In this document: positions 1 through 35,301 of the stretch, piece after piece
Layout of the letters: each line of letters begins with the position of its first letter
Position numbering within the stretch: position 1 is the stretch's first letter
Assembly (NCBI GenBank): GCA_011388275.1
Contig: DSAB01000036.1
Location: 1 to 35,301, forward strand
DNA length: 35,301 nt
Reading direction: 5' to 3'
From: a bacterium
Lineage (GTDB): Bacteria > Zhuqueibacterota > QNDG01 > DSAB01
Notes under the pieces: model-generated
Databases searched by the model: none
Told to the model about the DNA's origin: nothing
Seen by the model: the letters and a program-made list of their open reading frames with translations, nothing else
Made by a program: the position numbers and the translations under genes

Positions 1-908
1 CCTCCACCCGAGAAACCACCCCCCGAGAATCCACCCGATGACCAGGAGCTTCCGGACCCGCCGGATCCCCAGTTAAAACCTCCCACAGAGGCGCCGCCCT
101 TTTTGCTTATATCCGCTCTGGCTTTCCTGTACCACGTGGTGTTTTGTAAAAACAGCTTGGCAACGGGAAAACCGAACAGATACACAATCAGGCAATAAAG
201 AGCCCCCTGGCTTCCCAGAACCACAATGGGAAACAAAGCCCAGAAAGGAATAAGAAAAACATATAAAAACCAGCCGACACCGGGAGTCACGATACCGATG
301 AACGTAAAAAGTCCGATAATGCCGAAAATAAAGGCGCCTATCAGAATCCGTTCTTTCAGGTTCAGGTCGGTTCCTTCAAGAAACGCCGAATCGGTTTGGC
401 CGTCTTTTGTCCGGCCCATATCGGACAGCGTCCCTCCTTCCAGCACGGTGATGACGGCCCGGACCCCCTCGGCAATTCCGTCGTCATAATCGCCGGTTTT
501 AAACCGCGGAGTCATCACATTATGGATAATCTCTCCCGCCTTTCCGTCCGTGAGAACCGGCTCGAGCCCGTAGCCTACTTCAATGCGCATGCGCCGGTCG
601 TCGGGAACCACCAGAATCAGCAGACCGTTGTCCTCTCCCTCCTGTCCGAGTTTCCAGGCGTCGAAAACCTTCACTGCGTAGTCTTCGATACTCTCTCCCT
701 CTAGGGTGGAAATGGTGAGCACGGCGATCTGGTTTCCGGTCCGTTCTTCATGAACCTTGAGTGTCTCAGTCAGGCTCTGTATGGTTTCCCGGGAGAGAAT
801 CCGCGCGGTGTCCGTGACCCGTCCGGTCAAATAGGGAATATCCGGCTGGGCGGACAGAATCCCTGTCCACAAGAGCGGAACGATCAGCAGCAGGGTTCGG
901 TTTTTCAT
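1..908 (-). CDS. TPM-domain membrane protein (YgcG-like), 3' end cut by window edge
   Basis: The start codon is at 908, and the frame is open to base 1, so the C-terminal end is missing. A signal peptide (residues 1 to about 20, ending LSAQP) precedes a TPM domain of about 130 residues with the family features NGLLILVVPDDRRMRIEVGYG and a following P-F-x-x-G-x-Y segment. Two or three hydrophobic helices follow, then a Gly/Ser-rich tail (GSGSSWSSGGFSGGGFSGG) that is typical of the YgcG/TPM_phosphatase family. The domain is predicted to face the periplasm. Family members have been linked to photosystem II repair in plants and to envelope functions in bacteria, but the biochemical role here is unknown. 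Its ATG overlaps the stop of the preceding TPM gene (ATGA at 905-908), so the two are probably translationally coupled. Confidence 0.85.
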   Translation of the reverse strand, partial: MKNRTLLLIVPLLWTGILSAQPDIPYLTGRVTDTARILSRETIQSLTETLKVHEERTGNQIAVLTISTLEGESIEDYAVKVFDAWKLGQEGEDNGLLILVVPDDRRMRIEVGYGLEPVLTDGKAGEIIHNVMTPRFKTGDYDDGIAEGVRAVITVLEGGTLSDMGRTKDGQTDSAFLEGTDLNLKERILIGAFIFGIIGLFTFIGIVTPGVGWFLYVFLIPFWALFPIVVLGSQGALYCLIVYLFGFPVAKLFLQNTTWYRKARADISKKGGASVGGFNWGSGGSGSSWSSGGFSGGGFSGG

Positions 909-1570
909 ACGCCTTTCTCCTCGATGAGTGTGTCGGGCAGCTCGTTGTCTTTGCCCGGCCCCTGGTACCCTTTCAGAACGCGGGCGAGCCCCTCCAGGCC
1001 CGCCTCAAAGGCAGGCGCGATCCGGCGCCGCTTCAGAAGCGGCGTCATGGACCCGATGATCCGCTTCATGGCTTCCGGGGTCAGGATCGAATAAAGCCCG
1101 CTGTCCGGAAGCAGGATGACTTTGTGTTCGAACACACTGACCAGCATCAGCACGCCCCGGCGCCCTTTTGTTGCAAAGAGTTCCCGGTTCAGAAACAGGG
1201 ATTCCGCGTATTGGCGCACTTCGGTTTCGGCCCGATGGGCCGGAAGAAACAGCCTTGCGAAACCCCGGGAAAGAACGGTCAGCAGAGCTAAAAAAGCGCC
1301 GGCAGCCAATATCAAACCGGCCGCAGACAGAACCGTCATGCGGGTTTCCCATCCGGTGAAAAACAGGATCTGAATGAGAACCGCCAGGCCGGCCAGGGAC
1401 GATCCCAGGGCAAAGGCTGTCCAGGGCAGTTCAGGATAGGAGTCGCTGCGCCGGACAAGGGCCAGGACGATCTGCGTGCCGGTCTTTTTTTCCGCTTCGG
1501 CGAGGAGATCGTCCAGCCGGCCGCGGTCCTGCTTTGAAAGAACGGGTTTTACGGTGCGTTCATCGCGCAT
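905..1570 (-). CDS. TPM-domain integral membrane protein
   Basis: This is a 221-residue protein. I chose the ATG at 1570 because AGAGGA lies 7-8 bases upstream; an in-frame start at 1615 lies next to repeat DNA and has no ribosome binding site. The N-terminal part (LSKQDRGRLDDLLAEAEKKT) and the later segment with RRGVLMLVSVFEHKVILLPD resemble a TPM domain that is split by two hydrophobic helices at about residues 50-105. No signal peptide is seen, so it is probably anchored by the internal helices. It sits directly upstream of a second, secreted TPM protein and overlaps it by four bases, an arrangement that suggests the pair act together. The catalytic or binding role is not established for this subgroup. 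Confidence 0.75.
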   Translation of the reverse strand: MRDERTVKPVLSKQDRGRLDDLLAEAEKKTGTQIVLALVRRSDSYPELPWTAFALGSSLAGLAVLIQILFFTGWETRMTVLSAAGLILAAGAFLALLTVLSRGFARLFLPAHRAETEVRQYAESLFLNRELFATKGRRGVLMLVSVFEHKVILLPDSGLYSILTPEAMKRIIGSMTPLLKRRRIAPAFEAGLEGLARVLKGYQGPGKDNELPDTLIEEKGV

Positions 1571-1615
1571 TTTGTGATCCTCTTTGGTTTTACGAACATT
1601 CTGCCTGATCTTCAT

Positions 1616-1701
1616 CGCGTCATACGGCCCACGGACCGCTGACCGCGGGTCATCTTTCGCGGTCTGCCGTCTGCGGTCGCCGGTCGCGGCCGAAGGCCGC
1701 C
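1616..1701 (-). repeat. Intergenic palindrome plus heptamer-repeat element, copy 1
   Basis: Reading the minus strand from the YjbQ stop, there is a 15-bp palindrome (1686-1700, six-base stems around a 3-base loop). It is followed by a run of degenerate 7-base units of the GACCGCA / GACGGCA / GACCGCG and GGTCAGC / GGTCCGT type. The same palindrome and the same kind of heptamers occur at 18276-18394. No T-tract follows the hairpin, so it is not a classical intrinsic terminator. Function unknown; it resembles the short tandem heptamer repeats seen between genes in some other bacteria. Confidence 0.6.
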
Positions 1702-2115
1702 CTACTCTCCCATCACCTTTATAATCAACCGCTTTCTCCGCTTTCCATCAAACTCGAAGTAAAACACCTGCTGCCAGGGTCCCAGATCCAGCTTGCCGCC
1801 GGTCACAGGCAAAATGACCTGATGATGCACCAGCAGGCTTTTCAGATGGGCGTCGCCGTTGGTTTCGCCCGTGCGGTGATGCCGGTAATCAGACCGGAAA
1901 GGCGCCAGCTGCTCCACCCATTCGTCCATGTCCTGCCACAGGCCCGATTCATGATCATTGACGATGACGCCGGCCGTGATATGCATGGCCGACACCAGAA
2001 CCATGCCCTCCTGAATGCCGCTGCCTGTGACGATCTCCTGCACCTTTTCCGTGATGTTGATCAGCTCGCGTTTTTTTTGTGTTTCAAACCAGAGATATTC
2101 CGTTTCAAACTTCAT
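1702..2115 (-). CDS. yjbQ: YjbQ / UPF0047 family protein
   Basis: This is a 137-residue protein, full length for the family. It has the characteristic motifs [15 protein letters not shown] (His45, Asp54-His55-Glu56), [12 protein letters not shown] (His90, His97, His98) and [14 protein letters not shown] (about 111-124). The conserved histidines and acids form a putative metal site. Members of this family show weak thiamine-phosphate synthase activity in complementation tests, which may not be the physiological role. A strong GAGGAG lies seven bases upstream of the ATG. It starts four bases after the inositol monophosphatase gene stops, so they are certainly cotranscribed. A repeat element with a hairpin begins immediately after its stop codon. 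Confidence 0.92.
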
Positions 2116-2119
2116 GATT

Positions 2120-2917
2120 TCACTCCTCTTCGGAACCGGTCTTCGAAAGATGGTTCCTGACGATTTTCAGGATTTTTGGCTGAATATGTATGTTTCCGGC
2201 CACCACGTTTCCCGTGTTTAGAAAATCCCGGCCGCCGTGAAAGTCGGTGACCCTTCCACCGGCTTCTTCTATGATAAGAATACCCGCGGCAATATCCCAC
2301 GCGTGAAGTTTCATCTCCCAAAACCCGTCGAACCGGCCGCAGGCCGTATAGGCCAGATCAATGGCCGCCGCCCCCATACGCCGAATGCCCGCGGCATCCA
2401 TAAAGAGCTCCCGAAAGCAGGCCAGATAGGGCTTGACATACTCCTTGGAGCGCCAGGGAAAACCCGAGGCCAGCATGGAATAGGCCAGCTCTTTTTTTCC
2501 GGACACATGAATGGGTCTGCCATTTAAAAAAGCCCCCATGCCCTTCTCCGCCCAGAAAAGCTCATCATGTACCGGATCAAAGATGACTCCCACTCTCAGC
2601 TCATTGTTTTCGACCGCCGCGATGGATACGGCGAACACGGGAATGGACTGGACATAATTGGCGGTTCCGTCCAGAGGATCGATGATCCAGCGGACGGATG
2701 CGCCTCCTTCGCCCCATCCGGACTCCTCGGCCTGAATCACATGATCGGGATACACGCCGCGTATCCTGCGGATAATGATCGCTTCAGACCGTTTGTCCAG
2801 ATCCGTGACATAATCCCCGCTGCCCTTCAAATCCACCTGATCCGACACCAGGCGACCGAATGCGTCCATTAAGATTCCGCCCGCCTCTCTTGCCGCCTGT
2901 TTGGCGATTTCCAGCAT
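2120..2917 (-). CDS. suhB: Inositol monophosphatase family protein (SuhB-like)
   Basis: This is a 265-residue protein with all the Mg2+-dependent phosphatase signatures: [11 protein letters not shown] (about 31-41), QAEES (Glu64/65), the metal-binding DPLDGT motif (Asp80, Asp83) and [16 protein letters not shown] with Asp208. It most likely dephosphorylates inositol-1-phosphate or a related sugar phosphate in the cytoplasm. Some relatives act on fructose-1,6-bisphosphate, NADP or 3'-phosphoadenosine phosphate, and sequence alone does not separate these. AAAGGA lies eight bases before the ATG. The gene begins 15 bases after the giant CHAT gene ends and is followed four bases later by yjbQ. Confidence 0.9.
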
Positions 2918-2932
2918 TTCATCTGTCCTTTC

Positions 2933-5900
2933 TTATCGAAAATCTCCTGTTAGCTGAAAAGCGGCCCAGGCTGAAGGATGCTGATTAACCTGGTCCATAA
3001 CCAGCCGCTGCGCCTTCTGCAGCGCGCGCGCCCGGCTTTCTCCAGCCCGCAGATACCGATAAAATCTTTTAACCAGCACCGCTGTGGCCAGATCATCCAC
3101 CTTCCATAAACTGGTGACAATGGAAGGAGTCCCCGCGAAAATGAACCCGCGCGCCAGACCGATGACATCATCCCCGCGTGTGATGTGGGCCAGTCCCGTC
3201 TCGCAGGCGCTCAGCATCACCAGGCCGCAGTCCAGATCCAATCCGAATATTTCATGGGCCTCAAGACGCCCGTCATCCTGCCCCTCCGGGGTCAGCAGCA
3301 GCGCGGAGAACAGGGGATTGGCCGGTTCATACTCGGCATGGCAGGCGAAATGGATGATTTCGCGATTTCGAACCGCCTCACGGATTTTTGACTCCGTCAC
3401 CTCACTACCATGATACGCCTCAACCTGTTCATAGGTTCTGACAATGGCCTGGACTTCCTTGTCCGCAAAAGGCAGATTGTATTCCGGGCCCAGTGCCGGA
3501 TTGCTGAAAGCCGCTACCGAGCCGGCGGCGATTCGGGTTCGTTCCTTTTCCCGACAGTATCCGAATACCGTAGCGCTGGGAGCCGAAGACAGAGAAAATC
3601 GCTGAATGAGGTATTCATCGCCTTTGATAGCCGCAAAGGGAAGATAGTGAAGAACTCCATGCGGAATCACAACCAGATGATTGATGTCCTTCAGGAAAGA
3701 ATCCACAGGTCGGATCAGCCGGTCATAGAGAGTCCGGGCCTCCCTGTCCACAGACAGATGGGCCTGAATAGACTCCCGGAAACGGCGTGTCTGCCGCTCG
3801 AGCACCGAATCCGGAACCAGCGTCTTCTGAAATTTGAGATCATCCCGGGTCAGACACCAGGTATAGAGCCCCTCGTCCAGATAATAGATCAGCATCGCCG
3901 CGGAATCGGGCAGCACAGACTGAATCTGTTCTACTGACCATGGATCCACCTGAACAAAAGAAGACAGTTCCGGATTCTCGGCCTGAAGACGGACCATAAA
4001 CGCCTCGTATTCCCGGCGCCTCTGTTCCAAAACCGTATGCCATACAGACAACTCATCTTCAGATCCGGTGCCGGACAAGAGAAGGCTGACACGGGTACGG
4101 GCCTCTTCGATCGACTGGCGAATACGACTCTCCTCTTCCAGCCATGCACCCTGCGCTCGAGAGAGCGCCAGGGCCTGATTGGCCAGCAGATCGATGAAAC
4201 TGCGGGACTTGGCCCGCTCCACAAAAGTCAGGGCCTCGCCGTGCCGGTTCAGACGGATCAGCAGCCGGATCATGTCGCTATACAGATCCATCTTGTCATC
4301 GAGAAAACCCTGCTGAAAGGCTTCCACTTTCAGCTCAGCCCTCATCGCTTCGACCAGATCGATGGCTCGGGACAGATCGTCCAGAGCCAGCTCGTGACGT
4401 CCCTGTCCGTCACGAATGCCGGCCCTGAGACGATGAATCCTCCAGGCAATATCCGGAATGCCCAGAGACAAAGCCTGATGCAATGCCGAATCGGCCAGAG
4501 CCAGGGCCAGAGCCGTCTTTCTCTGTGCTTGATACGCCCTGGAAAGACCAAACTGGCATTGAATTTCATTCCTCCTGTCACCCACCCGTCTGGAAAGCAT
4601 ACGCCCCTCCCTGAGAAGAGACACGGCCGACTCGGTTTCGCCTGTTTCCAGATACAGCATGCCGAGATTACGCCAGTCATAGGCCAGCCCTCTTTGATAT
4701 CCCAGTTCGGAATCGATGTCCGCCGCACGCCGAAATGATTCCAGGGCAAGGTCGAAAACTCTTTCCTGGATCGCTACCAGCCCCATGTTTTTCAGTATGG
4801 TGGCCTGATCCTCGAGACTCCCAATAGACTCGGCCATGTTCAAAGCCCGGGCCTGTGCTTCCCTGGCCCGGCGCCGGTCTCCCAGGCTCAGGTAGATCAA
4901 ACCCTGTGTACTGAATGCGGCGGCCAGCATACGGCGGTTTTGACGGGCCTCAAACTGCTCCATCGCCCGGGTTTGATATTCCATGGCCTGCCTGTACCGG
5001 CCTGATTTCCAGTGTATATTGGCCAGATGCTGCAGTGCCTGGGCGGCCTGGTCCGGCCGGTTCAGCGCCTGAAACAGGTTCAGCGAGGCCTGCTGCCGCT
5101 TTAAAGCCTCATCATACAGAGTCAACTGTTCGGCGGCCGATCCCAAAAGTTGAAGCGCCGCCGCCAATTCCATCCGTGCAGTCGAATCGTCTTCGGCCGA
5201 TTTGTGTAAAAACGTAACGGCCTGTTCGAGATGGACATAAGCCTCCTCCGCACGGTCTCCTTCCAGGGCGAAACGCCCGCGCCGGACACGGGCTTTAGCC
5301 AGGGACAGACTGTCGTCGAGACTTCGGTGCGCGATCATAAGAGAGTCCATGATCTGGTCAGCCCGATCGTAACGGCGGTTCAGAGCATAAAGAAACGCCA
5401 GCTCCTCCTGCTTATTCAAAGCCTCTCCAGAGTTTCCGCTGTCGCGCAAATGCCGGATCACTCTCGTCTTGATCCGTGCCGCCTCATCATACCGACGGCT
5501 GTTGATAAAAAACACAACCAGATTTTCCAGGCTTTCCAACACTTTATCAGATCGGCTCAGTCTCTCGGATTCGGTGAGGATCTCTTTCTGAACCGTCACG
5601 GCCTTTTCCCACAATCCTCCCCGGTAACTGGCCCGAATGATCAGCTGACGAATTCGGCCGGCCGTAAAAGAATCGTTCATGGCGCCGGCCATGACTTGTG
5701 CCTGTTCATAGTAACGGATTGCGTCCTCGTAATCCCGTCGCTGTTCATAGCCGAATCCGATCTGCAGAGTCTTGTTCAGGTTGTCGCTGGCGAATCGCAC
5801 ACGTTCCTCGGCATTCATGCCGGCATACCCCATCAGCCGATAACCTGCCCAATCCTTTATGCTTTTTGATGTGCGTCTCACCTCTTTCTGGGCCGAGGCC

Positions 5901-8900
5901 AGGGCTTCCGCAGCCGATAGCCGGATAAGATTTTGATAAAACAACCCGGCCATCCTGCCGCCGGCATCGATTGAAACATCCCAATCCACGAGCACCACTG
6001 CAGGAACTCCGCTGTATAAGAGTCCGTAATAAACCGGCAAAAAGGCCTCTTCCAACTGACCGCCGAAACGGAAAGGAGGAAGAAAGAACAGGCTCGCTTT
6101 CATAGGCAGTGGAAACAGGTCTTCTGCGGTCATCATCACATCCTTGTCAAAACCCGTGAACCCGAATCCTCCGGCCAGAGGTTCCCATTGGTTGACGACC
6201 AGTTCTCCGTACAGGTGAACCAGATCGGCTTTGCCAAGGCTCTCTGCCAGGATGTCTCTGTCCAACCGCTTCCCCTGAATCGTTTTCAGATTGATCGCAG
6301 CCGTGTTGCGCGATATTTGCCTGGCCAATTCCGTACTCCCTCCGGCCATGAGCATGTCGGTCTGATTGATACGGCGCCGTTCATGCGCCATGACAAAGGC
6401 CATAAGACTGGGCGACCAGACCACGGTATGCTGCTCAAGCAGAGGAGGCCTTTCATATGACAATGCGTGAATAGGCACCGGCCACAACGGACCGTCAGGA
6501 ACAATCAAAACCCAGTCTTTTCTCTTCAAGAGAGCCTGTACGGGCTGGATCAGCTCTTTTTCCCAGGTTCTCTGCAGGACTTTCAGGCCGCTGTCTGCCT
6601 TGAGCCCCTGAAAGAGCTCTTTTGTCATAAACATCAACCGATCCCGTGAAATCGGGAGTTCCAGGCATCGGATCGTATCCGTCTCCACGGCAAAAACGAG
6701 AGTGGCCGCTCGCAGAGACACGAAACGAATTGCCGTCCCGTTCCGGGGAATCCGCTCCTGAATCCGTCGTAAGTCCACAGGCAGGGCGCCGGCCATATAG
6801 GCCAGCACCTCGTCTTCCCGCTTCAGTTGGTCCCGCAAAGTCCGATACTCGACTTCATGAACCGCCAGCTGACTTTTCAGTGTCTCGGCGGCAGCGGTAC
6901 CGGAAACCGCTTGGGAAAGAGAAAATCGGGTCTTTCTCAGCATGGTTCGTAAATAACGGACATTGCCCCAGGCGATCTTGTGCCGCTCTTTGGACAGCTC
7001 GGGCGGCCGCCTGGCCAAAATATCCGCAATGAATTTTTGGTGCCCCTGCTCAATCGCGATCAGGGCTTCGTGAATACGGCCCTGTCTAACCATTTCTCCG
7101 GCCGCGTCCGCATAAATCTGTACTCTTTCAACACGGTCCGCCAGACGCTCCTCGCTTCCCTCTTCCTGAACCGGCAGAGCTTCCAGCAGATTTATCGCCT
7201 TTTCATACAGGCCCAGAGCCTTCTCAGCGGAATCCCCTTTCGCTTCTTGCAGCCGGGCCAGTCCGTAATAGACCCTCCATAAAAGTTCCTCCTCTCCTCG
7301 ACGTTCCAGAATCACACGGGCCTGATGATAATATCCCAGGGCGGAACCATAATCACCCAGGGCAGAGTGAACCCCTCCCAGGTTCGCAAAAAACAAGGCT
7401 CGCTGATCATCCAGGTTCAGCGAATCACTCAGGGCGCGTCCAGTCTCAAACCATTGCATGGCCTTCTCATAATCACGAAGCCGTTCAAAGGACACGAGAA
7501 CCTGATCATGCGCGCCTCCTTCGGAATACCGCTCACGTGCGGCCATTGCCCGTAATACACCCAGCTGATGCATCAAAGAAAGACATACCTGCGGATTTTC
7601 TCTTTTGGCCTGGACAAGGGCCCGTTGCAGGATTCTTTCGGCCTCTTCAAAATACTCCATGGAATGGCTCGTCATAAACGCCGCGGCCACATGTGCGAGA
7701 TTCAGTGCATTGATGAGATGTCCCCGCTGATCCTTCTGCTTGCGGCTTTCCAGAAGGGACCAGTGATAGTAATACCATGCCTGATGAAAATCACCCATCC
7801 GGTAATACAGCGTTCCAAGGCGGTTGAGACTGATCCGCCGGGCCATTGCGTCTTTCCTTGCGCGAAAAATGGCCAGCCGCTTCAGCTCGTATTCGAGGGC
7901 TTGATGAAATTGCTTCTCGCTTTCATGGCTGATACTCAACAGATTATAAACAAGAGCGGCTTCATCGGCCTGCGTAAACCCTTCGGATGAGGCTCCTCCA
8001 ATATCGGCCATTCGCCAGACTGGAATGGAAAACCCGAACAGCTCGATGCGAAGCGAACTTGCAGAAGACCGTTTTACGTCAACCGGTGTCTTGATCAGCG
8101 CCAGAGATTTTTCGGCGTACCGAATGGTCTCGCGGGGATCTCCCATCATGTGACAGTTGTAGGCCAGGTTCCGGTAGCCAAGCTGAGCCGCTTCCCGGCG
8201 GCCGTGTCTTTCGTCTTCGACCACCGTCTCCCGATAGATTTCGATGGCTGCTTCAAATTCACCGGCCAGATGATGGATAAAAGCAAGCCTCTGTTTATTT
8301 TGATAGACCTTGTCCTTACGGTCCAGAGAAGCATAGATGTCAATGGCACGGTCCAGAAAACGGGTGACTGTGGCATATTCAGTCACCACCAAACCACAAC
8401 GTCCCGCCCGCTCATAAAAAGTCGCCTCTTCCAATGGATGGCTGAACGTTGAGTCCATTTTCAGCCGAAGCAGATAATAATCAAAAGCCTTTTGATAACC
8501 ATACTCTCCGAGGTTGAAAAAATTATTGGCCAGATTCTGGGCCAAACGCGCCTCCATAAACGGGTCCAGGGTTTCATCGTTGAGTTCCAGGGCTGTGATC
8601 AGAGCAGCAATGGCTTTCTCGTAATACCCTTTCGTTGGGCTATCTCCACCCGGCAGCAGGCCCCAGGCCCAGCGAAGCGGCGCTGTCAACAGATTCAAGA
8701 AGCCTCGTACAAAGCCGTCTTTCTTCAGAGCATCCCTCTCTTCGAGCCGCTCAATCAATTCATAATTGTAACCCAGGGTTCGATAGGGATGAATCATGCG
8801 ATAATCTTCAGCCAGAGCAAGATACAGCCACTCATTGGATTTTTTCAGGATTCTACGGTCCGTTTCCCCCAGGAAGGAAAGAATCAACCCCCTGGCATAC

Positions 8901-11059
8901 AGCAAGGCCGGATTCCGTTTGTCTTCTTCAAGGGCGGCCTCATATTCTGCGGACAGTGTCTCGAGACGGCCGGCCCGATAAGCAGTCTCGATCAGACCGC
9001 GGTGCAGTTCAAGATCGTCGGAATCCATAGCCAGCGCCCTGCGATACCGGGCTTCGGCCAGTCCCAGATCACCGAGACCGGCCAGGCGGCGGGCGGATTC
9101 GGAAAGAATCTGAAAGAGCAACTCCCTTGCCTGTGCATAATAGACGCCTCCCTCCACCGTTGCATACCGATTCATCACTTCTTCCAGGATCAGGGAGGCT
9201 TCGAGTTCTTCTGTCCGCTCCCTGTGAATGCGCGCTCTGGCGATCCTCGATTCGGCCTGGGCCCAATCTTCGAAGCTTGTTTCTTCCAGAACCTGCAGCT
9301 CACGCAAAGCCGAATCCCACTGCCTGCGTTCTGCCAGGACTCCGGCAATGGACAATTGGGCCCTGGCCTGCAATAAAGGAAATTCAGGCAATTCCTGAAT
9401 GACCGCCCGGTATCCCGGGATCGGATCCGCCGCTTCCCTGACCTGAGACAGAAGCCTTTCACCGGCCCGCTCTCGCCACAAGGGAACATCACCGTATTCC
9501 CTTAAAACCGACAAATAAACCAGGCGGGCGGTTTCCTCCTGCTCCTCCTTGAGTACGTCCCCGATTTTCAGGCGCGCCGGGGCTTTCAGATTGGGAAGCC
9601 CTTCTCCCAATTGTACGGCTTCGCTGTAGGCCGAGAGAGCCTGACCTCTCCGTCCTTGTTCCGAATACAAATCGCCGAGAAGGATCCAGGCTTCCACCTG
9701 AACGGATCTCTCGTCCTGAAACTCTTCGATGACCGAGCGGCAGAGTTCGATACGCCGGCTTAGTGAATCCGGACCTGAAGCCTGTTTTAAGCGGGCCCGG
9801 GCCAGAAGCAGCCGATCACCGGGGTCGTTTAAAATGATTTGATCCAGGCATTCCTGCCGCTTGTCAGGACGGTTCAATACCGTATACAGATCGGCCATTT
9901 GAAGCAGAGCCCGGGCTTTCCATTCTTTTTCCCTCGGGAAAAAATCCAGTATCCTTTGATAGCCCAGAATGGACTCATTCAGTGCCTGCCGGGTAAAGGC
10001 CTGAACGGACCATTCCATAGCCATTTCAAATTGACCGGCTGCCGTGGAGACCCTGGGGAATCGTCCTTCAGGAAGCGAAGACCAGATGTCCAGCCCGCCT
10101 CCTCGTGTCGACGTGCAATAAAGTCGTCCATCGGCTCCCCAATGGGGTTGGAAAGAGGATTGTTCACCGGCCGTCAGCCGCAGGCTGCGGTCCCTTTCAT
10201 GCTCTGTTTCCCAGCCGATTGCATCCTCATAAAAAGGCAGGAACCGAAGGGATGCCTGGTCCATGGGCGTGATTCGTCCGTCTCCGTCCGTGTCTTCATC
10301 AAAGCGGACAAAAACCAGAGTGTTTCCATCGGGCGACCAGGCCGGTTCTCTGTCGATCCAGGGTCCGTGTGTCAAAAAGCGTATCCGGCTCTCTGAATCC
10401 GGTATAACCCCGGATAAAAACATAAGTGCGATCTCCCCTTTGGGATTTCGTTGATAGGACGTGAAAGCCAGCTTGCCCTGTATAGACCAGGCCGGATGAT
10501 GTCCTCCGGAGAGCGTGAGGGGGTCCATTTTTCCCGTTTCCCAATCCAGAAGCCAAATGTTTTTCTTTCCGTTCCGGTCCGACACAAATGCCACTTTTCT
10601 CCCGTCCGGAGAGACCGTTGGGTAACCATCCATCCCCAAATACTGAGTCAAAGGCTCCGGTTTCCCGGTAACCCGCCCTCCCCGCTTAAGATTCACGGGG
10701 ATCTTCCATAAATCCCCGCGGGCGTCTCTGCGTTTGGACACAAAAATCAAATGTTTGCCATCCGGATGCCAGCATGGCTCTGTATCTTCCGCCTGGTGTG
10801 TGGTGATCTGCACAGCAGTCCCCGTTGGCAGCGGTTTGATCCATATATCCGGATTTCCGGACCGTTCGGACACAAAGGCCAGCCACCGGCCGTCGGGAGA
10901 AACCGCCGGCCCGTAATCCGGGTCCGGATGTGTGGTCACCTGAATGGGTTCCCGTTCCGCGGGTTCCGATATATTGGTCCCGGCTGCGGTTCCAATCAGC
11001 CAGAAAAAGCAGAAAACAAAGCGGATTCGACTATTTTTTAATCCAGGTTCCGTCATCAC
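2933..11059 (-). CDS. Giant secreted PD40-TPR-CHAT-TPR-CHAT protein (2,708 residues)
   Basis: The start is GTG at 11059 or the adjacent ATG at 11056. A hydrophobic segment at residues 13-28 looks like a signal peptide. Residues about 38-345 carry TolB/PD40 propeller repeats (VSPDGRWLAFVSERSGNPDIW, VSPDGRKVAFVSDRNGKKNI), with a dockerin-like Ca2+ loop at 256-267. TPR-type helices run from about 350 to 1340. A CHAT-like domain follows (about 1340-1745, core from VPDGPLWPVPIHALSYE near 1516), in which the catalytic His position is Glu1619 and no cysteine is present in the corresponding SLFFLPPFRFGG strand. A second TPR array (about 1750-2280) leads to a second CHAT domain (RAKSRSFIDLLA near 2283; HFACHAEY with His2574; LSACETG with Cys2619). 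CHAT domains are caspase/separase-like cysteine proteases. The target is unknown. The start overlaps the YdbL-like gene by 29 bases, so it is probably translated by coupling within the operon. Confidence 0.9.
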   Translation of the reverse strand: MMTEPGLKNSRIRFVFCFFWLIGTAAGTNISEPAEREPIQVTTHPDPDYGPAVSPDGRWLAFVSERSGNPDIWIKPLPTGTAVQITTHQAEDTEPCWHPDGKHLIFVSKRRDARGDLWKIPVNLKRGGRVTGKPEPLTQYLGMDGYPTVSPDGRKVAFVSDRNGKKNIWLLDWETGKMDPLTLSGGHHPAWSIQGKLAFTSYQRNPKGEIALMFLSGVIPDSESRIRFLTHGPWIDREPAWSPDGNTLVFVRFDEDTDGDGRITPMDQASLRFLPFYEDAIGWETEHERDRSLRLTAGEQSSFQPHWGADGRLYCTSTRGGGLDIWSSLPEGRFPRVSTAAGQFEMAMEWSVQAFTRQALNESILGYQRILDFFPREKEWKARALLQMADLYTVLNRPDKRQECLDQIILNDPGDRLLLARARLKQASGPDSLSRRIELCRSVIEEFQDERSVQVEAWILLGDLYSEQGRRGQALSAYSEAVQLGEGLPNLKAPARLKIGDVLKEEQEETARLVYLSVLREYGDVPLWRERAGERLLSQVREAADPIPGYRAVIQELPEFPLLQARAQLSIAGVLAERRQWDSALRELQVLEETSFEDWAQAESRIARARIHRERTEELEASLILEEVMNRYATVEGGVYYAQARELLFQILSESARRLAGLGDLGLAEARYRRALAMDSDDLELHRGLIETAYRAGRLETLSAEYEAALEEDKRNPALLYARGLILSFLGETDRRILKKSNEWLYLALAEDYRMIHPYRTLGYNYELIERLEERDALKKDGFVRGFLNLLTAPLRWAWGLLPGGDSPTKGYYEKAIAALITALELNDETLDPFMEARLAQNLANNFFNLGEYGYQKAFDYYLLRLKMDSTFSHPLEEATFYERAGRCGLVVTEYATVTRFLDRAIDIYASLDRKDKVYQNKQRLAFIHHLAGEFEAAIEIYRETVVEDERHGRREAAQLGYRNLAYNCHMMGDPRETIRYAEKSLALIKTPVDVKRSSASSLRIELFGFSIPVWRMADIGGASSEGFTQADEAALVYNLLSISHESEKQFHQALEYELKRLAIFRARKDAMARRISLNRLGTLYYRMGDFHQAWYYYHWSLLESRKQKDQRGHLINALNLAHVAAAFMTSHSMEYFEEAERILQRALVQAKRENPQVCLSLMHQLGVLRAMAARERYSEGGAHDQVLVSFERLRDYEKAMQWFETGRALSDSLNLDDQRALFFANLGGVHSALGDYGSALGYYHQARVILERRGEEELLWRVYYGLARLQEAKGDSAEKALGLYEKAINLLEALPVQEEGSEERLADRVERVQIYADAAGEMVRQGRIHEALIAIEQGHQKFIADILARRPPELSKERHKIAWGNVRYLRTMLRKTRFSLSQAVSGTAAAETLKSQLAVHEVEYRTLRDQLKREDEVLAYMAGALPVDLRRIQERIPRNGTAIRFVSLRAATLVFAVETDTIRCLELPISRDRLMFMTKELFQGLKADSGLKVLQRTWEKELIQPVQALLKRKDWVLIVPDGPLWPVPIHALSYERPPLLEQHTVVWSPSLMAFVMAHERRRINQTDMLMAGGSTELARQISRNTAAINLKTIQGKRLDRDILAESLGKADLVHLYGELVVNQWEPLAGGFGFTGFDKDVMMTAEDLFPLPMKASLFFLPPFRFGGQLEEAFLPVYYGLLYSGVPAVVLVDWDVSIDAGGRMAGLFYQNLIRLSAAEALASAQKEVRRTSKSIKDWAGYRLMGYAGMNAEERVRFASDNLNKTLQIGFGYEQRRDYEDAIRYYEQAQVMAGAMNDSFTAGRIRQLIIRASYRGGLWEKAVTVQKEILTESERLSRSDKVLESLENLVVFFINSRRYDEAARIKTRVIRHLRDSGNSGEALNKQEELAFLYALNRRYDRADQIMDSLMIAHRSLDDSLSLAKARVRRGRFALEGDRAEEAYVHLEQAVTFLHKSAEDDSTARMELAAALQLLGSAAEQLTLYDEALKRQQASLNLFQALNRPDQAAQALQHLANIHWKSGRYRQAMEYQTRAMEQFEARQNRRMLAAAFSTQGLIYLSLGDRRRAREAQARALNMAESIGSLEDQATILKNMGLVAIQERVFDLALESFRRAADIDSELGYQRGLAYDWRNLGMLYLETGETESAVSLLREGRMLSRRVGDRRNEIQCQFGLSRAYQAQRKTALALALADSALHQALSLGIPDIAWRIHRLRAGIRDGQGRHELALDDLSRAIDLVEAMRAELKVEAFQQGFLDDKMDLYSDMIRLLIRLNRHGEALTFVERAKSRSFIDLLANQALALSRAQGAWLEEESRIRQSIEEARTRVSLLLSGTGSEDELSVWHTVLEQRRREYEAFMVRLQAENPELSSFVQVDPWSVEQIQSVLPDSAAMLIYYLDEGLYTWCLTRDDLKFQKTLVPDSVLERQTRRFRESIQAHLSVDREARTLYDRLIRPVDSFLKDINHLVVIPHGVLHYLPFAAIKGDEYLIQRFSLSSAPSATVFGYCREKERTRIAAGSVAAFSNPALGPEYNLPFADKEVQAIVRTYEQVEAYHGSEVTESKIREAVRNREIIHFACHAEYEPANPLFSALLLTPEGQDDGRLEAHEIFGLDLDCGLVMLSACETGLAHITRGDDVIGLARGFIFAGTPSIVTSLWKVDDLATAVLVKRFYRYLRAGESRARALQKAQRLVMDQVNQHPSAWAAFQLTGDFR
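10259..10294 (-). other. Dockerin/EF-hand-like calcium-binding loop in the giant protein
   Basis: Codons here encode DTDGDGRITPMD, which matches the canonical EF-hand/dockerin loop pattern D-x-D-x-D-G-x-I-x-x-x-D/E (Asp256, 258, 260, Gly261, Ile263, Asp267). It sits within the N-terminal propeller region, between PD40 repeats. A single loop of this kind usually binds structural calcium, which fits an extracytoplasmic location. That it binds calcium is an inference from the pattern. Confidence 0.65.
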
Positions 11060-11579
11060 GTTCTATCCATGTTCCCCTGGGAGAGTTCTCCTGATTCATT
11101 CGCGCGAAAATGTTTAGAATCTCCTCCTGCCGTGATTCCCTGAGCCGGTCGTTGAGTTCTACAACCCGGTTCATGATGAGTGTCCGATTTTCATTCTCCT
11201 CCTGCACGATCTCCCTGACCAGACGATCCATTTCCGGATTTTCCTCCAGAATTTTTGACGAACGAATCACCAGCATGCCATCCTTGCTTTCTCCCACCAA
11301 ACCCTTTCGCTTGAATTCATCCACATCATCCTTGTTGAACTTTTGGGTCTGCATGGCCTCGAGCACTCTCTCTTTCTCCGGTGAAAGCCTGACTTCACCT
11401 TCACGCCGGGATGAACGCATGGATGCTACCATCCAGGTGTCCTCTTCCAGCTGATGATACGTACCCAGAACCTCCCGTTCCAGAGCGGTCTTTTCACCCG
11501 TTACCCGAACCTCGGGTGCCTTGATGCTGCATTGTGTCACCAAAAACAGCAAGCCGACGCCGATCAAAAAGGATCGCAT
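11031..11579 (-). CDS. YdbL-like (DUF1318) lipoprotein
   Basis: This is a 182-residue protein with a lipoprotein signal (hydrophobic residues 3-15, then TQC with Cys17). The segment KAPEVRVTGEKTALEREVLG follows. The C-terminal half matches the YdbL/DUF1318 pattern: FKRKGLVGESKDGMLVI, a region rich in charged residues around ENENRTLIMNRVVELNDRL, and a terminal G-x-W-x-x-x-x-D-G-x-W-x-K-K. E. coli YdbL is a periplasmic partner of the AsmA-like protein YdbH in intermembrane lipid transport, with the small lipoprotein YnbE as third member. Here the YdbH-like gene lies 18 bases upstream, and this protein combines a lipid anchor with the YdbL domain. AAGGAGG sits at ideal spacing before the ATG. 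Confidence 0.82.
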   Translation of the reverse strand: MRSFLIGVGLLFLVTQCSIKAPEVRVTGEKTALEREVLGTYHQLEEDTWMVASMRSSRREGEVRLSPEKERVLEAMQTQKFNKDDVDEFKRKGLVGESKDGMLVIRSSKILEENPEMDRLVREIVQEENENRTLIMNRVVELNDRLRESRQEEILNIFARMNQENSPRGTWIERDDGTWIKK

Positions 11580-11597
11580 GATTTGCCCTCCTTGTCT

Positions 11598-14500
11598 TTA
11601 TCTCATCATGGATTGAATGAAAAAATTCAACGGCAGCCTCCCGTATTCCAGTTTTCCGGGAATACGAACAGGCGAAAACCAGGGCTGTGTCAACAACAGG
11701 GACGGATACACATATCCATGCCGAAGCTCAAAAGAAAACAAACGGGGTTTCCATCCCGTATTGAGCAATTTTCTGGTCATCTGAATCGACCGGTCCGATC
11801 CCAGTGGATCCATCCCCTGAAGCAGCGTGCTGGCAAACCGGGGACCCATCTGAGTGATATGGAAGGTGCCGTCCAGTTCGATCCCCCGGCGGATATCGAA
11901 TCCGGTTCCTCGAAAGGCCATCGTGGCATTGATCTCGGTTTTTTCGCCGACATCCCGCCGAACACCGGCCAGAACCGCCGAATTGATACGGGAGGCCTGT
12001 GCCCTGATTTCGTAACGCGCTTCATTCGGAGGTTTTCCGGCCATATCCAGCCGCATGGAACCTCCCACATTCCCATCGAAAACATACACTTCGAACCATG
12101 GGATCTGAACTTCTCCACTCTCTATGATCAGATCCAGGTCCAGTTCGTCCATCCTGATTCGGTTCAATGTGATGTCACGAACCTGAAGTCTACCCAGCGC
12201 ATCGAATGCGTTTCGGTAAAGTGTTCGGTTTTGTTCATAATCCAGTCCGGGCCGAAAGCGGATTCCATCCCCTGCACACAGGGTCATGGAAGAGAGATTG
12301 GCTTTCAGATCCAAAGGAATTCGTCCCCAAAGCCGCCCGATTCGAAATCCTTCACCCCGGGACACAGAAAGTTCCGGTACATCCCAAAGACCCTGAAGGC
12401 GGATAATGTCTCCTTCCGTTCCGGCGCTTCCCAAATCCACTCCAAGATTCCAGCGTCCCTGAAGAAATCCATCGCGTATAATTTCGATCGAATCCTCGGA
12501 TGCAAATTCGTTTTCCAGCCGGACGTTCCATCTCGCCTTCTCCTGCATCACCATGTATCCGCTGATTCGGTTCTTCATAAACAGTGATGGCAGGTCCAGC
12601 AAACCGTTTGTGACAGTCAGATCCTTTCCATCCCACTGCCATTGAAAGGTCAGCCGGGTATGGGACAGAGGAGAAGAACGAAACGGACTTCGCAGAACAT
12701 TCAGCATGAGATCCGTGTGTCCCTGCATCTGGCCTGCATCCCCCTGCAGGGTCAGCTCTCCTTCCAGCCCCTCAGCCTTCAAAGAATCGGCCGTGTGCAT
12801 ACCCGTTTCGAAAAAACGCACGCCTCCGGCCAGCAAGAGATCGCCCTTCAGGTCCCCGTGAACACGGCCCCACAGAATTTCATGACCCTTAAAATCAAAC
12901 TGCCTGAAAGACCGTGCCATTGAATTCGGCAGACAGAACATCACACGGTCATTCGTGACAATCATTTCGGAAATCTCGATGCCGAAGGTTTCCGTGTTTC
13001 TATTCCAATAAGCCTGCCCGCGGGTAAAAAGACAGTCATTGATTTGAAATTCCAGACTGTCCAGCCGCCACCGGGAAGAATCGGGATCCAGATCAGCCAA
13101 AATTCCGCCTCGAAACCGAAGCGGGGCCAGTGTATCCTCAGGCATAATCAACGCAGACGTGCCCAGATTCCAATCCAGACGAGTTTTATCGAGTCCGCGG
13201 GTGTTCATATCCAGAGCGAAAGATACCGGACCCGACACCGGTATCTCCCCGGGCAGATTTTCAAGCCGAAGCGTGTCGATTTTCAGGTTCCAGTCTGAAT
13301 GAACCCGCTTCCATGAACTTTCGTTCGGAATCTTCCATTTTCCCTGTACCAACATCGGACCGCCAAAAGGAGACAGGACGGCCAGGCGGGTCTCTCCCCC
13401 GGCCGGCAGCCATTCCGAATCCAGCCGGGAAAGTATATCCCAGTCAAAAGCCTTCAGCACCACGCCGGTATCCGCCACGGTCTGTCTGGTGCTGTCGATT
13501 CGAACCGCCAGGCGCGCCTGCCCGCCGAACAACTTCCCTTGTTTCAAGCGGCCTCGAAGCCGGGCGTTGAGGCTTCCGCCGTGAAACTCTATGGGCAGCG
13601 AATCGGCGGCCGCGAACAGAGATTCCCATCTCGAACGGACATCAAAACCCAGGCCCGCGGTATCCAGATCGACGCGTCCCTCCAGGAGCCGCACCCGTCC
13701 CTGAAAGCGGTAAGGGTCCAATACGGCCGTCATTGCTGCGGGAAACAGAGAAACGGCCGATTCTCTCATTCTTTCGAGCCTCACCTCATCGCCGTCCAAC
13801 GTGAGGGTGCCCAGCAGCCGTTCCGGCAGGGGTTCCAATTCACCCCTGATCCGAAGCAGGTGCTGTCCGCCAAGAGAAAGACGGGTCTCCACATCGGCTC
13901 TTCCCGTCATACCCCGCCCTTTTGCGTTGACGATCCAGCGGAGATTCGACGCGGTCGCCGTGTCGCCGATCGTGAAATAATGAATGAAGGACCATCGGCC
14001 TCCGGATTTCCAAACTAATTCCGTGTTCAGATCAAGGGGGAGAAAATGGGACTCGTTTTTTCCTTCGGTACGAACAGATCCCTGACGGGTATACAGCCGG
14101 ATCCGTCCGCGCAGCCGTTCCGAATGTGAATCCGGATCCCTGGGAATGTGCAAATCGCGAACATCCAGATTGAATCCGTCTAAAAACAGAGACGCGGCAT
14201 TTTCGTCCGCGTCGAGAGGCAGAGAAAGACTGAAATCTTCCAGTTTGAGTCTAAAAAGGGACAGGGCCAAAGGAAGAATCAGGGGATCCGACGACTTATG
14301 GTCCCGGGTTTCACCGGCCGGCCGCGTACCTTTTTCCCCAGAGGGCGAAGCGTGCCGGACGGTCAGATTCACGAAAGGGCCTTCGATGCGGATTCCCGTA
14401 ATCTCGATACGGCGCCTTAACAGCGGAAGGATCCGAAATTGAACACCGAGCCGGCGGAGGCTGAAGAAAACCGGTACCGGCGCCGCTTCCGAGGGAAATC

Positions 14501-14744
14501 CGATCTGTATCCCTTCGATATACACGGACCCAGGCAAACGAATGTTAACACTTTCTATTCGGACCGGCCTCCCCAGCTCTCTTGTCAGTATTCTGGAGGC
14601 CAGGTCCCCTGCGGGCCTGGCCGGATAGAGCCAAATCACGATCAACAAGGCTGAAATCAGCCCCATAATCAGGGAAAAAACCCACAACAGCAGCCTTGTC
14701 AGGCGGCGTTTTCTTTTCAGCGTTTTTGCTTGTTTCCTGTCCAT
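11598..14744 (-). CDS. AsmA-like / YdbH-type inner-membrane-anchored protein
   Basis: This is a 1,048-residue protein with a basic cytoplasmic N-terminus (KTLKRKRRLTR) and one membrane segment at about residues 18-42. A long, beta-rich periplasmic region begins with an AsmA-type N-terminal pattern (ILTRELGRPVRIESVNIRLPG, then RRIEITGIRIEGPFVNL). The C-terminal part (about 930-1040) shows the repeating strands expected for YdbH/TamB/YhdP relatives, which form hydrophobic grooves that bridge the two membranes and carry phospholipids. The YdbL-like lipoprotein directly downstream is the strongest evidence for YdbH rather than another AsmA member. The start follows the MscS stop by 26 bases and has only a weak AGG upstream. 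Confidence 0.82.
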   Translation of the reverse strand: MDRKQAKTLKRKRRLTRLLLWVFSLIMGLISALLIVIWLYPARPAGDLASRILTRELGRPVRIESVNIRLPGSVYIEGIQIGFPSEAAPVPVFFSLRRLGVQFRILPLLRRRIEITGIRIEGPFVNLTVRHASPSGEKGTRPAGETRDHKSSDPLILPLALSLFRLKLEDFSLSLPLDADENAASLFLDGFNLDVRDLHIPRDPDSHSERLRGRIRLYTRQGSVRTEGKNESHFLPLDLNTELVWKSGGRWSFIHYFTIGDTATASNLRWIVNAKGRGMTGRADVETRLSLGGQHLLRIRGELEPLPERLLGTLTLDGDEVRLERMRESAVSLFPAAMTAVLDPYRFQGRVRLLEGRVDLDTAGLGFDVRSRWESLFAAADSLPIEFHGGSLNARLRGRLKQGKLFGGQARLAVRIDSTRQTVADTGVVLKAFDWDILSRLDSEWLPAGGETRLAVLSPFGGPMLVQGKWKIPNESSWKRVHSDWNLKIDTLRLENLPGEIPVSGPVSFALDMNTRGLDKTRLDWNLGTSALIMPEDTLAPLRFRGGILADLDPDSSRWRLDSLEFQINDCLFTRGQAYWNRNTETFGIEISEMIVTNDRVMFCLPNSMARSFRQFDFKGHEILWGRVHGDLKGDLLLAGGVRFFETGMHTADSLKAEGLEGELTLQGDAGQMQGHTDLMLNVLRSPFRSSPLSHTRLTFQWQWDGKDLTVTNGLLDLPSLFMKNRISGYMVMQEKARWNVRLENEFASEDSIEIIRDGFLQGRWNLGVDLGSAGTEGDIIRLQGLWDVPELSVSRGEGFRIGRLWGRIPLDLKANLSSMTLCAGDGIRFRPGLDYEQNRTLYRNAFDALGRLQVRDITLNRIRMDELDLDLIIESGEVQIPWFEVYVFDGNVGGSMRLDMAGKPPNEARYEIRAQASRINSAVLAGVRRDVGEKTEINATMAFRGTGFDIRRGIELDGTFHITQMGPRFASTLLQGMDPLGSDRSIQMTRKLLNTGWKPRLFSFELRHGYVYPSLLLTQPWFSPVRIPGKLEYGRLPLNFFIQSMMR

Positions 14745-14770
14745 TCGATGCCCGAATACCTGCCGGTGTT

Positions 14771-16075
14771 TCAGCGACCGGTGATCCGATAGGTTGTATA
14801 AGCGAAATCCACATCCGCGGTTTCTTTGAAAGCCTTGATCACTTTCCCGCTGATTATGTTTTCCGTGGACCGCCTTTTCCTGGCATCCGTCAAATAACGC
14901 AGAGTCAGCTTGACCCCGCTGTCCTGAATGCTTGTGTATACAATGGGCGTGAATTTCCGGTAATAGATGAGATATTCACGGGACATTCGGTCGATCTGGC
15001 TCTGAACCTTTTCCTGAACTTCCCGGCTAGCCTCTTCTCCGCAGACAAGCAGAATCTCCCGCGCTTTTTCCCAGGAGCTTTCAAAAGTCACGATAACGGA
15101 CATTTCATTCCAGATATATTCAAAACCCATGGTGTAATTATACAGGGCCCTTCTGAAAATCTGCCCGTGGGGCAGATGAACCACACGTCCTGTTGACTGA
15201 TCACCATCCACCCAGTTGCCGATCTCCAGAAGCGTGGTCTGAAACAGGCGCACATCGATGACATCACCCCGCACATCGCCCAGCTCAATACGGTCGCCCG
15301 TTCGATAGGGCCGGCGGATCATGATGTAAAGCCAGCCGGCCATATTGAGCAGTACTTCATGCAGGGCCAGAGCGACACCGGCACCCATGACCGAAAGAAC
15401 GGTGGCCCACTGAGTGGTGCTGCCGGCCCAGATGAAGATCAGGATGATCAGATAGATTCCGGTAGCCGTGTAGGTGACCCGCTTACGGTACTGATGCCGT
15501 TTCTGAATATCCACCTGAAGCGAATTGATAAATCGGCGCAGGAAAAACAGAATCAAATAGACAATGCCCAGAGCCACCGCGGATTCAAAGATATTCTGAA
15601 GAATTGGATTGTTAAAATAGGCGAACCAGTTGGCAATATCCCAGATCCTCATCAGAATGAAACCATAAATTAAAAAGACGACAATCTGTGTCCACTTCCA
15701 ATATCGCTGACGAATTTTCGATTCCGTTTGAAGGGAATCATAGAGCCGCTTCAGGATGCGCAGAACAATAGTCAAAATCAGCAATAAAACCAGTGAACCG
15801 AAAAGCCGCATTATGACAGGTCCCGGATCATCAAAATATTGAAAGGCCAGGGGTAAAGCCCATATAAAAAGAAATATCAAAAACGTCATGAAAATCAGGG
15901 AATGAAAAGCCATGCGGCAGTAGCGGCCGCGCAATTCTTCATGTGCCATGGACTTGATAATTCGGCGGGCCAGGAAATACAGGAAGATCAGAAACCCCGA
16001 TGATCCGGCAGACCAAAGCATTTTCTGCCAGATTCCAGGACGGGAAATCCATGCCCAAAAGTCTGTCAGTGTCAT
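14771..16075 (-). CDS. MscS-family mechanosensitive channel
   Basis: This is a 434-residue inner-membrane protein. It has about six predicted membrane helices, ending in the pore-lining helix (TVLSVMGAGVALALHEVLLNMAG, about residues 228-250). The MscS beta domain follows (IMIRRPYRTGDRIELGDVRG, FQTTLLEIGNW, VVHLPHGQIF). The cytoplasmic alpha/beta part ends in a region similar to the MscS C-terminal cage. It should open under membrane tension to release solutes on hypo-osmotic shock, although larger MscS relatives can have other gating or signalling roles. AGGAGG lies four to five bases before the ATG, and the start overlaps the previous stop as ATGA (16072-16075). Confidence 0.9.
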   Translation of the reverse strand: MTLTDFWAWISRPGIWQKMLWSAGSSGFLIFLYFLARRIIKSMAHEELRGRYCRMAFHSLIFMTFLIFLFIWALPLAFQYFDDPGPVIMRLFGSLVLLLILTIVLRILKRLYDSLQTESKIRQRYWKWTQIVVFLIYGFILMRIWDIANWFAYFNNPILQNIFESAVALGIVYLILFFLRRFINSLQVDIQKRHQYRKRVTYTATGIYLIILIFIWAGSTTQWATVLSVMGAGVALALHEVLLNMAGWLYIMIRRPYRTGDRIELGDVRGDVIDVRLFQTTLLEIGNWVDGDQSTGRVVHLPHGQIFRRALYNYTMGFEYIWNEMSVIVTFESSWEKAREILLVCGEEASREVQEKVQSQIDRMSREYLIYYRKFTPIVYTSIQDSGVKLTLRYLTDARKRRSTENIISGKVIKAFKETADVDFAYTTYRITGR

Positions 16076-17484
16076 GTTTCCTCCTCTTCCAGCAGAATCC
16101 GTTCGTTTTCCATATTCAGATTTTGCCGGCCGGCCAGCTTCTGTTTCAACTCATCGCTGTCCTCCGCGAACAGGGGACTGATCTCGATGCGCGATACATG
16201 GGAAGGAACATCGATCCCGGCCGATTTGAGCCGGTGCCGGAACAACTGCGTCAGATCCCGCCGGGCCGTCTCAACAGAATCTTCTCCCTCCCGGTTTTTA
16301 ACGGGACTGAACTCCTCCTCTCTGCGAACCTCGAGAATGACAGGCCGTTTCGCAAAAGGAAGGGCCTCGAAGACAAAAGTCTCGAATTTGTAGCCATTGG
16401 GCTGATCCGGTTCGTTGAGCCGGCCGCTCTCATCAAGAAAGGAGATTTTTTTGTGAGCCGCATGAACAGGCAGCTGAAAACCCTCTTCAACCCGCTTTCT
16501 GGCAAAGGTGACATCGATCAGATGGATGGCGACATTGCCGGCGTCATACTTTCGACTGCCATCGGCATTCCTGGCCGTCATATCCGATTCTTTCATGTCG
16601 CTGTATTCCACAACCGTAAGTTGTCCGTTTACCCGGCCGAACACGCCCAGTTTTTCGAAATCGTGGCGTTTTCTCAGCATTTTTGAAGACATCTCAGACC
16701 GGTTCAGCACGTGATAGCCGATAAACACAGGATCAATGATGCGAATCAGCACGTTGTCCACCTGAAAATAGGAAATCACCTCTATGTTTTGATCCGCCAT
16801 TTGCTCCAGAGCGCCGCTCTGATAAAGGGTCTGAAGGGATCCTCCATGCCCGTTCGGGCTGGTGAATATATGATCTTTGGCATTCATGATAAGTTTTCCC
16901 GATTCATCCAGGGCGGGAACCATGCGCTGCCTGAAAAAGGTGACCGGCGGCTCTAAACCGAAATGTTTATGCGCTTCGAAGAAACGGCATGTCTCTTCAT
17001 GGTTGGTCTCGCTGGTCATGACAAACCAGGGAATGGAAACACCATAGCGGCGCGAAGCGGCGCGTATCCGTTCCGCCTGCCACTGAAAAAGAGTACGGTC
17101 CGTAACCGGTCCGATCCGAAAACACCCCTTGGGTCCGTCAAAGCCGAGACGGGTTCCCTGACCGCCGGCAACGACAAAAGCAGCGGTCTTTCCGCTGCGT
17201 ATGGCGGTTTCTCCGGCTTCCCTTGCTTCGCGGGCCCGGGTCTCCTCCTCGAGTGTCTTCGGAATGCCGATCACCCGTGGGGGCTCCAGGTCTCCGGGCA
17301 TTTGCTGTTCATCCACGACACGCAGAAGCGACTGAAAGTGCCTGACCTCATCCCAGTTGATGTTCCGGCATTGATCCAGCAGGCGCCGCCGGGATGCGGT
17401 GTTCAGCTCGGCCCACCAACGAAACACATGGCCCTGTCCATGTGCCTCGAATTCTTTTTTCAATAACCGGTATGTCTCATCCAT
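16072..17484 (-). CDS. UDPGP-family UTP:hexose-1-phosphate uridylyltransferase (UAP1-like)
   Basis: This is a 470-residue protein of the eukaryote-like UDP-sugar pyrophosphorylase family. It shows the nucleotide-binding loop FVVAGGQGTRLGFDGPKGCF (about residues 102-122), MTSETNHEET, a TSPNGHGGSL substrate loop, YFQVDNVLIRIIDP, and a sugar-binding region around PNGYKFETFVFEALPF. It transfers UMP from UTP to a hexose- or N-acetylhexosamine-1-phosphate to make UDP-sugars for cell envelope or glycan synthesis. The exact sugar cannot be fixed from the sequence, but the overall length and motifs are nearest to UDP-GlcNAc pyrophosphorylases. The ATG at 17484 lies inside the end of the TrmH gene (8-base overlap) with an AAAAGG close upstream. 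Confidence 0.87.
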   Translation of the reverse strand: MDETYRLLKKEFEAHGQGHVFRWWAELNTASRRRLLDQCRNINWDEVRHFQSLLRVVDEQQMPGDLEPPRVIGIPKTLEEETRAREAREAGETAIRSGKTAAFVVAGGQGTRLGFDGPKGCFRIGPVTDRTLFQWQAERIRAASRRYGVSIPWFVMTSETNHEETCRFFEAHKHFGLEPPVTFFRQRMVPALDESGKLIMNAKDHIFTSPNGHGGSLQTLYQSGALEQMADQNIEVISYFQVDNVLIRIIDPVFIGYHVLNRSEMSSKMLRKRHDFEKLGVFGRVNGQLTVVEYSDMKESDMTARNADGSRKYDAGNVAIHLIDVTFARKRVEEGFQLPVHAAHKKISFLDESGRLNEPDQPNGYKFETFVFEALPFAKRPVILEVRREEEFSPVKNREGEDSVETARRDLTQLFRHRLKSAGIDVPSHVSRIEISPLFAEDSDELKQKLAGRQNLNMENERILLEEEET

Positions 17485-18310
17485 CCTTTTCCGCCTTTGT
17501 CATCAAATACATGGCAATCGCCCCGCTGACAGCCACATTCAAAGACTCGGCCGCCCTGCGGTTGATGGGAATATGGATTCTCAGGTCGGCCGTGCTTTTC
17601 AGCCGCCCGGACAGACCGCCGGCCTCGTTCCCCAGCGCCAGAATCCGGTGTCCCTCTTCTCTCAATGCGTCGGGTCCTTCTTCGCCGCCGGGATCCAGAG
17701 CCCCCAGAACATACCCTTGTTTTTTCAGTCTTCCGATTCCCTCCCAAATATCCGCATGACGTCGTATCCAGCCGTTCAAAACCGTACCCGCTCCGGCCTG
17801 TACCGCTCGGGGTCCGAAAGGATCGGCGCATTTATCCGTCATCAATATACCCTGAAATCCGAAGGCGGCGGCCGTGCGGATGAGTGTACCGACATTGCCC
17901 GGATCCTGTATGTCCTCCATCAGCAGAAGGGGTGTGCCCGGATCGGAGGGAAGGTTCTTCTGGTCCGTGTCATCGGGCAGCCTGACCACCGCCATTACTC
18001 CCTGAGGCGTTTTCATCGAACTGATGCTTCGGAACTGAGCCGGTGTGACGTATCGAACGGGCGCTCCCATCACCTTCGAGTCCTCATTGGAAGTCACGAT
18101 TTCAAGCACCCGGTCACGGTGAAAGGCCATCACCTGCTTGATGGCACGCTCGCCTTCCACCAGGAACACGCCTGCTTCTCGCCTGCCCTTGCTTCGGTGC
18201 AGCCCGGAATACCATTTTAATGGCTTCAGTTTCCCGATGATCTTTTTTCCTCCGTCCTGATCGTATTTTTCATTGGCGGCCTTCGGCCGCACCCAAGGAC
18301 CACGAATCAT
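17477..18310 (-). CDS. TrmH/SpoU-family RNA 2'-O-methyltransferase
   Basis: This family transfers methyl from S-adenosylmethionine to a ribose 2'-OH in rRNA or tRNA using a knotted SPOUT fold. The three motifs are present: MEDIQDPGNVGTLIRTA (about 131-147), ILALGNEAGGLS (about 223-234) and INRRAAESLNVAVSGAIAMY (about 249-268). An N-terminal substrate-binding domain (VFLVEGERAIKQV) precedes them. The target nucleotide is not predictable. The first 23 residues from the ATG at 18310 are encoded partly by repeat DNA and do not look like the family. The only good Shine-Dalgarno (GGAGG, 18249-18253) lies seven bases before an ATC codon at 18241, just where family similarity begins, so the real start is uncertain. 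Confidence 0.87.
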   Translation of the reverse strand: MIRGPWVRPKAANEKYDQDGGKKIIGKLKPLKWYSGLHRSKGRREAGVFLVEGERAIKQVMAFHRDRVLEIVTSNEDSKVMGAPVRYVTPAQFRSISSMKTPQGVMAVVRLPDDTDQKNLPSDPGTPLLLMEDIQDPGNVGTLIRTAAAFGFQGILMTDKCADPFGPRAVQAGAGTVLNGWIRRHADIWEGIGRLKKQGYVLGALDPGGEEGPDALREEGHRILALGNEAGGLSGRLKSTADLRIHIPINRRAAESLNVAVSGAIAMYLMTKAEKDG

Positions 18311-18394
18311 GGACCATCGTCGACTGTCGTCTGCGGTCTATGGTCTATGGTCAGAACATCGTCCGCCGTCTATCGTCCATCGTCCAATTCACCG
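18276..18394 (+). repeat. Intergenic palindrome plus heptamer-repeat element, copy 2
   Basis: A 15-bp palindrome at 18276-18290, identical in sequence (opposite orientation) to 1686-1700, begins this element. It is followed on the plus strand by degenerate 7-base units of the kind GTCTGCG / GTCTATG / GTCTATG and TCGTCCG / TCGTCCA / TCGTCCA. It fills the gap between the cupin and TrmH genes and extends into the first codons of the TrmH reading frame if the ATG at 18310 is used. No function is known; the heptamer period and hairpin are directly visible. Confidence 0.6.
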
Positions 18395-18397
18395 TTT

Positions 18398-18721
18398 TCA
18401 ACCCGTCCGATAATCTTCCCGTACCGGATAAAATATATCCAGAATCCGACAGCGGGTTTTGGCAATACCTGAATGGGCAACATCCGAAGGGATCACGGCC
18501 ACGGAACCCGCTGTGCAGATCCGGGTTTTTCCCGCGACAGTAAGTTCGAATGTTCCTTCCAATACATTGGCCACCTGTTCGTGAGGATGATGATGGTCGG
18601 GCAGAGCCGCGCCCGCGTCGATATCCCAATAGGCCAGCGTGTTGTTTTCAGAATGAATAAAACGCGCCCGGTATCCCGGCACGATCTCCCGTTCTTCTAT
18701 TTGATCCAGTTCAACAAACAT
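18398..18721 (-). CDS. Cupin-domain protein, KdgF-like
   Basis: This is a 107-residue single-domain cupin. The first metal-binding motif is visible as DHHHPHEQVANVLEGTFEL (about residues 42-60), and the second as the PSDVAHSG segment (about 78-85). The ending DIFYPVREDYRTG is very like KdgF, the enzyme that linearises unsaturated uronates in pectin and alginate breakdown, although many uncharacterised cupins share this ending. No other uronate-catabolism gene is present in the window, so the substrate is uncertain. AGGAGG lies five bases before the ATG. It is the first gene of the leftward cluster; a repeat element separates it from the TrmH gene. Confidence 0.82.
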   Translation of the reverse strand: MFVELDQIEEREIVPGYRARFIHSENNTLAYWDIDAGAALPDHHHPHEQVANVLEGTFELTVAGKTRICTAGSVAVIPSDVAHSGIAKTRCRILDIFYPVREDYRTG

Positions 18722-18785
18722 ACAGTCCTCCTGTCGCAGTCGATCATTTCGGCTTCGAAAGCTTCTCCTGGGTCCTCACCCGACA

Positions 18786-18813
18786 AGATAATGAAGAGTT
18801 TGATTTTTAACAA
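18786..18813 (-). promoter_or_regulatory. Possible promoter for the cupin-led cluster
   Basis: On the minus strand TTGTTA (18808-18813) and TTATCT (18786-18791) are separated by 16 bases, upstream of the cupin gene and downstream of the terminator at 18862-18890. The match to the sigma-70 consensus is only moderate, so this is a weak prediction supported mainly by position. Confidence 0.3.
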
Positions 18814-18851
18814 CAGGAAAGGTGTGAACCCGTCCGAAGTATACGAACAGA

Positions 18852-18890
18852 ATGAAAGAAAACGGGCAGGGTTTTTACCTCCCTGCCCGT
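18852..18890 (-). terminator. Intrinsic terminator after the Asp-box propeller gene
   Basis: A perfect 10-base inverted repeat (ACGGGCAGGG at 18862-18871 and its complement at 18881-18890) encloses a 9-base loop. On the minus strand it is followed by TTTCTTTC. It begins nine bases after the stop codon of the propeller gene, the expected place for a Rho-independent terminator. Confidence 0.85.
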
Positions 18891-18898
18891 CAATGGAT

Positions 18899-21601
18899 TC
18901 AGTTCCTGTACCAGAGATCCTGTTTCACAACCACGGGCCGGCTGAACGTCTTTCCATCCGCTTCCAAAACAGCCTCATAAATCCCCGGCGGCATCGCCGT
19001 CTCACGGTATTTGTCGGATTCTCTCAGCTCTCGCCACCCCCGCATCCTCTCCCGGAGTCTCTCGATCTCCTCATCACTGCGGCGGACACGGCGTGTAAAA
19101 TTCCAGACCACTCGATGCAGACCAGGTTCGGTTTCTCCTTCGTAAACAGCCAGTTCCTGATCGCCCTGCCGGATCCTTATCCGGACCGGCTGCCTGGTCT
19201 TTTTTCTTAAATAATAATAGATCGCCGAACCAACCGGCTCGCTCTGGCCGTCATAATTCTGGGAGCTGACCGCTTTATTCGGCAAAGGCACCCACTTGAC
19301 CCGGGGCTGAACATCGAACAGAAAGACATTCTCTTTGAGTACCCTGTCATTGATCTGATGCAGAGGGTAGATGTCGGCGATAAATATTCCGCGGCCGTGT
19401 GTTCCCGCGATCAGATCCAGTTCGCGGGGGTGAATGACCAGATCATGAACCGGCTGATGCGGCATGTTGTTCTTCATGAGGGTCCAGTTCGATCCTCCGT
19501 CGATGGACACGTACACGGCCAGGTCGGTTCCGGCAATCAGCACCTTTCCGTTTCGAGGGTGTTCGCGGATCACATTGACCGGTTCATCGGGCAGACCACC
19601 CGCCAGAGAGATCCACGTTTCTCCATAATCCGTGGTTCGGTAAACGAAAGGCCGGGAATCATCCCGCCGGTAGCCGGTGAGTGTCAGATACGCGGTCCCG
19701 CTCGCATGATATGAGGCCGTCACCCGGCTGACCCAGTATTCAGGAAAATCCGGAATCCGGTCATTGCACAATGTCCATGTTTTCCCTCCATCCCGGGTCA
19801 CCTGTACATTGCCGTCGTCCGTTCCGACCCAAATTACACCCCGTTCCAGGGGAGACTCGTCGATCGTGGTGATGGTGGAGTACTGAATGTTGCCGTCTCC
19901 CCCCTTGCCGTTGACCGTGAGCCTGGCGGGATCCGGATTGGTCAGATCCGGACTCACCGCCTCCCAGGAATCACCCCGGTTGGTCGATTTCATGACGTAG
20001 TTGCATCCCACGTACAGTGTCTTCGAATCGTGCGGAGAGATAAGAATGGGTGTGTTCCAGTTGAACCGAAGGCTGTCTCCCCGGGGCTGAATATAGACCG
20101 ATTCTCCGGTCCACTGATCCCGCCGCGACATCACGCCGAACTGCGATTCATTGTACAGCCAGCGGCTGTCGTAGGGATCCACCACATTGTAGAAACCGTC
20201 CCCGCCCCCGACGCGCATCCAGTCTTCAAAATAGATCGGTCCTCCGTTCCGTTTGGTCCCCGGACCTTTCAGACTTCCGTTGTCCTGTGTGCCTCCGTAC
20301 ACATTATAGGGATAGTCCATATCCACGCCGATTGCATAGAACTGCGCCAGGGGAAGATTGTCCGGATTATACCAGTTTTTCCCTCCGTCGAAGGTCACTC
20401 CCATCCCGTGATCGTGTCCCAGCAGCATGTGCAGGCTGTTCTCCGGATTGATCCACATGGCATGGTTGTCGCCACCGTAGCGAAACGGCCGTTTCCAGGT
20501 TCTGCCTCCGTCCCGTGACTCGGCAACCGAAACCATGAGATTGTAAACATGGTCCGGATCGTTTGGATCCACACGAATCTGACCGTAATAATAGGGCGGA
20601 GAACCTCCCAGATTGGCGTTCTCCTCGCTGACTTTGCGCCAGGTGTCTCCGCTATCGTCGGTCCGGTAGACTTCATTGCCGATGATCCCGCTGCTGGATT
20701 GGCCTTCCAGAAGCTCCTGATGTCTCTCTTCATCGGACATGCCGGGCTTGTTGGCATTTTCAATGATTGCATACAAGATGTCCGGATTTTTCGGATAAAT
20801 CGCCAATCCGATGCGCCCAAGCATGCCTCCCGGAAGCCCTTGCGTGAGTTTTTGCCAGGTACGGCCGCCGTCGGTGCTTCTGTGAATGCCGCTTCCCGGT
20901 CCTCCCAGATTGAATGTCCAGGGCCTGCGCACCTTGTCATACGAAGCCGCGTACACGATGTCCGGATCAAGCGGATTGAGCGCCACATCCACCACGCCGA
21001 TGTGTTTTCCGTGGATGAAAATACCCAGAACCTTTTCCCAGGTCAGGCCGCCGTCGGTGGTTTTATAGAGCCCCCGCTCCTCGTTTTCCGAATAGAGCGC
21101 GCCCAGCGCGGCCACATAAACCGTGTTCTCGTCACGCGGATCAACAACCACCCGGCCGATATGACGGCTGGCATCAAGACCCATATGCGTCCAGTTCTTT
21201 CCCGCATCCGTAGACTTGAACACGCCGCGGCCCGAATACACACTGCGTGAGTTGTTTCCCTCTCCGGTTCCGACCCAGACCACATCGGGATTCGAAGGCG
21301 CCACGGCCACGGCGCCGATGGCCGTCACATGATGATTCTGAAAAACGCATTCATACGTAATGCCGTTATCCGTGCTCTTCCACAATCCGCCTGTAGCCGT
21401 GGCCGCGTAAAAAGTATACGGCCGCCCCTCGGGCACCGCAAAATCCACATAGCGTCCGCCCTGACGGGTGGGGCCGATGGACCGGTATTGGAATACTTTG
21501 AGCAAATCGCCGGACAGTTCGCCGGCCCGGCCGATCTGCGTCATGACCATAAGACCGGCAGCCGCCGTCAGAATGAGACTCCATCGTCTTTTGTGTTTCA
21601 T
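18899..21601 (-). CDS. Secreted Asp-box (BNR/VPS10-like) beta-propeller protein
   Basis: This is a 900-residue protein starting at the ATG at 21601, which has GGAGG five bases upstream; a GTG at 21607 is less likely. A signal peptide (basic start, hydrophobic LILTAAAGLMVMTQIG) is followed by at least ten Asp-box motifs of the S/T-x-D-x-G-x-x-W type, for example STDAGKNW, TTDGGLTW, STDGGRTW, TRDGGKTW and SIDGGSNW. These are spread over about residues 60-740, as in sortilin/VPS10 and sialidase-like propellers. A C-terminal beta-rich region of about 150 residues (MPPGIYEAVLEADGKTFSRPV) resembles a sorting or FlgD-like domain. It is often annotated as a glycosyl hydrolase, but sialidase catalytic residues are not evident; a binding or scaffold role is equally possible. 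Confidence 0.85.
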   Translation of the reverse strand: MKHKRRWSLILTAAAGLMVMTQIGRAGELSGDLLKVFQYRSIGPTRQGGRYVDFAVPEGRPYTFYAATATGGLWKSTDNGITYECVFQNHHVTAIGAVAVAPSNPDVVWVGTGEGNNSRSVYSGRGVFKSTDAGKNWTHMGLDASRHIGRVVVDPRDENTVYVAALGALYSENEERGLYKTTDGGLTWEKVLGIFIHGKHIGVVDVALNPLDPDIVYAASYDKVRRPWTFNLGGPGSGIHRSTDGGRTWQKLTQGLPGGMLGRIGLAIYPKNPDILYAIIENANKPGMSDEERHQELLEGQSSSGIIGNEVYRTDDSGDTWRKVSEENANLGGSPPYYYGQIRVDPNDPDHVYNLMVSVAESRDGGRTWKRPFRYGGDNHAMWINPENSLHMLLGHDHGMGVTFDGGKNWYNPDNLPLAQFYAIGVDMDYPYNVYGGTQDNGSLKGPGTKRNGGPIYFEDWMRVGGGDGFYNVVDPYDSRWLYNESQFGVMSRRDQWTGESVYIQPRGDSLRFNWNTPILISPHDSKTLYVGCNYVMKSTNRGDSWEAVSPDLTNPDPARLTVNGKGGDGNIQYSTITTIDESPLERGVIWVGTDDGNVQVTRDGGKTWTLCNDRIPDFPEYWVSRVTASYHASGTAYLTLTGYRRDDSRPFVYRTTDYGETWISLAGGLPDEPVNVIREHPRNGKVLIAGTDLAVYVSIDGGSNWTLMKNNMPHQPVHDLVIHPRELDLIAGTHGRGIFIADIYPLHQINDRVLKENVFLFDVQPRVKWVPLPNKAVSSQNYDGQSEPVGSAIYYYLRKKTRQPVRIRIRQGDQELAVYEGETEPGLHRVVWNFTRRVRRSDEEIERLRERMRGWRELRESDKYRETAMPPGIYEAVLEADGKTFSRPVVVKQDLWYRN

Positions 21602-21682
21602 AGCCACCTCCAGTGATCGTTGTTTGAAAGAACCGTTCGCTTTCCTGGTTTCGGTGAAAAACCCACCCGGCCGCTCATTGAT

Positions 21683-22768
21683 TCAGTTTCTTTTAATAAA
21701 CGGGGGCTCCGGCCAGGCCGGAGGCATTTCTCCGGCAGGCTCCGGATAGTCAAAACACTCTCCCCGATAATTCACGAATCGCCCGCTCGCTGAATCCCGA
21801 TAACCGGGAACCAGGGGAATCTTGCCTCCACCGCCCGGTAAATCCAGTACATAATAAGGCATCGCGAGCCCCGAAACCCTTCCTCTCAGTGCTTTTATGA
21901 TAGAAATTCCGGTGGAAATCTTCGTTCGAAAATGATCCGTTCCCTGTGTGTAGTCGGCCTGATGAATGTAATACGGCCGGATTCGGTGCCTCAGCAGCCG
22001 GCGGACCAGCAGCTCCATGGTTGGAGCATCATCATTCACACCGCGCAGAAGCACGGTCTGATTGGCAACCGGAATCCCGGCATCCGCCAGAACCTCACAG
22101 GCAAAAACCGATTCGTCCGTGAATTCCATGGGATGGTTGAAATGAGTCATGATATAAACCGGGCGAAAGCGTTTGAGAACATCAATGAGTTCGGGTGAAA
22201 TCCGCTGCGGCAGAACCACCGGCATTCGAGTGCCCACCCGTATAATTTCCACATGAGGAACGGCCCTGATCAACGAAAGAATCCACTCCATTCGTTCATC
22301 CGCAAGCATCAGGGGATCTCCCCCTGATACAAGGACATCCCGAATTTCAGTCCGGCTTCGAATATAGTCTATACCGTTTTGTATCTCCTCATCGGAAACG
22401 GGTCCACCCCGGCCGACGATCCTTTTGCGTGTGCAAAACCGGCAGTAAACAGCACATTCGCGCGTCACAACAAAAAGCACCCGGTCGGGATACCGGTGGG
22501 TTACGCAAGGGACGGGACTGTCCCGTTCTTCGGCCAGAGGATCTTCCATGCCACCCCCCTGCATCTCCAGGGGATGAGGAAGCATCTGGCGTATCAGCGG
22601 AAGCCCTCCGCTCTGCATCACACGAAAAAAATAGCCGTTGATCCGCATCGGATACCGCCCGGTCACGGACCTGAGCGTCTGTATGTCGGCATCCAGCCAC
22701 GGGATCAGATCGTCCGGCTCATGAATGCCTTGCCGGATTGTATGAATCCAGGGTGCTGTGCCGTTCAT
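21683..22768 (-). CDS. kamA: Lysine 2,3-aminomutase family radical SAM enzyme
   Basis: This is a 361-residue protein. The radical SAM cluster motif is CAVYCRFC (Cys105, Cys109, Cys112). The PLP-binding lysine lies in LDLPGGGGK (Lys316). The two aspartates that hold the lysine side chain in characterised clostridial lysine 2,3-aminomutase appear to be retained (Asp272 in QADYTQG and Asp309 in VLDLPGGGG). EpmB-type enzymes lack the second motif, so this is more likely a genuine amino-acid aminomutase producing beta-lysine or a related beta-amino acid, for catabolism or as a compatible solute. It is shorter than the clostridial enzyme (about 416 residues). Its start overlaps the stop of the upstream 96-residue gene as ATGA, implying coupling. 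Confidence 0.88.
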   Translation of the reverse strand: MNGTAPWIHTIRQGIHEPDDLIPWLDADIQTLRSVTGRYPMRINGYFFRVMQSGGLPLIRQMLPHPLEMQGGGMEDPLAEERDSPVPCVTHRYPDRVLFVVTRECAVYCRFCTRKRIVGRGGPVSDEEIQNGIDYIRSRTEIRDVLVSGGDPLMLADERMEWILSLIRAVPHVEIIRVGTRMPVVLPQRISPELIDVLKRFRPVYIMTHFNHPMEFTDESVFACEVLADAGIPVANQTVLLRGVNDDAPTMELLVRRLLRHRIRPYYIHQADYTQGTDHFRTKISTGISIIKALRGRVSGLAMPYYVLDLPGGGGKIPLVPGYRDSASGRFVNYRGECFDYPEPAGEMPPAWPEPPFIKRN

Positions 22769-23055
22769 AAAACCTGCTCAAACACGGAAACAACCACCCG
22801 GCCGTCCCCCTCCTTCAATTTCATAAATAATTTCTTCATCTCGGGATCATTTAAAAGCAAATCCGTGATCTCGTCGATATCCCGTTCGCTTAAAAAAATC
22901 TGTAAAAACCGGTTATGATCCCCTTTTTCCCGAAACAGGGAGATGATAAACCCTTTTTTTGACCAGCGTTCTTTAAATGACTCAAGAGTCTTAATATATG
23001 GAGCCTGGTTTTCAAATGGAATTTCAACGCGCATGGTAATAAGGTTCATATTCAT
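22765..23055 (-). CDS. Unrecognised 96-residue protein coupled to the aminomutase
   Basis: I do not recognise a family. The protein is soluble and has no signal peptide or cysteines. Its alternation of strands and helices (MRVEIPFENQAPYIKTLESF, KKGFIISLFREKGD, FLQIFLSERDIDEITDLLLN, GRVVVSVFEQVL) suggests a small alpha/beta fold, possibly ferredoxin-like. A GGAG lies 12 bases before the ATG at 23055; in-frame ATGs follow at codons 3 and 8. The stop codon overlaps the start of the lysine 2,3-aminomutase gene, and the alanyl-tRNA editing gene ends 58 bases upstream, so it is certainly expressed with these genes and could be an accessory subunit. Confidence 0.7.
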   Translation of the reverse strand: MNMNLITMRVEIPFENQAPYIKTLESFKERWSKKGFIISLFREKGDHNRFLQIFLSERDIDEITDLLLNDPEMKKLFMKLKEGDGRVVVSVFEQVL

Positions 23056-23113
23056 AGTCTTGTATTTCTCCGATTAAAATATTGACGGGCTGATGACACA
23101 CCCTGGGAACCGT

Positions 23114-24316
23114 TCATACCGGCCGGCTCTCAATCCGCTCCTTCAGATTCCGGAAAAAATCTTCTTCGCGATCCGGCTTTTTGCCCTGAATCTGAATCAA
23201 CGAAGAACTTCCGCCTCCGCGGCCTTCGAGTTCGAGCCGCAGCGTGTCCACCAGAGTGCGCAAGTCCAGATCCACAGATTCCGAACGACCCAGGAAAAGA
23301 AAATAGGTGTCCGTCATCAATCCGGCAGCCATCACCACCTCGCCCCGGTGAATGACTCGTTTGACCAAATCCAGAACATCCCCCGGCTCCCGGTTCGAAA
23401 AAGACTTCGCAATGACTTTTTCTGTTCCGGATTCCCGGGCTTTTTCGATCAATCGCTGCGCCTCGAGGTCCAGACATTCTTTTCTCCACCGGGCCAGTTC
23501 ACGCTGTTCGGCTTTTCTGTCCTCCTGCCTGCGTTCCACAACCGGTATCAGCTCCTCTTCGCCGCATGTCCACTGTCTGACCAGATTTTCAACAACGGAC
23601 CGGCAGCGGCTGTAATCCGTCAGGGCGCGGTTTCCGCATAGAAACGACAGTCTCGATCCGCCCTTGTATCGTATTTTTCGAACGATTTTGAGCAATCCGA
23701 TTTCACCGGTCCGGCTCACATGGGTCCCGCAACAGGCCGCGAAATCGAAATTTTCCACTTCCACAACCCGAAGGACATCATGGGGACCGGGCTGTCTGCG
23801 CCAGGGGACCTGATCCATATCATCGGAGGATATCATGCGACTGTGTACCGGACGGTTCTCCCATATCACCCGGTTTGTATGATGTTCCGCCTGATTTAGA
23901 ATTTCCTCATTTACGTCGGCATCCAAATCGAGTGTGGACAGGTTTTCTCCCAGATGAAATCCCACGGTCCCGGTGTCCCAGTTTCTCTTGAATGCCTGCG
24001 ACAGGATGTGCTGGCCTGTATGCTGCTGCATGTGATCGAATCGACGGTTCCAGTCGATCACTCCCTTTACAGAAGACCCTTCAGGAACCGGTTGTGTCAG
24101 ATGATGCAGGATGGTCTCTCCCTGTTCCGTCACATCCTGGACGGGTATTCCGTCCAGCGTGCCTCGGTCACAAGGCTGCCCCCCCGAATTCGGGTAAAAT
24201 AGCGTTTGATCCAGAATCACTTCCCAATGGTCCCCGCAGGAAATCTGATTCAGGAGCCTGGCCTTGAATTCACGGTCATAGGGCCGAATGTCAAACAGTC
24301 GATGTGTTTTATCCAT
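23114..24316 (-). CDS. Alanyl-tRNA editing protein (AlaX-type with DHHA1-like C-terminus)
   Basis: This is a 400-residue free-standing relative of the AlaRS editing half. The zinc-binding, catalytic motifs HTGQH (His99, His103) and CCGTH (Cys195, His199) are present, after the FYPNSGGQPCDRGTL entry strand that is typical of the family. A helical linker (about 245-300) leads to a DHHA1-like domain with the glycine-rich GRGGGSSSLIQIQG segment (about 365-380). It hydrolyses mischarged Ser- or Gly-tRNA(Ala). The gene starts three bases after the DsbD stop without a clear Shine-Dalgarno, so translation is probably coupled to DsbD. Confidence 0.9.
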   Translation of the reverse strand: MDKTHRLFDIRPYDREFKARLLNQISCGDHWEVILDQTLFYPNSGGQPCDRGTLDGIPVQDVTEQGETILHHLTQPVPEGSSVKGVIDWNRRFDHMQQHTGQHILSQAFKRNWDTGTVGFHLGENLSTLDLDADVNEEILNQAEHHTNRVIWENRPVHSRMISSDDMDQVPWRRQPGPHDVLRVVEVENFDFAACCGTHVSRTGEIGLLKIVRKIRYKGGSRLSFLCGNRALTDYSRCRSVVENLVRQWTCGEEELIPVVERRQEDRKAEQRELARWRKECLDLEAQRLIEKARESGTEKVIAKSFSNREPGDVLDLVKRVIHRGEVVMAAGLMTDTYFLFLGRSESVDLDLRTLVDTLRLELEGRGGGSSSLIQIQGKKPDREEDFFRNLKERIESRPV

Positions 24317-24319
24317 AAT

Positions 24320-26074
24320 TTAACGGATATGGGTTTCAAGAAATCGGACAACCTCCTCCGCTGGCTGAAATCCTTCGAAACGGCCCAGCTCCCTTTCCGC
24401 CGCATCAAACAGAATCACCGTAGGCATCCCTACAATACCATATTTTTTCTGCAGAGAACGGGCTTTATCATCATACCGGGTTAAATCGAGTTTGACGGTT
24501 ATCCATTCATTCATCGCTTCTTCCACACGCGGATCGGGCCAGGTCTTTTCCTCCAGCTCTTTGCAGGCCGCGCACCAATCGGCATAAAAATCGATTAATA
24601 CCGGCTTTTGCGAAACCGACGCCTGTTGGAATGCTTCTGTGTCGGAATCCAGCCATATCCGTCCGGTTTTGAGTGAAGAAACCGGAGGCGGTCCGCCGGT
24701 CATGGAGAAACTTCCCAGTTCCTGTGCAAAAGCGAAAAACACGAGTGAGCCGGCGACAAGCAGAGACATGATACCGGCCGATTTGAATAACCGTTTTTGG
24801 CTGCCGTCTTCCGGACCCAAAGACATAAAAGCGCCCGTGAATACGCTGAATACAACCAGGTAAGCGGACCAGGCAAGCCGATAGGCAAAAACAGAAAGCA
24901 GAGGACGTAAAAAGACCAGAGCCAGGACCAGCAGCAAAATTCCGAAGCTCCTCTCGACGAGAACCATCCAGCCGCCTGATTTCGGCAGGTTCTTGATGAT
25001 TCCCGAAAAGGTGCCGATCAGGATAAACAGTACTCCGAGCCCCAGGGAAAAAGAAACCAAAAGACCGATACCCATGAGCACCGATCCGCTTTGGGCGACC
25101 CAGGTCAGAATCACCACCAGCAGGGGGCTGATACAGGGTGAAACCACGATTCCGGCCAGAAGACCGGTTAAAAAAGCGCCGATGAATCCCTTTTTCCGCC
25201 TGCCTCCCCGGAGGTTTGCGGCCAGACCCGCGGGCATTTGCAGAGTGAACACACCCAGCAAAGAAAGACCCATCAGAAAAAATATCGAAGCAACCAGCGC
25301 CACGGCCGCCGGATGCCCGGCCAGGGCTCCAAAGAGGGCGCCTGTTTTGGCCGCAATGATTCCCAAAGTCGAGAATGTGACGGAGATCCCCAAAACATAG
25401 AAGAGAGAAAGCACGAATCCCTTCAGTTTTCCTCCATCCGCCTGCGCGCCGATGACCGCCATGGTGATGGGAATCATGGGATATACACAGGGAGTCAGAC
25501 TCGTCAAAAGACCTCCCAGGAAAACGATCAGAAAAGCCGCCCACGAACCCCGCGAAAGGGCGTCAGACAGCCGCCCGGCAATTCCCCGGATTTTGTCTTC
25601 AGTGACAGCCGCCGATTCGCTGTTTCCCGAATTCAGAACCGTTATCGTCGCGCTTGTCTTCAGAGTTTCCGGCGGATAACAGATCCCGGCGGCCTCATCG
25701 CAAGGCTGCACCGTCACCTCAACGGGAATAATATGGTCTCCGGATTCGGCCTTCTCAATCCGGAACGGTACCCGCACCCTGACCGTGCCCCGATACACCG
25801 GGCCGGCATCCGAGTCCGGTTCTCCTTTCGGATAATCCGGAGTGCCGAATTTATAACCTTCGGGGGCTTTGACGCCGACTGTGAAAAATCCACTCGCCGG
25901 AGTACTGAGATGAAAACCCGGGCGAATGATGCATTCAATGATCAAGAATCCGCTGACTCCTCGTGTCACCTCTTTGGGCTGAACTTCACTTTTTAATTTT
26001 ACCAAATCCGACCCGGAAATCGTTGCCGCAGGCAGCAGAAAAGAAAGAATTAAAATACAAAGAGCTTTTTTCAT
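24320..26074 (-). CDS. dsbD: Thiol:disulfide interchange protein DsbD
   Basis: DsbD carries reducing power from cytoplasmic thioredoxin to periplasmic disulfide and cytochrome c maturation proteins. All three parts are present. There is a periplasmic alpha domain with the Cys pair in CDEAAGICYPPE, and an eight-helix membrane domain with the redox Cys in TPCVYPMIPI and SPCISPLL. A C-terminal thioredoxin domain carries FYADWCAACKE (Cys501 and Cys504 counted from 26074). A signal peptide is at the N-terminus. I chose the ATG at 26074 because AAAAGG lies at good spacing before it; the ATG at 26089 has no such site. It follows the barrel protein gene closely and precedes the tRNA-editing gene by three bases. 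Confidence 0.93.
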   Translation of the reverse strand: MKKALCILILSFLLPAATISGSDLVKLKSEVQPKEVTRGVSGFLIIECIIRPGFHLSTPASGFFTVGVKAPEGYKFGTPDYPKGEPDSDAGPVYRGTVRVRVPFRIEKAESGDHIIPVEVTVQPCDEAAGICYPPETLKTSATITVLNSGNSESAAVTEDKIRGIAGRLSDALSRGSWAAFLIVFLGGLLTSLTPCVYPMIPITMAVIGAQADGGKLKGFVLSLFYVLGISVTFSTLGIIAAKTGALFGALAGHPAAVALVASIFFLMGLSLLGVFTLQMPAGLAANLRGGRRKKGFIGAFLTGLLAGIVVSPCISPLLVVILTWVAQSGSVLMGIGLLVSFSLGLGVLFILIGTFSGIIKNLPKSGGWMVLVERSFGILLLVLALVFLRPLLSVFAYRLAWSAYLVVFSVFTGAFMSLGPEDGSQKRLFKSAGIMSLLVAGSLVFFAFAQELGSFSMTGGPPPVSSLKTGRIWLDSDTEAFQQASVSQKPVLIDFYADWCAACKELEEKTWPDPRVEEAMNEWITVKLDLTRYDDKARSLQKKYGIVGMPTVILFDAAERELGRFEGFQPAEEVVRFLETHIR

Positions 26075-26097
26075 TACACGCCTTTTCATTATTATCG

Positions 26098-29000
26098 TTA
26101 AAATTCAGCACCCAGCGTAAAGTAATGAATGGGCTTGTCGCTGGATTCCAGATTGGTACCCCAGGCGATATCATATTTAAGCAGAAAAAATCCCAAATTC
26201 AAGCGAGCCCCGATTCCGTATCCTGCGCGCAGATCATGCAGAACCGGAAGACCGAATTTATTGGAGCTGAAAGGTTTCCACTTGGAATCGTCATTCCAGG
26301 CGGATCCGACATCCATGAACAGGGCACCCCGAATATTCTGAAACCCGACAGGCAGAGGCCAGCCGAAAACCAGATAGTGGATCAATGGAAACCGTATTTC
26401 AAGATTGGTCAATACGAAACGGGTTCCGATCATTTGATAGTACAAGGATCCCCGCAGAGGGGTTTCGAAACTCGAGAAATAAAAAATGTCCCCGGATCCC
26501 CAGTATTCATCCGGTATTTGATGATAGCGGTAGTTGAACCAGCCCCGCATCCCTCCCAGTAAAAACCTCTGGGGATTTTCTCCACCGGACACTCCTCCAC
26601 AGAGACGGGTTACAAAGATAAAGTCCTTATGAATCCTCCAGTAATTTCTCCAGTCTCCCTTGAAGGTCCAGAAATCCAGCCCGTAATCTTCGCTGATTGA
26701 AGGGCTGTACGTGAATGAAAAACTGGAGCGGGTCCCGTTGACCGGTCCGGTACTTCCCCAGAGCACGGTATCGGTCTTATAACCGATATTGGCCAGAATC
26801 AGGTGTCGCTTATACAAATTGCCCAGATCACTCAATTCGGTCACTCCGTAATAGTAGGCCAGATAGGGATCGATTACTCCATAATCCCTTTCGATGACCA
26901 CTCCGGTGAGGCCGAAGTCCACACGCCGAAAGCGGCTGAACGGGCGGGAGAGATACAGAGTCAGCCCGTAATTGCGATCCCGGTAATATCCCCAGTAATA
27001 ACCCGTCCCGTCGTAAAAATACGTAAAGTACAAGTAAGAATAATGAAACAACGACACCCCGAGATCCGTCCGTTTGGGTAAATAATAATACGCCAGCTGG
27101 AAATTGGAATTTTTCAGGTTGTAGAAAATATCGGTATACAAATTGATCTGATGGTTCCCGAGAATATCGGAAAAGGCGATCATGGTCGACCCCTGAAGAC
27201 CGAAAAACTGACTGTAACCCGCTCCGCCGGCAACAACATCCGGAGAAAACCGAATTTTATACGTGTTCGTTTTATATTCGCCATCTTCCTTATAGACCAA
27301 ACTGTCCAGAAACGTTCTCTTTTTCGAATCTTCCAATGTGATTTGTCCCTGCCGAAAGTCGTCGTCAAAAACAAACCGGCTGTAATCTTTCGATGTTGTT
27401 TCTTCACCGGGCGATACTTCCTGGACGGCCGACTCTTTTCCCTCTTTTTCTGTTTTCTTCATAAAGGACGTTTTCTCAAGAACCACGGACCCGGATTCTA
27501 TTTTTATTGGATGGTTGAGCAGAAAAAGATCATAACCTCCATAATAATAGGTCGAAAAAGCGATCCGGTCTTTCTCCCGAGCCCATGAGATCTGGGACAC
27601 ACCGGAAATCAGATTGGTAATCGGATAAATGCTGCCGGTCTCCAGATCGCAGATATGGATATTGTCGATTCCATTCCGATCAGAGATAAATGCGATCTTG
27701 TTTCCGTCCGGCGAATACGCCGGGGATGCCTCCCTGTATACATCATGTGTGTGCCGCCGGATCCGGCCCGTTTGAATATCTATCGTATAGAGATCCTTCT
27801 GTTGATAAGAATGATCCGACATTCGGAACGTTTCATCCAAATCACCCGTATGCCGGTCTCGATCTGATATAAAGGCGATTTGATCACCCGTCGGTGACCA
27901 GACAGGATCCCAGTCACCAAAAATGTCATTAGTGAGCGGCTCAAGCTTTTCCTCATTGAGATGAAAAAGATAGAGATCGGACTGCCCCCCCTGTGTGCCC
28001 ATAAAAACAATGGTCTTCCCGTCCGGAGACCAGTCCGGAGAAAAGATGCCGTCCAGAGCAAGTTTATACGTATGCAGCACTTTCCCGTTCTCCGCGTCCA
28101 GGATGAAAAGCGCATCGCCGGACCCGGCTTTGGCCGCCATGACAATCCTGTCTCCCTGCGGTGCCCACCCGATACCCGGACGGGTCCAGTGAACTTCCTC
28201 GAACAATTCGCTTCTCTGTCCTTTAACCAGACGTTTCCTGATTTTCTTTTCAATCGTATCCATCAAATACAGATCAATATAATCGGAACGGTTGGAAAGA
28301 AACACCATTTTGTCCCCCTGGGGAGAAAGATAGGGAGAATTGTTCAGCCTGGCCCGCTCCTTCTTATGGTCTGTCAGCCGGATGGCGATGTCTCCGGGCT
28401 CATCCCGGCCCTGAATATCAGGCCAGTAACGGGTCCTTAGATACTTATGCCATTTTTGGGTCAGTTTCTCTTCATCCATGCCCAGTGTCTTTTTAATCCC
28501 CTGCTCGAAGTTCTTATAAAGTTTCAGATTGAAAAACAAATCTCCGATTTTTTCCTGTCCATACTGATCCGCAATGAAATTCAAGACGGATTGCCCTCCC
28601 TTGTAAGCCAGGTAGCCATACAACTGAGATATCGGCGGCAAATATCCGCTGATCGTCGCATCCCTCATGAACATATCGCTCTCTGAATCCCATCCCACAC
28701 TCTGATACTCGGCAATCCCCTCAACCAGCCATAACGGCAGCTGGAAACGGGCCAGGCCCGAGATCATGGATCCCATTCGGCCGCCGTACATCATTTGATT
28801 CATCACCGCGTGGGTCAGCTCATGATGCAGCAGCCTTCGGTAATCATCATGGCTTCCCCGAAAAGCCACCACAACCCGGTTCTTGAAGATCTCGGTAAAA
28901 CCCTGCACGCCTTCCTCGAGAAGAACATAAAGCACGTTGGTTTGTTCAAAATCATTATGACTGTTATAGACCAAAATCGGAATCCTGTTTTCAATGGAAT

Positions 29001-29247
29001 ATTTCAAACCCTTTTCCAGGGCCACATAACTGGACTCGGCCGCATCGGCCGTGAACTCGGCAAGCTCTCTTCCTTCACCATAATAATAAACATCGAAATA
29101 TCTCGACTGGAGAAAATTCCACTGAAAATCCTTATATTGAATTTTGTTTTTTCCAAATTGCTGAGCCGCCGAAACGGCAGAGAGAAAACAGGTTGCAATC
29201 AAAAGGAGGGTCCCTGGATACTGTTTTCTGAACCGATCGCAAAACAT
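26098..29247 (-). CDS. Metallopeptidase / TolB-propeller / outer-membrane barrel fusion protein
   Basis: This is a 1,049-residue protein. A signal peptide (about 1-28) is followed by a peptidase-MA-like domain with the zinc motif HELTH (His142, Glu143, His146) and a likely third ligand in WLVEGIAEY (Glu176). PD40/TolB propeller repeats then run from about 290 to 600 (LSPQGDKMVFLSNR, WSPDGKTIVFMG, YSPDGNKIAFISDR). A C-terminal third rich in Tyr-containing amphipathic strands resembles an Omp85/surface-antigen barrel (ALFMDVGSAWND, GYGIGARLNLGFFLLKYDIAWG) and ends in the outer-membrane signature phenylalanine. It is probably embedded in the outer membrane with peptidase and propeller in the periplasm. 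GGAG lies eight bases before the ATG. Whether the peptidase is active or acts as an assembly factor is unknown. Confidence 0.85.
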   Translation of the reverse strand: MFCDRFRKQYPGTLLLIATCFLSAVSAAQQFGKNKIQYKDFQWNFLQSRYFDVYYYGEGRELAEFTADAAESSYVALEKGLKYSIENRIPILVYNSHNDFEQTNVLYVLLEEGVQGFTEIFKNRVVVAFRGSHDDYRRLLHHELTHAVMNQMMYGGRMGSMISGLARFQLPLWLVEGIAEYQSVGWDSESDMFMRDATISGYLPPISQLYGYLAYKGGQSVLNFIADQYGQEKIGDLFFNLKLYKNFEQGIKKTLGMDEEKLTQKWHKYLRTRYWPDIQGRDEPGDIAIRLTDHKKERARLNNSPYLSPQGDKMVFLSNRSDYIDLYLMDTIEKKIRKRLVKGQRSELFEEVHWTRPGIGWAPQGDRIVMAAKAGSGDALFILDAENGKVLHTYKLALDGIFSPDWSPDGKTIVFMGTQGGQSDLYLFHLNEEKLEPLTNDIFGDWDPVWSPTGDQIAFISDRDRHTGDLDETFRMSDHSYQQKDLYTIDIQTGRIRRHTHDVYREASPAYSPDGNKIAFISDRNGIDNIHICDLETGSIYPITNLISGVSQISWAREKDRIAFSTYYYGGYDLFLLNHPIKIESGSVVLEKTSFMKKTEKEGKESAVQEVSPGEETTSKDYSRFVFDDDFRQGQITLEDSKKRTFLDSLVYKEDGEYKTNTYKIRFSPDVVAGGAGYSQFFGLQGSTMIAFSDILGNHQINLYTDIFYNLKNSNFQLAYYYLPKRTDLGVSLFHYSYLYFTYFYDGTGYYWGYYRDRNYGLTLYLSRPFSRFRRVDFGLTGVVIERDYGVIDPYLAYYYGVTELSDLGNLYKRHLILANIGYKTDTVLWGSTGPVNGTRSSFSFTYSPSISEDYGLDFWTFKGDWRNYWRIHKDFIFVTRLCGGVSGGENPQRFLLGGMRGWFNYRYHQIPDEYWGSGDIFYFSSFETPLRGSLYYQMIGTRFVLTNLEIRFPLIHYLVFGWPLPVGFQNIRGALFMDVGSAWNDDSKWKPFSSNKFGLPVLHDLRAGYGIGARLNLGFFLLKYDIAWGTNLESSDKPIHYFTLGAEF

Positions 29248-29257
29248 GGTCTTGTCT

Positions 29258-29292
29258 CCAAAAAGGACCGGCAGAGATCGAATCCTGCCGTC
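29258..29292 (-). terminator. Second hairpin with T-run upstream of the barrel gene
   Basis: On the minus strand GACGGCAG (29285-29292) pairs with CTGCCGGTC (29266-29274), with one bulged base, around a 10-base loop, and is followed by CTTTTTGG. It overlaps the ribosome binding site region of the barrel gene. It could be a second terminator or an attenuator; the sequence alone cannot tell. Confidence 0.45.
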
Positions 29293-29300
29293 AACTCCAT

Positions 29301-29329
29301 AAATTAAGAAAGGCAGCCAAACTGCCTTT
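29301..29329 (-). terminator. Intrinsic terminator after the aconitase gene
   Basis: An 8-base perfect inverted repeat (29309-29316 and 29322-29329) around a 5-base loop is followed on the minus strand by CTTAATTT. It lies 35 bases after the aconitase stop, as expected for a terminator of the STAS-aconitase transcript. Confidence 0.7.
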
Positions 29330-29364
29330 CCGGTAGATCACAGGACGGTTTGAATGTCCGGTAA

Positions 29365-31287
29365 TTATTGTTTCAAATGTTTCTTCGCAAAGGACAGCGA
29401 CCCTCCGGCCCGAATAACGTCGATGTCCCTTTCGCTCAGAGAGTGTGTCACAGGCACTTCGATTCCCTGTGTTTTGTTTCTCAGGATCAACGGAGTCTCC
29501 AGAGACCTAACATCGATTTCAAGTTGATCTCCCTGGTTGACCTTTCTATAATCCTGCTCATGGACAAAAGTCAGGGGAATGATGCCGAAATTGATAAGAT
29601 TGGCCAGGTGAATCCGGGCAAACGAGACCGTAATAACCGCCTTGATACCTAAAAACATGGGCGCCAATGCCGCATGTTCCCGGCTCGACCCTTGTCCATA
29701 GTTGGCGCCTCCCACGATAAATCCTCCGCCGGCCGCCTTCGCACGCTGAGGAAAAGACGGATCAACAACCTCAAATACATGTTCTGAAATGGCCGGGATA
29801 TTGGACCGCAGGGGTAATATTTTGGCACCCGCGGGCATGATATGATCCGTGGTGATATTGTCCTCTACCTTGAGAAGAACCTCGCCTTTGAGAACATCCG
29901 GAAGCGCCTCCTTGACAGGAAGGGGTTTGATATTGGGGCCGCGTATAATCTCCACTTTATCGGGTGTCTTGGACGGAGGAATGATCATGGAATCATCGAT
30001 GGGAAACTTCTCGGGCAGGCTGACGGTAAAGGGTTTGATTCCCAACTCCCTGGGATCAATGATTTCTCCGGTCAAAGCCGCCGCTGTCGCGGTTTCCGGA
30101 CTGCACAGGAACACGCTGGCACTTTTGGTTCCGCTTCTTCCAAGAAAGTTTCGATTAAACGTCCTCAGGGTCACGGCATCCGTGGGTGGAGAAAACCCCA
30201 TTCCGATACAGGGCCCGCAGACGTTTTCAAGAATTCTCATTCCAGACGCGATGATCGACTCCCAATAACCATTCTGAATCAGGCTCATCACAACCTGTCG
30301 CGAACCCGGAGCCAGGCCGGCCGTGACATTGGGATGAATAGGCCGCTCTTTCAGCATGTGGGCAACCATCATCAAATCACGGTATGAAGAGTTTGTACAG
30401 CTGCCCATAGCAACCTGGTGGACAGGAGTTCCGGCCAGATCCTTGACCTTGACTACATTGTCCGGCATATGAGGCCTGGCAATAAGGGGTTCAAGTGAGT
30501 TCAGATCAATGGTGATCTGTTCGTCATACTCGGCATTTGAATCGGCCTCCAGGGCTTTCCAATCGGCATCCCGTTCCTGGGCTTTTAAAAACATCCGAGT
30601 CTGCTCATCGCTGGGAAAAACCGAGGTGGTAGCGCCCAGCTCCGCTCCCATATTGGTAATGGTCGCCCGTTCAGGAACCGTCAGCGTCGCCACTCCATCA
30701 CCGGTATACTCCATCACTTTTCCGACACCGCCCTTGACCGAAAGTCGTCGCAACACTTCGAGAATGATATCTTTGGCCGAAACAAAAGGATTCAACCGTC
30801 CATTGAGCTGAATATTGACAACCCGGGGAGCCGTTAAATAAAACGGCCTTCCTCCCATGGCCAGAGCAACATCCAGTCCGCCTGCGCCGATGGCTATCAT
30901 CCCGATTCCGCCTCCGGTAGGCGTATGGCTGTCCGATCCCAGAAGGGTTTTCCCGGGCACACCGAACCGTTCAAGGTGCAGCTGATGACAGATTCCATTC
31001 CCGGGCCTTGAAAAATAAATCCCGTATTTGGCGGCAATGGATTGAAGAAACCGATGATCGTCGGCGTTTTCGAATCCCGATTGCAATGTGTTGTGATCCA
31101 CATAACTGACAGACAGTTCCGTTTTAACACGCGCAAGATCCAAAGCTTCGAACTGCAGGTAAGCCATGGTGCCCGTCGCATCCTGAGTGAGGGTCTGATC
31201 AATACGAATAGCAACAGGGGAACCTGCTTTCAGTTCCCCTTCCACACAATGCGCTTCAAGTATTTTATACGTGAGACTCGACGCCAT
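29365..31287 (-). CDS. Aconitate hydratase
   Basis: Aconitase interconverts citrate and isocitrate in the TCA cycle using a [4Fe-4S] cluster. It has LLGSDSHTPTGGGIGMIAIG, the cluster ligands in MGSCTNS and CGPCIGMG, and the swivelling C-terminal domain with YGQGSSREHAALAP. I place the start at the ATG at 31287, which has GGGAG eight bases upstream and begins MASSLTYKILEAH like the family; this gives 640 residues, normal for the bacterial/mitochondrial-type single-chain form. In-frame TTG/GTG codons at 31323/31320 would add an atypical N-terminus. The gene follows the STAS-HTH gene by 46 bases and ends at a terminator. Confidence 0.93.
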   Translation of the reverse strand: MASSLTYKILEAHCVEGELKAGSPVAIRIDQTLTQDATGTMAYLQFEALDLARVKTELSVSYVDHNTLQSGFENADDHRFLQSIAAKYGIYFSRPGNGICHQLHLERFGVPGKTLLGSDSHTPTGGGIGMIAIGAGGLDVALAMGGRPFYLTAPRVVNIQLNGRLNPFVSAKDIILEVLRRLSVKGGVGKVMEYTGDGVATLTVPERATITNMGAELGATTSVFPSDEQTRMFLKAQERDADWKALEADSNAEYDEQITIDLNSLEPLIARPHMPDNVVKVKDLAGTPVHQVAMGSCTNSSYRDLMMVAHMLKERPIHPNVTAGLAPGSRQVVMSLIQNGYWESIIASGMRILENVCGPCIGMGFSPPTDAVTLRTFNRNFLGRSGTKSASVFLCSPETATAAALTGEIIDPRELGIKPFTVSLPEKFPIDDSMIIPPSKTPDKVEIIRGPNIKPLPVKEALPDVLKGEVLLKVEDNITTDHIMPAGAKILPLRSNIPAISEHVFEVVDPSFPQRAKAAGGGFIVGGANYGQGSSREHAALAPMFLGIKAVITVSFARIHLANLINFGIIPLTFVHEQDYRKVNQGDQLEIDVRSLETPLILRNKTQGIEVPVTHSLSERDIDVIRAGGSLSFAKKHLKQ

Positions 31288-31333
31288 GCCGGTTTCTCCC
31301 AAATATTTTCCTTTTTTCACCAACCTTTCGGTT

Positions 31334-31984
31334 TCAGTGGCTTTTGCCCAACGCTTCTTCTCTTTGCTTTCGACCGCCCAGGTTCAGTTTTCTCAGGTAA
31401 CGCCACACCGTCAGAGTGCCCACCCGACTGAATCCATATTTCTCTGTATTCAGCTCTCTGGAAATGCGGGATGGTCCCCACGATACATTCTCCAATGCCA
31501 GCTGTCGTATTTTCTCATCCAGTCCTTGAGGAATACTTTGCATTTCCATTTCCGGCTCTTCAGACACCATTTCAGGCCGATCCTCTTCGTCCACCGGTTC
31601 TGCCCTTTTCAGAGTCGAAATGCCCATTTCTTCTTCAAAGCTGTTGATTGCCTCCTCAACCGTATCAAATGCCTTGAGGATATAATGAAATTCCAGAAGC
31701 TCGAAAACTTCATAAACATCGGGAATCATGCGAGCCAGTTTCAGATCTCCATTCCTTTCCCGCATTCCCTTGATTTCACTGATAAAAATCCCCCACCCCG
31801 CACTGGAAATATAATCCACATTCCCCAGATCAATAATCACGCGGAACACACCCGCCTTCAACAGGGAATCCAACGCCCTTTCCAGCTCAGAGGATGTCGT
31901 TGTATCAATATAACCGCCGACACGGATGATGGAAATATCACTTTGAGGTCCGATTTTCTCAACTGAAACCTGAATGCCTTCCAT
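31334..31984 (-). CDS. STAS anti-anti-sigma-like protein fused to a helix-turn-helix domain
   Basis: This is a 216-residue protein starting at the ATG at 31984, which has an AAGGAG seven bases upstream. Residues 1-115 form a STAS domain with the phospho-acceptor loop LGNVDYISSAGWGIF (Ser60/Ser61). An acidic linker (EEDRPEMVSEEPEMEM) follows. The C-terminal 60 residues are a helix-turn-helix of the IS481/IS3-transposase type (ENVSWGPSRISRELNTEKYG, then TLTVWRYLRKLNL). STAS proteins normally act by binding an anti-sigma kinase when unphosphorylated and have no DNA-binding part. Here the protein could bind DNA directly. The neighbouring phosphatase protein carries a matching module. Confidence 0.88.
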   Translation of the reverse strand: MEGIQVSVEKIGPQSDISIIRVGGYIDTTTSSELERALDSLLKAGVFRVIIDLGNVDYISSAGWGIFISEIKGMRERNGDLKLARMIPDVYEVFELLEFHYILKAFDTVEEAINSFEEEMGISTLKRAEPVDEEDRPEMVSEEPEMEMQSIPQGLDEKIRQLALENVSWGPSRISRELNTEKYGFSRVGTLTVWRYLRKLNLGGRKQREEALGKSH

Positions 31985-32030
31985 GAATATCTCCTTCCGC
32001 CCTATCACGAATTCTTGTTAACAGTAGAAC

Positions 32031-32059
32031 AATTTAATAGAAAAACCCACCATTGTCAA
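32031..32059 (-). promoter_or_regulatory. Sigma-70-like promoter for the STAS-aconitase transcript
   Basis: On the minus strand a perfect TTGACA (32054-32059) is separated by 17 bases from TAAATT (32031-32036), 47 bases upstream of the STAS start codon. Spacing is optimal and the -10 matches four of six consensus bases. It begins just ten bases after the stop of the kinase/phosphatase gene, so the STAS gene can be transcribed on its own. Confidence 0.6.
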
Positions 32060-32069
32060 CTCTTTTATC

Positions 32070-35000
32070 CTACAAATACTGCTGCCTGATCACCCTCTGC
32101 ATCTTCTTGATTCTTTCGATGATATCCCGCCTTTCCGGATTCCTTTTCAAAACTTCCCCCCATTGCCAAACCGCCTTTTTATAATCCCCCCGATTGGCAA
32201 ATATCACTCCCAGATTTTCCAACACACTGACATTGCCCGGGTCCAGATGACGAACCCGTTCATAGGCATCCCTGGCTTCTTCCATTCGACCCATTCGAAA
32301 ATAGGTATCGCCAAGACATTGAAACGCATCGGCAAATTCCGGATCTTCTTTAACGGCTTTTTGAAATGCATCGACCGCCGCCTGATAATCCCCCGCCCTG
32401 TATAAAACAAGACCTCTGTTTAAAAAGTGGGTTTTTCGTTGATGAATGATCGCGGGGCTGGGTTTTTCCCGCCTCGGGGTTTTCCCGGTTGACAACATGT
32501 TTCGGCGATCGAAGCCCAGTTCCTCCATCACATCGATGAATCCATCTTCCTCCTGATCCGATACAGACAAAGTGGTATTCTCCTCGACACCCATCTCTTC
32601 ACTGATTAAATCACCCACAATGGATGCGGTGATATGGTCTTCGATTTCATTCTCTTCATGCTCTGAATCCACTTCCTCATTCAGCAATTCGTCCATTGAG
32701 GGTACACGCTCCTGTGTACCGACCAATTCTTCTTCGAATGAAGACTCTCCATTCAGATCCAGCACATCGGTAATGATTTCGTTGAGAACCGACTCTTCCT
32801 GCTGCACACTGTCTTCGATCAGCGATTCAGGGCTTTCCATCTCAAAATCGATTTCATCTTCTCGCAAAACATCCTCTTGCATGATACGCCCGTCGGCTGT
32901 CTCAGAAACGGTTTTTCCATCTTCCGGTGTTTCCTTTTCTTCCTTCTCCGTCTCCTTGTAATCGGTTTCCAGGTCTTCCGCCTGACCGGGCAGCCCCAAA
33001 AAACGGTCTAAAACATCGGTATCTTCCTTTCTTCCTTCATCTTTTTGCCGTGAACTTCTCTGCGATATGCGCAATACTTTGGACTGTGGAAAATCATCGG
33101 ATACCGAATCCGGTTCACCGGCCGGAGAACCATCGATAATGACCTTGCCGTCCATGGTCAGCATCGGAGTACCGGGTGTTTTAATGCGTTTGGCTTTGCC
33201 CCCCCGCTCGATAAAATTCATGCGCAGTTCCCTGGTGTTCAGACGGCTGCGCTTGAGTTCATCATAGATGCGTCGTTCATCCATTTTCACGTAACCGTAT
33301 TTTTCCGAATTCAACTCTTCGCTGATCCGCTTGGCTCCGAATTCAGGATTGTTCTTAATAATATCCAGAATCCTGGCTTTGTCTTCAATGCTGGTGTGCT
33401 TTTCTTCAAGATCAGACCGTTGCGTGGTTTCTTTTAATCCTTCAATTCCCTGCTTGTCATAGCGTTTTTTATATTTATAATAGGTGGATGTGGAAACACC
33501 GATAATCTCACAGGCTTCCTTAACGCTTTTTCCCTCTTCATTCACCAATCCAATAAGCCTTAGCCGCCGGTTGTACATCACATCTTCCGCCTTCAGTTTT
33601 TCCCGAATCGCCATTAAAGTGATATCATCACTCTGAGCAAACCCCTGAGTGAAATCCTTGATCTCATCCTGTAGCTTGTCAACCAACGGATCCACTTTCA
33701 GTTCTCCATGGCGGCGTATCGATTCCAGAAACCGTTCGTCGCCGTATCGCTCTCTTTTTGGGTCCATCGCTTCGGTGATCCCGTCCGTATAGAGAATTAA
33801 TACATCGCCTTCCCTCAGCCACAGGTTATCGGATTGAATCGATTTCCTGAACAGTGTCCGATCAGGCAGGTTGATGCCAATGGGAAATCCTCTTGGATTC
33901 AAATAATAACTTTTCCTGGTTTGCCCGCGAAAGAGAATCATGGGATTATGACCCGCACTGGCATAATTGATGGTTCGGTTTTGAGAATCAAGAATCAGAT
34001 AAAAAACCGTGACAAACATACCGCGCTTCATATCGTTTATGACAAAATCATTGACCCTGGCCAGCACATCCGCCGCGTTTTTGTTTCCCCTTGCCTCCGT
34101 TCTCAGGGCCGTTCGAATCATGGTCATAACCAGAGAACCGGGCACGCCTTTTCCCGACACATCAGCCACCACAATGCCCAGAGTATCTTTGTCCACTTCC
34201 ACAAAATCAAAATAGTCGCCTCCCACTTCCTTGGCCGCTTCATAGTAGGATGCGATCTCATAGCCTTCAATTTCCGGAAACACCGCCGGTAAAAGAGTAT
34301 GTTGAATTTCCTGCGCAACCTGCATCTCTTTCTGAAGCCGTTCCTGTTCCGCCAAATTTTCCTGCGACTTGCGGAACTTTTCCGTAATCTCATTAAAGGC
34401 TTGTGCGATCTCGCCGACTTCATCGGATGCGTTGAATTCCATTTCATCCTGAGACTCACCCCGGCCTAAATCGCGGACCCACCTGGACAGTTTTTTAAAC
34501 GGGCTCATGGTTACATAAACCAATATAAAAACGCCCAGATACCCGATTACAAGCACAACAATACCGATCCCCATGGTCCTATGACGGGCCTGACGAATAT
34601 TTCCATCAATATAGTTTTTACTGAGCAGCAAATGAATCTGTCCCAGCCGGTTTGCCCTTCCCGAAACTTCATGAACAACCGGTTCGGTAAGATCGTATAC
34701 AGTCTCTTCGGTTGCCGGTATTGTATACTTCCAAACCGATGGAAAAAAGAGTACCGCATCAGACGGACGGCGATATTGCTGGAACAGGTATTCCGTAGTG
34801 ACCGCTCCTTTGATGGTGCCGCTGGTGTCGGCCACAATGGCCTCAACAATAAAAGGATCCTGATTCCGCTGAAGAGTTGATGCAATCTTCGTCAACTCCC
34901 ACATCTCATCATTCGTCAATGGATCGAGAATGCTGGAAGCCATGGATCTTGCCAGGGCCCTTCCCATATCAAAACTTTCATTTAAAATCACTTTTTCCTG

Positions 35001-35301
35001 ACGAATATAATTATAGGTGATGCCTATAACAGCCAGAAAGGTAAGTATCGCCGACGCAATTAAAGAAAATCGGTTCTTCATGGTTAGTGACAGTTCCGGC
35101 ACCAATAACTTTCTGCCTGATTCCGTTTCCCGATTTTTCGTTAACCGAAGTTCATTGCCTTCGGGTGTTTTGCGATAATCGATCTCATCGATCACCCGGC
35201 GAATGATAAAAATCCCCAAACCGCCTTTCTTCCCGATGTCCACATACCTTTGCAGATCGGGATCCTTGGCCTGATTGGGATCAAATGTATGACCCTGATC
35301 A
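32070..35301 (-). CDS. Membrane-bound kinase/SpoIIE phosphatase/HTH/TPR fusion protein, 5' end beyond window
   Basis: The frame is open to the right edge; a GTG at 35243 is internal. Bases 35300 to about 35130 encode the end of an RsbW-type ATPase/kinase domain (DQGHTFDP, GGLGIFIIRRVIDEIDY, GNELRLTKN). Then come a membrane helix (about 35075-35010), a periplasmic sensor of about 140 residues, a second helix (about 34575-34510) and a HAMP and coil. A complete SpoIIE/PP2C phosphatase follows (EVGGDYFDF, VVADVSGKGVPG, YTDGITEAMD, SDDITL; 34310-33600). Two helix-turn-helix units (33580-33440 and 33410-33230) resemble transposase DNA-binding regions. A highly acidic linker (about 33000-32510) leads to about three TPRs (32430-32080). 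It probably phosphorylates and dephosphorylates STAS partners in response to an envelope signal; the downstream STAS protein is the obvious candidate. Confidence 0.87.
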   Translation of the reverse strand, partial: DQGHTFDPNQAKDPDLQRYVDIGKKGGLGIFIIRRVIDEIDYRKTPEGNELRLTKNRETESGRKLLVPELSLTMKNRFSLIASAILTFLAVIGITYNYIRQEKVILNESFDMGRALARSMASSILDPLTNDEMWELTKIASTLQRNQDPFIVEAIVADTSGTIKGAVTTEYLFQQYRRPSDAVLFFPSVWKYTIPATEETVYDLTEPVVHEVSGRANRLGQIHLLLSKNYIDGNIRQARHRTMGIGIVVLVIGYLGVFILVYVTMSPFKKLSRWVRDLGRGESQDEMEFNASDEVGEIAQAFNEITEKFRKSQENLAEQERLQKEMQVAQEIQHTLLPAVFPEIEGYEIASYYEAAKEVGGDYFDFVEVDKDTLGIVVADVSGKGVPGSLVMTMIRTALRTEARGNKNAADVLARVNDFVINDMKRGMFVTVFYLILDSQNRTINYASAGHNPMILFRGQTRKSYYLNPRGFPIGINLPDRTLFRKSIQSDNLWLREGDVLILYTDGITEAMDPKRERYGDERFLESIRRHGELKVDPLVDKLQDEIKDFTQGFAQSDDITLMAIREKLKAEDVMYNRRLRLIGLVNEEGKSVKEACEIIGVSTSTYYKYKKRYDKQGIEGLKETTQRSDLEEKHTSIEDKARILDIIKNNPEFGAKRISEELNSEKYGYVKMDERRIYDELKRSRLNTRELRMNFIERGGKAKRIKTPGTPMLTMDGKVIIDGSPAGEPDSVSDDFPQSKVLRISQRSSRQKDEGRKEDTDVLDRFLGLPGQAEDLETDYKETEKEEKETPEDGKTVSETADGRIMQEDVLREDEIDFEMESPESLIEDSVQQEESVLNEIITDVLDLNGESSFEEELVGTQERVPSMDELLNEEVDSEHEENEIEDHITASIVGDLISEEMGVEENTTLSVSDQEEDGFIDVMEELGFDRRNMLSTGKTPRREKPSPAIIHQRKTHFLNRGLVLYRAGDYQAAVDAFQKAVKEDPEFADAFQCLGDTYFRMGRMEEARDAYERVRHLDPGNVSVLENLGVIFANRGDYKKAVWQWGEVLKRNPERRDIIERIKKMQRVIRQQYL

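Follow-up and report, generated by a model that had tools for sequence, protein, structure and literature searches.

Judged by sequence comparison, giant proteins that carry two CHAT modules in one chain, the first catalytically dead throughout and the second mostly with an intact His/Cys dyad that several lineages have lost, occur through most of the phylum of the source genome (mostly labelled candidate division KSB1) and, beyond it, in a few lineages. The representative analyzed here is encoded in a stretch of 35,301 nucleotides (contig DSAB01000036.1), referred to as the window, in which the open reading frame at 2933-11059 proved to be real and located on the minus strand. From the N- to the C-terminus, the giant comprises a hydrophobic segment, a PD40/TolB-like propeller, TPRs, CHAT module 1, a second TPR array and CHAT module 2. 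The original prediction, a tandem CHAT protein with a dead first copy, had overlooked the propeller (residues 40-330), the likely export signal and the conserved neighboring genes, including that for a DUF1318 protein. The features referred to below, in window coordinates, are:

2933-11059, minus strand: giant ORF, 2,708 aa, start codon GTG or ATG
10976-11029, minus strand: hydrophobic N-terminal segment, residues ~11-28, likely Sec signal (hydropathy rule)
10070-10942, minus strand: PD40/TolB-like beta-propeller, residues ~40-330 (PD40 match, 150 bits)
7715-8992, minus strand: residues 690-1115, best-conserved stretch of the N-terminal TPR solenoid
5780-7072, minus strand: module 1, CHAT module without dyad, including linker, residues 1330-1760
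6203-6205, minus strand: Glu1619, in the catalytic His position of module 1
6071-6073, minus strand: Phe1663, in the catalytic Cys position of module 1
4313-5779, minus strand: second TPR array separating the modules, residues 1761-2249
2936-4312, minus strand: module 2, CHAT module retaining the dyad, residues 2250-2708
3338-3340, minus strand: His2574, predicted catalytic His of module 2
3203-3205, minus strand: Cys2619, predicted catalytic Cys of module 2
11031-11579, minus strand: predicted DUF1318 lipoprotein of the YdbL type, 182 aa, its ORF overlapping the 5' end of the giant ORF
11598-14744, minus strand: AsmA/DUF748 protein, 1,048 aa, a frequent but not universal neighbor

That the two CHAT modules are related, the first lacking the dyad, is borne out by their scores and by direct comparison. 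Both lie above the curated cut-off of Pfam CHAT (PF12770, 24 bits), module 2 with 231.9 bits and E 1e-68 (window 2942-3745) and module 1 with 88.1 bits and E 7e-25 (window 5828-6559); beyond these two matches, the PF12770 search revealed no further CHAT genes in the source genome. Profile-profile comparison of the family alignments of residues 1330-1760 and 2250-2708 yields a probability of 100 and E 7.2e-58 over 421 columns, helical linker included. In this alignment Glu1619 pairs with His2574, and Phe1663 pairs with Cys2619 in the alignment of the homolog survey. The residue numbers given earlier are correct: HLYGEL begins at 1615, placing Glu1619, and HFACHAEY at 2570, placing His2574. The Cys strand of module 1, SLFFLPPFRFGG from 1656, contains no cysteine, and that of module 2, LSACETG from 2616, supplies Cys2619. 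A substitute His/Cys pair was looked for elsewhere in module 1 and is absent; its sole cysteine (1465) is unconserved, and no Cys column reaches 30%. The linker of module 1 holds an ERHK motif, whose His1360 (window 6980-6982, minus strand) is kept in 71% of module 1 sequences and falls outside the caspase-like core.

Searching the PDB by sequence alone, the module 1 profile retrieved no CHAT match, so that comparison at the level of the fold was needed. The AlphaFold2 model of module 1, built from the family alignment, has a pLDDT of 92.6 and a pTM of 0.92; that of module 2 is less confident (85.9 and 0.83). The best Foldseek matches of module 1 are Csx29/TPR-CHAT (8eex, E 3.9e-14) and human separase (9hn5, E 2.4e-12), and module 2 has the same structural neighbors (8eey, E 2.3e-17). 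Similarity to the solved targets is moderate by TM-score (0.5-0.6 by query length), with large rmsd values; this is support for the fold but falls short of a detailed superposition. The modules were compared with each other by profile alignment and through their common structural neighbors. The structure prediction thus assigns module 1, with high confidence, the caspase-like fold of Csx29 and separase that had been anticipated, and what makes module 1 a member of the CHAT family is its descent and fold rather than any catalytic activity. Foldseek also matches module 1 to eukaryotic proteins of the ciliary central apparatus (7n6g_1N, 7sqc_R0 and 9ijj_A), suggesting that separase/CHAT-like folds may be present in these large proteins.

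Module 1 is too divergent to serve as a query on its own: searched against genome contigs it retrieved zero relatives, whereas the TPR block 690-1115 retrieved them. Scanning named genomes with this conserved block identified 38 loci, mostly titled candidate division KSB1, with a few titled Calditrichota, LCP-89, Delongbacteria or Actinomycetota, and a strong match to the block was obtained in 57 of 99 genomes related to the source genome. Across all usable modules, the dead/active pair is conserved: the catalytic Cys of module 1 is found in 0/57 sequences (none within 3 columns) and the His in 3/57, confirming the loss of the dyad, whereas module 2 keeps both residues in 39/45. Six copies of module 2 lack the Cys (G078, G049, G038, G064, G066 and G047). 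Two giants stop after module 1 (G012 and G017), the module 2 core is unrecognizable in another (G029), and in G027 neither module is recognized, an exception among complete giants, nearly all of which have a recognizable module 1. The giants with a dyad-less module 2 (L073, L077, L078, L122, L123 and L125) constitute a natural test set for the role of the dead module.

In at least these six giants with a dyad-less module 2 and the two ending after module 1, catalysis is dispensable. That module 1 might regulate module 2, as originally suggested, does not follow from conservation of the pair alone. Since module 1 is retained where module 2 is dead or missing, regulating module 2 cannot be its only role, and some role independent of an active partner has to be assumed. 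A strong rival to any regulatory scheme is therefore that module 1, joined by module 2 in some lineages, only holds the solenoid together or binds a partner, with proteolysis by module 2 being accessory and free of control by module 1. The persistence of double-dead giants and of giants without module 2, all with the DUF1318 gene still beside them, speaks for such a pure scaffold, as does the lower conservation of module 1 compared to the propeller and the N-terminal TPRs. The full dyad in most copies of module 2 and the higher mean column identity of this module (46% vs 30% for module 1) weigh against it, and we regard it as possible, though doubtful.

Module 1 is under purifying selection, while being less constrained than the neighboring parts: dN/dS is 0.16-0.34 for pairs with estimable dS. 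It is the fastest evolving part of the giant; its tree distances exceed those of module 2 in 105 of 105 genome pairs, by a factor of ~2.8 at the median. Such rapid evolution could be taken as the mark of a functionless relic of duplication in decay, but this reading was rejected as contradicted by the dN/dS values; the high-confidence fold and the fact that nearly every complete giant, with G027 as the exception, has a recognizable module 1 likewise leave it with hardly any probability.

How the pair arose is a separate question. Trees built with either 40 or 19 further CHAT proteins from the phylum recover module 1 as one group and module 2 as another (support 100 and 98 in the 19-protein tree), and jointly the two groups stand apart from the other sampled CHAT proteins of the phylum with support of 96/85. 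Most likely, both modules derive from an ancestral CHAT module by duplication within the gene, at a time before the phylum split into its families. The internal duplication originally proposed is thus favored by the joint separation of the modules, but the AU test leaves alternatives, as it does not reject placing either module with the closest CHAT proteins outside the pair (p 0.152). This is the result that favors an independent acquisition of two CHAT modules and their subsequent joining, an origin that would fit either mechanism; as the best tree sets the modules together and their homology spans the linker, we consider it rather improbable.

The giant is likely exported to the cell envelope. 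A signal-peptide-like hydrophobic segment is present at the N-terminus in all 31 assessable giants according to the hydropathy rule (applied without SignalP), and in a few of these 31 a possible lipobox cysteine is seen, by hydropathy only. The propeller scores 125.8 bits against TIGR02800 (propeller_TolB), under the equivalog cut-off of 343, and is accordingly classified by sequence match as TolB-like, TolB itself being excluded.

The giant gene and the gene of the predicted DUF1318 lipoprotein appear linked in a nearly fixed manner. Among 82 genomes of the phylum, both are present in 54, both absent in 21 and mismatched in 7, counts that were taken among related genomes and are uncorrected for phylogeny; the Fisher test for co-occurrence (p 1e-12) is inflated by shared ancestry and unusable as a probability. 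DUF1318 lies directly upstream of the giant on the same strand in 44 genomes and likewise precedes it at L109, L112 and L117; in ten genomes it is on a separate contig, the linkage being broken or not assessable. The three giant-only mismatches (G008, G060 and G065) are from contigs that begin within the giant gene. Among the four DUF1318-only genomes (G016, G073, G013 and G025), the first two have a propeller ORF after DUF1318 at the contig end, the pattern expected from a cut giant. In the other two (L127 and L128), where the giant is absent, the DUF1318 gene lies near a YdbH-like protein (PF11739).

In the window, as in most but not all families, the AsmA-like gene is located upstream of DUF1318; its product matches PF05170, with DUF748 below cut-off. 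Constant adjacency of an AsmA-like gene was dropped as a candidate rule, there being no AsmA-like ORF upstream at L109, L112, L058, L063 and L068. The arrangement resembles the ydbH-ynbE-ydbL locus of E. coli (AsmA-like lipid transport) in its YdbL-type DUF1318 protein and AsmA-like neighbor, but the E. coli locus is without a giant and the AsmA neighbor in the window is not matched by the YdbH model PF11739; the DUF1318 protein showed no Pfam match for a YnbE-like N-terminus. Farther out on the minus strand, MscS-like and UDPGP genes upstream (14771-17484) and inositol-monophosphatase and UPF0047 genes downstream (1702-2917) surround the giant, in an order kept in several genomes of the same order. 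The window also encodes, at 26098-29247 (minus strand), a 1,049-aa protein in which a Peptidase_MA_2 metallopeptidase domain occurs together with PD40 propeller repeats and an Omp85 barrel; in G035, a homolog with 47% identity adjoins the giant gene (L043:195-3422).

Four known systems invite comparison. DdvA is a transmembrane anti-sigma factor with a CHAT domain, and we know of no tandem modules or propeller in it. This membrane-associated bacterial protein (8rot, 8rw5) is among the fold matches of both modules, but its anti-sigma function sets it apart. Separase (peptidase C50) shares the succession of a helical-repeat solenoid and a caspase-like protease, and Foldseek matches both modules to the human, worm and yeast proteins; it is, however, eukaryotic and intracellular, whereas the dead module of the giant is a full CHAT unit with a TPR array between it and the active one, and the match to Pfam C50 (Peptidase_C50) is 18.9 bits, under the cut-off of 27.8. 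Csx29 of the type III-E CRISPR system (Craspase; 8eex, 8eey) resembles the giant in the fold of both modules, in the TPR solenoid before the CHAT unit and in a His/Cys dyad as in module 2. It differs in its size of ~750 aa, its work with a CRISPR effector and its single CHAT unit; the giant has in addition a dead CHAT unit, the intervening TPR array, the TolB-like propeller and a likely export signal. In Csx29, one CHAT unit holds a pseudo-caspase half (CHAT1) and an active caspase half (CHAT2), and the active site becomes ordered when a TPR segment moves (PMC10028731). A pseudo-enzyme beside an active one is thus not new in itself.

Given that Csx29 and separase are the nearest solved folds, the giant might serve defense or cell death as a TPR-CHAT effector protease, of the type of Csx29 or of those that activate gasdermin. 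The NCBIfam Csx29 model does match module 2, but weakly (53.1 bits vs a cut-off of 300), so that module 2 is not Csx29 by this model, and the Pfam scan found no Cas7-11/gRAMP gene among the 15 window ORFs it covered. With an export-type hydrophobic N-terminus, a conserved neighborhood of non-defense character and a PADLOC search that returned no specific system (its matches being a generic TPR model and BovA at 19 bits), such a function is very unlikely.

The evidence best supports an envelope protein in which the propeller and TPRs would bind a partner and module 2 would act as a protease of the separase/Csx29 type. It could work in the following manner: The exported chain of propeller, TPR solenoid, dead CHAT module, second TPR solenoid and CHAT cysteine protease may have arisen by duplication of the CHAT module, the first copy being already without an active site when the families diverged and then kept as a folded, non-catalytic element. 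The propeller and the conserved N-terminal TPRs would bind an envelope partner, probably tied to the neighboring DUF1318 lipoprotein. By analogy to Csx29, the dead module may serve as a structural or allosteric joint that links the two TPR arrays and passes movement from the first to the second; movement of the second array could then order the site of His2574 and Cys2619, enabling module 2 to cleave its substrate. Taken as a whole, this explanation of an envelope giant with a duplicated CHAT module, a dead copy as joint and a gated protease is tentative, plausible but short of probable. Its more specific form, a periplasmic separase-like protease that is gated by its dead duplicate, senses a lipid pathway of the DUF1318/AsmA type, cleaves an envelope substrate and has become a catalytically empty scaffold in some lineages, is unlikely as it stands.

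TPR-CHAT and separase-like proteins, as well as pairs of pseudo- and active caspases inside one CHAT unit, are already known. What appears to be new, as far as sequences tell, is a whole CHAT unit that is duplicated and dead, in a likely exported giant tied to a DUF1318 lipoprotein. In the open-access literature, neither a published account of such a protein nor a description of a separase-like envelope protease linked to a YdbL-type lipoprotein was found, and nothing relevant on CHAT with a pseudo-protease or with AsmA/DUF1318. The ~60 giants form a large natural series of dead/active caspase-like pairs in one chain, and those members in which the active half is dead or lost make the contribution of the pseudoprotease testable by comparison. 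On the reading proposed here, the bacterial envelope would contain a separase-like protease whose gene is linked to that of a YdbL-type lipoprotein.

Follow-up and report, generated by a model that had tools for sequence, protein, structure and literature searches.

STAS proteins are usually regarded as adaptors acting on other proteins. The single-domain proteins SpoIIAA and RsbV, for example, have an anti-sigma factor as their target. In Vibrio fischeri, a kinase-phosphatase fusion (SypE) controls SypA, a STAS protein tied to polysaccharide (PMC10120452). CapS is a repressor consisting of a STAS domain and a winged helix-turn-helix (HTH); when the GHKL kinase CapK phosphorylates it, the dimer falls apart and transcription is de-repressed (PMC13373217, EMBO J 2026). 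A STAS-HTH protein as a phosphorylation-controlled regulator has been known since CapS. Here, we compare with these systems two adjacent genes on the reverse strand of a 35,301-nucleotide stretch of bacterial DNA (contig DSAB01000036.1, assembly GCA_011388275.1; hereafter the window).

The first gene (paralogue A; 31334-31984) is an unbroken translation from ATG of 216 amino acids followed by a stop codon, and orthologues were found. A ribosome binding site (AAGGAG; 31991-31996) stands 6 nt before the ATG, and a predicted sigma-70-like promoter (TTGACA-17-TAAATT; 32031-32059) is located between gene A and the gene upstream of it. The preliminary description was therefore right to treat the protein as complete, with its own ribosome binding site and (predicted) promoter. 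Sigma-70-like promoters with at least 10 of 12 matches preceded 36 of 80 gene A orthologues, compared with 5.5 expected from shuffles. Beyond this promoter, no conserved operator was apparent by eye upstream of 33 orthologues. The neighbours of gene A are aconitase, Obg-like or DprA-like genes.

Residues 15-112 (31649-31942) form a STAS domain, as indicated by PF01740 (E=2.4e-18), by conservation and by Foldseek matches to SpoIIAA/RsbV-type structures. SpoIIAA and RsbV share with the window protein the STAS fold, a serine at the start of helix 2 and cognate kinase and phosphatase families, but only the window protein has a conserved C-terminal HTH. The preliminary description had pointed to Ser60/61 as the site of phosphorylation. 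In the alignment to 1TH8 and 1TID, Ser61 (codon 31802-31804) is the counterpart of the phosphorylated Ser58 of SpoIIAA, the position mutated to Ala in 1TID, and it is invariant in 80 A orthologues, while Ser60 occupies the position of the Asp preceding Ser58. Of the two residues, it is Ser61 that, judging from this alignment, is likely the phosphosite.

Mean entropy across the 80 A orthologues was 0.63 bits for STAS, 1.88 for the HTH and 3.24 for the linker between them (residues 118-153; 31526-31633), which is mostly predicted to be disordered (pLDDT <50 for residues 123-142 and 144-152). The STAS domain is hence almost invariant and the linker unconserved, with the HTH intermediate and having a conserved core; several exposed positions in the third helix of the HTH vary among orthologues. 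The mean net charge was -9.4 for the STAS part and +6.7 for the HTH of A, and it reached +10.4 for the HTH of a second STAS-HTH protein (paralogue B, see below).

The C-terminal HTH (residues 155-212; 31349-31522) is of the transposase/paired type and resembles HTH_21 and HTH_32. Both profiles matched the window protein weakly (E=0.011 each, below curated cut-offs), and NF033577 was also weak (E=0.0043). HTH_21 reached E=0.0022 with the isolated 61-residue C-terminal segment and E=4.9e-6 in the closest orthologue (27.1 bits vs. a cut-off of 28.1). AlphaFold predicted four helices (155-165, 171-178, 190-199 and 205-212; pLDDT about 94), with no strand and no wing within residues 155-212. Foldseek with the whole STAS-HTH model returned STAS matches only, and the HTH fold of the STAS protein is accordingly drawn from the model of that domain and from its homologue in the kinase-phosphatase described below. 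Given the HTH_21 match in the orthologue and the AlphaFold helices, the fusion of STAS to a transposase-type HTH, as originally described, is upheld. By profile and predicted structure, the domain is a basic, four-helix HTH of the IS3/IS481/IS630 transposase type. Those transposases (HTH_21, HTH_23, HTH_32) share the HTH type, and also the bipartite arrangement seen in the kinase-phosphatase, but differ in that the window genes lack a DDE catalytic domain and are not a mobile element; for neither protein did the family matches include a DDE domain. A plasmid search for the STAS-HTH architecture yielded STAS-only matches, none of which spanned 80% of the query.

The second gene (32070-35300), upstream of A, is cut by the contig end and encodes a kinase-phosphatase composed of HATPase, transmembrane sensor, HAMP, SpoIIE/PP2C, bipartite HTH, acidic linker and TPR segments. 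Specifically, it includes the C-terminal part of an RsbW-type kinase domain (HATPase_c_2; 35136-35300; PF13581, E=2.8e-9), the remainder of which is past the contig end, a sensor region flanked by two transmembrane segments, HAMP (34380-34511; PF00672, E=4e-6), a SpoIIE/PP2C phosphatase domain (33603-34190; PF07228, E=3.3e-51), the bipartite HTH (IS481/IS630 type; 33183-33569) and TPR repeats detected by domain search (32133-32441). In the full-length orthologue at L044, the kinase domain is entire (E=2.8e-24) and is joined to PP2C in one protein; no receiver domain was listed for this protein, which has a transmembrane sensor and HAMP instead. At 75 of the 80 loci, the kinase-phosphatase gene immediately precedes the one for the STAS-HTH protein, and the remaining five include several cut by contig ends. 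Kinase, phosphatase and HTH were found in a single ORF at 63 loci, with the kinase N-box and PP2C metal motifs retained in most of these. Many copies in the second phylum (see below) are shorter (about 890-1100 aa), and those examined gave no match to TPR.

The second half of the bipartite HTH is homologous to the HTH of the STAS protein, and NF033577 spans residues 578-709 of the kinase-phosphatase (E=2.5e-18). The model of this HTH (pLDDT 88) had its best fold matches among bipartite, paired-type domains, namely TnsB, Pax6, Pax5, Mos1, Tc3, IstA and Mu. Because the scores were middling (Foldseek E from 0.035; best VIA Z 6.8), DNA binding is supported but not proven, and fold alone proves no function. 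Between the HTH and the TPRs there is a 231-residue stretch (32466-33158) with a net charge of -50, which could possibly act as an intramolecular rival of DNA for the HTH. We also note that an extra kinase-phosphatase-HTH copy in a related genome (G026; L185 1-4327) adjoins a 413-aa protein that has a TIR-like N-terminus and a HATPase-like middle (both by eye) and a STAS C-terminus.

The two genes resemble CapK/CapS in that a STAS protein with an invariant phospho-Ser and a C-terminal HTH is adjacent to a GHKL kinase that itself bears an HTH. There are also differences. CapS has a MarR-like winged HTH, whereas the HTH of the window protein is of the transposase/paired type and has no wing in the model. 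CapK is an HTH-STAS-GHKL protein for which neither a phosphatase nor a membrane part is described, whereas the partner here is HATPase-TM-HAMP-SpoIIE-HTH-TPR. CapK/CapS are found beside immune operons, with CapS upstream of them, whereas the genes here are core and lie beside housekeeping or capsule genes. Phosphorylation-controlled, sigma-free DNA binding is published for CapK/CapS, while for the window genes it is a reading of the sequence. SypE/SypA also have an RsbW-like kinase and a PP2C phosphatase in one protein, a STAS substrate and a link to polysaccharide, but SypE carries a REC domain without a membrane sensor or HTH, and SypA is STAS only.

Across two phyla, 120 of 121 genomes had the HTH domain, usually in three copies. 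These phyla are named here as labelled in the genome records (KSB1 for that of the window, Calditrichota for the second). In the window's genome, the HTH profile gave exactly three copies, which are the kinase-phosphatase and STAS-HTH A and B. Among 53 KSB1 genomes that were at least 90% complete, 38 had exactly three copies, 14 had four or five and one had two; in the wider KSB1 set, at least one copy was detected in 80 of 81 genomes. For Calditrichota, the domain was found in 40/40 genomes, with exactly three copies in 29. A third lineage (record CSSED10-310) was rejected as a genuine carrier: its gene pair (L112) is on a contig of 3650 bases and is probably misbinned, considering the tiny contig and the lack of the HTH domain in the other 7 of its 8 genomes. 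The domain architecture, conservation, gene order and shared HTH are direct observations, and the STAS-HTH/kinase-phosphatase set is core in two little-known phyla. The lone regulator of the preliminary description is in fact one of three proteins with the same HTH, the upstream gene and paralogue B having been overlooked. Elsewhere in the same genome (C6, L010 6073-13233), there is a separate, classical cluster encoding PP2C, PP2C, a single-domain STAS protein, an RsbW-type kinase and PP2C. Also on the reverse strand of the window is a 2708-aa ORF (2933-11059) that, judged by eye, has a TolB-like N-terminal part as well as numerous TPR-like repeats and segments resembling CHAT proteases.

Paralogue B lies at a capsule locus. 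In the window's genome, it is flanked by a GT5 glycosyltransferase gene on one side and, on the other, by a Wza-like (Poly_export/SLBB) and Wzc-like (Wzz/AAA) pair. The Wza-like gene adjoins B in all 25 loci examined (21/21 in the window's phylum and 4/4 in the second), and the gene neighbours of B are mre, wza and wzc genes. The C-terminus of B is a conserved basic tail, KRYRFYRSR. A and B were separable as two groups in the tree, with long branches leading to the second-phylum copies of B. B is probably a second substrate of the kinase-phosphatase, in which case one enzyme would serve both STAS proteins. As separate observations, the B-wza intergenic region has a terminator-like GCATCCGC hairpin in most of the relatives viewed (L124-L135 in the window's order; L154; C3:84029-84043 in the window's own genome), and all of these show a sigma-54-like promoter of the TGGTAT-N3-ATTTGC type with GG-N10-GC spacing. 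The exact pattern TGGTATNNNATTTGC occurs four times in this genome vs. none for the reversed control, and the other three occurrences precede ORFs with secreted-protein-like starts.

From the sequences, structural models and analogy to described systems, we consider it reasonably probable that the two adjacent genes form one signalling module, a self-contained partner switch. The upstream protein would be a membrane-anchored sensor with an RsbW/SpoIIAB-type serine kinase and an opposing PP2C phosphatase, which together may determine whether the STAS domain is phosphorylated at Ser61. The STAS protein would bring its own output in the form of the C-terminal transposase-type HTH; phosphorylation of Ser61 could alter the dimerisation or accessibility of the protein and hence its DNA binding, and no release of a sigma factor would be needed. 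Paralogue B, just 5' of wza/wzc, would be a second substrate linking the module to surface polysaccharide. Phosphorylation, DNA binding and target promoters are what we infer for this module. With a kinase/phosphatase next door, an invariant Ser61, a basic HTH and the precedent of CapS, phosphorylation-controlled DNA binding is the best reading, and to this extent the direct regulator proposed in the preliminary description stands; its independence of a sigma factor is suggested by the search for SigB/F/G-type sigma factors (see below). It can further be imagined that the membrane kinase/phosphatase and both STAS substrates, through the DNA-binding domain they have in common, come together at the membrane on the same DNA sites, where the enzyme would switch its regulators and so control capsule and other surface genes in a sigma-free manner, although we regard this arrangement as rather doubtful.

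Some points speak against control of DNA binding: no DNA site was found upstream of A, and the HTH of A is far more variable than its STAS domain. A regulator with a single fixed site would hardly be expected to vary in its third helix, and since a membrane enzyme bears a matching HTH, the domain could instead be for docking. The shared HTH would then be a docking or assembly module, working through homotypic contacts or side by side on common DNA, and the output would go via another partner (e.g., a sigma factor, an anti-sigma kinase or a polysaccharide enzyme). This would fit the restriction of the domain to exactly three copies in most near-complete genomes (38/53), and to these three proteins only in the window's genome, as well as the far better conservation of the STAS surface, as would be the case with the key contacts made by STAS. 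The STAS protein SypA, under the control of SypE, acts below transcription on polysaccharide (PMC10120452). However, the HTH of the phosphatase resembles bipartite DNA-binding domains, and the HTHs of the STAS proteins are strongly basic. HTH domains are also rarely docking modules alone, which we counted against this explanation, and overall we think it unlikely, although it is the main rival.

Classical partner switching, in which the unphosphorylated STAS protein binds an RsbW-type anti-sigma kinase and thereby frees a sigma factor, with the HTH as an accessory, appears quite improbable. Both the fold of the STAS domain and its phosphosite are of the classical kind, and the same genome has a separate PP2C/STAS/RsbW cluster, but here the kinase is part of a membrane-protein fusion with a phosphatase and not a free anti-sigma factor, and the HTH is retained throughout two phyla. 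In addition, a search of 20 related genomes gave no SigB/F/G-type sigma factor (TIGR02980) scoring above the curated cut-off, a result that agrees with sigma-free output as far as these sigma types are concerned. Finally, the idea that a STAS gene was linked to a piece of a transposase by chance read-through or by an assembly error, for which only the weak HTH profile matches in the window protein itself would speak, is ruled out by the architecture kept in 80 orthologues, the presence in nearly every genome of two phyla, the confident fold and the conserved core, as the preliminary description had maintained.

New in comparison with CapS are the HTH of transposase type, a phosphatase and a membrane sensor integrated into the kinase protein, the HTH common to the enzyme and its substrates, and the core status in two phyla. 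Our search, with most subscription journals outside its reach, found no papers on this system or on partner switching in these phyla. CapS established, for a single immune-operon setting, that the transcription factor can be a STAS protein itself. If our favoured reading of phosphorylation-controlled DNA binding is true, the CapS principle would serve as a core route of signalling in two phyla that have been little studied; sensor, kinase and phosphatase would be combined in one membrane protein, and the capsule locus would hold a second branch. The two genes would then offer a compact, testable system for the control of DNA binding by STAS serine phosphorylation.

Follow-up and report, generated by a model that had tools for sequence, protein, structure and literature searches.

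A transposase-type helix-turn-helix module shared by a kinase/phosphatase and STAS proteins of Zhuqueibacterota, and its possible role as a docking tag

In cells with numerous PPM phosphatases and STAS proteins, what keeps each enzyme to its own substrates is still a question, and the known answers lie within the catalytic domains (PMC11418112). In the locus described here, a kinase/phosphatase and the STAS protein encoded beside it carry the same helix-turn-helix (HTH) module. At the end of the window (the whole stretch of 35,301 nucleotides that was analysed) lie two minus-strand genes, the kinase/phosphatase upstream and the STAS protein, here called STAS-A, downstream, with the following features.

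32070-35300, minus strand: kinase/phosphatase gene, truncated at its 5' end where the contig stops (full-length relatives are known)
35136-35300, minus strand: C-terminal part of an RsbW-type kinase domain (HATPase_c_2, E=2.8e-9)
35013-35069 and 34512-34568, minus strand: two predicted transmembrane segments flanking a putative sensor region (within 34380-35069)
34380-34511, minus strand: HAMP domain, after the transmembrane segments
33603-34190, minus strand: SpoIIE/PP2C phosphatase domain (PF07228, E=3.3e-51)
33429-33569, minus strand: first HTH of the kinase (HTH_23/28)
33198-33398, minus strand: second HTH of the kinase (HTH2), homologous to the STAS tail
33135-33197, minus strand: basic KR-x-K-PGTP segment (KRxKPPGTPMLTLDG-type) directly after the HTHs, with invariant columns among relatives
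32451-33116, minus strand: acidic linker (D+E 31%, K+R 9%)
32163-32441, minus strand: C-terminal TPR repeats
32031-32059, minus strand: sigma-70-like promoter of STAS-A (TTGACA-17-TAAATT), with counterparts in the same place in many relatives
31334-31984, minus strand: STAS-A gene (STAS domain, disordered linker and HTH tail), ATG at 31984
31625-31984, minus strand: STAS domain (Pfam PF01740, E=2.6e-18; TIGR00377 above cut-off)
31337-31522, minus strand: HTH tail of STAS-A, four helices (AF2 and profile matches)

The catalytic components of a partner-switching system are recognisable in this pair. The RsbW-type domain, a predicted serine kinase, is partial in the window because the contig ends there, and is complete and N-terminal in the full-length relatives L066 (E=2.8e-24) and L109 (Pfam). 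The SpoIIE domain has a predicted PP2C fold, its AF2 model matching the RsbU part of Rv1364c and the PP2C domain of SiaA in Foldseek searches, which together with the PF07228 match points to a phosphatase of this class. STAS-A, whose AF2 model matched SpoIIAA and RsbV, contains a conserved phosphoacceptor-type motif (YISSAGWG, 31790-31813, minus strand) in which SSAG is invariant, with S60/S61 unchanged across 112 sequences, and is therefore a predicted anti-anti-sigma-type protein. A conserved MEGIQ in the relatives places its start at the ATG at 31984 (216 residues), an alternative GTG lying upstream at 32008. Since the sigma-70-like promoter recurs just 5' of the gene, STAS-A is probably also transcribed apart from the enzyme. 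An aconitase gene (29365-31323) directly follows STAS-A in the window; in relatives, the pair is often followed by aconitase, isocitrate dehydrogenase or obgE, and a gene for an outer-membrane-type protein with TPR repeats is conserved upstream (gene names partly assigned by eye).

Within the module, the two proteins share a nearly identical 12-mer, RISRELNTEKYG in the HTH tail of STAS-A (31433-31468, minus strand) and RISEELNSEKYG in HTH2 of the kinase (33294-33329, minus strand), each preceded by a helix and an N-x-x-W/F-G turn (ENVSWG and NNPEFG, respectively) and followed by a further helix in the AF2 models. The original prediction of a module common to these neighbours was borne out by comparing profiles of 66 kinase HTH2 sequences and 59 STAS-A tails (hhalign 98%, E=2.5e-14), and judged by this profile match, the likeness is one of homology, not chance. 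The kinase has two HTHs in tandem, of which the STAS tail matches only the second. The 10/12 identity of the motif places the window pair in the top 0.7% of all kinase-STAS pairs; motif identity within loci averages 38%, and the window pair is only 31% identical across the 55-column module. For the module, identity was 26.9% within and 27.5% across loci (permutation p=0.90, 25 pairs). Because within-locus identity does not exceed cross-locus identity, the close match of the 12-mer appears partly fortuitous, and because the kinase modules moreover form their own clade, the duplication and exchange between neighbouring genes that had been proposed found no support as a recent event; exchange or gene conversion was rejected on the identity comparison. 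A sequence search of solved structures returned nothing credible, and Foldseek searches with both models were dominated by STAS and PP2C matches, so that the HTH fold was not placed independently.

The module is not missing from related genomes in either protein: the kinase carries it in 58 of 59 relatives and, in a second and largely overlapping set drawn from the same phylum, in 52 of 53 genomes, while STAS relatives occur in 59 of 59 genomes. Besides, kinase and STAS-A are immediate neighbours with the same orientation in 44 of 51 loci from a named genome collection, which agrees with their having been read as one conserved circuit; of the seven exceptions, two concern a second copy of the kinase and some extend to the end of a contig. 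The records of these 51 loci are labelled candidate division KSB1, Calditrichota or assorted MAGs, and the collection was scanned with degenerate patterns, which more distant relatives elsewhere could escape. As judged from this distribution, the module is ancient and lineage-specific. Zhuqueibacterota is the current alternative name of KSB1 (PMC11683472), and the host group consists of little-known uncultured bacteria.

The suggested kinship with IS481-type transposases was supported, in that the NCBIfam model NF033577 matches the kinase module over model positions 1-124 (E=1.4e-19), indicative of the N-terminal tandem HTH of this family, and the STAS tail over positions 49-116 (E=7e-4). No DDE catalytic domain accompanies the module; the IS481 match stops at position 124-126 of the 284-position model, and what follows is the acidic linker with TPR repeats in the kinase or the end of the protein in STAS-A. 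Modules match one another at 23-53 bits and transposases of the same genomes at no more than 16 bits, in a comparison set that was small and mixed. A recent IS481 insertion was rejected because the module is phylum-wide and stands further from the transposases of its host genomes than from its own kind. In the module tree, the kinase and STAS-B sequences (STAS-B and STAS-C being further carriers described below) each form a supported clade, and the STAS-A sequences are paraphyletic. STAS-C, which the profile scores place with the other modules, falls weakly with transposases in this tree; the 67 columns do not resolve a single-origin tree. Viral contigs held no relative of the module, and on plasmids there were STAS-domain matches only, none of which, among the matches listed, covered the tail region.

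Further copies of the module, a search for which the original prediction had called for, were found in 36 genomes with a pooled profile (A2, E<=0.01), and these were confined to the kinase/phosphatase, STAS-A, two further STAS proteins (STAS-B and STAS-C) and diverged long paralogues of the kinase, although many of these genomes also have IS481-type transposases. The window's own genome has ten SpoIIE phosphatases and nine STAS proteins, and the module is on one and two of them, respectively; it thus marks a minority. The additional carriers are as follows.

G000:C3:83261-83923 (L119:8627-9445): STAS-B, second STAS-HTH protein of the window's own genome
L155:4911-6533, L156:5520-7808, L157:4421-5968, L158:5274-6848, L160:5116-6792 and L215:3527-4696: STAS-C copies
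L115:3194-9172, L116:1052-6775, L117:4761-10352 and L118:2933-8515: long kinase/phosphatase paralogues

STAS-B occurs across the relatives. In each of the six genomes examined (the own genome, L119, and L120-L124), its gene sits in a cluster that extends from mreB and rodA to polysaccharide export. This cluster contains shape genes (mreB/mreC/PBP2/rodA) together with genes for a starch-synthase-like glycosyltransferase, an SLBB polysaccharide export protein, a Wzc-like protein, an epimerase and a sugar transferase, the Pfam assignments having been made for the own genome. STAS-C (390-766 aa) consists of an N-terminal STAS domain, a long linker and the module as its tail, and is encoded in a second export cluster beside a Wzc-like gene, a TPR protein and an epimerase. 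A polysaccharide-locus setting was thus seen for STAS-B and STAS-C and was absent for STAS-A. The long paralogues (~1,900 aa), seen in one family, have two blocks of TPR repeats and an acidic linker of great length; they are without the first HTH and have kept a diverged second one, the half that the STAS tails have. The very C terminus of STAS-B nearly always reads RYRFYRSR (KEKRYRFYRSR) or a close variant (L120, L122, L163-L211), an unusually invariant basic-aromatic end. The own genome also has a separate dense cluster (G000:C6:47944-53223) in which three SpoIIE proteins are encoded together with a plain STAS protein and an RsbW-type kinase; none of these bears the HTH tag.

Enzyme and STAS modules differ in charge at the positions that would contact DNA. 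Recognition-helix column 47 is D/E in 96% of kinases and K/R in 94% of STAS-A sequences, is R/K in 9/9 STAS-C copies, is mixed in STAS-B and is mostly K/R in the transposases compared; column 48 is E in 98% of kinases, and column 28 in helix 2 is E/D in the kinase and mostly K/R in STAS-A, -B and -C. The net charge of the recognition helix is -1.6 in the kinase and +2.5 to +3.0 in the STAS tails, whose mean net charge reaches +11 over 62 residues in STAS-B and +8 in STAS-A, while the first HTH of the kinase retains basic residues. Net charge of the whole module is non-specific as a test of DNA binding, given that transposase HTHs of the same genomes range from -4 to +11, some with E at the first contact position. 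The acidic columns 47-48 and the reversed column 28 argue that HTH2 of the kinase has lost the usual mode of DNA reading and instead presents a surface complementary to the STAS tails, and mixed dimers or docking between the modules are compatible with this pattern.

We therefore tentatively favour, at slightly under even confidence, a partner-switching circuit in which the module is a docking tag, matching a single SypE-like enzyme with both kinase and phosphatase domains to the STAS proteins that are its substrates. A membrane sensor with an RsbW-type kinase and a SpoIIE-type phosphatase would set the phosphorylation of a few STAS proteins, namely the adjoining STAS-A and, in the polysaccharide clusters, STAS-B and sometimes STAS-C. 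The IS481-type HTH would now serve mainly in protein docking, with the acidic HTH2 (or the acidic linker) of the enzyme gripping the basic HTH tails, such that the STAS proteins are delivered to the catalytic domains and do not mix with the cell's remaining phosphatases and STAS proteins. In the unphosphorylated form, the STAS proteins would work on the machinery of surface polysaccharide or of the envelope, much like SypA under the control of SypE; the gene clusters of STAS-B and STAS-C support this link to polysaccharide. With somewhat less assurance, we propose the stronger version, i.e. that a transposase-type DNA-binding fold has become a heterotypic docking code, acidic on the enzyme and basic on the substrates. 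Through this code, one membrane enzyme might govern two or three STAS outputs, two polysaccharide loci among them, and avoid cross-talk with the nine other SpoIIE phosphatases and the seven STAS proteins that bear no tag.

On the other hand, the STAS-HTH proteins might be DNA-binding regulators whose tails bind promoters, bypassing sigma and anti-sigma factors, with STAS phosphorylation controlling their release or dimerisation and the acidic HTH of the enzyme holding their site or imitating it. We regard this as the less probable but a serious rival, above all for STAS-C, which retains the canonical R-S-T-V-Y-R in its recognition helix; the module is homologous to the DNA-binding HTHs of transposases, and the strongly basic tails suit DNA as well as docking. 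However, contact positions in STAS-A and STAS-B are often W/F/Y and vary by lineage, each STAS protein has a single HTH half, and a limited by-eye search saw no recurring palindromic operator 5' of STAS-A and STAS-B, there being only the sigma-70-like promoter in the case of STAS-A. A purely structural role of the tails in folding, oligomerisation or stability, for which mutual contact would be unnecessary, seems improbable to us. HTH folds often act as dimerisation modules, and in the AF2 model SpoIIE is joined with the two HTHs in a single confident unit (pTM 0.81), but stability alone does not predict a module confined to the partners of one circuit and missing from other SpoIIE and STAS proteins. 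That both modules read the same DNA sites, as the original prediction thought possible, and so unite enzyme and substrate on DNA is very improbable despite their common ancestry and motif, because HTH2 of the kinase is acidic at columns 47-48 (D/E in at least 96%) where STAS-A, STAS-C and most of the compared transposases have K/R at column 47, and the enzyme has two predicted transmembrane segments.

The docking-tag circuit has its closest relative in SypE of Vibrio fischeri, in which kinase and phosphatase likewise reside in one protein that controls SypA, a STAS protein that belongs to a polysaccharide locus and forms the downstream output (PMC10120452, PMC8256260). By analogy, the present dual enzyme would set STAS phosphorylation, with the STAS proteins acting downstream on polysaccharide output; its sequence, too, predicts kinase and phosphatase in a single protein. 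Here, however, both partners bear an HTH, and the accessible text of these reports describes none for SypE or SypA (PMC10120452, PMC8256260). Unlike in that system, a single enzyme seems to act on two or three STAS proteins. SypE has a central response-regulator receiver domain, whereas the Pfam matches of the full-length relatives L066 and L109 include none, the enzyme having two transmembrane segments, HAMP and TPR instead. With RsbU/RsbW/RsbV and SpoIIE/SpoIIAB/SpoIIAA, the circuit shares a STAS fold with conserved serines, a HATPase kinase and a SpoIIE-type phosphatase; yet kinase and phosphatase are fused here, the STAS protein has a C-terminal HTH, and no sigma or anti-sigma partner, nor a sigma gene beside the pair, was found in the loci read. 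For SpoIIE and RsbU, specificity has been reported to reside in phosphatase-domain loops, with no added tag (PMC11418112), in contrast to the added module of the present proteins. Rv1364c of Mycobacterium tuberculosis (RsbU-RsbW domains, PDB 3ke6), the top Foldseek match of the phosphatase model, also has phosphatase and kinase on one polypeptide. Its domain order differs. We know of no transposase-type HTH in Rv1364c.

Taken at the level of sequence, the arrangement is real, conserved and unusual within partner switching, and it is unlike the known forms. If the docking-tag circuit is true, a shared extra module found on just one enzyme and its probable substrates would solve the specificity of PPM phosphatases in another way, and membership of the circuit could be predicted from sequence. 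It would likewise mean that parts of a transposase were reused in signalling and not for the reading of DNA, and would link the circuit to the envelope polysaccharide of a phylum that has been reported from biofilms (PMC11683472).

What the first reader, a model, noticed from the sequence alone, without database searches (positions are those of the whole stretch)
32070..35301. Kinase, phosphatase, DNA-binding and TPR domains in one membrane protein
One reading frame runs from the end of an RsbW-like kinase domain through a two-helix membrane sensor, HAMP, an apparently complete SpoIIE phosphatase, two helix-turn-helix units and TPRs. Partner switching usually splits kinase and phosphatase between proteins. 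Carrying both, together with DNA-binding units, on one membrane-anchored chain would let it set the phosphorylation state of its STAS partner and possibly tether DNA to the membrane.
Basis: partly seen in the sequence, partly recalled or inferred. Interest (0 to 1): 0.72.

Follow-up and report, generated by a model that had tools for sequence, protein, structure and literature searches.

The report
Membrane switch carrying transposase DNA-binding domains
A whole bacterial lineage carries one membrane protein that has a kinase, the opposing phosphatase and a DNA-binding module taken from a transposase, made next to its presumed target protein, which carries half of the same module; this suggests a previously undescribed way of wiring an outside signal to gene control.

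Summary
The last 123 bases of the window recur only at the end of contig C118. Joined there, the frame gives one 1158-aa protein: complete RsbW-type kinase, TM–sensor–TM, HAMP, complete SpoIIE phosphatase, a bipartite helix-turn-helix, an acidic disordered linker and TPRs. Sixty complete relatives on single contigs carry the kinase in the same frame, so this is no frameshift or misassembly. The gene is in 76 of 82 genomes of the phylum (48 of 49 good ones) and in Calditrichota, almost always beside a PorV/PorQ-type barrel gene and a STAS gene.

Kinase plus phosphatase on one chain is already known (SypE, HsbR/CrsR, Rv1364c). Two things I did not find described. The two "HTH units" are one domesticated IS481 transposase DNA-binding region. 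The STAS partner carries the second half of that region as a basic C-terminal domain. A second STAS protein with the same tail sits in an exopolysaccharide locus.

Best reading: a membrane-sensing bifunctional kinase/phosphatase that sets the phosphorylation of STAS–HTH outputs. The partner relation is well supported. DNA binding by the HTHs, and DNA tethering to the membrane, remain inference; a protein-docking role is the main rival.

The parts
32070..35301 (-). In-window part (aa 83-1158 and stop) of the 1158-aa kinase/phosphatase/HTH/TPR membrane protein; aa 1-82 lie on contig C118 (L003:5148-5393; the 123-bp overlap continues to 5515)
35136..35300 (-). C-terminal part of the HATPase_c_2 (RsbW-type) kinase domain, aa 83-137 of 12-137; N-box E49/N53 and the start of the domain are on L003
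35013..35069 (-). Transmembrane helix 1, aa 160-178
   Evidence: hydrophobicity; long helix in the model of a relative
34569..35012 (-). Periplasmic sensor domain, aa 179-326; variable; sCache_3_2 recognised in 4 of 52 relatives
34512..34568 (-). Transmembrane helix 2, aa 327-345
34380..34511 (-). HAMP domain, aa 346-389, followed by a coiled coil
33603..34190 (-). SpoIIE/PP2C phosphatase, aa 453-648; catalytic Asp residues invariant in 52 of 52
33432..33569 (-). HTH1, aa 660-705, first half of the IS481-type DNA-binding region
33207..33398 (-). HTH2, aa 717-780, second half of the IS481-type region; homologous to the STAS tail
33129..33206 (-). Conserved basic motif R-x-K-x-PGTP-x-LT-x-DG-x-VI, aa 781-806; possibly a relic of the start of the transposase DDE domain (weak)
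32439..33128 (-). Acidic, poorly conserved (presumably disordered) linker, aa 807-1036, net charge -48
32127..32423 (-). TPR repeats, aa 1042-1140; absent in a Calditrichia subset, a separate gene in L170
31334..31984 (-). STAS-HTH partner, 216 aa from the conserved start MEGIQ (the ORF extends to 32008)
31631..31984 (-). STAS domain of the partner, aa 1-118; predicted phospho-acceptor Ser61 at 31802-31804, in an SSAG motif invariant in 57 of 57
31340..31522 (-). Basic C-terminal four-helix half-HTH of the STAS partner, aa 155-215

Best explanation
The gene encodes a bifunctional membrane switch. A periplasmic (sCache-like) sensor acts through HAMP and a coiled coil to set the balance between an RsbW-type serine kinase at the N-terminus and a SpoIIE-type phosphatase. 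Both act on the STAS protein encoded next door, at Ser61. The STAS protein is the output, as SypA is for SypE. Its phosphorylation state decides whether it stays docked on the kinase domain at the membrane or is free to act. Its basic C-terminal domain, the second half of an IS481 transposase DNA-binding region, most likely contacts DNA. The complete IS481-type region on the enzyme is either a second DNA contact or a docking site for the STAS tail. A second STAS protein with the same tail, in the exopolysaccharide locus, is a likely second substrate, so the switch probably controls the cell surface (polysaccharide and PorV/T9SS-type export). Shown here: architecture, active-site residues, conservation, synteny, homology of the two HTH domains, one natural fusion. 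Inferred: enzyme activity, STAS as substrate, direction of signalling, DNA binding, regulated process.
For: Kinase: E49, N53, D83, G85 and GGLG invariant in 52 of 52; phosphatase D441, D459, D585, D637, D638 (L098 numbering) invariant. Partner-interface residues keep the spacing reported for SypE/SypA in PMC10120452: R23-E49 = 26 like SypE R22-E48; STAS D27-S61 = 34 like SypA D22-S56; all invariant. Enzyme and STAS genes same strand and adjacent in 65 loci. Fusion of HATP-sensor-PP2C-HTH with a STAS domain in one ORF, L169. 76 of 82 phylum genomes. STAS fold closest to SpoIIAA in its SpoIIAB complex, Z 16.6; PP2C closest to SiaA, RssB and Rv1364c, kinase to RsbW. IS481 profile on both proteins; STAS tail versus HTH2 hhalign probability 98.6; same helix order and similar spacing. 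STAS tail mean charge +8.1. Second STAS-HTH in the EPS locus in all 8 loci inspected, tails ending KR(Y/H/F)R(F/Y)YRSR in 7 of 8.
Against: HTH1 has an inserted residue in its recognition helix in 28 of 52 relatives, and the mean charges of HTH1 (-0.8) and HTH2 (+1.2) are near neutral, so the enzyme's HTH may not bind DNA. The genome has two other RsbW-like kinases, so the EPS-locus STAS could belong to another kinase. No sigma factor or DNA site was identified. The window gene spans two contigs; its continuity rests on a unique 123-bp overlap plus relatives.
Confidence: 0.5

Rival explanations
1. Docking model: the HTH domains have lost DNA binding and now serve protein contacts. The basic STAS tail docks on the enzyme's HTH2 or on its acidic linker, which gives substrate specificity and recruitment; the STAS domain then acts on a protein target (polysaccharide synthesis or export), as SypA and SiaC do.
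For: The same domain on enzyme and substrate; the enzyme HTH near neutral and HTH1 altered in 28 of 52; linker strongly acidic in all 53 measured (median -0.21 charge per residue, 215-531 aa) against a basic tail; STAS-HTH placed among glycosyltransferase and export genes.
Against: A basic half-HTH ending in KR(Y/H/F)R(F/Y)YRSR is also what a nucleic-acid binder looks like. In the window's own order HTH1 is canonical. The TPR/linker-less Calditrichia subset still keeps the STAS tail.
Confidence: 0.32
2. Canonical sigma switch: the HATPase domain sequesters a sigma factor, the STAS protein is the antagonist that releases it, and the HTH domains only help position the complex.
For: RsbW-like domain; STAS fold nearest to SpoIIAA; HsbR and CrsR, bifunctional enzymes, do bind RpoS.
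Against: No sigma-factor gene seen among the conserved neighbours (not searched genome-wide); a membrane-anchored enzyme with its own phosphatase resembles SypE, where STAS is downstream; it does not explain HTH on both partners.
Confidence: 0.12
3. Artefact: two separate genes joined by a misassembly or frameshift at the contig end.
For: The kinase domain is cut by the contig end in this genome.
Against: Sixty complete ORFs with the kinase in frame in other genomes, on single contigs; relative G001 aligned over query 1-784 without interruption at 68% identity.
Confidence: 0.01

Closest known systems
SypE/SypA of Vibrio fischeri (PMC10120452, PMC4517449)
   Same: RsbW-type kinase at the N-terminus and PP2C phosphatase towards the C-terminus of one chain; STAS protein downstream as output; a conserved Ser; interface residues with the same spacing; link to exopolysaccharide (second STAS)
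   Different: SypE is soluble with a central REC domain; here a membrane sensor and HAMP lie between; SypE and SypA have no HTH; no TPR
HsbR/HsbA and CrsR/CrsA (PMC6482189)
   Same: Kinase/anti-sigma domain and PP2C on one chain acting on a STAS protein
   Different: REC-PP2C-kinase order, soluble, no HTH, output through FlgM, HsbD or RpoS
SiaA/SiaB/SiaC of Pseudomonas aeruginosa (PMC7647112)
   Same: Two-membrane-span protein with HAMP and PP2C (SiaA); best structural match to the phosphatase domain
   Different: Kinase SiaB is a separate protein; phospho-Thr; no HTH
Rv1364c of Mycobacterium tuberculosis (PDB 3ke6; PMC12143880)
   Same: Phosphatase and anti-sigma kinase domain on one chain; STAS fused as in L169
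   Different: PAS sensor, kinase after phosphatase, no HTH
IS481 family transposase (NF033577)
   Same: Bipartite N-terminal HTH region aligns in order over profile positions 1-126
   Different: DDE catalytic domain absent; fused to a signalling enzyme

Membership tests
RsbW/SpoIIAB-type serine kinase (HATPase_c_2) | Full-length HATPase_c_2 domain with N-box Glu/Asn and the D-x-G and GxxG-type motifs | tested here: met
   Pfam 1-127 of 127, 5e-28; E49, N53, D83, G85, G108-G111 invariant
RsbW/SpoIIAB-type serine kinase (HATPase_c_2) | Phosphorylates a STAS Ser and/or binds a sigma factor | not testable with these tools
   needs biochemistry
SpoIIE/PP2C phosphatase | Complete domain with metal-binding Asp residues | tested here: met
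   2-190 of 192, 4e-51; Asp residues 52 of 52; SiaA/RssB fold
One-chain bifunctional partner-switch enzyme (SypE, HsbR) | Kinase and PP2C on one chain with a cognate STAS protein | tested here: met
   (cognate relation by adjacency and fusion, not by assay)
One-chain bifunctional partner-switch enzyme (SypE, HsbR) | Receiver domain as input | tested here: not met
   No REC hit among the Pfam matches of 52 members; HAMP in 49 of 52. It works like SypE but is not filed as a SypE orthologue
STAS anti-sigma-factor antagonist | STAS fold with phosphorylatable Ser | tested here: met
   TIGR00377 above cut-off; S60 and S61 invariant in 57 of 57; SpoIIAA fold Z 16.6
[quoted passage not shown]
   C-terminal helical domain, homologous to IS481 HTH2
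IS481 transposase | N-terminal bipartite HTH | tested here: met
   NF033577 positions 1-126, 3e-18
IS481 transposase | DDE catalytic domain; score over the curated cut-off | tested here: not met
   match ends at 126 of 284; 66.5 bits against cut-off 224

The most novel reading that the evidence does not exclude
A transposase DNA-binding region was split and domesticated into a signalling pair. The STAS phospho-protein is itself a DNA-binding regulator whose DNA contact is switched by a membrane kinase/phosphatase carrying the matching HTH, so that target loci (exopolysaccharide and outer-membrane export operons) are captured at, or released from, the membrane.
Probability: 0.3. Interest if true: 0.82.

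Novelty: new variant of a known kind. Interest (0 to 1): 0.62.

Why it matters
How STAS proteins act when they, not the kinase, are the output (SypA, RbaV, HmpV) is described as unknown in the literature read here (PMC8256260, PMC10120452). Here the STAS output carries a built-in candidate effector domain, which makes that question directly testable. It also appears to be a lineage-wide, apparently vertically kept domestication of a transposase DNA-binding region into signalling, found in 48 of 49 good genomes of the phylum, in bacteria whose surface regulation is little studied.

Tried and rejected
Misassembly or frameshift: rejected by 60 complete relatives. Wide horizontal spread: odd NCBI titles (Deltaproteobacteria, Actinomycetota, Bacteroidetes, Cloacimonas) sit deep inside the KSB1/Calditrichota clades of the tree, most likely mislabelled bins; only L169 and L170 branch outside, on long branches. 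Full IS481 transposase as source in this genome: none found, only these two proteins match the profile. Relatives of the HTH on plasmids: no tblastn match. PDB sequence relatives of the HTH pair: only what look like chance hits to acetyltransferases and antibodies. Charge as a test of DNA binding: inconclusive for the window protein, since real IS481 regions range from -2 to +20 and this one is +4. Searching around L169's phylum was not possible: 'of' takes G handles only. The VIA search covered only the STAS domain, not the tail. A DNA-motif search for binding sites was not attempted.

Full report
OBSERVATION. The window is the whole of contig C20 of its genome. On the minus strand an open frame runs from 35300 to a stop at 32070 and is open at the contig end. 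The last 123 bases of the window occur in one other place only, the end of contig C118 (5515 bp, L003). Joined through that overlap, the frame starts at an ATG at L003:5148, shortly after the stop of the upstream gene (5133), and encodes 1158 residues without a stop. Pfam gives a full-length HATPase_c_2 (12-137), HAMP (346-389), SpoIIE (453-648), HTH_23/HTH_28 (660-705), HTH_32 (688-761, just under its cut-off) and TPRs (about 1042-1140). Two strongly hydrophobic helices lie at 160-178 and 327-345.

WHO HAS IT. A search of 59 relatives found matches in all at E<=1e-40; the close relative G001 aligns over 1-784 at 68% identity. With the HTH region alone (A1), 76 of 82 genomes of the phylum match, 48 of 49 of the good ones, nearly always once. 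The named scan of genome contigs gave 76 loci, nearly all candidate division KSB1 or Calditrichota. On the tree the family splits into a Calditrichia clade and a KSB1 clade; odd titles fall inside them; L169 (titled Krumholzibacteriia) and L170 are long outside branches.

ANATOMY. In 20 aligned proteins the kinase, phosphatase and HTH2 regions are conserved (mostly about 65-95% agreement per column block), the sensor is variable (about 30-44%), the linker is hardly conserved and the TPRs moderately. All catalytic positions checked are invariant in 52. HAMP is found in 49 of 52; 4 of 52 sensors match sCache_3_2. The AlphaFold model of a relative (L098, residues 1-807, pLDDT 79) shows kinase, long TM helices flanking a mixed sensor domain, coiled coil, PP2C, a three-helix HTH1 and a four-helix HTH2. 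Foldseek puts SiaA-PP2C, RssB and Rv1364c first and RsbW of the RsbV/RsbW complex for the kinase. The linker is acidic in all 53 proteins measured (-48 over 230 residues in the window). Twelve complete relatives lack TPRs, and L170 has them as a separate gene after the STAS gene.

THE HTH PAIR. Residues 660-791 match NF033577, IS481 transposase, over profile positions 1-126 of 284 at 2.7e-18: the bipartite DNA-binding region in order, without the DDE domain. The genome holds no full IS481 transposase; the only two profile matches are this protein and its STAS neighbour. Relatives do hold real IS481 elements, and the alignment with them is continuous through both HTHs. The conserved PGTP-x-LT-x-DG motif aligns with the first strand of their catalytic domain; I note this as a possible relic only. 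HTH1 is canonical in the window's order but has an inserted residue in its recognition helix in 28 of 52 relatives.

THE STAS PARTNER. The next gene (31334-31984) encodes a STAS domain, a disordered linker and a C-terminal four-helix domain. The fold is closest to SpoIIAA in the SpoIIAB complex (Z 16.6, rmsd 2.2 over 114). The tail is homologous to HTH2 of the enzyme (hhalign probability 98.6, E 5e-16 for that one pair, 30% identity over 63 columns), matches the second half of the IS481 profile (weakly, 0.0047), has helices in the same order with similar spacing, and is basic (mean +8.1). Ser60, Ser61 and Asp27 are invariant in 57 of 57. The spacing D27-S61 (34) equals SypA D22-S56, and R23-E49 (26) in the kinase equals SypE R22-E48, the interface reported in PMC10120452.

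SURROUNDINGS. The order large CARDB/T9SS-tail-type protein - PorV/PorQ-family barrel with TPRs - enzyme - STAS-HTH is kept in most of 20 loci from other genomes; PorV-enzyme adjacency was seen in 63 and enzyme-STAS adjacency in 65 named loci. In L169 the STAS domain is fused to the same chain after the HTHs, direct evidence that the two work together. A second STAS with the same tail lies in an exopolysaccharide locus by a GT5 glycosyltransferase and Poly_export/Wzz genes in all 8 loci looked at (families assigned by Pfam in L087, by order and sequence resemblance in the others); the tails end KR(Y/H/F)R(F/Y)YRSR in 7 of 8. Some genomes have longer paralogues (1640-1990 aa) with the same N-terminal half but only HTH2.

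HOW IT PROBABLY WORKS. Shown: architecture, intact catalytic residues, conservation, synteny, fusion, homology of the two HTH domains. Inferred: the sensor biases kinase against phosphatase, which sets phosphorylation of STAS Ser61; STAS is the output, as in SypE/SypA; the basic half-HTH gives it a nucleic-acid contact; the enzyme's IS481 region either also binds DNA or docks the STAS tail. I put the enzyme-substrate relation at about 0.85, DNA binding by the STAS tail at about 0.5, DNA binding by the enzyme at about 0.35 and membrane tethering of DNA at about 0.2; the combined statement gets 0.5 because it allows both roles for the enzyme's HTH.

COMPARISON. Kinase plus phosphatase on one chain is known: SypE (kinase-REC-PP2C), HsbR/CrsR (REC-PP2C-kinase), Rv1364c. 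SiaA is the closest membrane/HAMP phosphatase, with a separate kinase SiaB. None of these is described there with an HTH, and my literature searches found no STAS-HTH or IS481-derived partner-switch protein (open-access library only). I therefore call it a new variant of a known kind.

LIMITS. No binding or enzyme data; the junction to C118 rests on overlap plus relatives; the scan outside the lineage used exact peptide patterns, so distant relatives elsewhere may be missed; literature coverage is partial.

Noticed in passing
L087:8133-8948 (G000:C3): Second STAS protein with the same C-terminal half-HTH, inside an exopolysaccharide locus (GT5, Poly_export/SLBB, Wzz/BY-kinase); same place in 7 other genomes.
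   Followed up: partly
L169:3994-6834: Natural fusion of kinase-sensor-HAMP-PP2C-HTH1-HTH2 with a STAS domain in one ORF, cut by the contig end; the record is titled Krumholzibacteriia.
   Followed up: partly
L200-L204: Paralogues of 1640-1990 aa in one family: same N-terminal half, HTH2 only, about 1000 further residues, TPRs at the end; L202 also has a stand-alone copy of the kinase domain next door.
   Followed up: no
window 2933-11059 (-): 2708-aa protein with PD40 propeller, many TPRs and two CHAT (caspase-like) domain stretches.
   Followed up: no
window 26098-29247 (-): Peptidase_MA_2 + PD40 propeller + Omp85 barrel in one 1049-aa protein, an unusual combination, also present near the locus in several relatives.
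   Followed up: no
L003:1-5133: Upstream genes: CARDB-type repeats ending in a weak T9SS-type tail, then a PorV/PorQ-family barrel with TPRs; the adjacency suggests that the switch serves a type IX-like export or surface system.
   Followed up: partly
window 33129-33206 (-): The conserved PGTP-x-LT-x-DG motif after HTH2 aligns with the first catalytic strand of IS481 transposases and may be a relic of the lost DDE domain.
   Followed up: no
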